From: Desulfosudis oleivorans
Lineage (GTDB): Bacteria; Desulfobacterota; Desulfobacteria; Desulfobacterales; SURF-7
Direction of reading: 5' to 3'
Assembly (NCBI GenBank): GCA_020723305.1
Contig: DYJC01000005.1
Location: 124,001 to 188,000, forward strand
Length of the DNA stretch: 64,000 bases
A model generated the notes under the pieces. It made no database searches. It was not told the origin of the DNA and worked only from the letters and a program-made list of their open reading frames with translations. Of this stretch, positions 1-64,000 are shown piece after piece (position 1 is the stretch's first letter; each line of letters opens with the position of its first letter). The position numbers and the translations under genes are program-made.

Positions 1-34
1 TCAGCTCTTCTTAATATATTAATCTTGTTTGGTA

Positions 35-106
35 TGATCCCAAGGGGATTTGAACCCCTGTTACCGGCGTGAGAGGCCAGCGTCCTAACCGCTAGACGAT
101 GGGACC
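35..106 (-). tRNA. tRNA-Glu (anticodon CTC)
   Basis: On the minus strand the sequence folds as a tRNA. The 7-bp acceptor stem is GGTCCCA with TGGGATC, allowing one G-T pair. The D arm is GTCTAGCGGTTAGGAC, and the anticodon stem is CTGGC/GCCGG around the loop CTCTCAC, giving anticodon CTC. The T arm is AGGGG-TTCAAAT-CCCCT. The discriminator base is A, and CCA is not encoded directly after it, so the 3' CCA would be added enzymatically. It decodes GAG. The ends are assigned by eye and may be off by one or two bases. Confidence 0.95.
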
Positions 107-176
107 ATTGAAGGCATTTTTAGTATCCTAACTCTCAAGTTTTGTCAATGTCAATATCATTTTCAAGACACTGGAT

Positions 177-377
177 TCATATGTTCCGGCTTTTTCCCGT
201 CTTGTAACCCAGGATAAAGTAAAGAACCGGCCCGATAAAAGGCAGAAAAGCAACAAAAGCCCAGAGCGCTTTTTTCCCCATGGATCCAAAATCCTTGCGG
301 GCAATATCGATGAAAGAGATACAGGTAAAAAGGTAAAACAAAACTCCTACAGCGACAATCAGATGTGCGGTGGTCAT
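177..377 (-). CDS. small PLDc_N-type membrane protein
   Basis: This 66-residue protein has two hydrophobic segments (about residues 5-25 and 37-58) separated by a short polar turn containing DIARKDFG. That layout, with W-x-F and PFIGPVLYF in the second helix, is typical of the phospholipase D N-terminal (PLDc_N) family of small integral membrane proteins. The family has no known catalytic activity of its own. The gene starts 2 nt after the stop of the transglycosylase gene at 380, so the two are probably co-transcribed. The family assignment is fairly confident; the cellular role is unknown. Confidence 0.7.
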   Translation of the reverse strand: MTTAHLIVAVGVLFYLFTCISFIDIARKDFGSMGKKALWAFVAFLPFIGPVLYFILGYKTGKSRNI

Positions 378-379
378 TT

Positions 380-1273
380 TCAGCCTTTCAATCGTTGTGC
401 AATATCAATGAGCGTATCAGCATATGGTTTGCTGTAATTATATCGCAGCAACACCTGATACTGTTTGTCACGATCCAGACCCGGTCTCCAGCCATGGACT
501 TTGAGATAATTGGCGATGCTGGCTATAGCATCTGCATGGTCAAACAGGTTGATGCGTCCGTCCAGATTTCCATCTCTTGCGATTTTCAGAACATTGCTGG
601 GCATAAACTGGCAGATTCCAAGGGCACCGGCATAGGAGCCGCTGATGGACAAAGGATCCACCGCCTCTTGCTGGGTATAGGTGATAAACGCTTTTAATTC
701 ATTATACGCCCAGTCCGTTTTCCGATCCGACCAGGAATTGAACTGGCTTCGCGTATGATCGCTTGTTTTCGACATTTTGTTCCAGATAAATTCTCTTGAC
801 TCCGGATCGGAAAGAGCGGCCATGGTAGAGAGAGAATTCAGGATTGAACTTCCGCCAAGATAGGTTCCGAGCCTTGTTTCAACCAACATGATCGCAGTGA
901 TCACCTCTTTTTCCACGCCATACACTCTTTCCGCTGCCTGAAGAGAAGACAGATGCTGCTCCATATATTGCCTGGCTTTTTGAATATTGGAATCGGAGAG
1001 GAACTGGCCATAGTTCAGCTTTGCCTCTTGATGCACGGAAAACATGGAGACGCCACGGGTATCAAAACGAACTTCCGGACGGCGGAACAGCTCTTGAATC
1101 TGTTTTTCATCAAAACCGTCTTTGACCAGCCTTTTGGCAAGGGAGTCCAGATACATCATTTCGGATTCTGTTGAGGATAGGGAATCCAACGGCACGATTA
1201 CAAAAAAAAGAAAAATACTGAAAAAACGAAAAAATCCGCTGATGAATCTCCATATAAAACCATGATCTGACAT
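380..1273 (-). CDS. lytic murein transglycosylase, MltB type
   Basis: The protein cleaves the MurNAc-GlcNAc bond of peptidoglycan to give 1,6-anhydro ends. A hydrophobic N-terminal segment (about residues 15-35) suggests periplasmic export or anchoring. The catalytic region contains VETRLGTYLGG, with the likely catalytic Glu in VETRLG, followed by GSYAGALGICQFMPSN and DLxDHADAIASIANYL-type motifs of the SLT_2/MltB family. I chose the ATG at 1273: it lies one base after the upstream stop and has GGAGGG upstream. An in-frame start at 1300 would add 9 residues inside the PHP gene. No lipobox is seen, unlike E. coli MltB. The family call is solid; the paralogue name is not. Confidence 0.85.
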   Translation of the reverse strand: MSDHGFIWRFISGFFRFFSIFLFFVIVPLDSLSSTESEMMYLDSLAKRLVKDGFDEKQIQELFRRPEVRFDTRGVSMFSVHQEAKLNYGQFLSDSNIQKARQYMEQHLSSLQAAERVYGVEKEVITAIMLVETRLGTYLGGSSILNSLSTMAALSDPESREFIWNKMSKTSDHTRSQFNSWSDRKTDWAYNELKAFITYTQQEAVDPLSISGSYAGALGICQFMPSNVLKIARDGNLDGRINLFDHADAIASIANYLKVHGWRPGLDRDKQYQVLLRYNYSKPYADTLIDIAQRLKG

Positions 1274-1274
1274 C

Positions 1275-2159
1275 TCAGGAGCGCCCTCCATATATATCAA
1301 TGGGAATCTTATATTGTTTTCGACGGCTAAAGCCCGTCAAATGTGTAAATCCAACTGCAACCAGATCGGATATAACCGGTTTAAAATATCGCCCTACTTC
1401 ACCAGGATGATGGGCATCGGATGCAAGGGTGATTTCAATCCCCTTGTGAAAACAATTTTTTAACAGTTCAGGTCCAGGATAGATCTCCTGCGCGGAATGA
1501 GTTTTTCCACTTGTATTCACCTCCACGGTCAAATTCTTATACCTGATTTTGGATAATATTTCATCAAATTTATCAACAACCTCCTCAGAAAGTGGTGCAT
1601 GAAACTTTTTGACCACATCCAGATGGCAAACGGTATCAAAAAAATTATAATCCAGCATCTGATCCAGCTCTTCTATATAATGGTAGCAAAGATTTTGAAA
1701 ATCAATATTGGAAAGGGTTGTCTGTTCCCTGCGGCTGACAATATTCATGCCCCTGACAAAATGAATTGAACCGCCAATTACGTCAAAAGAAAACGGTCTG
1801 ATAATTTCATGAATCCGGTCTATCTGATCCGGAATAAAATCCACCTCAAGCCCGACCCGGATACGGATCTGTTTCCAGTACTGATATTTCAATTTTTGTA
1901 CTGCCTGAAAATACAGCCCTACCTCTGACGGACACATGGAATTACTTCTGCCTTGCCCATTGACCGTCAGATGATCCAGAAAACAGATTTCCTGAAGCCC
2001 AAGTTCAATTGCTTTTTGAACATAGGATTCCATGCTTTTCTGAGCATGATTGCAAAGGCTGGTATGGATATGGTAATCAATCACGTCGCTATCTTCATCT
2101 GCCCGGGGTATGAAAAAAGTGTCAACGATACTGTTGTGTTGATAGGCCAAAGATGACAT
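1275..2159 (-). CDS. PHP-domain phosphatase (histidinol-phosphatase-like)
   Basis: This is a PHP-domain metal-dependent phosphoesterase. The N-terminal DYHIHTSLCNHA supplies the first metal-binding His pair. Further motifs are FLDHL, a central GLEVDFIPD, GGSIHF, CHLDVVKKF, VEVNTSGK and TLASDAHHPGEVGRYF. This order matches the HisK/HisJ histidinol-phosphatase branch, which converts L-histidinol phosphate to histidinol in histidine biosynthesis. No other his gene is nearby, and PHP proteins of this type act on several phosphate esters, so the substrate is an inference. The stop nearly abuts the start of the transglycosylase gene, indicating an operon. Confidence 0.8.
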   Translation of the reverse strand: MSSLAYQHNSIVDTFFIPRADEDSDVIDYHIHTSLCNHAQKSMESYVQKAIELGLQEICFLDHLTVNGQGRSNSMCPSEVGLYFQAVQKLKYQYWKQIRIRVGLEVDFIPDQIDRIHEIIRPFSFDVIGGSIHFVRGMNIVSRREQTTLSNIDFQNLCYHYIEELDQMLDYNFFDTVCHLDVVKKFHAPLSEEVVDKFDEILSKIRYKNLTVEVNTSGKTHSAQEIYPGPELLKNCFHKGIEITLASDAHHPGEVGRYFKPVISDLVAVGFTHLTGFSRRKQYKIPIDIYGGRS

Positions 2160-2228
2160 GGTATAGGTGCCATTGTCAATTGAATCTGCTGAATCATATC
2201 AATCAAATGAGGAGCCCGGACCCAAACC

Positions 2229-3596
2229 GTGAAAAAAAACGAAAAAACAACCTTTATCTGCCAATCCTGCGGATATCAGACACCCAAATGGATGGGGAAG
2301 TGTCCGGATTGCAATGAATGGCAAACCTTTGTTGAGGAAACTCAAAAAAAAGAGCCCTGCCGGTTTGACAAAACAGGCAGCATCTCCGGTACACAGGAAC
2401 CCGTACCCATTAACTCCATTGAACTGATCAAGGAGCACCGCCTTCTCACCGGAATCAAGGAGTTTGACAGGGTTCTGGGCGGCGGCCTGGTTTCCGGGAG
2501 CCTGGTTCTGATCGGCGGTGATCCGGGTATCGGAAAATCGACCCTGATGCTGCAAGCCCTTCATGGACTGGCAATCAAAGGATGTAAAGTATTGTATGTT
2601 TCCGGCGAAGAGTCCATCAAGCAGATCAAAATCAGGAGTGAACGGCTTTCAACCGCATCCTCGGATATGCTGGTTGTTTCCGAAATCGACCTGGAAACCA
2701 TCATTTCCATGGTCGACAAATATAAACCAGGTGTGCTGGTAATCGACTCCATTCAAACCATGTTCAACGGAGACCTGAATTCTGCTCCGGGAAGCGTGAG
2801 CCAGGTCCGGGAATCCACCATGCACCTGATGCTGATGGCCAAGAAAACCGGCATTCCAACCTTCCTTGTCGGGCATGTAACCAAAGACGGTGCCATAGCA
2901 GGCCCACGAATCATGGAACATATGGTGGATACGGTTCTCTACTTTGAAGGAGACCGGAACCATGTATTCCGGATATTGCGGGCTGTCAAAAACCGATTCG
3001 GGTCCACCAATGAAATCGGTGTGTTTGAAATGAAAGACAAGGGCCTGGATGAGGTCACCAATCCGTCCGCGGTTTTTCTTTCCGAGCGTCCGGAAAACAC
3101 GCCCGGCTCCATTGTCACAGCCAGCGTGGAAGGAACCAGACCGATTCTGATTGAGATCCAGGGCCTCGCCGGTAACACTACCCTTGGAACCCCCAGAAGA
3201 ACCATACTGGGTCTGGACCATAACCGGGTATCTCTTCTGGTTGCGGTGATGGAAAGAAAGCTGGGCTTTCAGTTGATGGGTCATGATATATTCATGAATG
3301 TCGCCGGAGGCGTCAGAGTAGATGAACCTGCCGTGGATATGGGAATCATTGCAGCGGTTGCATCCAGTTTTCTAGACCGTTCCATTGCCGGCGGAACGGT
3401 AGTAATTGGAGAAGTCGGCCTCACCGGTGAGGTCAGAGCCATCAGTCATACGGATATCCGGGTTTCTGAAATCAAAAAAATGGGATTTACCCGTTGTCTC
3501 GTGCCGGCTTCCAACCTGAAGCGGATGAGCGCCATTCCAGGAATTGAGGTGATCGGAATTCACAACATATCACAGGCCATGGAAATTTTATTTTAG
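2229..3596 (+). CDS. radA: DNA repair protein RadA
   Basis: RadA is a RecA-related ATPase that promotes branch migration of recombination intermediates. A four-Cys zinc ribbon lies at the N-terminus (C11, C14, C25, C28). The Walker A motif GGDPGIGKS is at about residues 96-104 and Walker B is VLVIDSIQT. The RadA-specific KNRFG motif is followed by an inactive Lon-protease-like C-terminal domain (from about residue 270, with GGVRVDEPAVDMG and GEVGLTGEVR). The 455-residue length is normal for the family. The gene is divergent from the PHP gene. Confidence 0.97.
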   Translation: MKKNEKTTFICQSCGYQTPKWMGKCPDCNEWQTFVEETQKKEPCRFDKTGSISGTQEPVPINSIELIKEHRLLTGIKEFDRVLGGGLVSGSLVLIGGDPGIGKSTLMLQALHGLAIKGCKVLYVSGEESIKQIKIRSERLSTASSDMLVVSEIDLETIISMVDKYKPGVLVIDSIQTMFNGDLNSAPGSVSQVRESTMHLMLMAKKTGIPTFLVGHVTKDGAIAGPRIMEHMVDTVLYFEGDRNHVFRILRAVKNRFGSTNEIGVFEMKDKGLDEVTNPSAVFLSERPENTPGSIVTASVEGTRPILIEIQGLAGNTTLGTPRRTILGLDHNRVSLLVAVMERKLGFQLMGHDIFMNVAGGVRVDEPAVDMGIIAAVASSFLDRSIAGGTVVIGEVGLTGEVRAISHTDIRVSEIKKMGFTRCLVPASNLKRMSAIPGIEVIGIHNISQAMEILF

Positions 3597-3720
3597 CTGT
3601 TTTACTGTTAGCAGTTTCACTTGCAAAACAGGGTCAAATCATAATATTATACAGATGATTCGAGTCTGAAAATATTTTTCTTATGGAAATTTGATATCCG
3701 GGCATCAACAGGCTTTTCCC

Positions 3721-4371
3721 ATGAAAAAAAAACAGGGATCATCTCAGAACAACAAATGGGAAGACCACTATACCCGAAAGGCCAGAAAAGAAAACTTTCC
3801 TGCCCGATCGGTTTACAAATTACAGGAGATTCAGGAAAAGTATAGATTGATCCAAAAAGGGGACAGGGTTCTTGATCTTGGCTGTTCACCGGGATCATGG
3901 CTGCAATATACAGCGACACTGGTCGGGCCTCAGGGAAGGGTTGTCGGAATTGATAAAAAAACAGTCGCCCTGCAATTGCCCTCTCATGTTACGGTTCATA
4001 CAGGTGATATTTTTTCCATCCAGTCTGTATTGGGGACAGAGGAAATGATCCATTCATATGATATTGTGCTGAGTGATATGGCCCCGGACACAACCGGCAA
4101 TAAATTCGTGGATGCAGCCCGTTCTCTTGCCCTCTGTGAGGCGGCTTTTGATATTGCCGGACGCCATCTGAAATCCGGCGGATCATTTGTCTGCAAAATT
4201 TTTCAGGGTGAGGATTTCAAACGGTTTATGGATTCAATCCAGAAGGAGTTTCACAAATCGAAAATCTACAAGCCAAAAAGCTGCCGAAAGGCCAGCAAGG
4301 AAATATATATTATCGGAATCGATAAAAAACAGGAGGAAATATGTCCGGACACAGCAAGTGGTCATCCATAA
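3721..4371 (+). CDS. rlmE: 23S rRNA 2'-O-ribose methyltransferase RlmE
   Basis: RlmE (FtsJ/RrmJ) methylates the 2'-O of U2552 in 23S rRNA (E. coli numbering) during late 50S assembly. The sequence has RSVYKLQEI, the SAM-binding motif [14 protein letters not shown], and [11 protein letters not shown]. The catalytic Lys-Asp-Lys-Glu tetrad is visible through [18 protein letters not shown] and the final KEIYIIG. I use the ATG at 3721; an in-frame TTG at 3691 would add ten residues not expected in the family. The 3' end overlaps yebC by 31 nt, so the two genes are co-transcribed. Confidence 0.93.
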
Positions 4372-5084
4372 AGCACAAAAAAGCAGCCGTGGATGCAAAG
4401 CGCGGAAAAATTTTTACAAAAATCATTAAGGAGATCACTGTGGCCGCCCGAATGGGAGGCGGTGATCCGGATTCCAATCCACGCCTCAGATCAGCTGTTC
4501 TTTCCGCAAAAAGCGTGAACCTGCCCAAGGACAAACTGGAAAGAGCCATCAAAAAAGGCACCGGAGAGTTGGAAGGGGCAAATTATGAAGAGATCACCTA
4601 TGAAGGGTATGGCCCTGGCGGTGCTGCTGTTTTGATTGAATCGCTGACCGATAATAAAAACAGGGCGGTTGCCGATATCCGGCATATTTTCAATAAATGC
4701 GCTGGAAATCTTGGGGAAAACGGATGTGTATCCTGGATGTTCCAGAACAAGGGCTATATTGTGGTGCAGAAAAAAGATGTAGCAGAAGAAAAGCTCATGG
4801 AGACAGCCCTTGAAGCCGGAGCAGAGGACATCCGGGAAGAAGATGACAGCTTTGAGGTCATCACATCTCCCGCTGATTTTGAAGCAGTGAAATCCGCACT
4901 GGATAATGCCAAAATTCCCGCGACTGAAGCGGAAATCACCATGCTGCCTCAATCCACTGCAAACCTTGCCGGAAAAGAAGCCGAGCAGATGATCCGGCTC
5001 ATGGATATGCTGGATGAGTGTGAGGATGTCCAGAAGGTTTATACCAATGCCGACATCCCGGACGATATCATGAATGCCATGTAG
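4341..5084 (+). CDS. YebC/PmpR family protein (TACO1-like)
   Basis: This 247-residue protein is a full-length member of the YebC/TACO1 family. It begins [16 protein letters not shown] and carries [23 protein letters not shown]. Members have been described as transcription regulators and, more recently, as factors that relieve ribosome stalling. Its role here is not shown by the sequence. GGAGG stands 5 nt before the ATG, within the end of rlmE. Confidence 0.95.
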
Positions 5085-5120
5085 AAAAAATGCCTGTTTT
5101 CGGGCAACACCATTGGAAAC

Positions 5121-5176
5121 AAAAAAAGCCCCTTCTGAATTTTCTTGAAAAAGAGATTCAGGAGGGGCTTTGTTAT
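5121..5176. terminator. bidirectional terminator between yebC and nadA
   Basis: A perfect 14-bp stem pairs AAGCCCCTTCTGAAT (5126-5140) with ATTCAGGAGGGGCTT (5156-5170). On the minus strand the stem is followed by seven Ts, a strong intrinsic terminator immediately after the nadA stop. On the plus strand the tail is the weaker TTTGTTATTT after yebC. Confidence 0.9.
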
Positions 5177-6066
5177 TTGATCGCAATCATATCCTGAACT
5201 GATTTGAATGCAGGAATACGGATATGCTCCGGAACCTTGATCTGTCCGGTCAGGTGTTCAAGGCTTGCCGCCACATCCGCAAGGGTAATTTTCTTCATAT
5301 CCGGACACATCAGTTCCATGGAGGCTGGATAAAACTTTTTATCTGGATTTTCTTTTTGAAGGGGATAAAGAAGCCCGACTTCCGTGCCGATAATAAAAGA
5401 CCGGTGACCCGATGTTCCGGCATACTGTATCATTCCGGAAGTACTCAGCACAATATCGGCTATTTCCAGAATTTCTGTTCTGCATTCCGGATGGGCCATA
5501 AAAATGGCATCCGGATGCATCTCTTTTGCTCTTTTCACATCCGCAGCACGTAAGCGATCATGAAACGGGCAGCATCCATCCCAGGAATGAATTTTCTTAT
5601 GGGTATGCGCTGCTGCATATTGTGCAAGGTTTCTATCCGGTGTCATCAGCACCTCATCGGCATCCAGGCTGTTGACCACCTTCACGACATTGGCAGACGT
5701 ACAGCAAATGGTTGATAGCGCTTTTACCGCTGCCGAAGAATTTACGTAGGTCACCACCGGCATGGGAGGAAGCGTTTTCAGTTTTGCCGTAAGCAAATCC
5801 GGATTGATCATTTCCGCCATGGGACAGCCCGCATCCTGTTTCGGAAGCAGGACTGTTTTATCCGGAGACAGTATGGATGCGGTTTCCGCCATAAAATGAA
5901 CACCGCAAAACAAAATGATATCTGCATCGGTTCCGGCTGCTTTGATACTCAGCTCCAGAGAGTCTCCACAGAGATCTGCGATATCCTGAATTTCAGGCGG
6001 CTGATAGTTATGTGACAGGATAATGGCGTTTTTTTCCCTGGCCAGTTTTCTGATTTTATCTTTCAT
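5173..6066 (-). CDS. nadA: quinolinate synthase NadA
   Basis: NadA condenses iminoaspartate with dihydroxyacetone phosphate to quinolinate, using a 4Fe-4S cluster, in de novo NAD synthesis. Family signatures are SHNYQPPEIQDIADLCGDSLEL, split here as SHNYQPPEIQD and LCGDSLEL, then FCGVHFMAE, TYVNSSAAVKA, HPECRTEI and GTEVGLL. The three cluster Cys lie in FCGVHF, HPECR and ELMCPDM. I favour the ATG at 6066, preceded by AGGA at 7-nt spacing; a TTG at 6084 would add six residues. No nadB or nadC is present nearby. Confidence 0.95.
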   Translation of the reverse strand: MKDKIRKLAREKNAIILSHNYQPPEIQDIADLCGDSLELSIKAAGTDADIILFCGVHFMAETASILSPDKTVLLPKQDAGCPMAEMINPDLLTAKLKTLPPMPVVTYVNSSAAVKALSTICCTSANVVKVVNSLDADEVLMTPDRNLAQYAAAHTHKKIHSWDGCCPFHDRLRAADVKRAKEMHPDAIFMAHPECRTEILEIADIVLSTSGMIQYAGTSGHRSFIIGTEVGLLYPLQKENPDKKFYPASMELMCPDMKKITLADVAASLEHLTGQIKVPEHIRIPAFKSVQDMIAIK

Positions 6067-6151
6067 TTTCTTTTCCTGATTCAAATCTCCTTGGTGAAAA
6101 TTCAGGTCTCATGGCGACACTGCAAAGGATATTGTCCGGCCATGCCGCTGA

Positions 6152-6850
6152 TCACTGATCCATTTGAACAATATCCGTACCCGGCGGAATCGTAAAATGG
6201 AAGGTACTGTCCGGCTGGGTGTCTGAAAAATCGATATCCGTTAACTCGATACGGGTCTCATCTCCATAAGCATTATAAGAAACAACTCGAATGACATTAC
6301 ATGTCTCCGCCGAGATGGTTAAATGGATAACCGAAATATCGATATTTTTTTCCCGTGGCCATAGTTTCAGCATATTTTCACTCGCGACAAGGCTGTCGCC
6401 AATGGTTACGATGAATTTTTTCCGGATCAGACTGACGTCGGATAAGAATCCTGCGCCTTTGCCGTTACTGAAAAAAGAAGGAAATGTACCGACCGTGACC
6501 TGCTTGTCATCCGGCCGATATATCCACAGCGATGTGCCGTCTGTAATAATCTGCTGGCGATCCGGTTTAATGTATTCCCATTTCATCATTCCCGGTTTTT
6601 TAAAATAAGCCTGGCCATTTGCACTGTCTGTGATCTTCATGGCCTGAAGGGTGGATGTCTGAAAAAACCGGGCTGAAAATCCTTTACCGCTGTATCGTTT
6701 TTCCACACAGTCGAGTATCCCATCCACAACCCTTTCCTGCTCCTGGGTTTTGGTATCTGACGATTTGCCGGAATCCTGGCCCAACACAGCCTGAACCGGC
6801 ATCAAACACAGAACCCAAAAAAGAAATATAACCATTTTTCGGATGATCAT
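6152..6850 (-). CDS. lolA: outer-membrane lipoprotein carrier LolA
   Basis: The protein has an N-terminal signal peptide (hydrophobic core about residues 7-22, likely cut near VLGQ). A LolA-type half-barrel follows, with FSARFFQTSTLQ, GQAYFKKPGMMKWEY and IITDGTSLWIYRPDDKQV motifs. LolA ferries lipoproteins across the periplasm from LolCDE to the outer membrane. The presence of several lipoproteins in this window (SppA-like, ApbE, TPR) fits a Gram-negative envelope. AAAGGA stands 8 nt before the ATG. Its length of 232 aa is slightly longer than E. coli LolA. Confidence 0.88.
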   Translation of the reverse strand: MIIRKMVIFLFWVLCLMPVQAVLGQDSGKSSDTKTQEQERVVDGILDCVEKRYSGKGFSARFFQTSTLQAMKITDSANGQAYFKKPGMMKWEYIKPDRQQIITDGTSLWIYRPDDKQVTVGTFPSFFSNGKGAGFLSDVSLIRKKFIVTIGDSLVASENMLKLWPREKNIDISVIHLTISAETCNVIRVVSYNAYGDETRIELTDIDFSDTQPDSTFHFTIPPGTDIVQMDQ

Positions 6851-6982
6851 AAAAAATATCCTTTACTAAGAAAAGAAAATATCACAGACAGATTCTGTGA
6901 TATCGAAAATTTTGCCTACCACATTGTAACCATGATGTAAATAACGATCCAAACAGATTCAATCCAGACAAGCCGCTATAAA

Positions 6983-7888
6983 TTATGACAGCAGCCGGAT
7001 CACCTTTTGTAAATCCTCACCTGGATGACACTCCCCAAGGTCCACCTTCTGCAGAGCCGTCTCCGAATCATCGCTCTGCCCGAACAGACTGAAGCTGACC
7101 CGGTTGATGATCTCAACCGTCTTTTCAGCTTCCTCAATGTTTATACATGGATTTCTGTCCCCCTTCAAGATCATTACCTCCATATTATACCTTGCCAGCT
7201 GTTTTTCATATGCGGCTGCTTTCTGTATGGCTTGCATACAGGCCTTTTTTCTTTCCATCAGGGCATTGAAGATATCCATGGTTTCATTTAACGCACTGGT
7301 GAACGTCATGAGGAAATCCACGTGTTGAAAAAAATCTTTCCTGTCTGAATCCATTTTGGAAAAAAAATCACATAAAAACCGGATGATATGAGGCGATTTC
7401 GGCAGATCTGCATTTCGTATCCGGACCAGCACCCGGCCAACCTGTTCCGGATGAAGATTTTCTCTTACCGAACGCTCAAGCTCCTGATCCGGATTGTTGC
7501 AGATCCTCAAACGGGATACCAGTTGTTCGGCAAGATCCCGTGTAAAATCAACCCGGACTGTTTTCACCTCCTTTGGAAAACAGATCTCAACCGCATTCAT
7601 CCTCTCTTCAAGCTGCTGAATCACCGGCTCCTGATCTGTAAATCGTTCCAGCGTCAACAGATCTTCAAGCTGAACCTGACACATCTCATCCGGGAAAAAA
7701 ATCAGTTCCAGAAGGGAGTCTTTTTCACAGTTCTTTTCATCCTGGATCACGGCCTCCAGATGCGCAGCTGTTGCCTTGCCAAAGGTGGATTCCATGAATC
7801 GCAATGTGAATTCATTCAGTACAATCCCATTGACAAAAAACTCCGAAATCCGGGAAGCCAACTCTCTCTCTTTGTCCATGGTAATCAT
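6983..7888 (-). CDS. conserved hypothetical protein, helical
   Basis: I do not recognise this 301-residue protein. It is acidic and mostly helical, without signal peptide or membrane segment, and has no obvious catalytic motif. Cys residues are scattered. Its ATG overlaps the stop of the thioredoxin gene as ATGA, so translation is coupled and the partner may be a clue to its role. A start three codons downstream (MDKERELA) is possible, but the ATGA overlap favours the first. The region 6851-6982 after it holds no gene. Confidence 0.7.
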   Translation of the reverse strand: MITMDKERELASRISEFFVNGIVLNEFTLRFMESTFGKATAAHLEAVIQDEKNCEKDSLLELIFFPDEMCQVQLEDLLTLERFTDQEPVIQQLEERMNAVEICFPKEVKTVRVDFTRDLAEQLVSRLRICNNPDQELERSVRENLHPEQVGRVLVRIRNADLPKSPHIIRFLCDFFSKMDSDRKDFFQHVDFLMTFTSALNETMDIFNALMERKKACMQAIQKAAAYEKQLARYNMEVMILKGDRNPCINIEEAEKTVEIINRVSFSLFGQSDDSETALQKVDLGECHPGEDLQKVIRLLS

Positions 7889-8337
7889 AAATAGGAAGCC
7901 ATCTTTGCCATAATCTGTTGTTTTGGCATGGCGCCGATCATCAAATCCTTCTGAATACCACGATCCAGAATCAGTATTGTAGGGATGCTCTGAACCTGAA
8001 ACCGGCCGGCGATAATCGGGTTTTCATCCATATTGATCTTACAGACCCGTACCCTGCCCTTCCATTCCCGCGCAAGCTCATCGAACACAGGCCCCATCAT
8101 TTTGCACGGTCCGCACCATGGCGCCCAGCAGTCCAGCAGCACCGGCAGCGGAGACTTTTCCACCATAACATGAAAATCAGCGTCGGTTACCAGGATTGGT
8201 TTATCTTCCAGAAGTTCGATTGTATTCATGACTGCTTTGCATTTGCCGCAGGTTGCATGGATACCGATTTTTTCTCCGGGAATCTTGTTGCGGGTTCCGC
8301 ACTCCGGACATCGGAACAGATGGTCTTTATTTTTCAT
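7885..8337 (-). CDS. thioredoxin with N-terminal zinc ribbon (TrxC-like)
   Basis: A zinc ribbon (C10, C13, C30, C33) precedes a thioredoxin fold with the standard active site WAPWCGPC (C75, C78) and the cis-Pro region VQSIPTILIL. This two-part layout is that of thioredoxin 2 (TrxC), a cytosolic disulfide reductase often linked to oxidative stress. At 150 aa the length is close to E. coli TrxC. It is coupled by ATGA to the unknown 301-residue gene downstream. Confidence 0.9.
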   Translation of the reverse strand: MKNKDHLFRCPECGTRNKIPGEKIGIHATCGKCKAVMNTIELLEDKPILVTDADFHVMVEKSPLPVLLDCWAPWCGPCKMMGPVFDELAREWKGRVRVCKINMDENPIIAGRFQVQSIPTILILDRGIQKDLMIGAMPKQQIMAKMASYL

Positions 8338-8533
8338 ACCGTTCTCCTTCCAGCAAATTACCTTGTTTCTTGCAGGAATATAATTACTCCTGAGGCCTTT
8401 GTCATTCCGGATATGATAGAAACCCGAAAAGTATACTGATTATTTCCATTATTACAATACCCGGCTTTTACATGGGATAAATGAAAAATTCAATTGCCCT
8501 CCGGCAAGGCGGCATACAGGCATCCCCAATTGC

Positions 8534-8569
8534 TTGACACACAAAGGCATCTTCACTATAAGAGGACAA
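8534..8569 (+). promoter_or_regulatory. sigma-70-type promoter of the acyl-CoA synthetase unit
   Basis: A consensus TTGACA (8534-8539) and TATAAG (8557-8562) are separated by exactly 17 nt, predicting a start near 8569. The 350-nt gap 8338-8688 otherwise contains only the tiny ORF described next. Confidence 0.75.
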
Positions 8570-8577
8570 TTGAAAAG

Positions 8578-8673
8578 ATGAACCAGACCGATCATTTTTT
8601 CCGATTGCCCGGCATTACAGATCCTCGTGACATTGAGATCCAGGAACCGGTTCCGATGAATGAATTATTGTAA
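8578..8673 (+). CDS. possible 31-residue leader ORF
   Basis: An ATG at 8578, about 9 nt after the predicted transcription start, opens 31 codons. The peptide begins MNQTDHFFRLPG and ends in PVPMNELL, with the stop 15 nt before the next gene. The ribosome site is poor: an AAAAG-like stretch if the promoter is placed correctly. It resembles no leader peptide I know and could be chance. It is listed because it fills most of the transcript leader. Confidence 0.3.
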   Translation: MNQTDHFFRLPGITDPRDIEIQEPVPMNELL

Positions 8674-8688
8674 AAGGATAGTTGTGAC

Positions 8689-10266
8689 ATGCTGATCACA
8701 GAAATACTGGAAAGAAACGCCCGCATGTATGGCTCAGAAATCGCTCTTGTGGAAAGAAGCCCTGCAGTCAACCACCGTGTTGAAATCACCTGGAAGGATT
8801 TTGATAACCAGGCCAACAAGGTCGCCCAGGCCCTGATTAAAAAAGGAATCAAAAAGGGCGATTGTGTGGTTCAGCTCATGATGAACTGCATTGAGTGGCT
8901 TCCGATCTATTTTGGAATCCTCAGAACCGGCGCCTGGGCCGTACCGCTGAATTTCCGTTTTGTGGCCAAAACCATCCAAAAATGTACTGAGACCGCAGAA
9001 GCCAAGGCATTTATTTTTGGTGAAGAGTTTATCGAACGGATTGATGCTATTAAATCGGAAATTGACAAAACCGTTCAGCACTACATCTTTGTCGGAACGG
9101 AAGTACTTTGCCCGGATTATGCGGAACCTATGGAAAAGGTGATACAAAAAGAGTCTCCGGAATTACCGGATATTCCCATTCATCTGTCCGATAATGCCGC
9201 ACTCTACTTCACCTCCGGTACAACCGGAACACCCAAGGCAACCCTGTTGACACACCGGAACCTGGAGTTTGCCTGTTTTGTCGAAAATCGCCATCACAAT
9301 CAGACCCATGAAGATAACTTCCTCTGCATCCCTCCATTGTATCATACCGGAGCAAAAATGCACTGGTTCGGAAACTTTATCGTAGGCGCCAGAGCAGTAA
9401 TCTTAAAAGGAATTGAGCCCAGATGGATAATGGAAGCGATCTCCGAAGAAAAAATAACCGTGGTATGGCTGCTGGTACCCTGGGCACTTGACATTCTGTT
9501 TGCCATTGAGAATCGTGAAATAAAACTTGAAAACTATGAACTGGATCAATGGAGACTGATGCATATCGGTGCGCAGCCGGTTCCGCCTAGCCTGATCAGG
9601 GAGTGGAAAAAAATATTCCCAAAACACCAGTATGACACCAATTACGGCCTTACGGAAACCACCGGCCCTGGCTGTGTTCACTTAGGCATTGAAAACATGC
9701 ACAAGGTCGGTGCCATCGGCGTACCTGGATTTGACTGGGAATTCAAGATTGTTGACGACAAAAGGCAACCTCTTCCCCAGGGCAAAATCGGTGAACTGAT
9801 GCTGAAAGGGCCGGGGGTGATGAAAGAATATTACAAAAACCCGGAAGCCACTGCAGAAACGATTTTCAATGGCTGGCTGCTGACCGGAGATATGGCCAAA
9901 CTGGATGAAGATGGATTTATCTGGCTGGTGGATCGCAAGAAAGATGTGATTATCACCGGTGGTGAAAACATCTACCCAGTGGATATTGAAGATTTTCTCC
10001 AATCGCATCCCAAAATAAAAGATGTGGCGGTGATCGGTCTGCCCAGCTTGCGTCTGGGAGAGATTGCCGCTGCCATTGTCCAGGTAAAGCCAGGCCAGGA
10101 ACTTTCCGCAAAAGAGATCGATGATTTCTGCCTGGAACTTCCCCGATACAAACGTCCCCGCAGGATCATCTTTGGTGATGTGCCCCGAAATCCGACAGGA
10201 AAAATTGAAAAACCAAAGCTGAGAAAACAGTATGCCGGGGCCATGGAAAGCTTCAAAATTGAATAA
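8689..10266 (+). CDS. AMP-forming acyl-CoA synthetase
   Basis: This ANL-superfamily enzyme activates a carboxylic acid to an acyl-adenylate and then a CoA thioester. Motifs in order are the P-loop YFTSGTTGTPKATLLTHRN, YGLTETTGPG, GWLLTGDMAKLDEDGF, DRKKDVIITGGENIYP, and the C-terminal catalytic Lys in NPTGKIEKPKLR. Its length of 525 aa and overall motif set fit the medium/long-chain fatty acyl-CoA or aryl-CoA ligase branch. The actual substrate cannot be told from sequence. AAGGA lies about 10 nt before the ATG. It stands alone in its transcript, convergent with dnaK. Confidence 0.9.
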   Translation: MLITEILERNARMYGSEIALVERSPAVNHRVEITWKDFDNQANKVAQALIKKGIKKGDCVVQLMMNCIEWLPIYFGILRTGAWAVPLNFRFVAKTIQKCTETAEAKAFIFGEEFIERIDAIKSEIDKTVQHYIFVGTEVLCPDYAEPMEKVIQKESPELPDIPIHLSDNAALYFTSGTTGTPKATLLTHRNLEFACFVENRHHNQTHEDNFLCIPPLYHTGAKMHWFGNFIVGARAVILKGIEPRWIMEAISEEKITVVWLLVPWALDILFAIENREIKLENYELDQWRLMHIGAQPVPPSLIREWKKIFPKHQYDTNYGLTETTGPGCVHLGIENMHKVGAIGVPGFDWEFKIVDDKRQPLPQGKIGELMLKGPGVMKEYYKNPEATAETIFNGWLLTGDMAKLDEDGFIWLVDRKKDVIITGGENIYPVDIEDFLQSHPKIKDVAVIGLPSLRLGEIAAAIVQVKPGQELSAKEIDDFCLELPRYKRPRRIIFGDVPRNPTGKIEKPKLRKQYAGAMESFKIE

Positions 10267-10301
10267 AAAAACCCTGCTGCGAAACATTGCAGCAGGGTTT
10301 G
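10264..10301. terminator. terminator shared by acyl-CoA synthetase and dnaK
   Basis: The stem AAACCCTGCTGC (10269-10280) and GCAGCAGGGTTT (10289-10300) is a 12-bp perfect hairpin with an 8-nt loop. On the minus strand it is followed by a run of seven Ts (dnaK terminator). On the plus strand only TTT follows. Confidence 0.88.
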
Positions 10302-10325
10302 AATGTATACCAATTGGAAACGGTT

Positions 10326-12236
10326 TTACTTATCTTTGACTTCCTCAAAGTCCGCATCCACCACATCATCTTCCGGCGGCGCAGCGCCTTCTGTTCCACC
10401 TGGATTACCGGCATTTTCCTGCCCGGCCTGGGATGCTTTCTGATACATGGCTTCTGCAAGCTTATGGGAAGACTGGGTCAGCTCTTCGCTCAACTGTTTG
10501 ATCTTTTCCGTATCCTCGCCTTCAACCGCTTTTTTCAACCGGCCGATCACATCATCGATCTTGCTCTTGGTATCATTGTCAACCTTGTCGCCCAGTTCCT
10601 TGATCGATTTTTCGGTTTGATAGATCAGAGAATCAGCTGTATTTCTTGCTTCAACCAGCTCTCTCTTCTTTTTATCCTCTTCTGCATGTAATTCAGCATC
10701 TTTTACCAGTCTCTGGATCTCTTCGTCCGACAATCCGGAAGACGCGGTAATCTGAATGGACTGCTGTTTGTTCGTGGCCTGATCTTTGGCTGAAACATTG
10801 ACTATGCCGTTCGCGTCAATATCAAAGGTAACCTCGATCTGAGGAACGCCTCGCGGTGCCGGTGGAATCCCCACGAGCTCAAACCGTCCGAGGGTTTTAT
10901 TGTACTGAGCCATCTCCCTTTCCCCTTGAAGCACATGGATGGAAACAGCAGGCTGGCTGTCAGCAGCCGTTGAGAAAACCTGGCTCTTTTTGGTTGGGAT
11001 TGTGGTATTTTTTTCAATCAGCTTGGTCATGATGCCACCCAGGGTTTCGATTCCCAGAGACAGCGGTGTAACATCCAGCAGCAATACATCCTTGACATCG
11101 CCTTTCAGGACGCCACCCTGGATTGCAGCACCCAGCGCAACAACCTCATCCGGATTCACCCCTTTATGCGGATCTTTGCCGAAAATCTTCTTGACCCGGG
11201 CCTCCACTGCCGGCATACGGGTCATGCCGCCAACAAGAATCACCTCATCGATCTCGCTCGCGGAAAGGCCTGCATCCTTCATGGCGGTTCGACACGGTTT
11301 TTCCAGGTTGTCCAGAAGATCGCTGATCAGGGATTCCAGTTTTGCCCGGGTAACCTTGATATTCAAATGTTTGGGGCCGCTCGCATCGGCCGTGATAAAC
11401 GGAAGATTAACATCGGTTTCCATGGATGTGGAGAGTTCCATTTTTGCTTTTTCAGCGCCCTCTTTGAGACGTTGAAGCGCCATCTTATCCTTCCGGATAT
11501 CGATCCCCTGTTCTCTCTGGAACTCGCTGGCAAGATAATCGATCAGACGCAGATCAAAATCTTCACCGCCAAGATGCGTATCTCCGTTTGTTGCCTTTAC
11601 TTCAAAAACACCTTCTCCGATTTCAAGAATTGAAATATCAAAGGTTCCCCCGCCAAGGTCGAAAACAGCAATGATCTCTTCCTTTTTTTTATCCAGACCA
11701 TAAGCCAGGGATGCTGCGGTCGGTTCATTGATGATTCGGAGCACATTCAGACCTGCAATCTTACCGGCATCTTTTGTTGCCTGTCGCTGACTGTCATTAA
11801 AATAGGCTGGAACCGTAATTACTGCATCGGTTACCGGTTCACCAAGATACTGTTCCGCCGTGTTTTTGATATTGGCAAGAATAAAAGAGGATATTTCTGC
11901 AGGGCTGTTCTGCTTTCCCCGGATATTAATCCTTGTATCACCGTTGCCGGCCTGCTCAATTTTATACGGAAGAATCGTCTTATCCTTCTGAACTTCTGGA
12001 GAACTGAATTTACGGCCAATCAGCCGCTTTACACCAAAAACCGTATTTTCCGGGTTGGTGATGGCCTGCCGCTTGGCAATCTGACCCACTAAACGCTCTC
12101 CACTTTCCGTAATTGCAACAACTGAAGGTGTTGTTCGCCCACCTTCCGGATTTGTGATAACCTTTGCATCACCACCTTCCATAACAGCGACACATGAATT
12201 TGTTGTTCCCAGATCAATTCCGATCACCTTGCCCAT
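10326..12236 (-). CDS. dnaK: chaperone DnaK (Hsp70)
   Basis: A canonical full-length (636 aa) Hsp70. It begins [18 protein letters not shown] and includes the phosphate motifs [16 protein letters not shown] and [13 protein letters not shown], then the substrate domain with [15 protein letters not shown] Gly/Pro-rich tail ends in [14 protein letters not shown], the EEVKDK-like end that contacts co-chaperones. It works with GrpE, encoded just upstream on the same transcript; no dnaJ follows before the terminator. Confidence 0.99.
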
Positions 12237-12292
12237 TTTATTTCCTCCTTGGTTATTACCTGTTCTGGATACCGGTTCTTTATCGTTGTATA

Positions 12293-12931
12293 TTATATTG
12301 ATTCATCCTGGTTTTTTTCTTGTTTATTGTGATCCGGCTTTGCCGTTGATACAACAACCATCGCAGGCCGTATCATACGTTCATGCAATACATACCCTTT
12401 TTGTAATTCCCTGATTACCGTATTTTCCGGATACGCTTCGGACTCTTCCCGCATTACAGCCTGATGAAAAACCGGATCAAACGGTTTGCCCATGGATTCC
12501 AATTGTTTTACCTGAAACTGATCAAACACCTTTAAGATGGATTTCAGTGTCATCTCCACGCCTTCCACAACACAGGAATCTGATTTTTCATCCCCTCCGG
12601 ATGATTCTATCGCTCGTTCCAGATTATCAACAACCGGCAAAAGCTCCTTAATGATTGTTTCATTTGCATACTTCCGAAAATCACTTATCTCTCTTGCGGT
12701 TCGCTTTTTATAATTCTCAAACTCGGCTGTTTGTCTTAAAAACCGATCATAATTATCTTTTGCCTCCTGCTTTGCTGCCTCAAGGGCTGCAATCACAGGA
12801 TCGGTTTCATCTTCCTGTTTCTCTGATTCAGATGCAGCTTTTTCAACCGCTTCCTCTATGATGTCAACTTCAACCGGGTTTTCGAATTCTTCCTCGATCT
12901 CAGTCTTTATTTCCTGTTTGTCCAAAAACAA
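12293..12931 (-). CDS. grpE: nucleotide exchange factor GrpE
   Basis: The N-terminal 65 residues are acidic and disordered. A long helix follows ([18 protein letters not shown]), then the GrpE signature in the C-terminal beta domain ([14 protein letters not shown] and [24 protein letters not shown]). It releases ADP from DnaK. It lies 56 nt upstream of dnaK. No hrcA gene and no CIRCE element are seen upstream, so this operon is probably not under HrcA control. Confidence 0.97.
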
Positions 12932-13033
12932 TCTCCTGATATCCTTTGTTTATTTACGGTTTATGAAATATATAAGAGATGAAATGCACACTCAAATTCA
13001 AATACGGATCGAGATCCGTCAAAATTCAATTGA

Positions 13034-13061
13034 AAAATAAGACGGTATCATCCAATGTCAA
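13034..13061 (-). promoter_or_regulatory. candidate grpE-dnaK promoter
   Basis: On the minus strand TTGACA (13061-13056) and TATTTT (13039-13034) are 16 nt apart, about 100 nt before grpE. The flank CCCCTTGACA also resembles a heat-shock sigma -35, but I see no matching CCCCAT-type -10. Assignment to a sigma factor is therefore open. Confidence 0.45.
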
Positions 13062-13107
13062 GGGGCTTGGTATCATGAAATGGAAAAGTTCATGGGGATA
13101 AGCTAGG

Positions 13108-13358
13108 CCTGGTTGTACACTTGCTATCGAACCCCCTGAAAAGCAGAATCATAACATAACCGGGATCGATCCACGACACAAACCACATCACTTATCGCTG
13201 CTTCCTTCCGGACCTGACGAGGTTCGTGGGGGTCTGTTGCGTGGCGACCGGTCAGAACAATTTGCCGATCAGGGGAAATCCTCCAGAAAGAATTCAGCCC
13301 CGCATAAAGCGGATTTCGGGTAAAGGGCGCCGCTAAAGCCCCGCCTAGTACAACCAGG
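13108..13358 (-). ncRNA. ffs: signal recognition particle RNA, long (Alu-containing) form
   Basis: The minus strand carries the universal SRP S-domain core GTCAGGTCCGGAAGGAAGCA in a hairpin near the centre (about 13190-13230). Its ends close as an 11-bp helix: CCTGGTTGTAC at the 5' end pairs with GTACAACCAGG at the 3' end. The total is about 251 nt, which matches the long bacterial form with an Alu domain (as in Bacillus), not the about 110-nt E. coli 4.5S RNA. The RNA binds Ffh to target nascent membrane proteins. The core is certain; the exact termini rest on the closing helix. Confidence 0.9.
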
Positions 13359-13418
13359 TTCACACTCTATAGTTCCAATCCGGCATTTTATCAAGAGAAA
13401 AACACGGAGTAAAGTGTC

Positions 13419-13447
13419 TTGACAAAGCAAGACCGGTATCATACTGT
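13419..13447 (+). promoter_or_regulatory. candidate tilS promoter
   Basis: TTGACA (13419-13424) and TACTGT (13442-13447) with 17-nt spacing lie about 45 nt upstream of the tilS ATG. An overlapping TATAAA at 13447 is at a worse distance. Confidence 0.5.
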
Positions 13448-13491
13448 ATAAATTACTTTTATTTTGTCACATTGAATCATCTTTTAACCCC

Positions 13492-14976
13492 ATGAATCCA
13501 TACATGCCAACATCAATCAACAAACAATCGGACTGTGATTTCCTGAAAAAAGTGAAAAATACAATCCTCGCCTATAATATGGTGCTATCACAGGATTCAA
13601 TTCTGGTTGCCGTTTCCGGAGGTCCGGACTCCGTGGCACTTCTTTATGCCCTTCACCATCTGTCCTCCTGCTTGTCTCTGAAACTGGGAGTCGCTCATGT
13701 TAACCATCAGCTCAGGGCCGAAGATGCCGAGATGGATGCACAATTTGTCCAATCACTTGCCCGGCAGATAGATGTACCCTTTCATCTGAACAAGTGTGAT
13801 GTTCATCAGTATGCAAAAACAAACCGGTTGTCTCTGGAAGATGCGGGACGAAAAGTCCGGTATGATTTTTTTTTCAACACCTTGAAAAAAAACGGATATA
13901 CCCGGGTTGCCACAGCACATCATCTGGATGACAATGCTGAACTCATTCTGATGAATCTGATCCGGGGTAGCGGCAAGTCAGGGATATCCGGCATTCCTCC
14001 CATTCGCCAGAAAATCATTATCCGTCCCCTGATTCAAGTTTCTAGAAAAGAGATCATGGCCTTCTTATCGGAAAACAAACTGCCCTACCGGCTGGATCAG
14101 ACCAATCAGGATCTGAGCTTTACACGAAACCGCATCCGGCATCGCCTGATTCCGGAACTCCAATCTAGCTATAATCCCAAAATTATGGAAGCAGTAAACC
14201 GGATGAGTTCCATTATTCAACCGGAAGAAGAATGGATAGAAAATATGGTAGATCATGAAACCAGCAGGCTGATCGTTTCAAGCTGCGACCAGTCGATTCA
14301 AATTTCCATTTCCGGTTTTATTGAAAAACCAATTCCTCTGCAGAGAAGAATCGCACGGAAAATTACACAAAAAGTAAAAGGGAATTTACAAAAAATCACC
14401 CTGAGGCATATCGATGAAATCCTGCTGCTCATCTCCAAAGCCACAGACAACAGTCAGCTTCACCTGCCGGAAAATCTGCTGGTCAATATTTCCGGAAATC
14501 ATGCCTGTTGGAGCATCCGGAAAAGAGTTGCACGTCCGCTGAAAAATATTCAACAAAAGCCAGACGGCCTTGCCTACTGCTATACAATTTCCGATCTGGA
14601 TGGTTCACCCAAAACTGTTATGATTCATGAAGCAGGTGTAAAAATTCAGTTTTCGATTCTGTCCAGGATAGACGTATTTGAACCTGATCAACAGCATGAC
14701 AATGTTGCGCTGATGGATATGAACCAGATCCATTTCCCGTTGACCATCCGCAATTACATTCCAGGAGATCGATTTACTCCGCTTGGCATGACCGGAAGCC
14801 AGAAAATCAGCAAATACTTTATCAACCATAAGGTGCCCCGGAAACACCGTGCAGGAAGCCCGCTTCTTCTCAGTAAAAACCGGATCATCTGGCTTGCAGG
14901 ATATCAAATAGACGACTCAATCAAAATCACTCCGAAAACCAATACGATACTGAAGACAGAACTTTTTCTTGCGTAA
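13492..14976 (+). CDS. tilS: tRNA(Ile)-lysidine synthase TilS
   Basis: TilS attaches lysine to C34 of tRNA-Ile(CAU), changing its decoding from AUG to AUA. The PP-loop motif VAVSGGPDSVALL lies near residues 38-50 and is followed by VAHVNHQLR, ATAHHLDDNAELILMNLIRGSG and TRNRIRHRLIP, all TilS signatures. The C-terminal part (about 380-494) matches the tRNA-recognition region (GDRFTPLGMTGSQKISKYF). It is the first gene of a tilS-ftsH-folP-coaX run. Confidence 0.95.
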   Translation: MNPYMPTSINKQSDCDFLKKVKNTILAYNMVLSQDSILVAVSGGPDSVALLYALHHLSSCLSLKLGVAHVNHQLRAEDAEMDAQFVQSLARQIDVPFHLNKCDVHQYAKTNRLSLEDAGRKVRYDFFFNTLKKNGYTRVATAHHLDDNAELILMNLIRGSGKSGISGIPPIRQKIIIRPLIQVSRKEIMAFLSENKLPYRLDQTNQDLSFTRNRIRHRLIPELQSSYNPKIMEAVNRMSSIIQPEEEWIENMVDHETSRLIVSSCDQSIQISISGFIEKPIPLQRRIARKITQKVKGNLQKITLRHIDEILLLISKATDNSQLHLPENLLVNISGNHACWSIRKRVARPLKNIQQKPDGLAYCYTISDLDGSPKTVMIHEAGVKIQFSILSRIDVFEPDQQHDNVALMDMNQIHFPLTIRNYIPGDRFTPLGMTGSQKISKYFINHKVPRKHRAGSPLLLSKNRIIWLAGYQIDDSIKITPKTNTILKTELFLA

Positions 14977-15002
14977 TGAATAATGATGATTACTTTATGG
15001 GT

Positions 15003-15036
15003 CTGGTACGCAGATTAAAAAAATATCAGCGTACAG
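15003..15036 (+). terminator. hairpin after tilS (possible attenuator or terminator)
   Basis: CTGGTACGCAGAT (15003-15015) pairs with ATCAGCGTACAG (15025-15036) with one bulge and one mismatch, closing an A-rich loop. No clean T run follows, so termination would be weak. It sits in the 210-nt gap between tilS and ftsH, which otherwise holds nothing obvious. Confidence 0.35.
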
Positions 15037-15170
15037 AATCTGAAAAAACTGTAATTTTTATTCATTTTCTGTCATAAAAACAAAAAGTTTATTTTTTTTA
15101 TTAAATTCAGGAAAGCAATAATAGGAATCCCTTTGATGGATTAACGATTATTCTGCATTCCAGTCTGAAT

Positions 15171-15190
15171 AAGGAGGTATGACCATTTGA
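15171..15190 (+). promoter_or_regulatory. strong SD with ATG-stop minigene over the ftsH TTG start
   Basis: AAGGAGG is followed after one base by ATG ACC ATT TGA (15179-15190). The TGA of this three-codon frame overlaps the TTG start of ftsH. Spacing favours initiation at the TTG. The ATG is too close to the SD, but the arrangement could modulate ftsH translation. Confidence 0.55.
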
Positions 15191-17043
15191 ATCCATTCTA
15201 TAAAAATCTGTCTTTATGGATCGTTATCGTCCTAATGGTGGTAATGCTTGTAAATATTTTCAGCCAGCAGCAAATTTCTGAAACCCCGATCGGCTATTCC
15301 GAATTTCTCAAAATGGTGGAGGAAGATCGGATTTCAAATGTTGTTATCCAGGGTCAGGAACTATATGTAACCGATACCAATAATGGCCGTTTTAAGGTTT
15401 TTGCTCCTCCGGATAATGACTTGATCAGCACGTTAAGACAGAGGAACATTGCCATAGATGCAAAGCCCCCTGCGGAAACCCCCTGGTTCATGTCCATACT
15501 GATATCCTGGTTCCCGATGATCATCCTCATCGGGGTCTGGATCTTTTTCATGCGACAGATGCAGGGTGGCGGCGGAAAGGCTCTCTCTTTTGGAAAAAGC
15601 CGGGCCCGCCTTCTTTCCGATCATGCGGAAAAGGTCACATTTAAAGATGTTGCCGGAATCGAAGAAGCAAAAGAGGAGCTGGCTGAAATCATAGAATTCC
15701 TGAAAGATCCAAAAAAATTTACACGCCTTGGCGGCCGGATTCCCAAGGGAGTGCTTTTAATGGGTTCTCCCGGAACAGGAAAAACCCTTCTGGCCAGAGC
15801 CATCGCCGGCGAAGCGGGTGTGCCTTTCTTCAGCATTAGCGGATCGGATTTTGTGGAAATGTTTGTTGGTGTCGGCGCTTCCCGTGTTCGCGATCTCTTT
15901 GTCCAGGGAAAAAAGAATGCTCCGTGCATCATCTTTATAGATGAAATTGATGCCGTGGGCCGGCACCGTGGTGCGGGTCTTGGTGGCGGTCATGATGAAA
16001 GGGAGCAGACACTGAACCAGCTTCTGGTGGAAATGGACGGGTTTGAATCCAATGAAGGGGTTATACTGATTTCTGCGACAAACCGCCCGGATGTACTTGA
16101 CCCGGCCTTGATGAGACCGGGCCGCTTTGATCGCCAGGTTGTGGTTCCCCTTCCGGATATTAAAGGCCGGGAAGGAATTCTTCGGGTCCATACCAGCAAA
16201 ACTCCGATTGATACGGATGTTGACATCAAAACAATTGCCAAAGGCACGCCTGGATTTTCAGGTGCGGATCTGGAAAATCTTGTCAATGAAGCCGCGCTTC
16301 TGGCTGCAAAAAGAAACAAAGAAAAACTTCAGATGGTTGACTTTGAAGATTCCAAAGACAAGGTTTACATGGGCCTTGAACGGAAATCAAAGGTGATCAA
16401 GGAAGAAGATCGGAAAACAACCGCCTACCATGAAGGCGGTCATGCGCTGGTCGCCCGTTTTCTGCCGGAAACCGATAAGGTCAATAAGATTACCATCATC
16501 CCAAGAGGACGAGCCGCTGGAGTGACTTGGTTTCTGCCGGAAGAGAGGGATTTCAAATATAAAGATCAACTGCAAAGCGAACTTTCCGTTGCATTTGGCG
16601 GACGAGTGGCGGAAGAACTTGTTTTCAAAAGAATCAGCACCGGGGCTTCCAATGACATCAAACAGGCAACGGAACTGGCTCAAAAAATGGTCCGAAGCTG
16701 GGGAATGAGTGATTTGCTTGGCCCTCTTTCCTATGCACAAGGAGAGGAACAGATCTTTCTGGGACGGGAAATTGCCCAGCACAAAGATTACTCCGAAGAA
16801 ACCGCAAAAATTATTGATAATGAAGTCAGCCGATTGATCAAGGAAAGCTACAACAGGGCCAAAACGACTCTTCAGGAGAATATGGATATTCTACATAAGC
16901 TTGCAGATCTTCTGCTGGAAAAGGAAACGGTTCTGGGAGCTGAGCTGGACAAACTGATCCGATCCATGCGGCCGGGAATCGAACTGCAAACGCATTGGGA
17001 AGACAAAACAGCCTTGGACACTGGTTCGGAAAAAATCGTGTGA
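15187..17043 (+). CDS. ftsH: ATP-dependent zinc metalloprotease FtsH
   Basis: FtsH is the membrane-bound AAA+ protease that degrades misfolded membrane proteins and short-lived regulators. Two transmembrane helices (about 7-27 and 98-120) flank a periplasmic loop. The AAA module has Walker A GSPGTGKT (about 193-200), Walker [12 protein letters not shown] and the second region of homology. The zinc site is HEGGH (415-419). The start is TTG at 15187: AAGGAGG (15171-15177) is 9 nt upstream, whereas the nearby ATG at 15179 reads only MTI before a stop. Its length of 618 aa is normal. Confidence 0.98.
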
Positions 17044-17045
17044 CC

Positions 17046-17930
17046 ATGACCGGCAAGCCATATTTTCAGTTCAATTGGGGAGGCCATGCACTGGATATGG
17101 GCCAAACCACCCGGATTATGGGGATTGTCAATATTACTCCGGACTCTTTCTCAGATGGCGGAAAATTTATCGATCCTGACACAGCCATTTCCCATGCGGA
17201 AAAAATGGTTGAAGAGGGCGCGGACATCGTGGATATCGGGGGGGAATCCACCAGACCATTTTCAGATCCTGTATCTGAAGAGGAAGAAATCAAACGGGTA
17301 ATACCGGTTATTTCAGCTCTGGCAAAACAGATTTCTGTTCCCATTTCCATCGATACGACAAAAGCCCGGGTTGCCCGAAAAGCTCTGGATGCAGGAGCCT
17401 CTATCATTAATGACATCAGTGCGCTGAGACAGGACCCTGACATGGCCATGGTGGTTGCAGAATCAAAGGTTCCTGTCATTCTGATGCACATGCTTGGCAC
17501 TCCCAAAAACATGCAGAAATCTCCCGTCTATCAGAATGTTGTTGGAGAAATCCGGACCTTTCTAAGCAACGCTATCCAATCAGCCATGGACAAAGGGATT
17601 GACAGCTCCCGGATTATCATCGATCCGGGAATCGGGTTTGGAAAAACATTTGAACATAACTTCCAGCTGCTCAAGCATATTCATGAATTTCTGGACCTGA
17701 AGGTCCCTGTTCTCGTGGGGCCTTCCCGAAAAGCGTTTATCCGGAATAAACTGAGCGAGATCGAAAACAAAGCCCCCCATCCGGATTCATTGTCAGTGGA
17801 AACAGGGACACAGGCAGCGGTTGCCGCTTGCGGGCTCAGCGGGGTACATATTGTAAGATGTCATAATGTGGCCAATACCTGTGCAACATTGAAAATCATT
17901 GATGAAATTCGAAATGCTTCAACTGGATGA
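17046..17930 (+). CDS. folP: dihydropteroate synthase FolP
   Basis: FolP joins p-aminobenzoate to hydroxymethyl-dihydropterin diphosphate in folate synthesis. It shows IMGIVNITPDSFSDGG near residues 24-39, GADIVDIGGESTRP, PISIDTTKARVA, INDISALR and IDPGIGFGKT, all expected loops of the TIM barrel. The ATG at 17046 lies 2 nt after the ftsH stop and gives a normal 294-residue protein. Starting upstream within ftsH would add an unrelated tail. There is little SD, so expression may depend on coupling with ftsH. Confidence 0.95.
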   Translation: MTGKPYFQFNWGGHALDMGQTTRIMGIVNITPDSFSDGGKFIDPDTAISHAEKMVEEGADIVDIGGESTRPFSDPVSEEEEIKRVIPVISALAKQISVPISIDTTKARVARKALDAGASIINDISALRQDPDMAMVVAESKVPVILMHMLGTPKNMQKSPVYQNVVGEIRTFLSNAIQSAMDKGIDSSRIIIDPGIGFGKTFEHNFQLLKHIHEFLDLKVPVLVGPSRKAFIRNKLSEIENKAPHPDSLSVETGTQAAVAACGLSGVHIVRCHNVANTCATLKIIDEIRNASTG

Positions 17931-17943
17931 AAAGGATTTCTTT

Positions 17944-18714
17944 ATGCTTCTTGTCATTGATGTTGGAAACACGAATACGGTTCTGGGGATATTTGACGGC
18001 GAGCGACTGGTAAAAGACTGGCGAATCCGGACGGAAAGAAACGCCACCGAGGATGAATTCTTTATTCTGGCTTCCGGTCTCTTTATGAGCAGCAACATAA
18101 CGTTCCAGGAAATCAAGAAAACCATCATTTCCTGTGTTGTTCCGCCGGTTGTCATGATTTATGAATCCTTCTGCAAGAAATACCTGAACCATTCTCCGAT
18201 ATGGGTGGATGCAAAAACCATTACATCCATGCCCATCCTGTACAATAACCCGTCCGAGGTCGGTGCAGACCGGATTGTCAATGCAGTTGCCGCATATGAT
18301 AAATATCATTGCAGCCTGATTGTTATTGATTTTGGAACCGCAACAACATTTGATGCCATTTCAGAAAAAGGGGAGTATCTGGGCGGAGCCATATCTCCTG
18401 GTTTGATGATCTCATCCGAGGCCCTGTTTATGAATGCCTCAAAGCTGCCCAGGGTTGAACTCTTTGAACCGCCTTTATCGGTCATTGGAAAAGATACGAG
18501 GGAAAGCATCCGGTCCGGAATTATTTTTGGATATGCCGGGCTTGTGGATGGAATTGTCCGCCGGATGGACAAGGAGATGGGCTCCCATGCCAAGGTGATT
18601 GCAACCGGAGGCCTTGCCTGCCTGATATCCAATGTTTCCGGCACAATTGAAGCAATCGAGCCGTCTCTCACACTGGATGGGTTACGTATTATCAGCAGCC
18701 GCCTTAAGAAATAA
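17944..18714 (+). CDS. coaX: type III pantothenate kinase CoaX
   Basis: CoaX phosphorylates pantothenate in the first step of CoA synthesis and is not feedback-inhibited by CoA. The P-loop-like MLLVIDVGNTNTVLGIF opens the protein, followed by EVGADRIVNAVAA, IVIDFGTATTFDAIS and GGAISPGL. I start at the ATG at 17944 (256 aa), preceded by AAAGGA. Longer in-frame options add residues before the conserved first strand. The last 33 nt overlap the convergent MBL gene. Confidence 0.95.
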   Translation: MLLVIDVGNTNTVLGIFDGERLVKDWRIRTERNATEDEFFILASGLFMSSNITFQEIKKTIISCVVPPVVMIYESFCKKYLNHSPIWVDAKTITSMPILYNNPSEVGADRIVNAVAAYDKYHCSLIVIDFGTATTFDAISEKGEYLGGAISPGLMISSEALFMNASKLPRVELFEPPLSVIGKDTRESIRSGIIFGYAGLVDGIVRRMDKEMGSHAKVIATGGLACLISNVSGTIEAIEPSLTLDGLRIISSRLKK

Positions 18715-19617
18715 TCCAAACCCCTTGATGCTGTTTGTGATAAAGTATTCTTCTCTTTTTTGGGTTTCCGCATCCAGGTTAAAAAAACCGGACAGCAGTG
18801 TGTCTTCGGAAAAAAGCCGCTTCATGCAATCCGGAACAAAAGATTCCTGATTCCATTTCCCCATCTCTTCTCCGATAATCCGATTCCAGAGATACAACTG
18901 GTTCCGATGCTTTGCCATCCATTCACGGCCGGATTCTTTTGCCCCCCAGTGTCCGTAGCAGATCAGATCCGCATTCCTGTCCAGCAACCGATCCAGACTT
19001 TGAACAAAAGTCTCCAGAAAAAATCGCGGCGGGGTCGCGGGCCGTAAATATTCCTGCCCGGCAGCCTCTGATAAATTGACACCCACGGCCTCCCCTGCAA
19101 ACAGGATATCTTCAAACTGATAACTGATATGATGGGCGGAATGGCCGGGCGTCAGGATGGGCTCAACCGGATAGCTGTAAAAATGATTGACATCCATCAG
19201 CAGATTTTCCGGTACCGGCTGGATCGGTTTATAGGCTTTTGCAATCTCTCCCAACACATCGATGCTTCCTTTCCACAGCCGGGAAGGGTCAATCAGATGG
19301 GAAATCCCTTCCGGATGGACAATAACCGGGGTTTCCGGAAAAAAATGAAGAAAATCGCCGGCTCCGCCGGCATGATCAATATGAATATGGGTTAAAAAAA
19401 GATAATCAATTCTGTAGACTTCCAGATATTTCAGCGCTGTGATGAGCTGAGGGACTGTTACGGACGGGCCGATATCCACAATAAAGCAGGGAGGCCCCTT
19501 GTACAGCCAGACACTGATGAAGTCGGCAAACCCGGGTATGGGCGGGAATAAGGTGATCCGATACAGTTTCTCTAATACTTTTCGGATATCCGCTTTCTGT
19601 TGGTTATCCATGCCCAT
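18682..19617 (-). CDS. metallo-beta-lactamase-fold hydrolase
   Basis: The zinc-binding motif THIHIDHAGG, a later GHSAHHISYQF and CYGHWG mark an MBL-fold hydrolase of 311 aa. The metal ligands look complete, so it should be catalytically active; the substrate is unknown. The ATG overlaps the stop of the 53-residue gene upstream (TAATG). The 3' end runs 33 nt into the convergent coaX gene. Confidence 0.85.
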   Translation of the reverse strand: MGMDNQQKADIRKVLEKLYRITLFPPIPGFADFISVWLYKGPPCFIVDIGPSVTVPQLITALKYLEVYRIDYLFLTHIHIDHAGGAGDFLHFFPETPVIVHPEGISHLIDPSRLWKGSIDVLGEIAKAYKPIQPVPENLLMDVNHFYSYPVEPILTPGHSAHHISYQFEDILFAGEAVGVNLSEAAGQEYLRPATPPRFFLETFVQSLDRLLDRNADLICYGHWGAKESGREWMAKHRNQLYLWNRIIGEEMGKWNQESFVPDCMKRLFSEDTLLSGFFNLDAETQKREEYFITNSIKGFGLFLKAAADNT

Positions 19618-19778
19618 TATGACATGCCCATATCAGACTCAAGGCGGACAATCTCTTCCTCGATTTTTTGTCTTTCCTCTTGGGTAAGATTTTCCTGATT
19701 CAGCCTATTGTTCAATCCAAGTAAAATCATCTCAATACGATATTCGTTACATGTATACGGTTTATTACCTGATTTCAT
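19617..19778 (-). CDS. small conserved-looking protein, 53 aa
   Basis: An ATG at 19778 opens 53 codons ending at TAA (19617-19619), which shares one base with the MBL hydrolase start. The peptide begins MKSGNKPYTCNEYRIEMILL and continues as a highly charged helix (QEERQKIEEEIVRLESDMG). The coupling, codon pattern and amphipathic helix argue that it is real. I recall similar short proteins with a PYTCNEYR-like start in this group of bacteria but cannot name a function. Confidence 0.7.
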   Translation of the reverse strand: MKSGNKPYTCNEYRIEMILLGLNNRLNQENLTQEERQKIEEEIVRLESDMGMS

Positions 19779-19789
19779 TTCAAAACTCT

Positions 19790-20485
19790 TTATAAACGTC
19801 CAATACTTTTCAAATTTTCCATATACAGCCTGTAAAACATATCATTGTCCGATATACCACGCCGCAATATTTTTTCAATATCATCCAGATTCTTCAGATT
19901 GATAATCAGATTCACGCTCTTATTCAGCTCCATCATGTGATCCATCGTTGGAAAACGGCGGGTCAGCATCGTGACAAACATTTTCCTTCTATCCAGCATC
20001 TGGATGCGGGACAGATAGATCATGACACCATTGGCATCCGGATCTCGGGAATCAAATTCTTCATTAATGATAATGAGATTAAAGTGGTTGTATCTCATTT
20101 TTTTAATCGCTTCTCTGGCGTTGCTCGCCTCAATGATATGGTATTCCATGAAGTCGAGAACCGGTTTGATTTTTTCTTTTATTGCTCTGTCTTCTTCACA
20201 GATCAGAACAATTTTTCCTTCATCTTCAATAAACTCAAATGTTCTGTCCGGATGTTCATAATCATCGGAAAGCCCGAATCCAAAATCCGATTGATCGGCG
20301 TCTTTCGAATCACTATCCCCTGTATCAAATTGAAAAGAAGCAGCTTCTTCAATGGTATCCGGCTTTCGCTCTACAGATAACTTTTTTTTGCATCCAGGAC
20401 ATGTTACGGTAACTTTCCGACCCTCTGGAATTTTCTCATCCGGGATTTTCAGTTTTCGATCGCACTGATCACAAATAATTTCCAT
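19790..20485 (-). CDS. zinc-ribbon protein with degenerate receiver domain
   Basis: The first 40 residues form an MJ0042-type zinc ribbon (C5, C8, C29, C32). A low-complexity acidic linker follows, then a CheY-like domain (about 90-205). The position expected to hold the phospho-acceptor Asp is Asn141-Glu142 (LIIINEEF), and the acidic pair is EED (97-99). It is thus a pseudo-receiver that probably cannot be phosphorylated in the usual way. It lies directly downstream of two PilT-family ATPases on the same strand, suggesting a role in type IV pilus control or localisation. Confidence 0.75.
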   Translation of the reverse strand: MEIICDQCDRKLKIPDEKIPEGRKVTVTCPGCKKKLSVERKPDTIEEAASFQFDTGDSDSKDADQSDFGFGLSDDYEHPDRTFEFIEDEGKIVLICEEDRAIKEKIKPVLDFMEYHIIEASNAREAIKKMRYNHFNLIIINEEFDSRDPDANGVMIYLSRIQMLDRRKMFVTMLTRRFPTMDHMMELNKSVNLIINLKNLDDIEKILRRGISDNDMFYRLYMENLKSIGRL

Positions 20486-20555
20486 TGTCCGTTCAAAGAC
20501 CTCCTTTTTGGATGTTGATTTACCGTTCGATTCAACATGACGTCAGGATCATGGA

Positions 20556-21722
20556 TTACCGAAACTTACCATAATGGCTGTCAATTTCAAGATTCTCAAT
20601 GTCGGTTGTTGCCTCTCCCCTGGAACTTTTTACAATATCAATACCCCGTGCGACAATTCCCCTTCGTGATGCAAAGCCAAGAGCTACTTCCTCTGAAATA
20701 AACCCCTGCTCAAACAGCTTGATTATATGATCATCAAAGGTTGTCATTCCAAATGCCCGGCTTGCCTCCATGATATCATAAAAAGTCTTTCCTTCGGACT
20801 CACCATTTAGAATCGAATCTTTCACCCTCAGATTGGTTCCCAAAATTTCAAATGCAGCAATTCTGCCCCCGATTACCTTGGGCAGAAGCCTCTGGCATAC
20901 TATCCACCGAACGGTTTCAGCAAGCCTTACGCGGACCTGGCTTTCCTCATCTGTATTGAACATACCGAGGATTCGGTTAATGGTTTTCCCGGCATCCACT
21001 GTATGCAGTGTGGTCAGAACAAGATGCCCGGTTTCCGCAGCCCGCAAACCGATCTCGACGGTTTCCCGATCCCTCATCTCTCCAACCAGGATGACTTTCG
21101 GTGCCTGGCGGAGTGCGGCACGGAGTCCATTGGAAAACTCACTAAAATCCTTCCCGAGCTCTCTCTGATTGAAGGTGGCTTTTTTATGGGGATGCTGATA
21201 TTCGATGGGATCTTCCAGTGCAACGATATGAACAGACCGGTTTTCATTAATATGCTCCAGAACCGCCGCCAGTGAGGTGGACTTCCCGGTACCTGTGGCA
21301 CCGGTGACAAAGATGATGCCATTTTTTTCTTCCGCAAGTTTATAAAAAACCTCCGGCAGATTCAGGTTGGTTATAGTTGGAACAGTTGACTCCAGACGTC
21401 TCAGTACAATGGAATAGTCTCCGGAACGGGAAAAAATGTTGACACGAAACCGTGCTTTCCCCGGCAGGCTGTAGGAAAGGTCACAGGAACCTTCTTTGAT
21501 CAGATTTTCGGTTAAACGCGGATCATGATTAATCAGATTCATGGCCAGTATTTCCGTCTGGAACGGTGTCAGCTCCTCAAAGGCCGGTTTCATCTCAACG
21601 GGAAGCAACTCACCTGAACTTTCGACCTGCATCGGTTTTCCTACTGTCAGATTCAGGTCGGATACATTCTCATAGGAATCCAGCATTCTGGCAAGAATAT
21701 GGTCCAGCTCCTGTTTTTTCAT
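20556..21722 (-). CDS. PilT/PilU-like type IV pilus ATPase
   Basis: A hexameric secretion/retraction ATPase of the PilT branch. Walker A is GATGTGKST (141-149), the Asp box is ALEDPIEY, Walker B is VILVGEMRDRET and the His box is GHLVLTTLHT. Unlike the neighbouring PilT it lacks the AIRNLIRE motif that PilT uses for retraction: the corresponding stretch reads NLRVKDSILNGES. It also has a longer C-terminal tail. PilU is a similar accessory retraction ATPase, so a PilU-like role is inferred. Confidence 0.85.
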   Translation of the reverse strand: MKKQELDHILARMLDSYENVSDLNLTVGKPMQVESSGELLPVEMKPAFEELTPFQTEILAMNLINHDPRLTENLIKEGSCDLSYSLPGKARFRVNIFSRSGDYSIVLRRLESTVPTITNLNLPEVFYKLAEEKNGIIFVTGATGTGKSTSLAAVLEHINENRSVHIVALEDPIEYQHPHKKATFNQRELGKDFSEFSNGLRAALRQAPKVILVGEMRDRETVEIGLRAAETGHLVLTTLHTVDAGKTINRILGMFNTDEESQVRVRLAETVRWIVCQRLLPKVIGGRIAAFEILGTNLRVKDSILNGESEGKTFYDIMEASRAFGMTTFDDHIIKLFEQGFISEEVALGFASRRGIVARGIDIVKSSRGEATTDIENLEIDSHYGKFR

Positions 21723-21789
21723 TTTACGCTCCTTACCATGCCATTATTTTAAACCCGTCGGCTTTACAAAATAACCCCTGCACACTTCC

Positions 21790-22872
21790 CTACACTTCCG
21801 TAAAATCGTTTGGTTGTGCCTGTAAAAACGGTCTGAACTGTTCTTTGTCATTTGCTTTTGCATACGCCTCATTCGCGCTGATCCAGCCCTTTTGATACAG
21901 GTTCATGATGGCATCGTCCAGAAGCTGCATTCCATATTTTTTCCCGGTTTGCATCATGGAAGGCAACTGATGGGTTTTGGATTCCCGGATCAGATTCCGG
22001 ACAGCCGGTGTTGCAATCAATATTTCAGGTGCTACGCAACGGCTTTTGATGTCCACTCGTTTAAACAGAACCTGTGCAATAACCGCCCTGATGCCATCGG
22101 CAAGGGTTGACCGGATCTGCGCCTGCTGTTCTCCTGGGAAAACTTCAATAATCCGGTCGACTGTTTTGGCTGCACTGGTGGTATGAAGTGTAGCAAAAAC
22201 AAGATGGCCGGTTGAAGCAGCTTCAATGGCCAGGGAGATGGTTTCAAGATCCCGCATCTCGCCGACCAGAATAATATCCGGGTCCTCACGAAGTGCGCCG
22301 CGGAGAGCTGCTGAAAAATTTTTCGTATGAATCCCGACCTCCCGGTGATTGATAATGCAGCTCTGACTTTGATGAACAAACTCAATCGGATCTTCAATCG
22401 TGATGATATGATCCTTTCTGGTCCGGTTTGCGACATCAATAATGGCGGCAAGCGTGGTGGATTTCCCGCTGCCGGTTGGACCGGTAACCACAACCAGACC
22501 GCGGGGAAGGGTTGCCAGTTTTCCCACAACAGAAGGCAACCCGAGCTGTTCTATTGTGGCGATAACACTGGGAATTTCCCGGAAAACCGCCCCTACGCCA
22601 TTCCGATGCATGAAAAAATTGACACGATAGCGGGCAAGACCTTGAATCTCATATCCAAAATCAACATCTCCTGTTTCCTCAAAAAGTTTTATTTTTTCTT
22701 CCGGAGTAATCTCATACAGCATGCTCCGCAAATGATCGTTATCCAGAACCTTGTATTTCACCCTTTCGATCTCACCTCTGACCCGAAGCGCCGGCTGCTG
22801 CCCGGCCACAAGATGAAGGTCTGAGGCGCCCTGTTCGTGCATCAGCTTAAAAAACGCATCAATTTTCGCCAT
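21790..22872 (-). CDS. pilT: twitching motility ATPase PilT
   Basis: PilT drives retraction of type IV pili. The 360-residue protein has Walker A GPTGSGKST (131-139), the Asp box ITIEDPIEF, Walker B IILVGEMRDLET, the His box GHLVFATLHT and the PilT-specific AVRNLIRE. It is the first gene of a pilT, pilU-like, pseudo-receiver unit. No pilin or assembly genes lie nearby. The 180 nt upstream (22873-23052) hold no gene I can see. Confidence 0.93.
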   Translation of the reverse strand: MAKIDAFFKLMHEQGASDLHLVAGQQPALRVRGEIERVKYKVLDNDHLRSMLYEITPEEKIKLFEETGDVDFGYEIQGLARYRVNFFMHRNGVGAVFREIPSVIATIEQLGLPSVVGKLATLPRGLVVVTGPTGSGKSTTLAAIIDVANRTRKDHIITIEDPIEFVHQSQSCIINHREVGIHTKNFSAALRGALREDPDIILVGEMRDLETISLAIEAASTGHLVFATLHTTSAAKTVDRIIEVFPGEQQAQIRSTLADGIRAVIAQVLFKRVDIKSRCVAPEILIATPAVRNLIRESKTHQLPSMMQTGKKYGMQLLDDAIMNLYQKGWISANEAYAKANDKEQFRPFLQAQPNDFTEV

Positions 22873-23052
22873 TGAATGCTCCTGCCTTTTTGTTTTATAT
22901 GGTTTCGGATTTTACTGGAATCGAATCCTCATTCGCAAATCCATTATGAATTCGGAATTGAATTATGATGGTGTATATCAAATGATTATGTAAATGCAAA
23001 GGAATGACTACATTATATATGAAAAAATATACGGATATGCAACTGAATAAGG

Positions 23053-23559
23053 TTATAAAGGCCGATTCAATATTTTCACCTTATCATCCGCAACATCCGA
23101 TGCCTTGATATCTTCTTTTTCAATGTCCAGCAACTTGGTATGCGACTCGAGTATGGAACGGATCTGTACCTCAATCTGCATTCGCTGACGTTTCAGTTCC
23201 GCAATATCTTCATGAAGCTGGGCCAGCCTGGTGTGAGCCCGGTTCAAAATTTTTTCTGCATTCACTTCTGCTTCGGCAACAATAAGCTCAGCGGATTTTT
23301 GAGCGTTCTGTTTCATCTGATCGAGAACTTTCTGGGAATTCAGGATGGCCCGCTTGAAAATCTCTTCCCTTTTTTTGTATCCTTCACCTTCCAGGTTTAA
23401 CCGATCGATTTTGTCCTTCAGGTTTCCGTTTTCAATGGTAAGGGATTCAAATGCTTCAGACAGCTTTTCGAGAAAAAGATCAACCTCCCGGATATCAAAC
23501 CCTCTGAATCGGACTGGAAACCGCTTTTCCTGTATATCATCGGGAGTAATTTTGATCAT
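23053..23559 (-). CDS. DivIVA-domain coiled-coil protein
   Basis: The N-terminus MIKITPDDIQEKRFPVRFRGFDIREVDLFL is split here as ITPDDIQEKRFPVRFRGFD and REVDLFLEKL. It matches the lipid-binding DivIVA domain that senses negatively curved membrane. Long coiled coils (about 25-150) follow. Such proteins organise poles or division sites in Gram-positives; in Gram-negative relatives the role is poorly known. It sits next to yggT, a frequent pairing. Confidence 0.85.
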   Translation of the reverse strand: MIKITPDDIQEKRFPVRFRGFDIREVDLFLEKLSEAFESLTIENGNLKDKIDRLNLEGEGYKKREEIFKRAILNSQKVLDQMKQNAQKSAELIVAEAEVNAEKILNRAHTRLAQLHEDIAELKRQRMQIEVQIRSILESHTKLLDIEKEDIKASDVADDKVKILNRPL

Positions 23560-23624
23560 GGGGAAGCCTCCATTACCTGTTTCGTGTTTTGATTCATTTA
23601 AAAAAACCGCCTATTCCACTCCGG

Positions 23625-23930
23625 TCACTCAACAAAAAATCTCCTGGAAATACCCAGAAGATTTCCCACAATAAACTTATCCAGAAATACAACTGCCAGA
23701 AATACAATAATGGGCGAGAAATCGATCCCTCCGGCTACAGCAGGGATTGTGGACCGAATACGCGAGAGTACTGGTTCGGTAACATTATGGATGAACCGGA
23801 CAATCGGATTATACGGATCCGGGCTGACCCACGATAAAACCGCCCTGGCAATCACAATCCACATGAAAAGGTTCAGTATATAATGAACGACGGTAGCAAC
23901 GGCTTCAAGAAAATTACCTATGATAAACAT
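23625..23930 (-). CDS. YggT family membrane protein
   Basis: With the ATG at 23930 the protein has 101 residues and two transmembrane helices, the usual size of a YggT protein. The family signature is IVIARAVLSWVSPDPYNPIVRFI and the following TEPVLSRIRSTIP, given here in part. An upstream in-frame start at 24032 would add 34 residues with no homology expected. The family is linked to membrane stress and osmotic tolerance. GAGG stands about 11 nt upstream. Confidence 0.85.
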   Translation of the reverse strand: MFIIGNFLEAVATVVHYILNLFMWIVIARAVLSWVSPDPYNPIVRFIHNVTEPVLSRIRSTIPAVAGGIDFSPIIVFLAVVFLDKFIVGNLLGISRRFFVE

Positions 23931-24162
23931 ATTCGATAAAACCTCAACTTTACGGTAATACAAATGAAAATTCATAAAAAATGCGGCTGCCTGAACAGCT
24001 TGGTGCTGAAAAACTAATAATATCTCATCCATAAGTCAAGAGATTTCCCACAAGCCTATGGAATTGAGCAAGTCATGACTTAAAAAAGGGATTGTGGATG
24101 TCCTGTAATTGGGATAAAGATATAGGCTCAAATGAATTGCAGGCAAGGTCAGGAGAACTGTT

Positions 24163-25017
24163 TTGAAAAGGTTGCAAAAAAAAATCGGTATAATCGGTGC
24201 CGGAAATATGGGCGAAGCATTTATTGGCGCATTGCTCCGGTCTGAAATCAGCAATCCGGATGACCTGTTGATCAGTGATCCCAACCAGGAAAGACTTGAC
24301 CATCTCCAGAAGAAATATTCGGTCAATATTGCAAAAAATAATTTCCATCTTTTTCAACAAAATGAAATCATTATTCTTGCTGTTAAACCCCAGCTAATGG
24401 AACCGGTTGTGAGCGAGCTTACGGAAACATCAGGATATCCATCCCTTTCAGATCCAAAAATGATTATCTCCATTGCCGCAGGTGTACCGATTCAAAAGCT
24501 GGAAACGCTTTTTTATCCGGGACTCGGGAACCTCTCTCCTAACGCCATGCCGATTATCCGGGTCATGCCCAATACACCGGCGCTGGTTCTTTCCGGCATG
24601 TCCGGAATGTGCGGCAACCAGCACGCTACCCCGGAAAATATGGAAACAGCGAAAATCATACTAGAAGCGATGGGATCGGTGGTTGAGGTTACCGAAAAAG
24701 AGATGGATGCCGTAACGGCTGTTTCCGGCTCCGGACCAGCCTATGCATTTTTTCTTGCCGAATCCATGATCGAAGCAGGAATCCGCCTGGGATTTGATCC
24801 AAAAACCGCTGTTACCCTGACCATGAAAACCATTGAAGGTGCCTTGAAACTGATGCAGGATAGCAAAGAATCACCTGAAATGCTTCGTAAAAAAGTTACA
24901 TCTCCCGGAGGGACAACAGAAGCGGCATTTCAAGTGCTGAATGCATACCGTGTTAAAGAGGTTATTGTCGAAGCCATTTCAAGGGCTGCGGAGCGTTCCC
25001 GGGAATTAAGTAAATAA
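24163..25017 (+). CDS. proC: pyrroline-5-carboxylate reductase ProC
   Basis: ProC reduces 1-pyrroline-5-carboxylate to proline with NAD(P)H. The Rossmann motif IGIIGAGNMGEAF, the VMPNTPALV stretch, AVSGSGPAYAF and the C-terminal TSPGGTTEAAF are all present in a 284-residue protein. The start is TTG at 24163 with AGGAGA 7 nt upstream. It is divergent from yggT-divIVA and leads a run through ccdA, a thioredoxin and a NUDIX gene. Confidence 0.95.
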   Translation: MKRLQKKIGIIGAGNMGEAFIGALLRSEISNPDDLLISDPNQERLDHLQKKYSVNIAKNNFHLFQQNEIIILAVKPQLMEPVVSELTETSGYPSLSDPKMIISIAAGVPIQKLETLFYPGLGNLSPNAMPIIRVMPNTPALVLSGMSGMCGNQHATPENMETAKIILEAMGSVVEVTEKEMDAVTAVSGSGPAYAFFLAESMIEAGIRLGFDPKTAVTLTMKTIEGALKLMQDSKESPEMLRKKVTSPGGTTEAAFQVLNAYRVKEVIVEAISRAAERSRELSK

Positions 25018-25043
25018 GGATTGAATCCTATTGATTTTTCATC

Positions 25044-25745
25044 ATGACACCTGAAAATATACCCTATCACCTTGCACTCTTTGCCGGAATGGCTTCTTTT
25101 TTTTCTCCCTGTGTATTGCCGCTGATTCCTGCATATTTCACTTTTATTACAGGTCTTTCCCTGGAAGAGTTAACGGAAAACAAATCTTCTGCTGTTCGCT
25201 TTCAAATTTTCGCATCCACACTCTCCTATGTTTTTGGTTTTTCGCTGGTTTTTATTTTCCTTGGTGCATCGGCCTCTTTTTTGAGCGGATTGATGTTTGA
25301 ATATCGAAATGTGATTACCAAAATCGGGGGGATTATCATTATCCTGTTTGGGATCCATTTGACAGGACTGATCCAGGTTCGACAACTTCACTTTGAAAAA
25401 AGAGTTCATCTGCAAAAAAAACCCCTTCACTTTTTTGGCGCTTTTCTGATCGGGATGGCCTTTGGAGCGGGCTGGAGTCCCTGTGTGGGACCATTGCTGG
25501 GTTCAATTCTGATCCTGGCTGGAAGCCAGGAAACCGTCTACAAGGGAATGTTGCTTCTTGCCGTTTATTCCGCAGGTCTGGCACTTCCTTTTATTTTGCT
25601 ATCGATTTTTATTAATTTTGTACTTATATTTGTCAAAAAGGCTGTAAAGGTTATCCGATATTTCCATCTGGTTACCGGCATCCTTCTGATTATTATGGGC
25701 CTTTTGCTATTTTTCGACAAACTCTTTTTGCTGACAGGCCTTTAA
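25044..25745 (+). CDS. ccdA: CcdA-type thiol-disulfide transporter
   Basis: Six transmembrane helices and the paired redox Cys motifs FSPCVLPL (C23) and WSPCVGP (C147) define the CcdA/DsbD-beta family. These proteins pass electrons from cytosolic thioredoxin across the inner membrane. The next gene encodes an exported thioredoxin-like protein, the probable acceptor. The pair may serve cytochrome c maturation or periplasmic disulfide reduction. Its length of 233 aa is typical. Confidence 0.92.
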   Translation: MTPENIPYHLALFAGMASFFSPCVLPLIPAYFTFITGLSLEELTENKSSAVRFQIFASTLSYVFGFSLVFIFLGASASFLSGLMFEYRNVITKIGGIIIILFGIHLTGLIQVRQLHFEKRVHLQKKPLHFFGAFLIGMAFGAGWSPCVGPLLGSILILAGSQETVYKGMLLLAVYSAGLALPFILLSIFINFVLIFVKKAVKVIRYFHLVTGILLIIMGLLLFFDKLFLLTGL

Positions 25746-25789
25746 CCTGAAACCATCCACAGCTCGAAACAGATGATTGGGGAATGAAT

Positions 25790-26260
25790 ATGAAAATAAA
25801 TCTTAACAAAAGCTGTCTGTTCGTCTTTATTTTTCTTGGATTGATCCATGTCGCTTCTGCAACCCATGCCGTATCCAATGAAATTCAATGGCAGACCTAT
25901 CAAAATGGAATTACCACTGCAAAGTCAGAGGGTAAAAAAATATTTTTGCATTTCTTTGCTTCCTGGTGCGGATATTGTAAAATCATGGACCAGAAAACAT
26001 TTAAAGATGCTTCCGTGGTTCAGTATCTGAATGAAAATTTTATTCCAATCAAGGTGGATGCTGACCAGCAAAGAGAACTGGCAATACAGTACAGGGTCAC
26101 AGGCCTTCCTTCCAACTGGTTTTTGCAGACAGATAGTGAAAAAATTGCCAACCGTCCCGGCTACATTTCTCCAGAGGAGATGGTTTCTTTTCTAAAATTT
26201 ATTCATACAGACAGTTATAAAAAAATGAATTTATCAGAATTTTTGCAAACCCGGAAATGA
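25790..26260 (+). CDS. periplasmic thioredoxin-fold protein
   Basis: A signal peptide (hydrophobic about residues 10-22, likely cut after HA) precedes a thioredoxin_7-like domain with the redox site FASWCGYC (C60, C63) and the cis-Pro loop VTGLPSNWFL. It probably receives electrons from the CcdA protein encoded 44 nt upstream. I start at the second ATG (25790), since GGGG is 7 nt upstream; the ATG at 25784 lies almost on the SD. Its stop overlaps the NUDIX start. Confidence 0.87.
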   Translation: MKINLNKSCLFVFIFLGLIHVASATHAVSNEIQWQTYQNGITTAKSEGKKIFLHFFASWCGYCKIMDQKTFKDASVVQYLNENFIPIKVDADQQRELAIQYRVTGLPSNWFLQTDSEKIANRPGYISPEEMVSFLKFIHTDSYKKMNLSEFLQTRK

Positions 26261-26856
26261 TCATGGAAAACACGCTGTCCTGTTTGAAAAATAATCTGGA
26301 ACATACAAATCTTCCCCAGGCACCTGAGGATGAAGAGTATAAGACTGCATGTGTGTTTCTGCTCATTTTCAATCTGGATCACCAGCCACAAATTCTTGCC
26401 ATTCAAAAAGCGGATAATGAGGGTTATCCCTGGCGTAACCAGGTAGCACTTCCCGGAGGACATCTTGAACATCCGGATGAAGTTCCACTGGATGCTGCCT
26501 ATCGTGAGCTTCAAGAAGAAGTAAACATACCGAAGGATCATGTGGAGCTTATTGGTTCAATGGGACACTTTCAAACCATATTCAATCGGGATGTGGAGGT
26601 GTTTATCGGGCTATGGAATGGAAAAAGCGATATCCGGTTTGATTCTGCTGAAATATCCAAAATGGTCGCCATCCCGATCGAACATCTGATCAAGACACAT
26701 CAGGAAAAAAATTATTCCGGAAGGCTTCCGGATGTGTTTGAGCTTCTTTATCCATTTGACGATGTCACGGTATGGGGATTGACCGCCAAGATTTTTCATT
26801 TTTTCATTGAAATGATGGTTCCTTGTTTCGATAAATTAAACCGCACTCCGATATGA
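26257..26856 (+). CDS. NUDIX hydrolase (CoA-pyrophosphatase-like)
   Basis: The Nudix box runs GGHLEHPDEVPLDAAYRELQ and then EEVNI, with the REL-EE metal ligands intact. One extra residue lies between the Gly and the first Glu, and the preceding WRNQVALPGG resembles the PGQVAFPGG element of CoA diphosphatases (NudL/YeaB). It likely hydrolyses CoA or a related dinucleotide; this is inference from motif shape. ATGA overlap couples it to the thioredoxin gene. Confidence 0.78.
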   Translation: MIMENTLSCLKNNLEHTNLPQAPEDEEYKTACVFLLIFNLDHQPQILAIQKADNEGYPWRNQVALPGGHLEHPDEVPLDAAYRELQEEVNIPKDHVELIGSMGHFQTIFNRDVEVFIGLWNGKSDIRFDSAEISKMVAIPIEHLIKTHQEKNYSGRLPDVFELLYPFDDVTVWGLTAKIFHFFIEMMVPCFDKLNRTPI

Positions 26857-26873
26857 CCTGCAACCTGCTGTTC

Positions 26874-27003
26874 AATTGAGCCAATTTCAAAAGTCTGTTG
26901 TTGTAGTTCCGGCGAAAACTAGAATCCAGTATTTTCAGCTCTTTTCTGGGCACTGATTTTCGCCGGTGTGACGCTTTTTAATAGTTTTGAAATTGGCTCA
27001 ATT
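26874..27003. repeat. 130-bp inverted-repeat element (REP/MITE-like)
   Basis: Two perfect 19-nt arms, AATTGAGCCAATTTCAAAA (26874-26892) and its reverse complement (26985-27003), enclose about 92 nt. Inside, a second imperfect inversion occurs: TTCCGGCGAAAA near 26918 and ATTTTCGCCGGTGTGACG near 26956. The inner sequence resembles the dispersed 'ATTCCGGCGAAA..GAATCCAG' repeats common in many proteobacterial genomes. It lies between the NUDIX gene and a convergent small membrane gene. No ORF is inside. Confidence 0.75.
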
Positions 27004-27013
27004 ACCTGCCTTT

Positions 27014-27292
27014 TCAGGAAAAACCATTCAGATTCCGATTCCGGTAACGGGTGACAGATCTTCCGGTCAGTCGAATAATCAGGGATAAGAAAAGGCCGCC
27101 ACTCATCATCATCAGAAAAGTGGGAACCCAAATATAGTTTTGAAACTCTTCCTTTTCGTTACACACGGAGATACCAGCAAGACAAAACAGAAACACCAGA
27201 ACGGAAAAAAGAATGGTAACCAGGCACATCAACTCGGTATCATACCAGGGTGAAAAAGTCTTTCGATGAACTGTATTTTGTTCCAAGCGCAT
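27014..27292 (-). CDS. small membrane protein, function unknown
   Basis: This 92-residue protein has two transmembrane helices (about 22-45 and 54-75) and charged ends, with RLTGRSVTRYRNRN after the second. I do not recognise a family. It is monocistronic, bounded downstream by the inverted-repeat element and upstream by the hyp promoter region. Membrane topology and position support a real gene. Confidence 0.6.
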   Translation of the reverse strand: MRLEQNTVHRKTFSPWYDTELMCLVTILFSVLVFLFCLAGISVCNEKEEFQNYIWVPTFLMMMSGGLFLSLIIRLTGRSVTRYRNRNLNGFS

Positions 27293-27398
27293 ATGGATAT
27301 CCTTTTCACTGCCGAAATGGCCGGTAAATCATTCTCCTGAACTATTTTATTTCTTGCATAAACAGATTATTTTTACAAGGCGATTCAAAAAACTGAAA

Positions 27399-27428
27399 TT
27401 GACCTGACAATTGAAATGGTGCTAAAAA
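27399..27428 (+). promoter_or_regulatory. weak candidate promoter for the hyp operon
   Basis: TTGACC (27399-27404) and TAAAAA (27423-27428) are 18 nt apart. The match is poor. I looked for a sigma-54 GG-N10-GC element, common for hyp genes, and did not find one. Confidence 0.3.
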
Positions 27429-27475
27429 GAACTCATGCCGCTTGAAATTTCAGGGCAAAAAAAGGAGTACGGATT

Positions 27476-27715
27476 ATGTGCCTCGCAATACCATCCAAAA
27501 TTATCAGCATTGTTGGGGATATGGGAACCGTTGATGTCGATGGGATCAAAAGAGATGTAAGCCTTCTGATGATTGAAGATCCTCAACTCGGGGATTATGT
27601 TATTGTTCACGCAGGCTTTGCCATTCATAAGATTGATGAGATTACGGCAAAAGAGACCCTTCAACTTCTCAAAGAAGCCCTCGCATTTGTGGAAAAGGAC
27701 GATATTTCGAATTAA
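27476..27715 (+). CDS. hypC: hydrogenase maturation chaperone HypC
   Basis: HypC (79 aa) starts MCLAIPSKI. The processed N-terminal Cys2 binds iron with HypD while the Fe(CN)2CO group of [NiFe] hydrogenase is built, and carries it to the large subunit. The ATG has AAGGAG 8 nt upstream. The stop overlaps the hypF start as TAATG. Confidence 0.95.
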   Translation: MCLAIPSKIISIVGDMGTVDVDGIKRDVSLLMIEDPQLGDYVIVHAGFAIHKIDEITAKETLQLLKEALAFVEKDDISN

Positions 27716-30021
27716 TGAGGGATAATAAAACAGATTGTATAGCTAAGAGATTGAAAATTAACGGCATTGTACAGGGCGTTGGTTTTCGGCCTTTTATTTT
27801 TCAACTTGCAGTAGGAAACAGGTTGTGTGGTAAAATCGAAAACACCGCTGATGGTGTTTCCATTTTCGTGGAAGGCACCCCTGAGAATATTGAGTCATTT
27901 TGCCGTACCATCCCCGTAAAAAAGCCCCCCATCGCCCAGATTACCCATATGCTCATTTCCGACGCGCCGGTAAAAGGTTATTCCAATTTCTCCATCCAGT
28001 CCAGCACAGGACGTCAGGAAATGAAATCGACCTTGATTTCACCGGATGTCTCGATTTGTAACGACTGTTTGTCTGAACTATTTGATCCAAAAAACCGGCG
28101 TTTTCACTATCCGTTCATCAACTGCACCAATTGCGGTCCGAGATACACCATTATCGATCATATTCCCTATGACCGCCCGTATACTTCTATGAAACATTTT
28201 CAGATGTGTCCGGAATGCCGGGAGGAATATGACGACCCCCTTGACCGGCGCTTCCATGCCCAGCCCAATGCCTGCTTCCAGTGCGGCCCCATGGTATCCC
28301 TGCACACCGATAAAGGTGAAAAAGTTGAAACCGGAAATCCGATACAGAAAACAATCGAACTTTTAAAAGCCGGAAAAATTATTGCAATCAAAGGACTGGG
28401 TGGATTTCATCTGGCCGTGGATGCAGAAAATAATAGCGCAGTTGCCAATTTACGCAGAAAAAAAACCCGCGAGGAAAAACCCCTTGCTCTCATGGCCCGT
28501 GATATTGAAAAAATAAAAGAGTTCGCGGAATTGAATGCCGAGGAAGAAAAAGTGCTTCTATCCCCTGCCCGCCCCATTACCATTGTCAAAAAAAGGCGGC
28601 GCAGTTCCATAGCCAAACTGGTTGCGCCCGGAAACCAATACTTAGGTGTGATGCTGCCTTATACACCATTGCATTATCTCCTCCTCTCCTATCCCTTTTC
28701 AGCCCTTGTCATGACAAGCGGCAACAAAAGTGAAGAACCCATATCCATCAGCAATCAGGATGCATTTCAGAAGCTGGGAGCCATTGCCGATTTTTTCCTG
28801 ATCCACAATCGGGATATCTATCTCCGAAGCGATGACAGTATTGTTCGGGTGGCCAACCGGAAGACCCTTCAAATCCGAAGATCCAGGGGATATGTTCCGG
28901 TTCCGATATTTCTCGGTTCCAAAACAGAAGAAGTTCTTGCTTGCGGAGCAGAACTGAAGAATACAATATGCCTGACCCGTGGGAACCAGGCGTTTCTCAG
29001 CCAACATATCGGTGACATGGAAAACCCTTCCACAGAAGCCTTTTTTTTAAAAACCATAACGCATATGCAGCAGATTCTGGATATCCATCCGGATGTCATT
29101 GCCCATGATCTTCACCCGGACTACCTGAGTACGGCATATGCAGCAGCCCAGAAAAACAAACAAAAAATCGGTGTTCAACATCATCATGCGCATGTTGTAA
29201 GCTGTATGGCTGAAAACAAGATAGAGGAACCGGTTATTGGCCTTGCATTTGATGGAACCGGATATGGTACGGATGGCAGGATATGGGGAGGAGAGGTTTT
29301 ACTGGCAGATCCCGGAAAATTTGACAGGCTCGCCCATTTATCCTATATACCCATGCCGGGAAGCACTGCCGCCATCAAGGAGCCATGGCGGATGGGGATC
29401 AGCTACCTGCTTGACAGTTTTGGAGAAACCTTCCGGGAATTCAATCTTCCGATGTTCCAGGCAATTGATGATTCAAAAATAAACACAATTGCCCGGATGG
29501 TGACCGGCAGAATAAACGCTCCCATGACATCAAGCCTTGGACGATTGTTTGATGGGATTGCGGCCATTGTCGGTTTGCGGTATCGGGTTTCATTTGAAGG
29601 CCAGGCTGCGATGGAGATGGAAATGACGGCTGATCGCTCCATTGAAGGGAGTTATGAATACTCCTGGCAGGAAACCACTCCCCTTCAAATCGATGTAAAA
29701 CCCATTGTACAAGGAGTCGTAAAAGATGTGATCAACCATGTCTCCCAACCGGTTATCTGTGGAAAATTTCACAATACCCTGATTCATCTATTTACGGATC
29801 TTTCGGAAGTCATCCGAAAGACAACCGGCCTGAACCGGATTGCCCTGAGCGGTGGTGTGTTCCAAAACCAGATTCTCTTAACAGGTTTTTCCCGGTCTCT
29901 AGCGGGAAAAGGGTTTGAAGTTCTGAGCCATTCCATGGTTCCCTGCAATGATGGAGGAATCTCATTGGGACAGGCCATTATCGCATCTGCCGGAATAGGA
30001 GATCAACAACATGCCGATTAA
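27715..30021 (+). CDS. hypF: carbamoyltransferase HypF
   Basis: HypF makes a carbamoyl-adenylate from carbamoyl phosphate and transfers it to the C-terminal Cys of HypE, the source of the cyanide ligands. The acylphosphatase domain (GIVQGVGFRPFIF) comes first. Two CX2C-X18-CX2C zinc fingers (CNDC..CTNC, CPEC..CFQC) follow at about 105-185, then a YrdC-like domain and a Kae1-like domain with HHHAHV. The 768-residue length is normal. It starts within the hypC stop and overlaps hypD by 11 nt. Confidence 0.97.
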   Translation: MRDNKTDCIAKRLKINGIVQGVGFRPFIFQLAVGNRLCGKIENTADGVSIFVEGTPENIESFCRTIPVKKPPIAQITHMLISDAPVKGYSNFSIQSSTGRQEMKSTLISPDVSICNDCLSELFDPKNRRFHYPFINCTNCGPRYTIIDHIPYDRPYTSMKHFQMCPECREEYDDPLDRRFHAQPNACFQCGPMVSLHTDKGEKVETGNPIQKTIELLKAGKIIAIKGLGGFHLAVDAENNSAVANLRRKKTREEKPLALMARDIEKIKEFAELNAEEEKVLLSPARPITIVKKRRRSSIAKLVAPGNQYLGVMLPYTPLHYLLLSYPFSALVMTSGNKSEEPISISNQDAFQKLGAIADFFLIHNRDIYLRSDDSIVRVANRKTLQIRRSRGYVPVPIFLGSKTEEVLACGAELKNTICLTRGNQAFLSQHIGDMENPSTEAFFLKTITHMQQILDIHPDVIAHDLHPDYLSTAYAAAQKNKQKIGVQHHHAHVVSCMAENKIEEPVIGLAFDGTGYGTDGRIWGGEVLLADPGKFDRLAHLSYIPMPGSTAAIKEPWRMGISYLLDSFGETFREFNLPMFQAIDDSKINTIARMVTGRINAPMTSSLGRLFDGIAAIVGLRYRVSFEGQAAMEMEMTADRSIEGSYEYSWQETTPLQIDVKPIVQGVVKDVINHVSQPVICGKFHNTLIHLFTDLSEVIRKTTGLNRIALSGGVFQNQILLTGFSRSLAGKGFEVLSHSMVPCNDGGISLGQAIIASAGIGDQQHAD

Positions 30022-31102
30022 ATATGCGGAAGAATATCGGGATAAAAAATTATCCAAAAGTCTGATTCAGGAGATTCAAAAAAACAGCCGGAAGCCTGTT
30101 CGTCTGATGGAGGTTTGCGGAACACACACGGTTTCCATATTCAAACATGGAATTCGTTCCATTCTTCCCAACACAATTTCCCTTCTTTCCGGTCCGGGTT
30201 GTCCGGTTTGTGTAACAGCGCAAGGAGAGATTGATGCCTTTATTGAATTGTCACGGAAAAAAGGTGTCATTATCACGACCTTTGGAGATCTGATGCGTGT
30301 TCCGGGCTCCAACTCCTCTCTGCAAAAGGAACGGGCAAAAGGACAGGATATTCGAATGGTTTATTCTGCTTTTGATGCACTGGAAATTGCAAAGATCAAC
30401 CCGGATAAGGAAGTGGTATTTCTGGGTGTGGGTTTTGAAACCACGGCACCGACGATTGCCGCATCCGTTCTTTCCGCCCAGGCCATGAATCTGACCAACT
30501 TTTCCGTGATTTCCGCCCACAAACAGGTTGTTCCGGCGCTGACCGCACTCTTGCAAACCAAGGAAGTCAACATTAACGGCTTTCTTCTCCCCGGCCATGT
30601 TTCCGTGATTATCGGAGCCGGAGCCTATCGTGGTTTTGTAAAGAACTACCCGATTCCATGTGTGATTGCCGGTTTTGAACCGGTTGATATCTTAACCGGC
30701 ATCCACATGCTGGTCAAACAGATCGAAACCGGAAAAAAAGATCTTGAAAATGCCTATCCACGGGCCGTAACAGAAGAAGGCAATGTAAAAGCCCAAACCC
30801 TTCTGAATACTGTTTTCCAGACCGGGATTGCAACCTGGCGAGGAATTGGGCTGATTCCGGACAGCGGATTGATTTTTCAAAAAGCATATGAGAATTTTGA
30901 TGCAACCAGACGATTTCAGATCTCCTATCAGCAGGCGCCGGAACCAAAGGGATGCGCATGTGGTGAAGTCCTGATTGGTGTAAAAACACCATTGGATTGC
31001 GCTTTGTATAAGAAAACTTGTACACCCATACACCCGGTTGGCCCCTGCATGGTTTCAAGTGAAGGGATCTGTGCAGCTTACGATAAGTATCATACGGGGT
31101 GA
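30011..31102 (+). CDS. hypD: hydrogenase maturation protein HypD
   Basis: HypD carries a 4Fe-4S cluster and forms the scaffold with HypC on which Fe(CN)2CO is assembled. Conserved Cys motifs MEVCGTHT, GPGCPVC, CACGEVL and the C-terminal CGxxC-like region are present in a 363-residue protein. It overlaps hypF by 11 nt. An octamer repeat tract begins 5 nt after its stop. Confidence 0.96.
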   Translation: MPIKYAEEYRDKKLSKSLIQEIQKNSRKPVRLMEVCGTHTVSIFKHGIRSILPNTISLLSGPGCPVCVTAQGEIDAFIELSRKKGVIITTFGDLMRVPGSNSSLQKERAKGQDIRMVYSAFDALEIAKINPDKEVVFLGVGFETTAPTIAASVLSAQAMNLTNFSVISAHKQVVPALTALLQTKEVNINGFLLPGHVSVIIGAGAYRGFVKNYPIPCVIAGFEPVDILTGIHMLVKQIETGKKDLENAYPRAVTEEGNVKAQTLLNTVFQTGIATWRGIGLIPDSGLIFQKAYENFDATRRFQISYQQAPEPKGCACGEVLIGVKTPLDCALYKKTCTPIHPVGPCMVSSEGICAAYDKYHTG

Positions 31103-31106
31103 GCGG

Positions 31107-31186
31107 GGCCCGTTAGCCGGTTGGCCCGTTTGCCGGTTGGCCCGTTTGCCGGTTTGCCCGTTTGCCGGTTTGCCGGTTTGCCGGTT
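31107..31186. repeat. octamer tandem repeat between hypD and hypE
   Basis: Ten consecutive 8-nt units of the form TGCCGGTT occupy 31107-31186. Variants GGCCCGTT, AGCCGGTT and TGCCCGTT lie in the 5' part, and three exact copies stand at the 3' end. The graded sequence is typical of slipped-strand growth. It lies outside any gene, 78 nt upstream of hypE, and breaks an otherwise tightly overlapped operon. Confidence 0.9.
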
Positions 31187-31263
31187 TGTAAAAGAGATGA
31201 TGCTCTCGGTAAAAAAAATTTGCCGGAAAATCAATATTTGAAAAAAAAGCAGAGGTTCATTAA

Positions 31264-32274
31264 ATGACGATTGATCATATCCTGTTGGATCATGGCAGCG
31301 GCGGAAAAGTGTCGAGCGCCATGATCCGGAACATCATGCTGCCGGTATTTGAAAATCCGATCCTTTCCATGCTTAATGATGGTGCAAATCTTGAAATCAA
31401 TGGAGTCCGTCTGGCATTTTCAACCGATACCTACACGGTCTCTCCTTTGTTTTTTCCAGGTGGAAGTATCGGAGACCTGGCGATTAACGGAACAGTAAAT
31501 GATGTGTCCATGTGCGGCGCACGTCCGCTGTATTTAAGTGTTGGAATGATTATTGAGGAAGGTTTCCCGATCGAAGAACTCAGGCGAATTCTCTTTGACA
31601 TGGGAAAAGCCGCCAGGAGAGCAGATGTACTGGTCGTTACCGGGGATACCAAGGTTGTCCCAAAAGGCGCTGCAGATAGAATTTTTATTAACACCTCAGG
31701 AATCGGATGGATACCCGATGGAGTTGATGTCGGTGGAGAAAAAGCGCGTGTCGGCGATCAGATCATTTTAAGCGGAACCATTGCTGACCATGGAATGACC
31801 ATTCTAACGCAACGGGAGGGATTGACTTTTGATACCGGGATCAGAAGCGACTCCGCTCCGCTCAACCACATGGTTCAATCCATGCTGTCGGTCAGCAGGA
31901 ATATTCATGTTCTGCGTGATCCAACCAGGGGCGGCGTAGGAACGACAATTAATGAGATCGCCCTCCAGTCTTCCGTTGGCATTAAAATTTATGAAGACCG
32001 GATACCGGTAAAAAAAGAAGTTGCCGGGATCTGTGAACTGCTTGGTTTTGATCCGCTGTATGTTGCAAATGAAGGAAAGCTGCTTGCCTTTCTTCCACCA
32101 TCAGAAGTTGAAGGTGTCCTTTCAGCCATTCAAAAAGATCCGGCCGGCAAGGATGCGTGTGTGATCGGAGAAGTAACAGACACCCGTCCGGGTCGTGTCA
32201 TTATGGAAACCAGAATCGGTGGAGAAAGAATCGTTGATATGCAAACCGGTGAACAACTGCCAAGAATCTGTTGA
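31264..32274 (+). CDS. hypE: hydrogenase maturation protein HypE
   Basis: HypE accepts the carbamoyl group from HypF on its C-terminal Cys and dehydrates it with ATP to a thiocyanate. It starts with DHGSGGK, has DVSMCGARP, DPTRGGVGTTINEIA and ends in PRIC, the required terminal Cys. The 336-residue length is standard. The spacing to hypD (161 nt, filled by the octamer repeats and an A-rich leader) is unusual for this operon. Confidence 0.97.
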   Translation: MTIDHILLDHGSGGKVSSAMIRNIMLPVFENPILSMLNDGANLEINGVRLAFSTDTYTVSPLFFPGGSIGDLAINGTVNDVSMCGARPLYLSVGMIIEEGFPIEELRRILFDMGKAARRADVLVVTGDTKVVPKGAADRIFINTSGIGWIPDGVDVGGEKARVGDQIILSGTIADHGMTILTQREGLTFDTGIRSDSAPLNHMVQSMLSVSRNIHVLRDPTRGGVGTTINEIALQSSVGIKIYEDRIPVKKEVAGICELLGFDPLYVANEGKLLAFLPPSEVEGVLSAIQKDPAGKDACVIGEVTDTRPGRVIMETRIGGERIVDMQTGEQLPRIC

Positions 32275-32288
32275 AAGGATTCATTGAT

Positions 32289-33302
32289 ATGAAAAAAATC
32301 GGGGTTCTGTTTATTCTCCTGTTGATCATCCCGGCAAGCGGATGCAATGCAAAAAAAGAAGCTTCACTTTCCGGACGCACCATGGGAACCGTATATAATA
32401 TAAAAGTTCTTATCGGCAATCGTGATGATCTTGAAGGACTGAAAAAAAAAATTGACCTCCGTCTTGATGAGATCAATCACAGCATGTCTGTTTTTCGAAA
32501 AGATAGTGAAATCAGTGTATTTAACGCTCTCGATACCCATATCACGATGCCTGTTTCCCAAGACTTCCTGTCGGTGTTGAAAATTGCCAAAACAATTCAT
32601 CACCAGACCCAGGGTTCATGGGATGGAACCGTCGGACCGCTTGTGGATCTGTGGGGATTCGGAAAAGCCGGAAATGAGAGAAAAATCCCTCCTGCTGAGA
32701 AAATCAGGGCATTGCTTCAACAAACCGGCTTTCAGCACATTGAAATTCACCAGGGCAACTCGGTTTCCAAGAATATCCCAGGCATCTCCCTGACCCTCGC
32801 CTCTATTGCAAAAGGGTATGGAGTGGATCAGATCGCACAACTGATCGAGCAGAATAAAATTAATAATTATCTGGTTGAAATCGGTGGCGAGGTATTTGCG
32901 AAAGGTCGCAGGCTCGATGGCAAAAAATGGCACATCGGTATCAACAGACCGGAAAAAGGGGCACCCTATACTGAAGTTTACAAGGTTGTGCCCCTTGAAA
33001 ACAAAGCCATGGCCACCAGCGGGGATTATCGAAATTTTTTTGAGCAGGATGGGAAGATTTACTCCCATATCCTTGATCCCAAAACCGGATTTCCGGTTTC
33101 CAATCAGGTGGTGAGTGCAACCATCATTGCCGATACCTGCACCTATGCAGATGGTCTTGCCACAGCCGTCATGGTAATGGGTCCTCAAAAAGGACTGGAA
33201 TTAATCAACCGGTTGCCCAATGTAGAAGGACTTATCATTACCATGGAACCAGACGGACGTCTTGTGGATCATTTTTCAGATGGATTTCAGACAGAACCAT
33301 AA
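32289..33302 (+). CDS. apbE: FAD:protein FMN transferase ApbE (lipoprotein)
   Basis: ApbE attaches FMN covalently to a Thr of target proteins such as Rnf/Nqr subunits. A lipoprotein signal ends with the lipobox ASGC (C19). It contains GRTMGTVYNIKV, LDEINHSMSVFRKDSEIS, SIAKGYGVD, GGEVFAKG and DPKTGFPV, with the Mg-binding ADGLATAVMVMG stretch. I use the ATG at 32289 with AAAGGA upstream. It overlaps nothing but follows hypE by 15 nt, so the two are likely co-transcribed. Confidence 0.93.
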   Translation: MKKIGVLFILLLIIPASGCNAKKEASLSGRTMGTVYNIKVLIGNRDDLEGLKKKIDLRLDEINHSMSVFRKDSEISVFNALDTHITMPVSQDFLSVLKIAKTIHHQTQGSWDGTVGPLVDLWGFGKAGNERKIPPAEKIRALLQQTGFQHIEIHQGNSVSKNIPGISLTLASIAKGYGVDQIAQLIEQNKINNYLVEIGGEVFAKGRRLDGKKWHIGINRPEKGAPYTEVYKVVPLENKAMATSGDYRNFFEQDGKIYSHILDPKTGFPVSNQVVSATIIADTCTYADGLATAVMVMGPQKGLELINRLPNVEGLIITMEPDGRLVDHFSDGFQTEP

Positions 33303-33514
33303 CGCTTTTTTCGGCCTTCCATCTGCCTGAAAATGTTGTAATGGGCAAATCCGAAATACACATCCGTGCAAATCAGCGAAACCGAGTCGAAAAAAAAATA
33401 ACTTGTTTTTAAATCATTACAATACAACACTTTACATTCTCTGTTTTTCCTGATAATCGATTCTGACATTCAGACGAAACAACGCTATACTCTAATCACT
33501 TTCATGGGGGCGAT

Positions 33515-34096
33515 ATGACCGGCAATAAAAATAAACGAAAATATTTTTTCCAGAAACAAATCTCATTGTATAAATCGATTTTCAGTTTCCTGCTCCTGAT
33601 CGGAATAGGAACTGCCCTTCTAAGCTTTATCTATACTTTCTTCTCCATCAAATTGGCTTCCTACTTCATGGGTCATGAAGGTGCTTTGGATCCATCCGTA
33701 TCCATTCCTCTTCTATCCAGAATACTGGGCAGTTATTGGTTCTATATCATTATAGGAGCTGCGATGCTGATCTGTCTTGCCACCTTTTTTACACACAGGT
33801 TTGCCGGCCCGGTCTACCGGTTTGAGGATTCACTGGATCGAATGATCCATAATGATATCAATTTTCAAATCCATCTCAGAAAAAATGATGAAGGAAAGCA
33901 ACTTGCTGAAAAAATCAATCACTTTAACTCTCTGCTTGCTTCGACTATCAAATCGATTGCTTTTCTGTCCGATGAGATGGACAAGACTCACTTGATTTTA
34001 CGGAAAGAACTTAAAGAAGAAAACAGTTCATTGGAACAAGCCATTTCCCTGAACCGGAAGATTAGAAAAACAATTTCCGAATATAAATATGAATAG
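33515..34096 (+). CDS. two-TM membrane protein with HAMP-like domain, no output domain
   Basis: Two transmembrane helices (about 21-44 and 74-94) flank a short periplasmic loop. Immediately after the second helix comes HRFAGPVYRFEDSLDRMIHN, which resembles a HAMP linker, followed by a coiled coil to residue 193. No kinase, methyl-accepting or cyclase domain follows. Its stop is 3 nt before the MBL hydrolase start, so the two are co-transcribed. The 211-nt gap before it (33303-33514) shows nothing clear. Confidence 0.65.
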   Translation: MTGNKNKRKYFFQKQISLYKSIFSFLLLIGIGTALLSFIYTFFSIKLASYFMGHEGALDPSVSIPLLSRILGSYWFYIIIGAAMLICLATFFTHRFAGPVYRFEDSLDRMIHNDINFQIHLRKNDEGKQLAEKINHFNSLLASTIKSIAFLSDEMDKTHLILRKELKEENSSLEQAISLNRKIRKTISEYKYE

Positions 34097-34099
34097 AAT

Positions 34100-34798
34100 A
34101 TGCAGATCAAACAGTTTCGATATTCAACTGACAATTTCAGCTATCTTCTGTACGGCAGCCAATCCGCCATGGCCATTGACGCCGGAGCTGTCGATTCAAT
34201 TCTGTCCTATGTCAAAGATTTAAACCTTCATTTACAATATCTGACCAACACGCACATGCATCCGGATCACGTTTCCGGGAATCGGGAAATCCTTGAAAGA
34301 ACCGATGCAGATTTTCTGGACAACCAGACCCTCCGGAAGCAAAAAACCATTCTGCTGGACAACGAAACCATTCAGGTTTTCCATACACCAGGGCATACGG
34401 AGGATTCAATGATCTTCCATACGGACGGTCATATCATTTCAGGGGATACGCTTTTTAACGGAACAGTCGGCAACTGCTTTACCGGGGATCTGAAGGCATT
34501 CTTTTCATCCATCAAGCTGATATTTGATCTTCCTGAAACAACCATTGTGTATGCAGGACACGACTATGTAAGGTACGCAATTCAGTTTGCCCGAACCATC
34601 GACCCGGACAACCCAGAACTGGACCGGTTTCTTTCAAAATATGACCCATACCATGTTTTCTCCACACTGGCAGATGAATTAAAGGTCAATCCCTATGTGC
34701 GGTTTAATGATAAAAAGATGATCGCTGTTCTGAAAAAAAGGGGGCTCTCAGTGGAAACGGAATTTCAAAGGTGGAAATCGTTGATGGAGGTGTATTGA
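34100..34798 (+). CDS. MBL-fold hydrolase (glyoxalase II-like)
   Basis: The zinc site THMHPDHVSG (H52, H54, D56, H57), a GHTEDSMIF motif, GDTLFNGTVGNCFTGD and YAGHDYV are those of the hydroxyacylglutathione hydrolase/persulfide dioxygenase branch of the MBL superfamily. The 232 aa include a C-terminal helical region, which in glyoxalase II binds the thioester. The substrate here is not determined by sequence. It is coupled to the HAMP-like protein gene. Confidence 0.82.
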   Translation: MQIKQFRYSTDNFSYLLYGSQSAMAIDAGAVDSILSYVKDLNLHLQYLTNTHMHPDHVSGNREILERTDADFLDNQTLRKQKTILLDNETIQVFHTPGHTEDSMIFHTDGHIISGDTLFNGTVGNCFTGDLKAFFSSIKLIFDLPETTIVYAGHDYVRYAIQFARTIDPDNPELDRFLSKYDPYHVFSTLADELKVNPYVRFNDKKMIAVLKKRGLSVETEFQRWKSLMEVY

Positions 34799-34801
34799 AT
34801 T

Positions 34802-36034
34802 TCAAATTTCGGAATACCGCCTTGCAATGGCGTGGATGACATCCAGGCTCTCGAACAGGATTTCAACCAGTTCGGGGTCAAACTGCTTACCGGAATTCTC
34901 CCGGATCACGGCAAGGGCTTTATCTTCATCCCAAGCTTCTTTGTATACCCTTGTAGAGCAAAGTGCATCATATACATCCGCGAGTGCCACTATTCTGCCG
35001 AAAATCGGAATCTCTTCTCCTTTTTTCCCCTTTGTTTTCCCATCTTCCTCTTCATAACCAGGAAGAGGTTCCCCGGTATGGATATCCACATATCCCGGGT
35101 ATCCTTCGCCATTCCACCACTCATGATGATTTAAGGCAACCTGCAAGGAAGCCTCATCAAACTCCGACTGATTGTCCTGAAACAGTTGAGCGCCAAAGAG
35201 CGTGTGCTTTTTCATGATCTCATATTCTTCCTGGTTAAACCGGCCGGGTTTTTTCAGAATGACATCGGATATTGCAATCTTCCCGACATCATGAAGCATG
35301 GCTGCCATGCGAAGAACATCTTTATTATTGTTGATCACTTCCGGTGAAAGATCATGCTGACTCGCCCACCTCTCATATATTTCCACCGAATAACTGGCCA
35401 CCCGGTTAACATGGGCGCCGGTTTCTTTGGGGTCCCTCATCTCCGCCATGCGGATCATCCGGAGAATAATCGCCCTGGTCAGCCTTGCGCGTTTGATCGC
35501 AACCGATGCAATACTGGCAAAATGGATCATCACCCCCAGATCTTTTTCAGAAAAAGGAATGAACTGATTTTTATCATCCCTGGCATTGATAATCTGAAGA
35601 ACACCCAGAATTTCTCCTCGGCCGGTTTTTAAAGGAAAGGTCAGCGCCGAGCGGGTAGTATAGTTTGAGGCAATATCAAATTTCCGACTGAACCGGTAGG
35701 GTGCGGATGAATCGATTTTATAAACATCTTCTATATTTAATGCATCGCCTGTTGTTGCGACATATCCTGCGATACTGGTTTGATCTATGGGAATGGAAAA
35801 AGTGGCATAGATCAGTTTTTCACCCTTTCTGATTCTCTGCTCCAACGTTGCATTCTGGGTATAGGAAAAATGGAGATCGTTATTCTCTCGCAGATAGATC
35901 GATCCTGCATCTGCGTTCACAAACCGTCTTGCTTCGGAAAGTATTTTTTCCATGAGAATATCCAGATCCTGAACCCGGTTCAGTTCAATACCCAAATGCG
36001 CCAGAGTATCCAGCTTCTCATGTTCGCTTAACAT
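34802..36034 (-). CDS. GAF / HD-GYP c-di-GMP phosphodiesterase
   Basis: An N-terminal GAF domain (about residues 10-170) is followed by a full HD-GYP domain. The latter has HDVGKIAISDVILKKPGRF, EIMKKHTLFGAQL and the signature HHEWWNGEGYPG. These proteins hydrolyse cyclic di-GMP to GMP or pGpG. All metal ligands appear present, so activity is expected; the GAF ligand is unknown. Convergent with the MBL gene, ending 4 nt from it. Motility, pili and envelope genes in this window are plausible c-di-GMP targets, but that is inference. Confidence 0.9.
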   Translation of the reverse strand: MLSEHEKLDTLAHLGIELNRVQDLDILMEKILSEARRFVNADAGSIYLRENNDLHFSYTQNATLEQRIRKGEKLIYATFSIPIDQTSIAGYVATTGDALNIEDVYKIDSSAPYRFSRKFDIASNYTTRSALTFPLKTGRGEILGVLQIINARDDKNQFIPFSEKDLGVMIHFASIASVAIKRARLTRAIILRMIRMAEMRDPKETGAHVNRVASYSVEIYERWASQHDLSPEVINNNKDVLRMAAMLHDVGKIAISDVILKKPGRFNQEEYEIMKKHTLFGAQLFQDNQSEFDEASLQVALNHHEWWNGEGYPGYVDIHTGEPLPGYEEEDGKTKGKKGEEIPIFGRIVALADVYDALCSTRVYKEAWDEDKALAVIRENSGKQFDPELVEILFESLDVIHAIARRYSEI

Positions 36035-36117
36035 CTTTCACCCCTTGTTTTGAATCGAACTTGTCATCTCCTGCATTATCCAGTATTCCGATAAAATACA
36101 ATACCGTTTTTCTGCAT

Positions 36118-37053
36118 TTACCAGACTTGAAAAATTTTTCTTCGCTGATCAAACCTCCGGATACCGGCTTTTCTTGCATCTTCCATCGCGGATCGGAATT
36201 CTTTTTCCGTAATCCTACGGTTCAAACCAGGTATCTTGTCCGCCAATCCGCAGGGATAATACTGGGGCATGATATTCACATAGGTATCCGGCGAAATCTC
36301 ATTCACGATAAACTCCATGACCTGTTTTGTTCCTGCCAAGTTGTCCGGGAGAACCAGGTGCCGGACCAAAAGCCCTTTCATGGCAATACCGGAATCATCT
36401 AGAACCAGATCGCCAACCTGTCTGAACATCTCTTTTAGCGCCTGTTTTGCTACCAGCGCATAATCCCCGGCCTGGCAGGCAGCCTCTGATAGTTCAGGAT
36501 CTACAAACTTGAAATCCGGCATGTACATATCAAACACACCTTCCAGCAGTTCCAGAACCTCTACCCGGTCATACGCTCCGGTATTATATACCAGCGGAAC
36601 ATGAAGCCCCTGTTCAATGGCAACCGGAAGGGCGGCAAGTATCTGAGGCACAACATGGGAAGGGGTTACAAAATTAATATTATGGCATCCTTCTTTCTGA
36701 AGCTGAATCATCATTCCGGCAATCTGCTCCGGATAAACCGCAGTCCCCTCTCCCTGATGACTGATTTCAAAATTCTGACAAAAACAACACAGCAGATTGC
36801 AATAGGAAAAAAAAATGGTTCCGGATCCCTTCTTTCCCACCAGAGGCGCTTCTTCTCCAAAATGTGCGTGATAACTGCAAACCAGGGCAAGTTTGCCGGT
36901 TCTGCAAAATCCAACCTCGTTGTTGATCCGGTCAACACCACATTTTCTTGGACAAACCTCGCATTTACAGAGCAATTGATGAGCCATTTCAATCTTCTGA
37001 GACAATCTTCCGGATCGATATGAATCAATATAGGAGGGTGTGAAGGAGGGCAT
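36118..37053 (-). CDS. radical SAM protein, PflA-like
   Basis: The cluster motif CNLLCCFC (C85, C89, C92; CX3CX2C) identifies a radical SAM enzyme. The preceding Cys-rich stretch (CKCEVCPRKCGVDR, FCRTG) and the overall order match the 'putative pyruvate formate-lyase activating enzyme' group (COG1313). No glycyl-radical partner is adjacent, so the target is unknown. Length is 311 aa. Confidence 0.85.
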   Translation of the reverse strand: MPSFTPSYIDSYRSGRLSQKIEMAHQLLCKCEVCPRKCGVDRINNEVGFCRTGKLALVCSYHAHFGEEAPLVGKKGSGTIFFSYCNLLCCFCQNFEISHQGEGTAVYPEQIAGMMIQLQKEGCHNINFVTPSHVVPQILAALPVAIEQGLHVPLVYNTGAYDRVEVLELLEGVFDMYMPDFKFVDPELSEAACQAGDYALVAKQALKEMFRQVGDLVLDDSGIAMKGLLVRHLVLPDNLAGTKQVMEFIVNEISPDTYVNIMPQYYPCGLADKIPGLNRRITEKEFRSAMEDARKAGIRRFDQRRKIFQVW

Positions 37054-37125
37054 GTTTTTTCTTTTCCAATTATTTGAAAAATCTTTAATATTCCGTGCAG
37101 AATATCCTCCTGCTATTGCCGAATA

Positions 37126-38859
37126 TTAAAAAGCTTCCGGACAGGCCACAAAAAAATAGATCAATGCTGTCACAACAAGCAGTGTCAGAAGAAACAAAAT
37201 TCTCCGGATCTTATTCTTGCTGGTTTTCGATACAATATTATTTGCAGATGTTTCCTGGCTCGTCAACATGGAACTGTCAAACATAACGGTTTCATCCAGC
37301 TCTTTTTTAAATGTAGGCCGAATTTCATGAATTTCAGCGACCACCTGATCTGCACTCTGAAACCGGATGGCCTGATCCTGAGACAGCAAACGGATCACAA
37401 GCTGCTGCACATCCTCAGGAATTCCTGAAAAAGCAGGATGGGGGATAAAGCTTTTCCCTTTGAGTAACGGAACATGACCGGTGAGCAGTTTATACAGAAT
37501 CGCGCCGACTGCAAAAATATCCGCCTGCATGGAACTGGGCTGACTGCTTGTATTGAACCAGTTGGCCTTGTCCGGATCCAGGGCATAATGCTCATTCAAA
37601 CCAAAATCCGTTATTTTCACCTTTCCCATATCCGTAAACAGTATATTGGCAGGCCGCAAATTCCCGTGAACAATTTGATTATTATGAGCAAAGGCCAGCC
37701 CCTGGCACACGCCATCAACAATCTTCAATGCATCCTGACACGAATGGGGAACCAGCATTCTATCCGACAGACTGCCGCCACCGACATACTCCATCACAAT
37801 GATATAATTGGATTGATGGCCGGATACCCCCAGAATCTCCACAATATTGGGATGTTTCAGGTCTTTCAGCAGATTTGCTGATTTCAGTCCGCCCATGGGC
37901 AGATTGTATCGTTTGACTACCATCAGTTTTAAATTTTCTTTGTGCCGGAAAAGATAAACCGTTCCATATTTTGTTTCCTTGATGATATCGAGAAGGGTAA
38001 AAATATCCTCCATTTTCTGGACACCCTGAGTCGCTTTTTTCCTCTTGGAAGCCTGGATATGGGCACCCTGAAGAATTCCCAGAAGCGTTTCCCGGATACT
38101 GTCGGCAGATACCGGACGATCGGATATCTCCGGCTGCAAGCATTGCAAAATAATGGAATCCAGACCCTGAGGAAGAGTGGGGTTCAGGTCAGAAGGCTTT
38201 TTGAACTGCCCCAGGGGTTTTGAACCGGTAAACAGTTCAAACATGACAACACCCAGAGAATATAAATCCGACGAATGGGTGATCTGCCGATCCCCGGTTT
38301 TCTGTTCAGGAGACATGTAGGCAAGCGTGCCCATAATCAGGTTCCCGCTGGTCATTTGAAGGTTGTCAGGATCATTTTTATGAAACAGATGGGCAATCCC
38401 GAAATCCGCTACCAGGGCATTGCCTTCCAAGTCGATCAAAATATTGGCCGGTTTGATATCCCGATGAATCACACCGTTTTTATGGGCATAGGAAAGCGCC
38501 TTGCAGACCTGGACCATAATCTCCAGTTTCTGGTTTACCGTATGATTCGCCTGTTTAATTATTTTCGCTACATCCGTTCCTTCCACAAAATCCATTACAA
38601 AATAGGGCATCCCGTTTTCCGTGATACCACGATCAATGACATGGATGATATTGGGATGGGTCAGGCGGGCAATGATCAATGATTCCCGTGTAAACCGTTT
38701 GACAAACTGCGGATCTTCTGAAAATTGCTGGTGAAGAACCTTGATGGCAACCGTACGGTTCAGGGACGGCTGCATCCCTTTATAAACCGTGGCCATTCCA
38801 CCGGAATCAATCTTGGAAACCACCTGGTATTGATCAATAGACAAATTCAGACCGAGCAT
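37126..38859 (-). CDS. Ser/Thr kinase fused to a pseudokinase, membrane-anchored
   Basis: Residues 1-265 form a complete Hanks-type kinase: SGGMATVYKG, VAIK (K40), HRDIKPANI (D134), DFG (152-154) and SPE. Residues about 285-515 form a second kinase fold with the VVK lysine (K316) and TDFG (418-420). The catalytic HRD is HGN there (N400), and the Gly-rich loop is degraded (KETKYGTVYL). This second domain is predicted to be a pseudokinase. A single TM helix (about 553-571) lies at the C-terminus with almost nothing beyond it. It is the last gene after EI24 and a 125-aa protein. Confidence 0.88.
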   Translation of the reverse strand: MLGLNLSIDQYQVVSKIDSGGMATVYKGMQPSLNRTVAIKVLHQQFSEDPQFVKRFTRESLIIARLTHPNIIHVIDRGITENGMPYFVMDFVEGTDVAKIIKQANHTVNQKLEIMVQVCKALSYAHKNGVIHRDIKPANILIDLEGNALVADFGIAHLFHKNDPDNLQMTSGNLIMGTLAYMSPEQKTGDRQITHSSDLYSLGVVMFELFTGSKPLGQFKKPSDLNPTLPQGLDSIILQCLQPEISDRPVSADSIRETLLGILQGAHIQASKRKKATQGVQKMEDIFTLLDIIKETKYGTVYLFRHKENLKLMVVKRYNLPMGGLKSANLLKDLKHPNIVEILGVSGHQSNYIIVMEYVGGGSLSDRMLVPHSCQDALKIVDGVCQGLAFAHNNQIVHGNLRPANILFTDMGKVKITDFGLNEHYALDPDKANWFNTSSQPSSMQADIFAVGAILYKLLTGHVPLLKGKSFIPHPAFSGIPEDVQQLVIRLLSQDQAIRFQSADQVVAEIHEIRPTFKKELDETVMFDSSMLTSQETSANNIVSKTSKNKIRRILFLLTLLVVTALIYFFVACPEAF

Positions 38860-39236
38860 TAGACCTCCTTATCGAAGATCATTCCACTTTCCGCTTCAAT
38901 CAACTCCATCCAGGACTGGAATTCATCATGGGTAATGTTTCGTTTAAACACCTCTTTTATTTTACTGTCGGCATCTACAATTGCCACATCGATAAAAACA
39001 TCTCCCTTTTCCCGGTAGATACAGAACCGGTATGGCAAATTTTTTTTAGATAAAATGCGATGGGCCTGTTCCACCTTTTCGGCAAGTTCATGAAAGTGTT
39101 TGCCGGCTTCATCATGTTGTTTTTTTTCTCTTTTTTTCCTTTGTAAAACCGGATTTATCTTTGAAACATTGGGGATAATGCTTTCTATGCCATCAATTTT
39201 CAGCTCATCAACCATAACACCCCCGTTTTCTTTCAC
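38859..39236 (-). CDS. small protein with FlaG-like C-terminal half
   Basis: 125 residues, starting with GTG at 39236. AAGGA is 6 nt upstream, and GTGA overlaps the stop of the EI24 gene; the end overlaps the kinase ATG. The first half is charged and helical (RKKREKKQHDEAGKHFHELAEK). The second half (RFCIYREKGDVFIDVAIVDADSKIKEVF) resembles the beta hairpin of FlaG proteins, but the match is weak. No flagellar genes are nearby. Coupling on both sides suggests it acts with the kinase. Confidence 0.6.
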   Translation of the reverse strand: MKENGGVMVDELKIDGIESIIPNVSKINPVLQRKKREKKQHDEAGKHFHELAEKVEQAHRILSKKNLPYRFCIYREKGDVFIDVAIVDADSKIKEVFKRNITHDEFQSWMELIEAESGMIFDKEV

Positions 39237-39997
39237 GATGGATCCTTACGGACAACATGAATTTTTTCCAATGCCGAAAGGGTTGCTGCAACCGTCCCAT
39301 ATCCCGGAGCAAAGTACCAGCCGATTACCGGCGTCAGCAGCATAAGAACAAATCCTATTCCAACCCCGGTCACCCTGGCTTTATGATCATGAACAAATGC
39401 AATGCTTTCGGAAACCGAAAACCGATTCCGTTCCAGGGTATAATCAACAAGGCCAAATCCGCTGTAATACGATTGAATGATCAGGATCAAAACCGGTGAA
39501 ATCAGAGAACCAACCAGCGGAATAATACTGAGAAGCCATGCGATTCCGGTGAAGAAAATCATCCAGCCGAAATTCCGCATGTTGATCGCCAATCCTCGAA
39601 GGATATCTGTTACAAAGTCCTGGAAGGTGAACTTCGGAGGCTTCCGATCATACAACCCTGCCTCTACCATCTCGGATAAAAATGCCAATATGGGCGAAAA
39701 ACAAATCAGAATCACCTGTTGATAGGATAGATACCCGATAATCATCAAAAAAAGCCACAGCAGTATCGAAACCATAAAATAGGTCACGCCACCGCTCATG
39801 AACCCGGGAATCCAGTTTTCATTGATATAAGCGGAAAACCCGGGTAGAAAAATCATCCCGGATATGGCCAAAAACAGAAGATAACAAAAACTCAACACAC
39901 CGGGCACAGCTATCCACGGCCATAATTTCTGTTTCATAATCACCTGATGTGCTTTTTGATAAATCAGAAGACCTGCAAACAGTTCTTTCAGAAACAT
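39233..39997 (-). CDS. EI24/CysZ-like membrane protein
   Basis: Four or more transmembrane helices, with a cytosolic loop containing RKPPKFTFQDFVTDILRGL and later GFGLVDYTLERNRFSVSESI. These are typical of the EI24 domain that includes CysZ sulfate permease. The 254-residue size fits. Sulfate transport is possible but not shown. It is the first gene of a three-gene coupled unit with the FlaG-like protein and the kinase. Confidence 0.82.
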   Translation of the reverse strand: MFLKELFAGLLIYQKAHQVIMKQKLWPWIAVPGVLSFCYLLFLAISGMIFLPGFSAYINENWIPGFMSGGVTYFMVSILLWLFLMIIGYLSYQQVILICFSPILAFLSEMVEAGLYDRKPPKFTFQDFVTDILRGLAINMRNFGWMIFFTGIAWLLSIIPLVGSLISPVLILIIQSYYSGFGLVDYTLERNRFSVSESIAFVHDHKARVTGVGIGFVLMLLTPVIGWYFAPGYGTVAATLSALEKIHVVRKDPS

Positions 39998-40044
39998 ATT
40001 GCCACACCTTTTGTGAATGATTTCTTTTCAGACAGCACCTATTC

Positions 40045-41235
40045 ATGATACGAAAAGATATGAACCCTATTCAACAAAGTAAACATAAAATTTCGCGGTA
40101 CAAGTATCAGAATGATTCCATGTATTTCGCGCAGATTTCAGAAGAGATCAAGGATCTGGCCGCCGCGGAATTGTCGCAACTGGGTGCCACCAATATCATG
40201 GTATCCTTCCGCGGTATCTATTTCCAGGCCGATGCATCCAACCTGTATCGGATTCATTATCTGACAAAAGTTATTTCCCGGATTCTGGCGCCTCTGATTT
40301 CATTTCCCTGCAAGGATACCGACACTTTATACCAAAAGGGGAAAACAATCCAGTGGGAAGATTTCTTCAAACCAGACACCACTTTTGCGGTTACCGCTAA
40401 TGTCTCCAACAGCCATATCAATCACTCCAAATATGCGGCGCTTTGCCTCAAAGACGCAATCGTCGATTATTTCAGAGAAAAAACCGGAACCCGTCCGAAT
40501 GTGGATACCCTTGATCCGGATCTCCAGTTTAATCTTCACATCCGGGATAACAAAGCCGATATCAGTCTGGATACCGGAGGAGGGCCCCTTCACAAAAGAG
40601 GGTATCGGGAGGAAACCGTAACCGCTCCCATGCAGGAAACCATTGCCGCAGCCATTATCCAGCATACCCGCTGGAAAGGAGAAATCCCGCTGGTCGATCC
40701 CATGTGCGGTTCCGGAACCCTGATCTGCGAGGCTTTGATGCACCAGTGCAGCATTCCACCCGGCCTTTTCCGGAAAAAATTCGGATTTGAATCTCTCCCG
40801 GATTTTGACCGCACTCTCTGGAAAAAAATCAAAAAACAGGCCGATGAAAAGATAAAGCCTCTGCACCGCGGCCTGATATCCGGAAGCGATATTTCAGCAG
40901 AGGCTGTTCAGGCTTCCAGAACCAACCTGATGGGAATTCCCCATGGAAACCAGGTGATCGTTGAAAAAAACGATTTCAGAGAAATCCCTGATCTGGAAAA
41001 CCGGGTCATTGTAACCAATCCTCCGTATGGAATCCGCATGGGTACAAAAATCAATCTGGATGATTTGTATAAAAGCCTCGGAGATTTTTTAAAACAGAAG
41101 TGCAAGGGCTCAACCGCCTATATCTATTTTGGTGAAAGGAAGTTTATCAAACAGATCGGTTTGAAACCTTCCTGGAAAATACCGATAAAGACCGGAGGCC
41201 TTGACGGAAGGCTGGTCAAATTTGAGATGTACTGA
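40045..41235 (+). CDS. THUMP-domain 23S rRNA guanine-N2 methyltransferase (RlmL-type)
   Basis: A THUMP RNA-binding region (residues about 60-170) precedes a class I methyltransferase with VDPMCGSGTLICEALM and the catalytic TNPPYGIRMG (N-x-x-Y pattern for N2-guanine). At 396 aa it matches the short YpsC/RlmL-N form, lacking the RlmK half of the long E. coli fusion. It probably methylates 23S rRNA at the G2445-equivalent site. It is convergent with the res gene; the intervening 100 nt contain no clear terminator. Confidence 0.88.
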   Translation: MIRKDMNPIQQSKHKISRYKYQNDSMYFAQISEEIKDLAAAELSQLGATNIMVSFRGIYFQADASNLYRIHYLTKVISRILAPLISFPCKDTDTLYQKGKTIQWEDFFKPDTTFAVTANVSNSHINHSKYAALCLKDAIVDYFREKTGTRPNVDTLDPDLQFNLHIRDNKADISLDTGGGPLHKRGYREETVTAPMQETIAAAIIQHTRWKGEIPLVDPMCGSGTLICEALMHQCSIPPGLFRKKFGFESLPDFDRTLWKKIKKQADEKIKPLHRGLISGSDISAEAVQASRTNLMGIPHGNQVIVEKNDFREIPDLENRVIVTNPPYGIRMGTKINLDDLYKSLGDFLKQKCKGSTAYIYFGERKFIKQIGLKPSWKIPIKTGGLDGRLVKFEMY

Positions 41236-41337
41236 AATATAATATGACGGGCTGACGGCAGAAGCGGTCTTTTCCCCTTTTCCGTAGATACGTCTCTGAA
41301 TCTTTATGACAAGCCCTGTAAAGGTTTTTTCATAATT

Positions 41338-44022
41338 TCATTTTTCTTTTCGCCATTCAAAATTCTTTACCAGTGTGTCAAAACTCATATTCGTTTTTAC
41401 TTCTTCATGTGGGATCATAATATATTTCCAAGGTTTACCATTATTCTGGGTGGTGAATTCGGTTGCGTGATTGCAATAGATGAAAGCAGCCCTGCATTTT
41501 TCCTGTACATCGGCAGTGTCAATATCTCCTTCCTTTTTTGTTTCAATCAAATAGATTGTGCAGGATGTTTCAGCGACAAAATCAGGATGGTATTGTCTGG
41601 AGTTGTGTTTCCAGTAAATGTGGAACTGATTGATTGCCGGACGCAGCCATTTGAGGACAGCTTTGTCTTGCTCAAGGATAGCTGCAAAATCTTTTTCTGT
41701 TTTTGAATCAAATTTATACAGGGTATGACAGGCTTTTTTAAAACCGGAAAAAACCTTGCTTGGAATTGAGTTGGTCGGTGTGATGGTATCTATAAAATGA
41801 TGAATGCTGTCTTTTTTATATTTTGAAAAGTTGTGCTCCTCGATTCGGGTGAAAGGTTTTACAATGGGTGTTTGAAAACCTGGCGCCTCATAATAAAAAT
41901 GCTCCATCATCTGAGCGTAAATGTATTGCCCGATTTCTTTTTTATGATACTGAACAACATTTGCCATCTGTTCATCTTCGAGATAGGTTTTAAATTTATC
42001 AATAACTTGTCCGGCTAATTTAAAAAGAAGGTCTGCCTGAACATCATAATCGATTTCAGAAAAATTGATCAGTTCATTAACAATTATATTATCAAGATGA
42101 TCCGGTGTGATCCGTCCCTTGCCAATCACAATATCAATGCTGTTTTCCTGTTCCCGAAGTTTTTTGATAAGGATTTCTTCTGAGACAGGCTGAAGGTTTA
42201 TATTTTTTACATCCAGATCAAAGTCATGAAACCCGGATTGTATGACTTCACTTTGCTGGATGGTAATCCGGGGGATTTCAATAATATGCGCTACAAAATC
42301 ATGAACCATTAATTCATAAGTATCTTCAACTTCTTTGATCATTTGATCGGCAAAAAGAAGTTTTTGAGGAGAACTGAAAATTTTCTGTTTAATTTTTTCT
42401 ACAGCGATGTGTTTTATTTCTGATTTGGTCAAGTCATTGATGTTAGAGACTGTTGTATTTAACTCAGGAAGAGTTGAGAGAATAGTCTTTTGCAATTCCA
42501 GACTGATTTGAGCCTTTTCTTTTTCTACAGGCTGAGCCAAACTTTCAATCCTTGTTTGTTCATCCTGCATTTTTTGCTCAAGCGATGAAACAGAAGTGAG
42601 GACTTCTTTTTGCTGGTTTGCTTCCTGTGGATCGATTTCGATAATATTTTCTTGCCGGATGATTGAATCCGGCTTGTTGGCTTCGTCAACTATCTCTTGG
42701 AAACGGTCATGGGCCACAATAGTCAATTTATCCACTTTGTCGCTGCCCGTTCTTTTCCCGTATGGCAACCGAAGCCCCCGGCCAATGGTTTGTTCTCTCA
42801 GCGTTTGTGAGGCTGCGGAGCGAAGGGGAATAATCGTGTATAGATTGGTGACATCCCATCCCTCTTTGAGCATATTCACATGAATGACAATTTCAATGGC
42901 GTTATCTGGATGTTCAAGTGAAAGAAGTTGTGCAATGTTTTCTTCTTTTTCACCACCCTTCTGATTTGAATGAATCTCCATTACCTTATCAGCATAATAT
43001 CCATCAAAAAAGGATTTTGAAACAATAAGGTCTTTTATTTTGGCGGCATGCTGGGTATCTTTTGCTACCACCAGCACAAACGGTTTCACATTTTGAGTTT
43101 TGGTGTCCCGTGAATAAATATCAAGGGCGACCTTTGTATCTTCATGAAGGCGGATGCCGTCTTCCAGTTTGATCCTGTCAATGTCTTCTGTTGAATAGTT
43201 TTTCGGATCAAAATCTTTCCGTGTTGCAACCGCAGGTTCTTTGACAAAGCCATCCTTAATTGCTTTTGCCAGCGAATATTCATACACGACATTTTTAAAC
43301 TTGATCGCGCCGCCGCTTCGTTCCACTTGCGGGGTCGCAGTCAGTTCCAGTCCCAAAACCGGTTTTAACTCATTAATAACCTGCAAGCCCCGGTCTGCCC
43401 GATAATGATGGGACTCATCCATCAGCAATACCAGATCCTCCAGACTGGACAGATAATTGAAATATGGTTCACCCAGCACTTCGGACATCCGTTTGATGTG
43501 GGGTGAGGTGTTGCCTCGTGTTTCAGCATTGATTTTCGAGATATTGAACAGGCTGATATTGATTCCGGATTTTTGAAACATCAATGTCTGCCGAAAGTCC
43601 TTGTAATTATCGCCGGTAATAATCCGTGGGCGCTGGTTCACAAACTCGCCGATCCCGTTAAATACATATTTGGGGTGATTGGTTTCAGAAAGGTCTGTGA
43701 TCAGCTTTTCGTAAATTGTCAGATTCGGGGAAAGTACAAAGAAATTTTTAAGTCCTTTTTCAAGATAAAGATAAGAGATAAATGCGCCCATTAGCCTGGT
43801 TTTACCAACACCCGTGGCAAGGGAAAAACAGAGAGACGGAAAATCCCGCTCAAAATCCGTGCATGTGGGGTAACTGGTTTTTACTTTTTCCAGTTCAGCC
43901 GGAAGATCGACGCTTTTTTTCAACAGCAATTGATCAGCTATCTCCGCAAGTATATTCAAACTTTCAGATTGCGGAGGACGGAGACTCAAACGGTTCTTGA
44001 GGGAGGCTGCTATTTTATTCAT
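41338..44022 (-). CDS. type III restriction enzyme Res subunit (helicase-nuclease)
   Basis: Res couples ATP-dependent translocation to DNA cleavage. The SF2 motor has the P-loop ATGVGKT (69-75), DESHH (202-206), LELTATP and QTIGRGLRLP (motif VI). The C-terminal PD-(D/E)XK nuclease is intact: HPD (D814) followed by ETK (E827, K829). Its length of 894 aa is within the type III range. The ATG overlaps the mod stop as TAATG, the usual tight mod-res coupling. The gene shows no frameshift or stop. Confidence 0.92.
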   Translation of the reverse strand: MNKIAASLKNRLSLRPPQSESLNILAEIADQLLLKKSVDLPAELEKVKTSYPTCTDFERDFPSLCFSLATGVGKTRLMGAFISYLYLEKGLKNFFVLSPNLTIYEKLITDLSETNHPKYVFNGIGEFVNQRPRIITGDNYKDFRQTLMFQKSGINISLFNISKINAETRGNTSPHIKRMSEVLGEPYFNYLSSLEDLVLLMDESHHYRADRGLQVINELKPVLGLELTATPQVERSGGAIKFKNVVYEYSLAKAIKDGFVKEPAVATRKDFDPKNYSTEDIDRIKLEDGIRLHEDTKVALDIYSRDTKTQNVKPFVLVVAKDTQHAAKIKDLIVSKSFFDGYYADKVMEIHSNQKGGEKEENIAQLLSLEHPDNAIEIVIHVNMLKEGWDVTNLYTIIPLRSAASQTLREQTIGRGLRLPYGKRTGSDKVDKLTIVAHDRFQEIVDEANKPDSIIRQENIIEIDPQEANQQKEVLTSVSSLEQKMQDEQTRIESLAQPVEKEKAQISLELQKTILSTLPELNTTVSNINDLTKSEIKHIAVEKIKQKIFSSPQKLLFADQMIKEVEDTYELMVHDFVAHIIEIPRITIQQSEVIQSGFHDFDLDVKNINLQPVSEEILIKKLREQENSIDIVIGKGRITPDHLDNIIVNELINFSEIDYDVQADLLFKLAGQVIDKFKTYLEDEQMANVVQYHKKEIGQYIYAQMMEHFYYEAPGFQTPIVKPFTRIEEHNFSKYKKDSIHHFIDTITPTNSIPSKVFSGFKKACHTLYKFDSKTEKDFAAILEQDKAVLKWLRPAINQFHIYWKHNSRQYHPDFVAETSCTIYLIETKKEGDIDTADVQEKCRAAFIYCNHATEFTTQNNGKPWKYIMIPHEEVKTNMSFDTLVKNFEWRKEK

Positions 44023-45692
44023 TATGGATCCTCCTCGTCGAATAAAACCATTTGCTTGTCTGGAACAGAAGCCCTGGTTTTCTTTTGTATCTTTTCTTTG
44101 GGGCCAGGAGGCACAAAATCAGGCGCATTGTCATCAACCGGCATGTTAATGATATTCAAGCTGTAATCGTCCCTGCCGAATTCACACCTTCCCAAAAGCA
44201 TGTTGGGAATTTTCTTTACATTGATATTGAAGTATCTTGTTTCACAGGCTTTAGAAAAAGACTTGCAGCAGATAAGCAGGCTTTCATCCAATTTCATCTC
44301 CTCGTGAACCTTATCCAAAAACTCAATAGTCACAAATTGCGTGGTGGTGAAAATATAATCTTTTTCTGTTGATCTGCCCTGTTTCCAGTAAATTTCAGCA
44401 TCCGGCTGATACCTGAACCCCTCATGCTTTGCCATGGCCGCAGCCAGCATGTCTGCATTATACCGCTCGTCAATAATCCAGTTTCCATATTGGTCTGCTT
44501 TCAGCAAACTAGGGGCCAGATAATAATATTTGAATCCGCCGCCGCCTTTCCAGTCGACAGCTTTAGAAACCCCGCCCTGGTCTGTCCCGTCAATAACTTT
44601 TTTCAAGCGGGGCAGGCAATGTGTGTGGCAGTGCTCACCCAGTTCAATGCCGATCCAGCGGCGGCCCATTTTGTGGGCAACAGCAGCGGTGGTGCCGGAA
44701 CCAAGGAAAGAATCAAGAATGAGGTCGCCGGGCTTTGTCGTTAACTCCAAAATACGAAATGCCAGTTTTTCTGGTTTTGGAGTATCGAACGCCTTCTCAC
44801 CTTCAAACAAGCCTTTGAGTTCTGAACTGGCATTTCTTGTACTTCCAGCGAACTCATATGGCCACCACGTTTGGTTCACAACACCTTCTTTGACTTCTGA
44901 CAAAAATTTTTTTTCCATTGGGAATTCGGCATTACCGCTTTTGCCCCACCAGATTCGATTATCTGCGGCAAGTTCTTTCATTTTGTCCGGGGGGCGTCTC
45001 CAGCTACTACCCTTGGGAGGGAATACCTCTCTTCCAGCTTTGTTTTTGATGGCGTAATAGTCCCTTTCCCGGTACTCTACACGAGTCAAGGGAGTACCAA
45101 GCCATGGCCCTCGAGAGTCTTCATCTGGGTTCGTGTAATTTGCGAGTTGTTTCGAATTTCTTGCAAGCAGGTTTGGTTGAAACCAGCTTGTCTTTTTATA
45201 GGCTAAGATGTGGTTATGAGTTTCCGCGATCCCTGTGGCGTTATTGCCCGGCGTATCTTTGGACTGCCATACTATGTTTGCAATAAAACTTGAGCGTCCA
45301 AATATTTCGTCCATTAGTACCTTTAGATAATGGCTTTCGTTATCGTCAATTGCGATCCAAATTGAGCCTTCAGCAGACATAATTTTTTTTAGTATTTCCA
45401 AACGGTCCCTTATTAGTGACAGCCATAATGAATGCTCAATTCCATCATCATATTGTTTGAACGCTGAACCGGTATTGTAAGGGGGGTCTATAAAGATACA
45501 TTTGATTTTCCCCGCAAAATCCTGTTCCAAAGCTTTCAAAGCCAATAAATTGTCGCCAAAGATGAGCATGTTTTCAGCGGTCTTGTCGCCATATGACTTT
45601 TCCGGATCTTCGATGAGAATGCGGGGTTCCAGAACCGGCTGTTTATCCTTGCCGATCCAGGTCAGTTCCAATTTCTGTTTTGTTCCATTCAT
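44022..45692 (-). CDS. type III DNA methyltransferase Mod (adenine, beta class)
   Basis: The order DPPY (69-72) then DSFLGSGTT (327-335) is the beta-class arrangement of type III Mod enzymes that make N6-methyladenine. The region about 110-300 between them would carry target recognition. The C-terminal 200 residues likely contact Res. I start at the ATG at 45692. The same frame stays open for 27 codons upstream without an ATG, GTG or TTG, and the nearest GGAG is about 13 nt away. The N-terminus is therefore less certain than the rest. Length is 556 aa. Confidence 0.9.
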   Translation of the reverse strand: MNGTKQKLELTWIGKDKQPVLEPRILIEDPEKSYGDKTAENMLIFGDNLLALKALEQDFAGKIKCIFIDPPYNTGSAFKQYDDGIEHSLWLSLIRDRLEILKKIMSAEGSIWIAIDDNESHYLKVLMDEIFGRSSFIANIVWQSKDTPGNNATGIAETHNHILAYKKTSWFQPNLLARNSKQLANYTNPDEDSRGPWLGTPLTRVEYRERDYYAIKNKAGREVFPPKGSSWRRPPDKMKELAADNRIWWGKSGNAEFPMEKKFLSEVKEGVVNQTWWPYEFAGSTRNASSELKGLFEGEKAFDTPKPEKLAFRILELTTKPGDLILDSFLGSGTTAAVAHKMGRRWIGIELGEHCHTHCLPRLKKVIDGTDQGGVSKAVDWKGGGGFKYYYLAPSLLKADQYGNWIIDERYNADMLAAAMAKHEGFRYQPDAEIYWKQGRSTEKDYIFTTTQFVTIEFLDKVHEEMKLDESLLICCKSFSKACETRYFNINVKKIPNMLLGRCEFGRDDYSLNIINMPVDDNAPDFVPPGPKEKIQKKTRASVPDKQMVLFDEEDP

Positions 45693-45830
45693 TGATTTTT
45701 TATACCGCTCCTGATCAAGTTCAGGGGTAAAAGTTACCTCCGCCCCAAGTTCTTGAATCTTTTTTAAACCTCGTTACTCCCTCTGCATCCGATCTGATCC
45801 AGTAACATCCGGCAAAATCCAAAACTTTTC

Positions 45831-45858
45831 TTGACATTGTGATACGTTTTTGTTTAAA
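45831..45858 (+). promoter_or_regulatory. candidate promoter of the small RNA
   Basis: TTGACA (45831-45836) and TTAAAT (45854-45859) are 17 nt apart on the plus strand, opposite to all neighbouring genes. The -10 matches only four of six positions. Confidence 0.4.
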
Positions 45859-45865
45859 TAAAATC

Positions 45866-45924
45866 AATCCAGCAATCTGGAGGTGGATGGCGAAAGCCAT
45901 CGGGCCCGTGAGGGCCTTTTTTTT
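45866..45924 (+). ncRNA. candidate small structured RNA with intrinsic terminator
   Basis: Three hairpins follow each other within 50 nt: CCAG-CAAT-CTGG (45869-45880), GATGGC-GAAA-GCCATC (45886-45901) and GGCCC-GTGA-GGGCC (45903-45916). The last is followed by eight Ts (45917-45924). Loops two and three are GNRA tetraloops. The T run fixes the direction as plus, antisense to the SNF2-DUF3800-mod-res cluster and ending 3 nt before the DUF3800 stop. The second hairpin also contains an ATG with GGAGG just upstream that would read 15 codons; this is less likely than an RNA. It matches no riboswitch or sRNA I know. Confidence 0.55.
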
Positions 45925-45926
45925 GA

Positions 45927-46700
45927 CTAAATGAATTTCCTGCCAAAAACCCTTTCTCCCTGGCGATCATACTTGTCCTGTAATAATTCGATCACTTTCT
46001 TTGAAAAGGATGCAAGCGGCCGCCCTAGCAATCCCTCTGCATCAAGTATCTCAGCCCGGCTCGGATGGGCGATAATATCCGCCAACTGAAGACCGCTGAT
46101 GTTGGCTGTCTTTGGTTTTACCTTAAGCTGCATGCTTGTAAGCGATTTCTGAAACTGTTCTGGCCCGACAAATTCCGTTCCCTGTTTCCAAAGGCGATGA
46201 AATGAATCCTTCAGCCGCCGGTCTTCCTTTCCACCTCGTGATTCCGCCATTACATCACCAGTGACGTTTTCCCTGTTCAGCCAGAAATTGAAACGTTCCA
46301 ACAGGACAGCCAAACAATAATGGTAGGGATCATAACGCCATGTAGCATAGGTATCCTTATGCTTCTTTTTATCAAGGCAGACGGTAATAACCGTATATTG
46401 CCATTTTTTCAGGCAATCAAGCAGTTCCGTATCAAAAAGGATTCTGGCTTCCGGATCTGTCAAGCTATGAAAAGGAGGTTTGCCGCTCAACAATTCCTTC
46501 CTATGAAGCGTAACCGGATCATCCGGATGAGCGCTAAAGTGCCTGACTTTCATAGCTTCAAGTTCAGGATTGAGTTCATTCTTCACATAATCCAGACCGA
46601 TAATCACTCCTGTCAGACTCAAAAACCGGTGGTTTGGATTATCCGAGTTCCCCATATCCGGATTGCCCACTTCATCAACATACATCCGGAATTTGTCCAT
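45927..46700 (-). CDS. DUF3800 domain protein
   Basis: The N-terminal YVDEVGN (D9, E10), a central LHRKELLSGK, TVCLDKKKH and the C-terminal SGLQLADIIAHPSR (D208) are the conserved acidic motifs of DUF3800. Pattern and spacing suggest a metal-dependent nuclease-like fold. These proteins often occur in defence and mobile regions, but the reaction is not established here. The gene lies between the SNF2 helicase and mod on the same strand, with 98 nt to the former and 234 nt to the latter. Confidence 0.85.
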   Translation of the reverse strand: MDKFRMYVDEVGNPDMGNSDNPNHRFLSLTGVIIGLDYVKNELNPELEAMKVRHFSAHPDDPVTLHRKELLSGKPPFHSLTDPEARILFDTELLDCLKKWQYTVITVCLDKKKHKDTYATWRYDPYHYCLAVLLERFNFWLNRENVTGDVMAESRGGKEDRRLKDSFHRLWKQGTEFVGPEQFQKSLTSMQLKVKPKTANISGLQLADIIAHPSRAEILDAEGLLGRPLASFSKKVIELLQDKYDRQGERVFGRKFI

Positions 46701-46798
46701 AATCTGTTCTCTCTATAGCTCTTTCTCTGAACCGGATAATAAACACCGGCAATGCAGAATAAAATAAAAAATACCCTGATTATTTCTATGCAATCGAT

Positions 46799-49702
46799 TT
46801 ACACCAATTTCCATCGTACCAGAAACAACCTGTTTTTTTCAATTCTTTGTTTGAGGCAGACTTCTATTTCCTCAATAAGCTTTTCTTTCCGAGAATCCAC
46901 TTCATCCTGTGCCTGAAACAGGTTCATGCGAAGGGCATTTCGTTTTTTCTCCATCTCCTTGATTTGGCGCTGGCTCTTCACCTTATCTTCCAGATTCAGA
47001 ATTTTTTTAGCTTCGGTTTTCCGAAACTTTATCTCCTTGTCCATTACCTTAAGCTCAATTTCAAGGCTTCCTTTCACATCATCCGCCCACTTGTCCAGTT
47101 TCTCCATTTCAATATCAAAAAATCCCGAATTACGCTTCTCATTATTCTGTAAAATATCTGCCTGCATCAGGTCGGCAACATGCTGCAACTGGTCTTGAAC
47201 CGCTTGAACACCACTGGATAAGTTATGAGAAGATACTGTTGCCGGAAGCGAAAAGAATCTCCGGCACTGCTCAGAATCCAATTCCAAACCATCATCTGAA
47301 ATACCGCACAGCAAAACATAATCTTCTGTTTCAAAAGAATGAATTGTCAGGTTTGACACACTGATCCATCCTGATTTGTTGATCAGCGTTTCAAGAATGG
47401 AAACCTTTACGTAGGAATCCGTATAATTAAAAATCAATTCCTGAGCCGTCAAAAATAGAATCTTGCATTGTTCAATAATTTTTTGAGCCAAGGGATGACC
47501 GATCCGGTATATATTTGCATCTTCAATATTTTTGCCGATCCTGTATGGGCCGGGATATATCTTCTCATTGGGGAAAGGATTTTGAACCAAAGTAAAAGAA
47601 TGGTCGTCATTATCAAAGCGGGCATATGAGGAAAGATAATATCGGGTGATCTGCCAGAGCCAGTTTTCGTATTTTGAGATATAATCCTTGCTTTTCAGCA
47701 AATTTACCCGCAGTTTTTCATGGACTTCTTCGTCGAAGGATTCAAGCAGTTTCTGGCGGGTGGACTTGAGATGATCGTCAATCTGGTCTTCCAGCTCTTT
47801 TTGCAGAGAATTAAAAGCGGTTTGAATCTCATCGATGGTTCTGCAATTTTGATAAATCTGTACAATCCTTTTTTCAAAATCAACACCGGATTCAATACTG
47901 CCCAAGACCTCGTCGCTGACACCAAAAACACCGGAAAAGAGTTTGAATTTTTCCGATAATAGTTCATAGACACGCTGGTCAGCCGCATTGTTTTTGTTCA
48001 GAAAATTAACCACTACCACATCATGCTGCTGTCCGTACCGGTGACATCTTCCGATTCTCTGTTCAATCCGCTGGGGATTCCAGGGAAGATCATAATTAAC
48101 CACAATAGAGCAGAATTGCAGGTTTATTCCCTCGGCAGCAGCTTCAGTTGCGATCATGATTATCGCTTCATCCCTGAAGTATTCCACAATGGCGGACCTT
48201 TTATCAGCGGTTTGAGAGCTGGAAATCCTGTCTGTATTCTGATTTTTTTTTAACCATTTTTGATAAATCTCCCGGGAAAGCGGGTCACTGTTTGTTCCGT
48301 TAAACAACGCAATCTTATTTTTAAATTCCGTGTTCTCAAGAATGTTGTAAAGGTATTCCTGTGTTCTGCGGGATTCCGTAAAAATAATAGCTTTTTTTTG
48401 ACCTCCCAGGCGCCCGATTTCTGCAAAACCCTTTTTGAGAGCGGTTAAAAGAACTTCTCCTTTTGAATTTTTGGTGATGGATTTTGCAAGCTGCTTAAAT
48501 ATGTTCAGGTCATTTATCTCTTTTTTGATCTGCCCGATATCCTCAGGGGTATATTGCTTTTCCTGTTTTTTAAAAAGAGATGATCCTGCTTCTTCGTCTA
48601 TTTTTTCTTCATCTTCCATCCACTCATCACTTAATTCATCATATATTTCAAAATTCTCTGAAATAACAGCTTCTATATCTTCCTGTTTTTCCTGAAAGGC
48701 TTTAATCGTTTCAAGCTTTGTGGCCAAGGCTTCAAGCGTACCTGCAATCGCAAATGTTGATGAGGCAAGAAGCCGTCGCAGAATAAGGGTCATTAATTTA
48801 CGCTGACTGGCGGGAAGGGCATAAAGATTTACCCTTTGTAAATAGGATGAGACCAGATCATAGAGCTGTTGTTCTTCTGTGGATGGAATAAATTCCTGTG
48901 TAATAGCCAGACGATTGGTAAACTTTATGTATTCCAGTACCTGACGTCGGAGTGTTCTTTTACAGACGGGTTTCAGGCGGTTTTTTAAGTCATCAAAACT
49001 GTCATCCCCTGTCAGACGTGAAAACTGGTTTTTATAACTTTGCAGGTCACCGAAAGTATATTCATCGATAATACTGACAAGGCCATACAATTCAAGAAGT
49101 GAGTTCTGTAAAGGGGTTGCTGAAAGAAGAATTTTCGGGGCATGAGAAACGGCTCTTTTTATGGCATTTGCAATTTTATTGGCCGGTTTATACACATTGC
49201 GCAACCGATGGGCTTCATCAATTACTACCAGATCCCACTTAATCTTTGTTATATAAGGTTCTTTGGCTCGAGCAAAATGATAGGAGCAAATAACAATCCG
49301 TTCCTGTTCAAAAGGATTTAGAATCCCACTTTTAATTTTATGATTAAAGGAAGGGGTTTCAAGAATAAGAGACGGAAGAAAAAATTTGTCCAGGAGTTCC
49401 TGATTCCATTGCTTCCGAAGGTTTGCAGGCACGATGATAAGAATTTTCTTTTTTCTTTCCGCCCATTTCTGGGAAATAACAATACCGGCCTCAATGGTTT
49501 TTCCAAGCCCCACTTCATCGGCAAGGATCGCCCCTTTTGAAAGAGGAGATTTAAATGCAAACAAAGCAGCTTCAACCTGATGGGGATTTAAATCAACCTG
49601 GGCATCAAGCAGGGATGACGCAAGTTTTTGAAGATTATTTGAAGAATTCCGTTTGGTCAGCTCATAAGCAAAATATTTTGCATGGTAAGGTGTTAGCTGC
49701 AT
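46799..49702 (-). CDS. SNF2/RapA-like helicase of the restriction cluster
   Basis: A 967-residue SF2 ATPase with DEVGLGKT (62-69), DEAH (162-165), LLSATPLQN, VVNYDLPWNP and IEQRIGRCHRYGQQ, the SNF2/RapA set. The motor starts almost at residue 40, so there is no N-terminal accessory domain. The C-terminal 100 residues are a strongly charged coiled coil. No nuclease motif is seen. RapA-like helicases with this layout are found beside type III-like mod-res pairs, and the present operon position supports a joint function in DNA defence. Confidence 0.87.
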   Translation of the reverse strand: MQLTPYHAKYFAYELTKRNSSNNLQKLASSLLDAQVDLNPHQVEAALFAFKSPLSKGAILADEVGLGKTIEAGIVISQKWAERKKKILIIVPANLRKQWNQELLDKFFLPSLILETPSFNHKIKSGILNPFEQERIVICSYHFARAKEPYITKIKWDLVVIDEAHRLRNVYKPANKIANAIKRAVSHAPKILLSATPLQNSLLELYGLVSIIDEYTFGDLQSYKNQFSRLTGDDSFDDLKNRLKPVCKRTLRRQVLEYIKFTNRLAITQEFIPSTEEQQLYDLVSSYLQRVNLYALPASQRKLMTLILRRLLASSTFAIAGTLEALATKLETIKAFQEKQEDIEAVISENFEIYDELSDEWMEDEEKIDEEAGSSLFKKQEKQYTPEDIGQIKKEINDLNIFKQLAKSITKNSKGEVLLTALKKGFAEIGRLGGQKKAIIFTESRRTQEYLYNILENTEFKNKIALFNGTNSDPLSREIYQKWLKKNQNTDRISSSQTADKRSAIVEYFRDEAIIMIATEAAAEGINLQFCSIVVNYDLPWNPQRIEQRIGRCHRYGQQHDVVVVNFLNKNNAADQRVYELLSEKFKLFSGVFGVSDEVLGSIESGVDFEKRIVQIYQNCRTIDEIQTAFNSLQKELEDQIDDHLKSTRQKLLESFDEEVHEKLRVNLLKSKDYISKYENWLWQITRYYLSSYARFDNDDHSFTLVQNPFPNEKIYPGPYRIGKNIEDANIYRIGHPLAQKIIEQCKILFLTAQELIFNYTDSYVKVSILETLINKSGWISVSNLTIHSFETEDYVLLCGISDDGLELDSEQCRRFFSLPATVSSHNLSSGVQAVQDQLQHVADLMQADILQNNEKRNSGFFDIEMEKLDKWADDVKGSLEIELKVMDKEIKFRKTEAKKILNLEDKVKSQRQIKEMEKKRNALRMNLFQAQDEVDSRKEKLIEEIEVCLKQRIEKNRLFLVRWKLV

Positions 49703-49772
49703 ATTTCTGGTAGATTATAATTCACTCTCTTCATTATTTTGATTGTATAAACCCTTGCTTTTTTTGGAGATG

Positions 49773-49801
49773 AACATATAGGAAAGGCGCTTGTGTGTCA
49801 A
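49773..49801 (-). promoter_or_regulatory. candidate promoter of the SNF2-DUF3800-mod-res cluster
   Basis: On the minus strand TTGACA (49801-49796) and TATGTT (49778-49773) are 17 nt apart, about 70 nt upstream of the SNF2 ATG. A TATATG at 15-nt spacing overlaps. The 226-nt gap contains nothing else obvious. Confidence 0.5.
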
Positions 49802-49928
49802 CAATAGTGTTTGCGCAACATGTGGGGTGATGTGAAAAAATCCTGAAAAAAACAAAGATCCTTTCCTGAGCTATCATACGAACGGGTATAAGAGATCGGA
49901 TTGAAATTTTAATGACTGAATATAAATC

Positions 49929-50429
49929 TTATGGAGCAGTTTGATTCGATTGATTGAATCCCAATGGATGGGGTCGTTTCATCACTTCTTTAAATGAGAG
50001 CAGCTCTTTCTCCTGCGGAAATCTGGCGATTGTCTCATCCAGGACCTTCATGGATTCTTTCTTAAAGCCCAGCAATGACAAGGCTTCTGCATATCCTTTT
50101 GCAAAATCCACATTTTCAGGCAAAGAATCATGTTTTTTCTGGTAGAGCAGCAATGCCACCTCATAACACTTTCTGGCAAGTTCTTCCTTTTGCATTTGTT
50201 TATAAACCATCCCCTTGCTCAGCCATGCGGGTGCAAAATCCGGATCCTTCTTTGTGGCCTCCTGCAAAAGCGCCAGGGCTTCATCATACTGCCTCTCAAA
50301 TGATGCCATGTTTGCCTTCAGCCACAATGTTTTTACAGAGCCGGTTTCCGCATGTGAGCATGAAAAAAGAAAAATCATGACCAGCAGAAACAAACCCTTT
50401 TTTTGATTCTTTTCAAACCCTGTCCACAT
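49929..50429 (-). CDS. TPR-repeat lipoprotein
   Basis: The signal sequence ends in the lipobox LFSC (C24). About three tetratricopeptide repeats follow (for example ASFERQYDEALALLQEATKK, then FAPAWLSKGMVYKQM and KGYAEALSLLGFKKESM). Such proteins are usually periplasmic scaffolds at the inner or outer membrane. No partner is evident. The gene is divergent from asd. Its 166-aa length is short but complete. Confidence 0.78.
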   Translation of the reverse strand: MWTGFEKNQKKGLFLLVMIFLFSCSHAETGSVKTLWLKANMASFERQYDEALALLQEATKKDPDFAPAWLSKGMVYKQMQKEELARKCYEVALLLYQKKHDSLPENVDFAKGYAEALSLLGFKKESMKVLDETIARFPQEKELLSFKEVMKRPHPLGFNQSNQTAP

Positions 50430-50548
50430 GATATATAAAAAACCTGTCTGTTGGGGAAAATGGTTTTCATCTCTTTTTATATCAAGTTTATATCCAACCG
50501 TCCTGAGTGTGTCAACTCAGCACTACATGAAATGAAAAACTTTTCCAA

Positions 50549-50578
50549 TTGACATAAAACATTCAATTTGCTTATACT
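50549..50578 (+). promoter_or_regulatory. sigma-70-type promoter of asd
   Basis: TTGACA (50549-50554) and TATACT (50573-50578) with 18-nt spacing lie about 65 nt upstream of asd. Confidence 0.65.
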
Positions 50579-50641
50579 TCTGAAAAATAAAAAATAGGGC
50601 TCCCACCTTAAAAAAATTTAAAAAACAGGAAAGGATGAATC

Positions 50642-51760
50642 ATGCGTAAAGTAGTATTTATCGGATGGCGGGGTATGGTTGGTTCGGTTTTGATGGAAAG
50701 GATGCTGGCGGAAAAAGATTTTTCCGGTTTTGAACCTGTTTTTGCAACCACGTCCCAGATTGGGCAGGCCGGACCGGACATTGGAATAGCTACACCTCCT
50801 TTAAAGGATGCATTTGATCTTGAGATGTTGAAAACAATGGATATCATTGTTACCTGCCAGGGAAGCGATTATACCAAAAAGATATATCCCCTGCTTCGAA
50901 AATCAGGCTGGAAGGGATTCTGGCTGGATGCTGCATCCGCGCTCCGAATGGAAAACAGCAGTGTCATCATCCTTGACCCTGTTAATAGAATGGTGATCGA
51001 TCAGGCGCTTGCCGAAGGGAAAAAGGATTTTATCGGGGGTAATTGCACGGTCAGCCTGATGCTGATGGGGGTAAGCGCCTTATTCCGAAAAGGATATATT
51101 GAATGGCTCACCTCCATGACCTATCAGGCAGCATCCGGTGCTGGAGCCAAAAACATGCGCGAACTCGTATCCCAGATGGATAGGATCGGCAGGGCTTCGG
51201 AAGAATTTCTGAAAAATCCGGAATCCGACATCGCCGATCTGGATCAAAGGGTTCTTGAAACCATGAATCATCACAACTTTCCGATACAGAATTTTGGCGC
51301 GCCTCTTGCCGGAAGCCTTATCCCTTGGATTGATTCACCAATGGAAAACGGCCAGACACGGGAAGAATGGAAAGGCGCTGCTGAAACCAATAAAATTCTT
51401 CAGACCAGAACCATGATTCCGGTTGACGGGATATGCGTTCGGATTGGCGCCATGCGCTGCCATTCTCAGGCGCTCACAATCAAACTGACCAAAGATATCC
51501 CTGTTGACGAAATTATAGGTCTGATTTCCGAATCCAATGAATGGGTGAAAGTAATTCCCAACACAAAGGAAGATACCCTGAAATATCTGTCTCCAGCCAA
51601 TGTTACCGGCACCCTGGGTATACCGGTAGGCAGGATTCGCAAACTGAACCTGGGCAAAGAATATCTGACGCTTTTTACGGTAGGAGATCAATTGCTATGG
51701 GGTGCGGCAGAACCTATCCGCCGTATGCTTGCCATATTACTGGAACACCTTTCATCCTAG
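50642..51760 (+). CDS. asd: aspartate-semialdehyde dehydrogenase
   Basis: Asd reduces aspartyl phosphate to the semialdehyde on the way to lysine/diaminopimelate, threonine and methionine. The NADP motif VFIGWRGMVGSVLMERM, the active-site GGNCTVSLMLM and the downstream GAGAKNMRELVSQM fit the E. coli-type (not Gram-positive-type) enzyme. Its length of 372 aa matches. GGAAAGGA is 6 nt upstream. The stop lies one base before the ATG of the hybrid kinase gene. Confidence 0.96.
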   Translation: MRKVVFIGWRGMVGSVLMERMLAEKDFSGFEPVFATTSQIGQAGPDIGIATPPLKDAFDLEMLKTMDIIVTCQGSDYTKKIYPLLRKSGWKGFWLDAASALRMENSSVIILDPVNRMVIDQALAEGKKDFIGGNCTVSLMLMGVSALFRKGYIEWLTSMTYQAASGAGAKNMRELVSQMDRIGRASEEFLKNPESDIADLDQRVLETMNHHNFPIQNFGAPLAGSLIPWIDSPMENGQTREEWKGAAETNKILQTRTMIPVDGICVRIGAMRCHSQALTIKLTKDIPVDEIIGLISESNEWVKVIPNTKEDTLKYLSPANVTGTLGIPVGRIRKLNLGKEYLTLFTVGDQLLWGAAEPIRRMLAILLEHLSS

Positions 51761-51761
51761 T

Positions 51762-54683
51762 ATGAAACAACTTGATGATTTCAACCGTGAAAAAATGATT
51801 GAGCCATCTGACAAGAATGGAGCTGATCCAATCAAGGATCGCCTCAAGGAGAAAAACCGTTCAGAAAACGCCCTTCTTGAGCAATACATCCAACTGAAGC
51901 AGAAAAATGAATCGCTCGAAAAACAAATCCTTGATTTGAACCAATCTCAAAAAGTCAATCAAGTCCTTTTCCGGATAACCAATGCCCTCAACACTGCATT
52001 TGACTTAAACCAGCTCTATGGTCTGATTCATCAGGCCCTGAGCAAAAACGTCAATGTCCCCTGTTTCTATATTGCCCTCAACGATAAGGATCGAAACTCG
52101 GTTGATTTCCCATACTATTCCACAATCCAGCAAGATGATGATGAAAAGACTGCCGATTTGGAGCAAAATGAATTTCTCATCAAAAATATTGTCAAAACCG
52201 GCAGATCTCTCATGCTTACCCGAAAAGACTTTTTGCAAAAGTGCCTGCATGAAGGACAGCATCTCTCTTTTCGTCCTCCTGAAATCTGGATCGGAATTCC
52301 CCTAAAGATTCGCAATGAGGTTATTGGTGTGATGGCTGCACTAAGCTACACAGACCCGAATCAATATGACAAAACAGATATCAATCTCCTCCACGCGGTT
52401 TCCCACCATGTTGCAATCGCTATTGAACGTAAAAAAACGGAAGATTCCCTGAGGGAAAGCGAAGAGCGGCTCACCATGGCTCTTGCGGCAAACAGTGAGG
52501 GTATCTGGGACTGGAACATCGATACGGATGAGATTTACATTGACCCCCGCATGTTCCAGGTTCTGGGCTATCCGTCTGATGCATTCCCGAATACATTTGA
52601 ACAATGGGAACAAAAATTTCACCCGGAAGATACACGCATCATGAGAACCCGGCTGCTTGACCACATGAAAGGGAAAACCCATACATTTGAATCTGAACTC
52701 CGTGTGAAAACACACAATGATTCATGGATCTGGATTTTATGCCGGGGAAAGGTGGTCAAAACAAACCGGAACCATCGTGCGGCTCGAATGATCGGAACCT
52801 TTACGGATATTACCGCTCAAAAAAAAGCGCTTACCGCACTGGAAGAAAGCGAAGAGCGATTTCGAACGCTGCAGGAAGCATCCTTTGGAGGAATCGGCAT
52901 ACATGAAAAAGGTGTCGTTCTGGATGCAAATCAAGGACTCGCAAGACTGACAGGGTACGCTCATAATGAACTGATCGGCATGAACGGCCTGCTGCTCATC
53001 GATGAATCAACCCGGAATATGGTAATGGAAAAAATAGTATCCGGATATGAAAAACCATATGATGCAGTAGGAATCCGAAAAGATGGATCCACCTATCCCC
53101 TGGAGATACAGGGAAAGGGGATTCCATATCATGGCCGCTCAGTCAGGGTAACTGAATTCCGTGATATCACGGAACGAAAAAAGGCAGAGGAAGCATTGCG
53201 GGAAAGTGAAGAAAGATATCGAGTTCTATCCGATGTTACCCTTGAAGGGATTATTTTCCATGAAAATGCGATCGCCATTGATATCAATAACTCTTTTGCA
53301 AAAATGTTTGGTTATGAACATCATGAGATCATCGGTAAAAATTATGTGGAGTTGCTGGTTTCACCGGAGTTCCGGGAAACCGTATATCAAAATATTGCTT
53401 CCCGCGCGGAATTGCCTTTTGAAATTACAATGATCCAAAAAAATGGTTCTGTTTTTCCGGTGGAGATTGAGGCCAGAAATGTGGAATACAAAAACCGATC
53501 CATACGGGCCGCATCCATCAGGGATATCTCCGAAAGGAAACGCACGGAAGACCGTCTTATCCAGCTCCAAAAAATGGAAGCCATCGGAACACTTGCCGGA
53601 GGGATAGCTCATGATTTTAACAATCTGTTAGGTGGAATACTTGGCAATGCCGCGCTGATGAAAATGGTTCTGCCTATGGACAGCCCCGCCCATAAAAAAG
53701 CACTGACCATTGAAAAAATCGTTCACCGCGGAGCAAATCTTGCCAGACAGCTTCTGGGGTTTGCCAGAGGCGGAAAGTATCAGGTTGTTCCGATTCAACT
53801 GAACAAATTGATACAGGATACCCTGGAGATGTTTGGCCGGACTTGTAAAAATATCCAAATCCATACCAACCTTCAAAAAGAATTATGGACTATCGAAGGA
53901 GACCGGACACAACTGGAGCAGGTGGTTCTGAATCTGCTTATCAATTCCAATGACGCCATGCCGGAAGGGGGAGATATTTTTATTGATACCCGAAACACCC
54001 ATGTTTCTGAAATCGAAGCAAAGAAACATCTGGGAGTCCCTGGCGACTTTGTCTCCATAACCGTTCATGATACCGGCTTTGGAATGGACAAGGAAACAAA
54101 ATCCAAAATTTTTGATCCATTTTTTACAACCAAGGAACAGGGCAAGGGAACCGGACTTGGACTTTCATCCGCCTATGGCATTATTAAAAATCATAACGGA
54201 CAGATCGATGTTTACAGTGAGCCCAACAAAGGTACGATCTTCAAAATCTTCCTACCTGCATCCTCAAAAAAAATGGATCAAACGGAAAAAACCGATTATC
54301 AACTGAAAAAAGGAAATGAAACCATACTTCTCATTGATGATGAGTATGATTTCCGGGATACAGGGGAGGAGATGCTGAGAATCATGGGATATGAAGTGAT
54401 CACAGCCAAAAACGGAAGACACGCTACAGAAATTTTTTCCACCATGCCGGATACAATCGATCTGATTATTCTTGACATGATCATGCCGGTCATGGGAGGA
54501 GGAGATGCATACAATGAACTGAAAAAGATCAGGCCGAATGTAAAGATTATCCTTTCCAGCGGATATACCACAGACAATGAGGCTGCTGAAATACTATCCA
54601 GGGGCTGCAATAATTTCATTCAAAAACCATTTGACATCATAGAGCTTTCCATAAAAGTGAGAGAAACTCTCGATTCCAACTGA
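51762..54683 (+). CDS. hybrid histidine kinase: GAF, three PAS, HisKA, HATPase, receiver
   Basis: From the ATG at 51762 the protein has 973 residues. In order these are a coiled coil (about 20-45), a GAF domain (about 60-215), and three PAS domains each ending in a [10 protein letters not shown]-like PAC (to about 605). Then come the dimerisation helix [14 protein letters not shown] (His near 616), the ATPase ([32 protein letters not shown]) and a receiver (LIDDEYDF, phospho-acceptor Asp about 904 in ILDMIMP). There is no TM helix, so sensing is cytosolic. An in-frame upstream start inside asd would add 20 residues. No output partner is adjacent. Confidence 0.92.
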
Positions 54684-54736
54684 AAGACACCATGGTATTG
54701 AAAAAAAACCATTTGACAAAATCTACCGGAGATAAA

Positions 54737-55741
54737 ATGAATTACCTTTTCCCATCAAAACGAACTTTTACGATTGTTCTTCTGTTGCTCATCCTTTCCT
54801 TATCCGGATGTGCTACACCGAAAATCAATCTTTTTTCATTCGGAACCGAACCGCTCCAGGAATTCACACTCGAGGGGGATGAAGATGGAAAAATCCTGAT
54901 TATCCAAGTAAAGGGCATTATCTGGGATGAACAAAAAGAAGGTTTTCTTCTCTCCGGCCCCAGCATGCTCCAGGAAATCGTATCCCAGCTCCGGAAAGCT
55001 GAAAAGGACTCGGATATAAAGGCAGTGATTTTAAAAGTTGACTCCCCGGGCGGAACTGTCACGGCCAGCGATATTATTTATAATGAAATTTTACGGTTTA
55101 AAGAAAAAACAGGAACAAAGGTTGTTGCGGTGATGATGGACCTTGCCGCATCCGGAGGTTACTACATTTCGCTTCCTGCAGATTATATTGTTGCCCATCC
55201 AACCACCGTTACCGGTTCCGTAGGCGTTCTTTTCCCCCGTTGGCAGGCATTTGGATTGATGGAAAAAATCGGTGTCCGAAGAGATGTGAGCAAATCCGGA
55301 AAGCACAAGGATATGGGGTCACCCTTCCGGGAGCCGACCCAGGAAGAAATCGATATGTTTCAAGGGTTGATAGACGGTCTCAACAGCCGTTTCATTTCCC
55401 TGGTTAAAAAACATCGCAACCTGAAACCCGAAGCCCTTGAACTGGTATCCACTGCTCGTATCTTTCTGGCCAAGGAAGCTTTTGATATCGGACTGGTCGA
55501 TGAAGTCGGCTATCTGGACGATGCGATTGACCGCACGAAAAAAATGACAAACCTTCCGAAAAATGCAAAAATCATAACCTATAGACGAGTCGAACAACCA
55601 GATGACAATATGTACAACACCTCCACGACGCAACTGGGCACAAAACCGATCTCATTGATCAATCTTGGGATTCCCCAGGAAATGATTCCCCGTCTGCAAA
55701 ATCGATTCTGCTATATCTGGGAGCCTGGAATTGAAAAATAG
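54737..55741 (+). CDS. SppA-type signal peptide peptidase (lipoprotein)
   Basis: From the ATG at 54737 a lipoprotein signal ends in LSLSGC (C25). The serine protease motifs are AVILKVDSPGGTVTASD and MDLAASGGYYISLPAD (the second with the nucleophile Ser and nearby VTGSVGVLF). The 334-residue size is that of the short SppA/SohB forms. SppA degrades signal peptides left in the membrane after export. GGAGA is 6 nt upstream. The stop is followed by a convergent DUF3786 gene. Confidence 0.87.
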   Translation: MNYLFPSKRTFTIVLLLLILSLSGCATPKINLFSFGTEPLQEFTLEGDEDGKILIIQVKGIIWDEQKEGFLLSGPSMLQEIVSQLRKAEKDSDIKAVILKVDSPGGTVTASDIIYNEILRFKEKTGTKVVAVMMDLAASGGYYISLPADYIVAHPTTVTGSVGVLFPRWQAFGLMEKIGVRRDVSKSGKHKDMGSPFREPTQEEIDMFQGLIDGLNSRFISLVKKHRNLKPEALELVSTARIFLAKEAFDIGLVDEVGYLDDAIDRTKKMTNLPKNAKIITYRRVEQPDDNMYNTSTTQLGTKPISLINLGIPQEMIPRLQNRFCYIWEPGIEK

Positions 55742-55752
55742 AAAGGAACTTC

Positions 55753-56415
55753 CTATTGGTTCTTGATTTCAAATGGCGGGGATGGGTTGAATAGTATTCT
55801 TGTAACACAACCGACCAGTGCCCAAATAAAATCAGCAGCAAAGTGATCTTCAATGGAACGGTCAAAAAGAACGGAAAGCCTTGGTTTGAACTCCTCATCC
55901 CCCTCCCACAACAGATAGTACAATAAAACCTTTGGAAAAGGAGAAAATACAACCCCTGCATCCGCTGTACTGGGTATGAAGCGTCCGCCCAACTGACCGG
56001 CAACCTTCCGGAAGCCGGCTGCGTCATTTCCATATCTCGCTAAGAAAGATCCTGTTTCCAGTTCATGAGGGCCCTTGAAAAAATGAGCGGACTTTAAATC
56101 TTTTATACCGACTCTTTCATGCCGCAAAGGCGCTGATGTGATTTGTGTCAGATAAACAACGGTGATCAGCTCTAACAATGGATCACGAACAAATATACTT
56201 TTCTCGCGGGTCATTCTCCGGATTGACCTATTTTGTGGGTGTATGAAAAAATCCCTGTCCAGCACCCGTAATCGTATATCACCCGTAGTTTCAAGCTGGG
56301 CCAATGCCAGATTGCAGATTTCAACCGGATCTCTTTTCAGCAGGTTATCCCAGTGCTCTGAAGGAACAGCAATCCTGTTTTCGGCACTCGATATTTTTGG
56401 AATTGCTTTTTTCAA
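55753..56415 (-). CDS. DUF3786 protein
   Basis: The 220-residue sequence has the DUF3786 features: LRVLDRDFFIHP near residue 50, APLRHERVGIKDLKSAHFFKGPHEL in the middle (given in part) and VLLYYLLWEGDEEFKPRLSVLFDRSI at the end. The family occurs in anaerobes, often next to corrinoid or CO dehydrogenase genes; its reaction is unknown. ATGA couples it to the 108-aa gene upstream. None of those partner genes lie here. Confidence 0.8.
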   Translation of the reverse strand: MKKAIPKISSAENRIAVPSEHWDNLLKRDPVEICNLALAQLETTGDIRLRVLDRDFFIHPQNRSIRRMTREKSIFVRDPLLELITVVYLTQITSAPLRHERVGIKDLKSAHFFKGPHELETGSFLARYGNDAAGFRKVAGQLGGRFIPSTADAGVVFSPFPKVLLYYLLWEGDEEFKPRLSVLFDRSIEDHFAADFIWALVGCVTRILFNPSPPFEIKNQ

Positions 56416-56738
56416 GACAGCTGAGCCATTTTGAGCGTTATGTGCTCATTGTCGTCCCAAGGCCAGAATTTTGCAATAATGGAATAGTTCCCAAATGACC
56501 GCTCATACAGTGTCTGATTCAACCGTATCCCACCCGAAGCCCTTGTCAGAATCAAATCATCCTCGCTGGGTTTTACTCCTTTGGGTTTTCTTGGCAGGCC
56601 GAGAATCGATGTCAGAATTTTTTCCCAGCTCTGGATTTCAGAACTCAGGATAACTACCTCATAATAATCATTCTGGTTACACCGCATCTCGTGAATGGTT
56701 AACCCATGACTTCGATTGACTATTTCATTTAACATCAT
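56412..56738 (-). CDS. hypothetical protein, coupled to DUF3786
   Basis: Starting at the ATG at 56738, with AAAGGAAAG 6 nt upstream, this 108-residue protein begins MMLNEIVNRSHGL. An earlier TTG would add 12 residues before the SD. It is a mixed alpha/beta sequence, with LPRKPKGVKPSED as a flexible loop. I do not recognise a family. Its stop overlaps the DUF3786 start by ATGA. Confidence 0.6.
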   Translation of the reverse strand: MMLNEIVNRSHGLTIHEMRCNQNDYYEVVILSSEIQSWEKILTSILGLPRKPKGVKPSEDDLILTRASGGIRLNQTLYERSFGNYSIIAKFWPWDDNEHITLKMAQLS

Positions 56739-56903
56739 GATATACTTTCCTTTTATTTCAGAATTCGCCTGCAATATCTGTGATCATAGCAAGAAATTCA
56801 GGACAATACTACCAAAGATGCACAAACGATGAAAAATAGTTTTCCAAAGCGTATCCATTCTTTTTTCAATTTTTTTAAAAAAATTGTTGCTTTTTATTTT
56901 TTG

Positions 56904-56925
56904 TTTGTTTATATAATGAAACAAA
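56904..56925 (+). promoter_or_regulatory. operator over the repressor promoter
   Basis: TTTGTTT (56904-56910) and AAACAAA (56919-56925) form a perfect 7-bp inverted repeat with an 8-nt spacer. The spacer holds a consensus TATAAT (56912-56917), so a bound repressor would block its own promoter. The core is TTGTTT-N8-AAACAA; a near copy occurs at 57716-57735. Confidence 0.65.
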
Positions 56926-56976
56926 TAGAATTCAATTGATCGTAACCCTAATAACATCCGGATTAAGGTATTCACA

Positions 56977-57630
56977 ATGCCGACATCAAAATTTGATTCT
57001 TTTCTCCACAGGGTCTATTCCGCAACTGGAATCAACTCCCAAAATGAGTTGGCATCTGCATTAAATATCAACCGGTCTGCCATTACGCAGGCTAAAAAAA
57101 AGAATGACTTTCCGGCAAAGTGGCTGCTGGACTTATATCGGTTATTCGGACTCAATCCAGACTGGATTGAAACCGGTAACGGCCCCACCTATTTAAAACC
57201 ATCCGATTCCCATGGCTTTGAATTCAAAGGCATTCCCAAAGTAAAAGCCAGGCTTTGTGCCGGAGGTGGCTCCTTTGAGGTTGGTTCTGAAATTGAAGGA
57301 TACTATTCCTTTCGAACCGAGTGGCTTCTTCAGAAAGGCAATTCGGACAATATGGTACTGATGGATATTTTTGGAAACAGCATGACACCGGAACTGAAAG
57401 ATGGAGACACGGTACTGGTTGACGAATCCCAAAAAGCTGTTCTGGCTGGAGCATTGTATGCCATTGGAATCGATGATACCATTATGGTGAAACGGGTTGA
57501 AAAACATCCGAACAAGCTGGTGCTGATCAGTGATAACAAGGATTATTCTCCGATTTTTCTGCGTAATGAAGAGATGGATACGATTCGTATTATTGGAAAG
57601 GTCATCTGGGTATGCAGAGAATTTCGATAA
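56977..57630 (+). CDS. S24-peptidase repressor (CI/LexA-like)
   Basis: Residues 1-65 form a helix-turn-helix (NELASALNINRSAITQAKKK) like phage CI repressors. The C-terminal half is a LexA/UmuD-type S24 peptidase with GNSMTPELKDGD (Ser135) and MVKR (Lys172). An Ala-Gly bond at 95-96 (LCAGGG) could be the self-cleavage site, which would tie derepression to DNA damage through RecA*. The SD before ATG 56977 is poor. Operators overlap its own promoter and the next gene's. Length is 217 aa. Confidence 0.88.
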   Translation: MPTSKFDSFLHRVYSATGINSQNELASALNINRSAITQAKKKNDFPAKWLLDLYRLFGLNPDWIETGNGPTYLKPSDSHGFEFKGIPKVKARLCAGGGSFEVGSEIEGYYSFRTEWLLQKGNSDNMVLMDIFGNSMTPELKDGDTVLVDESQKAVLAGALYAIGIDDTIMVKRVEKHPNKLVLISDNKDYSPIFLRNEEMDTIRIIGKVIWVCREFR

Positions 57631-57693
57631 AAAAATCATACAATGGCGCCTGCATGTTTTTTTTATTTTCGCAGTGTTTATTTAAATATATTA

Positions 57694-57735
57694 TTTATTA
57701 TATTGATAAACAAACTTGTTTTTCTCTTGAAACAA
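57694..57735 (+). promoter_or_regulatory. repressor operator cluster upstream of the 57-aa gene
   Basis: TTGTTT (57716-57721) and AAACAA (57730-57735) repeat the 8-nt-spaced operator seen at 56904. A second, imperfect copy (TTTATT-N8-AAACAA, 57694-57713) lies 22 bp upstream on the same helical face. They lie in an AT-rich promoter-like region 29 nt before the ATG at 57764. Confidence 0.55.
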
Positions 57736-57763
57736 CCCTTGCTTTCAACAGGAGATCAAAAAA

Positions 57764-57937
57764 ATGACCAAGCACATCTTTGTTCAAAACCACCACGAAT
57801 ATTTTGAATATCATGGGAACACGATGGTTGTAAGGATCAAAAAAGGAACTGGAAACACCATAAGCCGCGATTGGATAATGTTTGATTCAGTGGAAGAAGC
57901 TCAGGACTTTTTTAATGACAATATCGAAGGTCCATAA
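57764..57937 (+). CDS. small protein, 57 aa, repressor-linked
   Basis: AGGAGA precedes an ATG at 57764 by 8 nt. The 57 codons begin MTKHIFVQNHHEYFEYHGN and continue TMVVRIKKGTGNTISRDWIM, ending in an acidic helix (SVEEAQDFFNDN). Mixed beta strands and a final helix suggest a small folded protein. There is no signal or membrane segment. I do not recognise a family. Its promoter carries the repressor's operator, so it is probably the regulated product. Confidence 0.68.
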   Translation: MTKHIFVQNHHEYFEYHGNTMVVRIKKGTGNTISRDWIMFDSVEEAQDFFNDNIEGP

Positions 57938-57967
57938 AATTCTGCTCAGCCATCATTGGGCAAGCTA

Positions 57968-58010
57968 CTCTGTTTAGATAAAAACGGAAACCCCCTGTTT
58001 TTTGACAGAG
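57968..58010 (+). other. long hairpin before the 31-aa peptide gene
   Basis: CTCTGT (57968-57973) and AAAAAC (57980-57985) pair with GTTTTT (57997-58002) and ACAGAG (58005-58010), giving an interrupted 12-bp stem around a C-rich loop. No T run follows. It could be a leader structure controlling the peptide's ribosome site 20 nt downstream, or end the 57-aa message. Confidence 0.45.
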
Positions 58011-58040
58011 CAGCACGAAAAAAGCATGCGGAGGGAGAAA

Positions 58041-58136
58041 ATGATACAAACAATAATTGATTATTTATTGGAATGTATGTTCATGTTCGTCATTCTCAGT
58101 GTTTCGGTACTGGGAACACTGGTTGTGGGATTGTAA
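58041..58136 (+). CDS. 31-residue hydrophobic peptide
   Basis: GGAGGGAG, one of the best ribosome sites in the window, lies 4-7 nt before an ATG that opens 31 codons. The peptide starts MIQTIIDYLLEC and ends VSVLGTLVVGL, forming a single transmembrane helix. Size, hydrophobicity and the structured leader resemble type I toxin peptides or small membrane regulators. No antisense RNA is seen by eye. The rest of the gap to 58204 holds nothing. Confidence 0.5.
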   Translation: MIQTIIDYLLECMFMFVILSVSVLGTLVVGL

Positions 58137-58204
58137 GTCTTACCATTTGGAAAGAACGAATCATTCCGATTTTAACGTTATTCTCAAATTGTGATCCACT
58201 CTTG

Positions 58205-61012
58205 TTATATCGTATTAATTTTTTCAGGCTCCTGAGTTGGCTCTTTTTCCGCTCCTGAAGTATCCATCTCGTCTTCAGAGGGCTCAGCCGCCGGTTCTTT
58301 ATTTTCAACAGGTGGACTCACATCCGTTTTTTCCGGATCTTCCGGCGCCGGCGCTGTAATCTCTGAATCCTTCCCTTGTTTTTCCATGGGTTCATTCAAA
58401 TTTTCAGCTTCTGTCTTTACCGGTGCTGCCTGTTCGGTTGCAGTTGGAAACCGTCTTTTTTGCCGCTCTATTCTTTTTTGAAGTTTTCCTTCCAGCGCCT
58501 CGATCGCTTCCTCCAGGGATGATGCCATCGCAACAACCTCTCCCTGGCTCACGATCAACCGTTTTAATTCCGGTATCTTCAGGCGTGTGGCTGAACTCAG
58601 ATAGACCGGCTGAATATACAATACAATTTTCCCTATCGGCAGGACAATCATCCGGCCTCGGATCACCTCGGAACCAGCCTGATCCCAGAGAGTAAGCTGC
58701 TGGGAAATATCCGTATCCTGATCGATCAGTGTGTTGATCTGGGAAGGACCGTAAACCTGAATTCCCTTTGGAAAAGTATAGATGAAAATCTTGCCGTAAT
58801 TTTTTTCATCACATCCTGCAATCGCCAGTGCACTTAAATTACTTCTTCCAATCGGACTCAACGGGCTTAATAACAGAAATTCATGTTTTTTCGGATCGAT
58901 CAAATTCAATGTAAGATGATATGGTTTCATGGATACGGACTGATCTGCGGAAGAAGGCCTGGGCAGTTCCCAGGCATCCGCATGAATATAAAACATCTCC
59001 GGATCTGGTTGATGATAATCGCCATACATCGCCAGCTGACAGCCAAACAGATCTTTGGGATAAGAAAGATGCGGTTTCAGTTCCGTATCTATTTCATCAA
59101 GGGGTTTGAGCAGATTCGGATAAATTGTATCATATGTAAGAATAATCGGATCGTTTTTCGAGGCAATGTAATAATCGATGGACCCGTTGTATGCGTCCAC
59201 AACGATTTTTACCGAGTTTCGAATATAGTTAAATTTTCCTTCGAACGGCTGGGCATTGGGATAGAGACCGGAAACCGTATAGGCATCCTGAATCCAGAAA
59301 AGGCCTTTGGATGTAGTCACCATATATGGATCATCGTCCAGATGAAAAAAGGGCGTCAGCAATTTGATGGCTTCCCGAATGTTCCGCCGGAATAAAATCC
59401 GGCTTTTTTCCATGGTCTTTGTTGTGGTTATGATATTCCGGTCATGAAAGTAGACGCCAAACATCAATTTCTCGAACAAAGATGAAAGCGGTATTCCTCC
59501 GGTTCCTTCATAGCCTACCAGTGTATTGGCTTCATCATTGGGATGATCGATCTCTCCCTCTTCGTTGGGTACAATGACATAGTCATATTGGCCTAGCCCA
59601 TAATAGATACCCGGATTCGTTACCTGCATGCCATAATCTGACTTGATGGGCATGTCACGGAGAAACCAGGTCATGGATTCATCTCCTCCCTGGGCTGCAG
59701 GGGTCATGACAATACCGTATCCGTGAGTATACTGCAGGTGTCTGCTCTGCCAGGTCCGTGCAGAATCCGGAAGATTTTGAAGATCCAGCTCTCTTGGAGC
59801 CAGATATACCTGCTGATATCGACCCGAAATATGATACCTCCCGACATCCACTCCATGGAAATTATAATAGGGTTTGATCCCCTGGATCTGTTTGTACACA
59901 TCATCCAGAAGGTTCCTGTCCCAGACAGGGATGTTCCGAAGATTTTCCCGGACGACCGGATCTCCTATGATATTGAATGTCTGTTCAATATCATAACGGG
60001 TCTTTTTGATCCTGGTTAAATCATAAGCAGCCAGGGTGGACTTGATATTGTTTTCAATATACGGCTTTTCATACGCAACGACATTGGCCTCTATCAGATT
60101 TTGTTCAATCTCTCTAGATAAAAAATCAGAATTGGCTCCAAGCAAAGAGATCACCAGCAAGATGCCAAAAACAATAATTTTCTTAACCCCTTTCCCTTTT
60201 ACCATGTAATAGATAACCGAAACCGCCGTACAGACAAAAAAGATCGCCGAGCATACAATCAGGGGCAGGATAATCATCATCTCTGTATATCCCGGGCCAA
60301 AAAATTGAGGCTGATGTTTGTCCGTGTAAAGAAGAGAGTATCCCTGCAATACAAATCCCCAGACCTGGATGGCTACAGCAAACAGAAGCAGCAGGCTGAC
60401 ATGAATTTTCGCACCTGCTGGAAAATCCTGATCTTTTCCTTTCAGAATCCTTCTTTCAATCCAGTACAGAAAGGCGATACTGATCAGCAGAAGCAAAGAG
60501 ATCAATAATAGTTCGTTCTGAATGAGCTTGAAAAACGGAAAGGAAAATAGATAAAAACTGATATCATGCCCGAAAACAGGGTCTTTGACTCCAGAAGCCT
60601 TACCAAATAGGAATAACAATCCCTTTTCCCATTGCTGATAAAAAGGAAGGGCAATCGGTATTGCCAGAACAATGGAAAGTGGGAAATAGATTTTCATGGA
60701 CCCGGATCGAAACATCTCAATGAGTTTGCGATAGGCTTTCTGATTTACATCCGATTCGGATGTGGACCCGAGATACCGGGAAGCGATCCAGAAATTGAAA
60801 AAAAAGATACCAAAGAACACCGCGATGACCCCGCCAAATGTTACATACTTATAGAGAAATCGCTGCCAAAAATAAAACTCATACCCAAGGGATTTGAACC
60901 ACCATCGATCGATGAAAAAATCAAGCGACCGAAAGGTGAAACCCAGGTAAAAAATGCCGCCGGCAATAATGAGGCTGCCCAGAAGGAGTACCCAATTTTT
61001 TAAGTTCCGCAT
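58205..61012 (-). CDS. UPF0182 family membrane protein
   Basis: Seven or so N-terminal transmembrane helices (within residues 1-300) precede a large soluble, probably periplasmic region. Its UPF0182 motifs include ARTWQSRHLQYTHGYG, PGIYYGLGQYDYV and VGYEGTGGIPLSSLFEKLMF. The C-terminal 90 residues are a low-complexity acidic Pro/Glu tail. Its length of 935 aa is typical. The function is unknown; the family is widely distributed in bacteria. The gene stands alone. Confidence 0.9.
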   Translation of the reverse strand: MRNLKNWVLLLGSLIIAGGIFYLGFTFRSLDFFIDRWWFKSLGYEFYFWQRFLYKYVTFGGVIAVFFGIFFFNFWIASRYLGSTSESDVNQKAYRKLIEMFRSGSMKIYFPLSIVLAIPIALPFYQQWEKGLLFLFGKASGVKDPVFGHDISFYLFSFPFFKLIQNELLLISLLLLISIAFLYWIERRILKGKDQDFPAGAKIHVSLLLLFAVAIQVWGFVLQGYSLLYTDKHQPQFFGPGYTEMMIILPLIVCSAIFFVCTAVSVIYYMVKGKGVKKIIVFGILLVISLLGANSDFLSREIEQNLIEANVVAYEKPYIENNIKSTLAAYDLTRIKKTRYDIEQTFNIIGDPVVRENLRNIPVWDRNLLDDVYKQIQGIKPYYNFHGVDVGRYHISGRYQQVYLAPRELDLQNLPDSARTWQSRHLQYTHGYGIVMTPAAQGGDESMTWFLRDMPIKSDYGMQVTNPGIYYGLGQYDYVIVPNEEGEIDHPNDEANTLVGYEGTGGIPLSSLFEKLMFGVYFHDRNIITTTKTMEKSRILFRRNIREAIKLLTPFFHLDDDPYMVTTSKGLFWIQDAYTVSGLYPNAQPFEGKFNYIRNSVKIVVDAYNGSIDYYIASKNDPIILTYDTIYPNLLKPLDEIDTELKPHLSYPKDLFGCQLAMYGDYHQPDPEMFYIHADAWELPRPSSADQSVSMKPYHLTLNLIDPKKHEFLLLSPLSPIGRSNLSALAIAGCDEKNYGKIFIYTFPKGIQVYGPSQINTLIDQDTDISQQLTLWDQAGSEVIRGRMIVLPIGKIVLYIQPVYLSSATRLKIPELKRLIVSQGEVVAMASSLEEAIEALEGKLQKRIERQKRRFPTATEQAAPVKTEAENLNEPMEKQGKDSEITAPAPEDPEKTDVSPPVENKEPAAEPSEDEMDTSGAEKEPTQEPEKINTI

Positions 61013-61155
61013 ATTTTTTCCTTTTCCTGTATCGATATTTCAGTACAGATATCATTACATCATTCAGAAATACAAGATTTTGTGCAATATTTTTTGATCC
61101 ATGACTGATGAAATACACTTATCTTCTTGGTTATAAAAATCTCTCATGATGGTCA

Positions 61156-61362
61156 ATGAAAAAACTGTACGATTTTCACATCATAGGATTGATTGTTGCC
61201 AAGGATCTATTTTTGAATATACAGCTTCCTCAGGCCCGGATTGATTTTCGATATGTCTTTCCTCATGTAGGATACAAAGGAGGGCTTAAAAAAAATGTGG
61301 GTCTTTGCTTGGAAATTGATCGAGGAACCCTTTATGAATTCCTGGAAGGCAGGGTAAAGTAA
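61156..61362 (+). CDS. possible small ORF, 68 aa
   Basis: An ATG at 61156 opens 68 codons in the 318-nt gap between UPF0182 and the histidine kinase. The last 31 nt overlap the convergent kinase gene. There is no ribosome site, and the product resembles nothing I know. It may be a chance frame or gene remnant. The rest of the gap (61013-61155) is AT-rich and without features. Confidence 0.22.
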   Translation: MKKLYDFHIIGLIVAKDLFLNIQLPQARIDFRYVFPHVGYKGGLKKNVGLCLEIDRGTLYEFLEGRVK

Positions 61363-63800
61363 AAAGTTGTTCCCTTTCCAACCTCGGAATCCAGCCAGAT
61401 CATTCCACCGTGCCGCTCAATGATTTTTTTAACAATGGTCAACCCTGCACCGATTCCGCCACCGTATTTATCTCTGCTGTGAAGCCGCTTGAAAATCATG
61501 AAAATTTTCTCTTTATGCTTTTCAGGAATACCAATGCCATTATCCCGAACATAATAAACCGGAAAGGTAATTTTTTCAGCCTGAGATTCAGGCGGATTCC
61601 ATTTTCCCGTATTACTTTGTAAAAAACCGATCTCAATCTGTTTCTCCGGTTTTTCATTGTATTTGATTGCATTGGAAACCAGATTGAAGAATACTTCACT
61701 GATGCGAATGGCATCACATTGAATGGTTGGAAGACGGCTGGGCACGAATATCTGAACCCTCTGGTCAGGAAAAGAGGATTCTATGCTTTCTTTGACCTCG
61801 ACAATCAAACCATTCAGATCCACAGGGGTATATATAAGATCGGTTCGTCCCACCTGAGAATAAGTCAGAAGAGACTGGATCAGGTCTTCTTCCCGTTTGC
61901 AAAGCCGCTTGAGGGTCTCGAGTTTATTTTTTCCTTCTGTATCGATTGTATCACTATAGTCTTCCATTAAAAAGGTTGCATAATTGGAAATGCCTCTGAG
62001 CGGCTCTCGCAAGTCATGGGAAGCAATGTAGGCAAAATCATCCAGTTCCCGGTTGCTTTTTTGAAGTGCTTCCTCCATTTTCTTGCGATCCGTCACATCA
62101 TGTATAATGGAATAGAGCAGCTGTTTCCCTGCCACAATGATCGGACCGCTGAAAACCTCTACATCCCGGATCTCCCCGCTTGCCAGACGGTGATGAAAAT
62201 AAAATTGATTCTTTTTTTTTTCATTGGCCAGTTTGATATCAACAGCCAATGCTTCCGGAGACATGGTATTGATATCCGATATTTTCATTTTCAGCAGGGT
62301 CTCCTGATCATATTGATAATAGATCGCAGCAGCAGGATTTGCATCCATGATGCAGCCATTTTCCGGATCGATCAGCAACATCACGGCATGGTTGTTGTGG
62401 AACAAACTTTTGTATCGCTTCTCGCTTTCCCGTAGCTTTTGTTCCGCTCTTTTACTTTCACTGATGTCTTCAAACACCGTAGCAAACGTTTCCGGCTTGG
62501 GGGAAAAAACCGACACCCGAAAATGCTTGTTCATTGGTTTAATATAGGTTTCAAAAAATGTCGGCTGCCCGGTCAAAGCAACATTCTTGAACTGTTCAAA
62601 ATAGGGTGGTATCTCTGAATTGTTTATCTCCCGCCCGGTTTTGCCCATTGCCGCATCGCGGGATATTCCGGTGTGCTTCGTAAAGGCTGGATTGACATCC
62701 GTAATCTGATAATCCACGGGTTCACGTTCCGGATTGTACACAAGATCGTGAATTGCTATGCCCTCAATGGAAGCTTCAAAAAGCTTACGGAACCGATTTT
62801 CACTGTCAACCAATGCCTGCTGGATGATTTTTCTTTTGGTTATTTCCCGAAGAGAAAGAATTGTTGAGGTGTATTTTTCACTGACATCCAGCATGGAAGC
62901 GGATTGAACCTCAAAATAGCGTCTTTCAAAATTGATGACCGCGCTGCATTCTATTACACTTTCCGGTGTATCGTTGACTGAAAATTTCTTGATGATAGAG
63001 TCAATCCAGGGGAAAACATCCTTCAACGGGCATCCGATAACCGTGCTGCATGTCACGTTCTGATTTTTATCTGAAGTTTCAATTTGAAAAAATCGGTTGT
63101 CCTCCGGTTTGTAATAGATTGCGCCGGGTATGCTGGCTGAATCGATCAAAGACATGGCTGCATGGTTCACATTAACGATATCATGCCTTTCGTTCACAAT
63201 TATGGCAGGATCGGAAAGGCTTTCGAAAACCGTCAGGTATGCATTTTTCTCATTGGTCATCCGGCGATTGTTGGCCTGAAGCTCTTTGATAAATGCATCC
63301 TGATCCTTGCCGCTCCAATCCTGGCAGAATGCGATCTCAATGCGATCAAAGCTTCTGTCAATAAAAAGACGGGCCAACTCAAGGTTATAGCCTTCATCTT
63401 TCTTTTCTTGAATCAGATCCACATAACTCTGGCGATAATACTTCATCAAACCCAAAAACATGGAAAGGCTGACACCGCGTTCACGATGGCGCCTGGCTTC
63501 GATTACTCCGAAACGGGTAAGCGGATCATTCTGAAAATCATCGTCCGGGTTCATCTCCGGAATACATCCATAATGATCCACTCCTTTTGTCAATAATTCG
63601 GAAAGACCTGAAATCGATAATCGCCAGGCCTCTGCCAGTGTGGAGGTGTATTTTGTATAATCATGAATTTTAGCATAATGGAGGATCCGGTGAATAAGCC
63701 AATCTTCGTTTGCATGGATGATTCTAAATACTTTTTCCAATGTCATGTAAAGACTCGCTTTCAGGATAATGGTCTCTTTTTCACTTTTATGGACTGACAT
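61332..63800 (-). CDS. cytosolic multi-PAS sensor histidine kinase
   Basis: 822 residues. An all-helical N-terminal sensor (about 1-185, with RHRERGVSLSMFLGLMKYYR) resembles RsbR-N/globin-like input domains. PAS domains follow near 195-320, 330-450 and 455-580. A HisKA helix comes next (SHDLREPLRGISNYATFL, His about 596), then a HATPase (NLVSNAIKYNE, DNGIGIPEKHKEKIF, GGGIGAGLTIVKKI). There is no TM helix and no receiver. The ATG overlaps the stop of a GGDEF-domain sequence (TAATG). It lacks a nearby cognate regulator. Confidence 0.9.
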   Translation of the reverse strand: MSVHKSEKETIILKASLYMTLEKVFRIIHANEDWLIHRILHYAKIHDYTKYTSTLAEAWRLSISGLSELLTKGVDHYGCIPEMNPDDDFQNDPLTRFGVIEARRHRERGVSLSMFLGLMKYYRQSYVDLIQEKKDEGYNLELARLFIDRSFDRIEIAFCQDWSGKDQDAFIKELQANNRRMTNEKNAYLTVFESLSDPAIIVNERHDIVNVNHAAMSLIDSASIPGAIYYKPEDNRFFQIETSDKNQNVTCSTVIGCPLKDVFPWIDSIIKKFSVNDTPESVIECSAVINFERRYFEVQSASMLDVSEKYTSTILSLREITKRKIIQQALVDSENRFRKLFEASIEGIAIHDLVYNPEREPVDYQITDVNPAFTKHTGISRDAAMGKTGREINNSEIPPYFEQFKNVALTGQPTFFETYIKPMNKHFRVSVFSPKPETFATVFEDISESKRAEQKLRESEKRYKSLFHNNHAVMLLIDPENGCIMDANPAAAIYYQYDQETLLKMKISDINTMSPEALAVDIKLANEKKKNQFYFHHRLASGEIRDVEVFSGPIIVAGKQLLYSIIHDVTDRKKMEEALQKSNRELDDFAYIASHDLREPLRGISNYATFLMEDYSDTIDTEGKNKLETLKRLCKREEDLIQSLLTYSQVGRTDLIYTPVDLNGLIVEVKESIESSFPDQRVQIFVPSRLPTIQCDAIRISEVFFNLVSNAIKYNEKPEKQIEIGFLQSNTGKWNPPESQAEKITFPVYYVRDNGIGIPEKHKEKIFMIFKRLHSRDKYGGGIGAGLTIVKKIIERHGGMIWLDSEVGKGTTFYFTLPSRNS

Positions 63801-64000
63801 TACTCCTTTGAGACAATACAGTTGCGACCATTTGATTTGGCTTCATACAGAGCCTGATCTGCAACGTTAAGGATGCTTTCCGCTGAATGAATTTCCTCTG
63901 TTGAAAACTTTGCGATACTGCTTCACCTCCTGTTTCAACCTGAATTTTTCCAGAGAGTTGGAGATGATTCGCGACAATGGCTTTGCGCTTAATTTGGATT
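63800..64000 (-). pseudogene. GGDEF-domain C-terminus with frameshift, cut by window edge
   Basis: Read on the minus strand, the last 30 or so codons before the TAA at 63800 give ESILNVADQALYEAKSNG, a typical diguanylate cyclase end. Upstream, a second frame gives KAIVANHLQLSGKIQVETGG, the expected preceding part. The two are joined only by a one-base shift at about 63916-63922 (there is a TGA just before the second frame). The gene is thus interrupted there, by mutation or a sequencing error. The remainder lies beyond the window. Confidence 0.65.

Follow-up and report, generated by a model that had tools for sequence, protein, structure and literature searches.

A SNF2/RapA-Like Helicase as a Regular Partner of Type III Mod and Res in a Four-Gene Cluster of Desulfosudis oleivorans

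Introduction

The locus described here raises the question whether a SNF2/RapA-like helicase gene and a DUF3800 gene, which share strand and order with a type III mod–res pair, are working parts of the restriction-modification (RM) system or merely its neighbors. Type III restriction is usually presented as a two-gene system. Mod and Res recognize sites that lack methylation, and cutting follows long-distance communication along the DNA, as has been established for EcoP15I; the cutting is ATP-dependent and takes place at two unmethylated asymmetric sites, while methylation is on one strand. An earlier note on the window (the whole stretch of 64,000 nucleotides of Desulfosudis oleivorans DNA that was analyzed) had suggested an extended type III-like defence system of four genes. 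Of these, SNF2, Mod and Res stand as a conserved triad, while DUF3800 does not belong to the core. On balance we favor the reading that SNF2-Mod-Res is a three-gene variant of type III RM, which was acquired as one cassette with DUF3800 in an exchangeable slot, and that SNF2 serves its restriction arm.

Results and Discussion

Gene Content and Motifs of the Cluster

The genes were taken as the longest ORFs, with no trained gene finder. All four are intact and follow each other in the order SNF2, DUF3800, Mod and Res (Table 1).

Table 1. Features of the cluster, in positions of the window.
Feature	Position	Strand	Basis
SNF2/RapA-like helicase, DrmD-like, 967 aa; first cluster gene	46799-49702	-	ORF, Pfam, PADLOC, NCBIfam, fold
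DUF3800 protein, 257 aa, predicted RNase HII-like fold; accessory, in the SNF2-Mod slot	45927-46700	-	ORF, Pfam, 11-sequence alignment, fold
Mod, type III beta-class DNA methyltransferase, 556 aa; variable specificity region at about residues 150-300	44022-45692	-	ORF, Pfam, PADLOC
Res, type III restriction subunit, 894 aa; SF2 motor and C-terminal PD...E.K	41338-44022	-	ORF, Pfam, PADLOC
Promoter-like site (TTGACA, 17, TATGTT) upstream of the helicase gene	49773-49801	-	Consensus match only
DUF3800-Mod gap of 234 bases containing small GC-rich hairpins	45693-45926	-	Sequence, folding
Whole inserted segment, approximate ends	41236-49945	.	Absent at the site in three congeneric genomes

The motifs are intact in SNF2 (GLGKT at 65, DEAH at 162, QRIGR at 548), Mod (DPPY at 69, FLGSGT at 329) and Res (TGVGKT at 70, DESH at 202, PDF at 813, ETK at 827). 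Pfam searches returned SNF2-rel_dom (119 bits) and Helicase_C (74.6 bits) for the helicase, DUF3800 (48.6 bits, cut-off 21), N6_N4_Mtase (PF01555, 160.9 bits) for Mod and ResIII (70.9 bits) for Res. ORFs, motifs and Pfam thus agree with the four genes of shared strand and order and with the intact catalytic motifs described earlier. The coiled-coil tail proposed for the helicase finds support in the long helices 832-900 and 904-950 of its predicted model. Comparison with defence-system models, which the earlier note had proposed, matched the helicase to DrmD (best PADLOC model PDLC02619, 697 bits), Mod to type III Mod (MTase_III PDLC03636, 638 bits) and Res to type III Res (REase_III PDLC03648, 608 bits). 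The BREX models PglZ, BrxC and PglX were not the best match of any of the four genes.

Mod and Res have the hallmarks of type III RM as in EcoP15I and EcoP1I. Mod is of the beta class with DPPY and FxGxG around the target-recognition region, i.e., a central variable region lies between its two motifs, and its relatives of solved structure are 6k0w and EcoP15I (4zcf). Res combines an SF2 motor with a C-terminal PD-(D/E)xK nuclease motif and adjoins mod; the residues of its P-loop, DE.H and PD...E.K (P813, D814, E827, K829) are invariant in 16 relatives. Unlike those systems, this one has a third gene for a SNF2 motor, usually upstream in its relatives (see below), as well as accessory slots, and the window's Res shows weak sequence similarity (28 bits) to that of EcoP15I.

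In the case of the promoter placed before the helicase by the earlier note, a promoter-like site with 10 of 12 consensus matches does lie there, but such sites are barely above chance across the region (26 versus 20.1 expected, sd 3.6). The earlier note does not mention the DUF3800-Mod gap. The hairpins of this gap form a possible terminator or internal start, judged from sequence, and the gap leaves room for separate transcription; its fold z-score of −0.99 is not significant. The hairpin occurs in one copy within the window, and a repeated element was therefore rejected. A known Rfam RNA beside the cluster was likewise rejected, with no match up to E 1 in positions 40900-50500.

Insertion in This Genome

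In G405, G406 and G407, the three genomes of the same genus that were found, the genes flanking the cluster adjoin each other without an insert, their ORF ends separated by 4 to 53 bases; the contig of G406 begins within the first flanking gene. On one side, the flank is the gene at 40045-41235, which we take from its motifs to be an RlmL-like RNA methyltransferase. On the other, it is the gene at 49929-50429, which we named TPR-like, followed by what is presumably an aspartate-semialdehyde dehydrogenase gene. The four genes resemble a single cassette, since three congeners lack the insert at this site. Most simply, a segment of ~8.7 kb holding just these four genes was gained once, loss of the segment in the three congeners instead of a gain here being conceivable as well. 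No integrase gene was seen in the inserted segment. The GC content of the cluster is 41.5% versus 44.6% for the rest of the window, and lies below the minimum (42.2%) of 78 overlapping stretches of the same size elsewhere.

The Helicase as a Regular Partner of Res

Relatives of the window's Res (class A) were drawn from plasmids, the phylum, GTDB genomes, for which the best 80 of at least 524 Res relatives were kept, and viral contigs. The 123 loci so obtained (6 plasmid, 80 genome, 29 viral and 8 phylum) exclude the window and the short loci L001-L016, and some share a contig or genome (e.g., L125 and L129). Seven of the 26 plasmid records with this Res were opened and six counted, with L023, in which SNF2 and Res form a fused ORF, excluded. 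A locus was scored as having the class A SNF2 if blastp against the window's SNF2 gave 300 bits or more.

SNF2 was found on the same strand in 72 of the 123 loci and on the opposite strand, downstream, in one (L121); 41 loci end too early upstream, and nine have room and no SNF2. Among the 74 loci with at least 9.8 kb upstream, it lies upstream on the same strand in 63, elsewhere in one (L121), and is lacking in ten. The gene order is SNF2-Mod-Res in all 72 same-strand cases, in which L127 and L130 (see below) are counted. SNF2-Mod-Res is therefore well supported as a conserved unit. The earlier note had placed the helicase in an extended type III-like system and had regarded relatives lacking it as a rule as evidence to the contrary; this is not what the relatives look like, since 63 of 74 with upstream room carry the helicase there. 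According to the record titles, the hosts of SNF2-bearing loci are Planctomycetota, Bacteroidetes, Heliorestis, Nitrospira, cyanobacterial and proteobacterial. Phage genomes were rejected as carriers of this Res, with no match in 50,697 phage genome records at 1e-40.

The exceptions are real, because no SNF2 match (1e-60) was obtained anywhere in the genomes of L026, L056, L098, L136, L139 and L140 or in the virus records of L115, L122, L128 and L132. The Mod or Res ORFs are broken or partial in L115, L128 and L140, and the others look whole. The helicase is thus not strictly required, as ten of the 74 relatives are without it, several of them with apparently intact Mod and Res.

Coupling to Other Type III Classes

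SNF2 was found in 20 of 395 genomes of the phylum. Eight of the 15 genomes with class A Res carry it, against 0.76 expected (p = 4.9e-8), and without the window's genome the enrichment is 7 of 14 (p = 5.1e-7). For class C Res (PDLC03654), SNF2 is present in 8 of 20 genomes (p = 8.3e-7), on the same contig in seven; in 13 class C genomes, the contig in question is without SNF2. EcoP1-type class B Res (PDLC03647) gave no enrichment (2 of 26 genomes, p = 0.39). By neighborhood, SNF2 precedes class B in G140 and class C in seven loci. None of the three Res classes occurs in five of the SNF2 genomes: SNF2 adjoins a type I-E CRISPR system in G359, is fragmentary in G319 and G244, and lies at contig ends in G070 and G365.

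On plasmids, all nine SNF2 records opened (of 50) have an adjoining methyltransferase and Res-like gene, one of class A, three of class B and five of class C; the plasmid locus L296 has the order Mod-Res-SNF2. In the helicase tree, a single FastTree run rooted on DISARM helicases, class C helicases form one clade. Class B helicases fall at three separate places among class A, which suggests that the helicase was coupled repeatedly to type III classes.

Shared History, Specificity Region and Gene Slots

Distances were analyzed for 66 complete loci, among them the window, L127 and L130. Tree distances correlate at 0.65 for SNF2-Res, 0.38 for SNF2-Mod and 0.35 for Mod-Res, and all 999 permutations stay below each of these values. 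With simple distances, the values are 0.68 for SNF2-Res, 0.47 for SNF2 and the conserved part of Mod, and 0.53 for Res and that part, while SNF2 and the specificity region of Mod correlate weakly (0.254; largest of 499 permutations 0.249). The SNF2-Res correlation can come from joint transfer and not only from contact. In ten near pairs, hand-picked from the 25 closest in the tree-distance list, most Mod end segments share 60-100% identity, against only 14-50% for residues 151-300; the specificity region of Mod is swapped while helicase and Res stay. The Res PDF...E.K pattern is kept in 65 of the 66 loci; the simple DPPY pattern of Mod is missing in eight and the TGVGKT of Res in seven.

The gap between SNF2 and Mod (slot 1) is below 200 bases in 20 of the 72 triads and otherwise reaches up to 6.9 kb, and that between Mod and Res (slot 2) is below 200 bases in 48. 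Proteins of at least 110 aa encoded in the slots on the plus strand were scanned, 80 of 81 for slot 1 (the transposase of L017 excluded) and all 19 for slot 2. These proteins match accessory defence (anti-phage) families. In slot 1, the 25 commonest of 60 Pfam families, which overlap, include AAA_21/AbiEii-like (13), AIPR (6), Schlafen AlbA_2 (6), AAA_13 (5), Bro-N (4), DUF2130 (3), Abi_2 (3), GmrSD (2) and PIN (2); slot 2 includes YhcG/DUF1016 (5), RhuM (3) and Fic (2). On the Aeromonas plasmid pE31A, an AAA and DUF4276 pair is found in two systems, one of class A, where it occupies slot 1, and one of class C, where it occupies slot 2. The slot genes look like exchangeable cargo.

DUF3800 as an Accessory Gene

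The DUF3800 gene looks like one choice of such cargo, since a profile of eleven sequences finds none in loci L017-L140. A fixed fourth component was rejected, as none of the 72 triads carries it, and the equal footing with helicase, Mod and Res given to it by the earlier note is contradicted; its relatives accompany other systems. Of ten closer relatives, five neighborhoods were scanned with Pfam. Among relatives of 61-65% identity, that of L270 has a reverse transcriptase and a lone type III Mod as neighbors, that of L271 a UvrD helicase and that of L274 a type I RM operon. A 46% identical relative adjoins a type IIG-like enzyme (L277); in L279, the neighbor scanned matched no Pfam family. 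In G314, Mod and Res of a further type III system flank a distant DUF3800. A DUF3800-only scan of viral records gave no useful lead.

The predicted model of the protein (pLDDT 80.9, built on three sequences; 41.7-63.5 for the other four models) best matches RNase HII (1eke and 2dff; E 5.2e-4 and TM 0.45 for 1eke), RNase HI matching more weakly. Acidic residues D9, E10, D110, D149, E153 and D208 are invariant in 11 aligned sequences, so that a DExG start and further acidic residues as in RNase HII accompany the modeled RNase H fold. Nevertheless, the identity to RNase HII is 13-15% and the TM-score modest. By this model, the protein is a probable RNase H-like nuclease. For the family, PMC10910872 has already reported a modeled RNase H fold, as well as a link to putative non-coding RNAs.

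Relation of the Helicase to RapA and DISARM

The closest solved structure of the helicase, by sequence and by fold and over most of its length, is RapA. The start of RapA is its RNA-polymerase-binding part, and this part is without counterpart because the match begins at RapA residue 133. The helicase is further unlike RapA in that its genomic partner is a type III RM system.

With the NCBIfam model DISARM_DrmD_b (NF038318), the helicase scores 700 bits, under the cut-off of 950. Among the helicases scanned, that of L127 passes with 1396 bits; the other seven belong to free triads (classes A, B and C) and reach 550-722 bits. L127 and L130, both on virus-classed contigs, carry the triad within a DISARM operon of DrmMII, DrmD, Mod, Res, DrmA, DrmB, DrmC and Vsr; the identities rest on profile models for all eight L127 genes and for DrmA of L130, and on blastp to L127 for the rest of L130. 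In L298, on a third contig, DrmD-DrmA-DrmB-DrmC-Vsr is preceded by a different Mod-like gene and by an unclassified gene of 947 aa. The other 70 triads gave no match to DrmMII, DrmA, DrmB or DrmC of L127 within the DNA fetched, and a DISARM-type DrmD search of plasmids at 1e-150 gave no useful lead. The window's cluster is thus like DISARM in its DrmD-like helicase and in the occurrence of its triad inside the L127 and L130 operons. It is not DISARM, because the window's genome (97.9% complete) gave no DrmA or DrmB match (PDLC02575 and PDLC02583, one model each, E 0.001), and the helicase stays under the DrmD cut-off.

According to the available part of PMC12458937, DISARM class I and ARMADA pair a RapA/BrxHII-like helicase with a DNA methyltransferase, and all four ARMADA genes are needed for defence. 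Functional pairing of helicase and methyltransferase is therefore plausible here too. In those systems, however, as far as that part describes them, the methyltransferase is PglX-like and its partner is a YprA-like helicase, in contrast to type III Mod and Res in the present case. For YprA-like proteins, the DrmA model alone was searched, with no match in the window's genome. The interplay of DrmD with the DISARM core was named as future work in the part of PMC9142583 available.

Alternative Readings

That an ordinary type III pair stands by chance beside an unrelated helicase and DUF3800 in a defence island is improbable. The ten relatives without SNF2 and the DUF3800 relatives found with other systems would fit such a view, but an association of SNF2 that spans several phyla, three Mod/Res classes and plasmids in fixed order, together with correlated SNF2-Res distances, would not be expected from it. 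A split at the 234-base gap into two systems, SNF2 with DUF3800 and Mod with Res, is suggested by the terminator-like hairpins, yet SNF2 lies within 200 bases of Mod in 20 triads, DUF3800 is in none of the 72, and the segment missing in the congeners spans all four genes; we regard this as very improbable.

Somewhat better, though still unlikely, is a reduced or ancestral DISARM, in which type III Mod and Res replace the DISARM methyltransferase next to DrmD, drmABC were lost or never gained, and DISARM-like sensing takes the place of type III cutting. The nearness of the helicase to DrmD models, the L127 and L130 operons and the gene content of L298 speak for it. Against it are the lack of DrmA and DrmB matches in the genome (one model each), the score under the NCBIfam cut-off, the retained nuclease motif of Res and the restriction of L127's DISARM genes to L127 and L130 among the 72 triads, in the DNA fetched. 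Least probable of all to us is a mainly epigenetic switch, with a Mod of swapped specificity regulating genes and a RapA-like protein remodeling transcription complexes. The varying specificity region between otherwise similar systems and the closeness to RapA are in line with it, but the nuclease pattern kept in 65 of 66 Res, the missing counterpart of the N-terminal part of RapA and the anti-phage families of the slot genes are not.

Proposed Mechanism

In the preferred reading, i.e., the three-gene type III variant, Mod would methylate host sites with a specificity set by its central region, which is swapped between otherwise similar systems, and Mod and Res would restrict unmethylated incoming DNA. 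SNF2 tracks Res and the core of Mod more than the specificity region, and for this reason we infer that it belongs with the restriction arm, as a motor moving on or clearing the target DNA. It would be a RapA/DrmD-like double-strand DNA motor and a third subunit or close partner of that arm, which probably acts on the target DNA by translocation or remodeling and so would allow Res to slide, to meet a partner site or to cut even where proteins are bound. DUF3800, the probable RNase H-like nuclease, may give a second, independent line of attack. Restriction activity, complex formation, the action of the motor, the target of DUF3800 and the defence function of the cluster are what this model infers.

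Implications

In the literature searched, outside the coverage of which most subscription papers lie, neither a SNF2 gene that regularly belongs to type III RM nor type III Mod/Res inside DISARM was described, which does not prove novelty. The SNF2-Mod-Res triad is not described in the available parts of PMC12458937, PMC10853773, PMC10910872, PMC12278908, PMC3874151 and PMC9142583. We tentatively put forward a wider proposal, in which we have less confidence than doubt: SNF2-Mod-Res may be a distinct and widespread type III RM subtype with a DrmD-like motor as working third subunit, at least three Mod/Res classes and exchangeable effector slots, and the same triad built into DISARM may be an evolutionary bridge between type III RM and DISARM that explains the origin of DrmD.

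If a third motor gene is indeed conserved across several phyla, databases would be listing many three-part systems as ordinary type III RM with a helicase that is stray or labelled as DISARM, and a testable account of the role of DrmD in DISARM would be at hand. The accessory slots are a place to seek anti-phage effectors, DUF3800 among them. Moreover, the results suggest that the three-part variant would link two known defence families, type III RM and DISARM.

Plasmid-Borne Systems and the Region Preceding SNF2

Two different systems combining the RapA/DrmD-like helicase SNF2 with a type III Mod/Res pair (L021 and L293) are carried on the same molecule, the Aeromonas plasmid pE31A; each contains an AAA + DUF4276 gene pair, and the accessory-gene slot that this pair occupies differs between them. 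In the SNF2-Mod-Res triad of a Salmonella plasmid (L017), which is conjugative and also bears drug-resistance genes, two genes separate SNF2 from Mod, one for an IS256 transposase and the other of the Abi family. The class C triad of an E. coli plasmid (L294) was found near full length in two of the 5,426 E. coli genomes searched, and the remaining 155 matching genomes hold shorter pieces only.

In the window, the minus-strand ORFs between SNF2 and the next gene are just two, of 46 and 47 aa. A short helix-turn-helix gene lies immediately 5′ of SNF2 in the plasmid systems L017, L288, L289, L290, L293, and L294, and it is possibly a controller.

SNF2, DUF3800, and Mod-Res in Other Settings

In the Thioclava plasmid p5 (L023), the start of SNF2 and the end of Res are fused in a single ORF without an intervening Mod, and this ORF looks like a deletion product. 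An intact SNF2 of the window helicase's family adjoins a type I-E CRISPR system in another genome (L165, G359), with neither Mod nor Res within the stretch read. DUF3800 relatives occur at two other loci with type III genes, and two DISARM operons include a Mod-Res pair (see the table). The tandem hairpins that follow the window's own DUF3800 gene are present in the window as a single copy.

Coordinates of the hairpins in the window and of gene arrangements at compared loci
Feature	Coordinates	Setting
Two short GC-rich tandem hairpins	45886-45916	Window, directly 3′ of DUF3800
Distant DUF3800 gene flanked by Mod and Res of another type III system	L284:3882-9588	G314
Close DUF3800 relative, then reverse-transcriptase gene and lone type III Mod	L270:7036-11826	G237
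DISARM operon, type III Mod-Res pair immediately 3′ of DrmD	L127:4501-18813	
DISARM operon, type III Mod-Res pair immediately 3′ of DrmD	L130:4460-18867	
Class C triad	L294:10769-20521	E. coli plasmid pEC316_2
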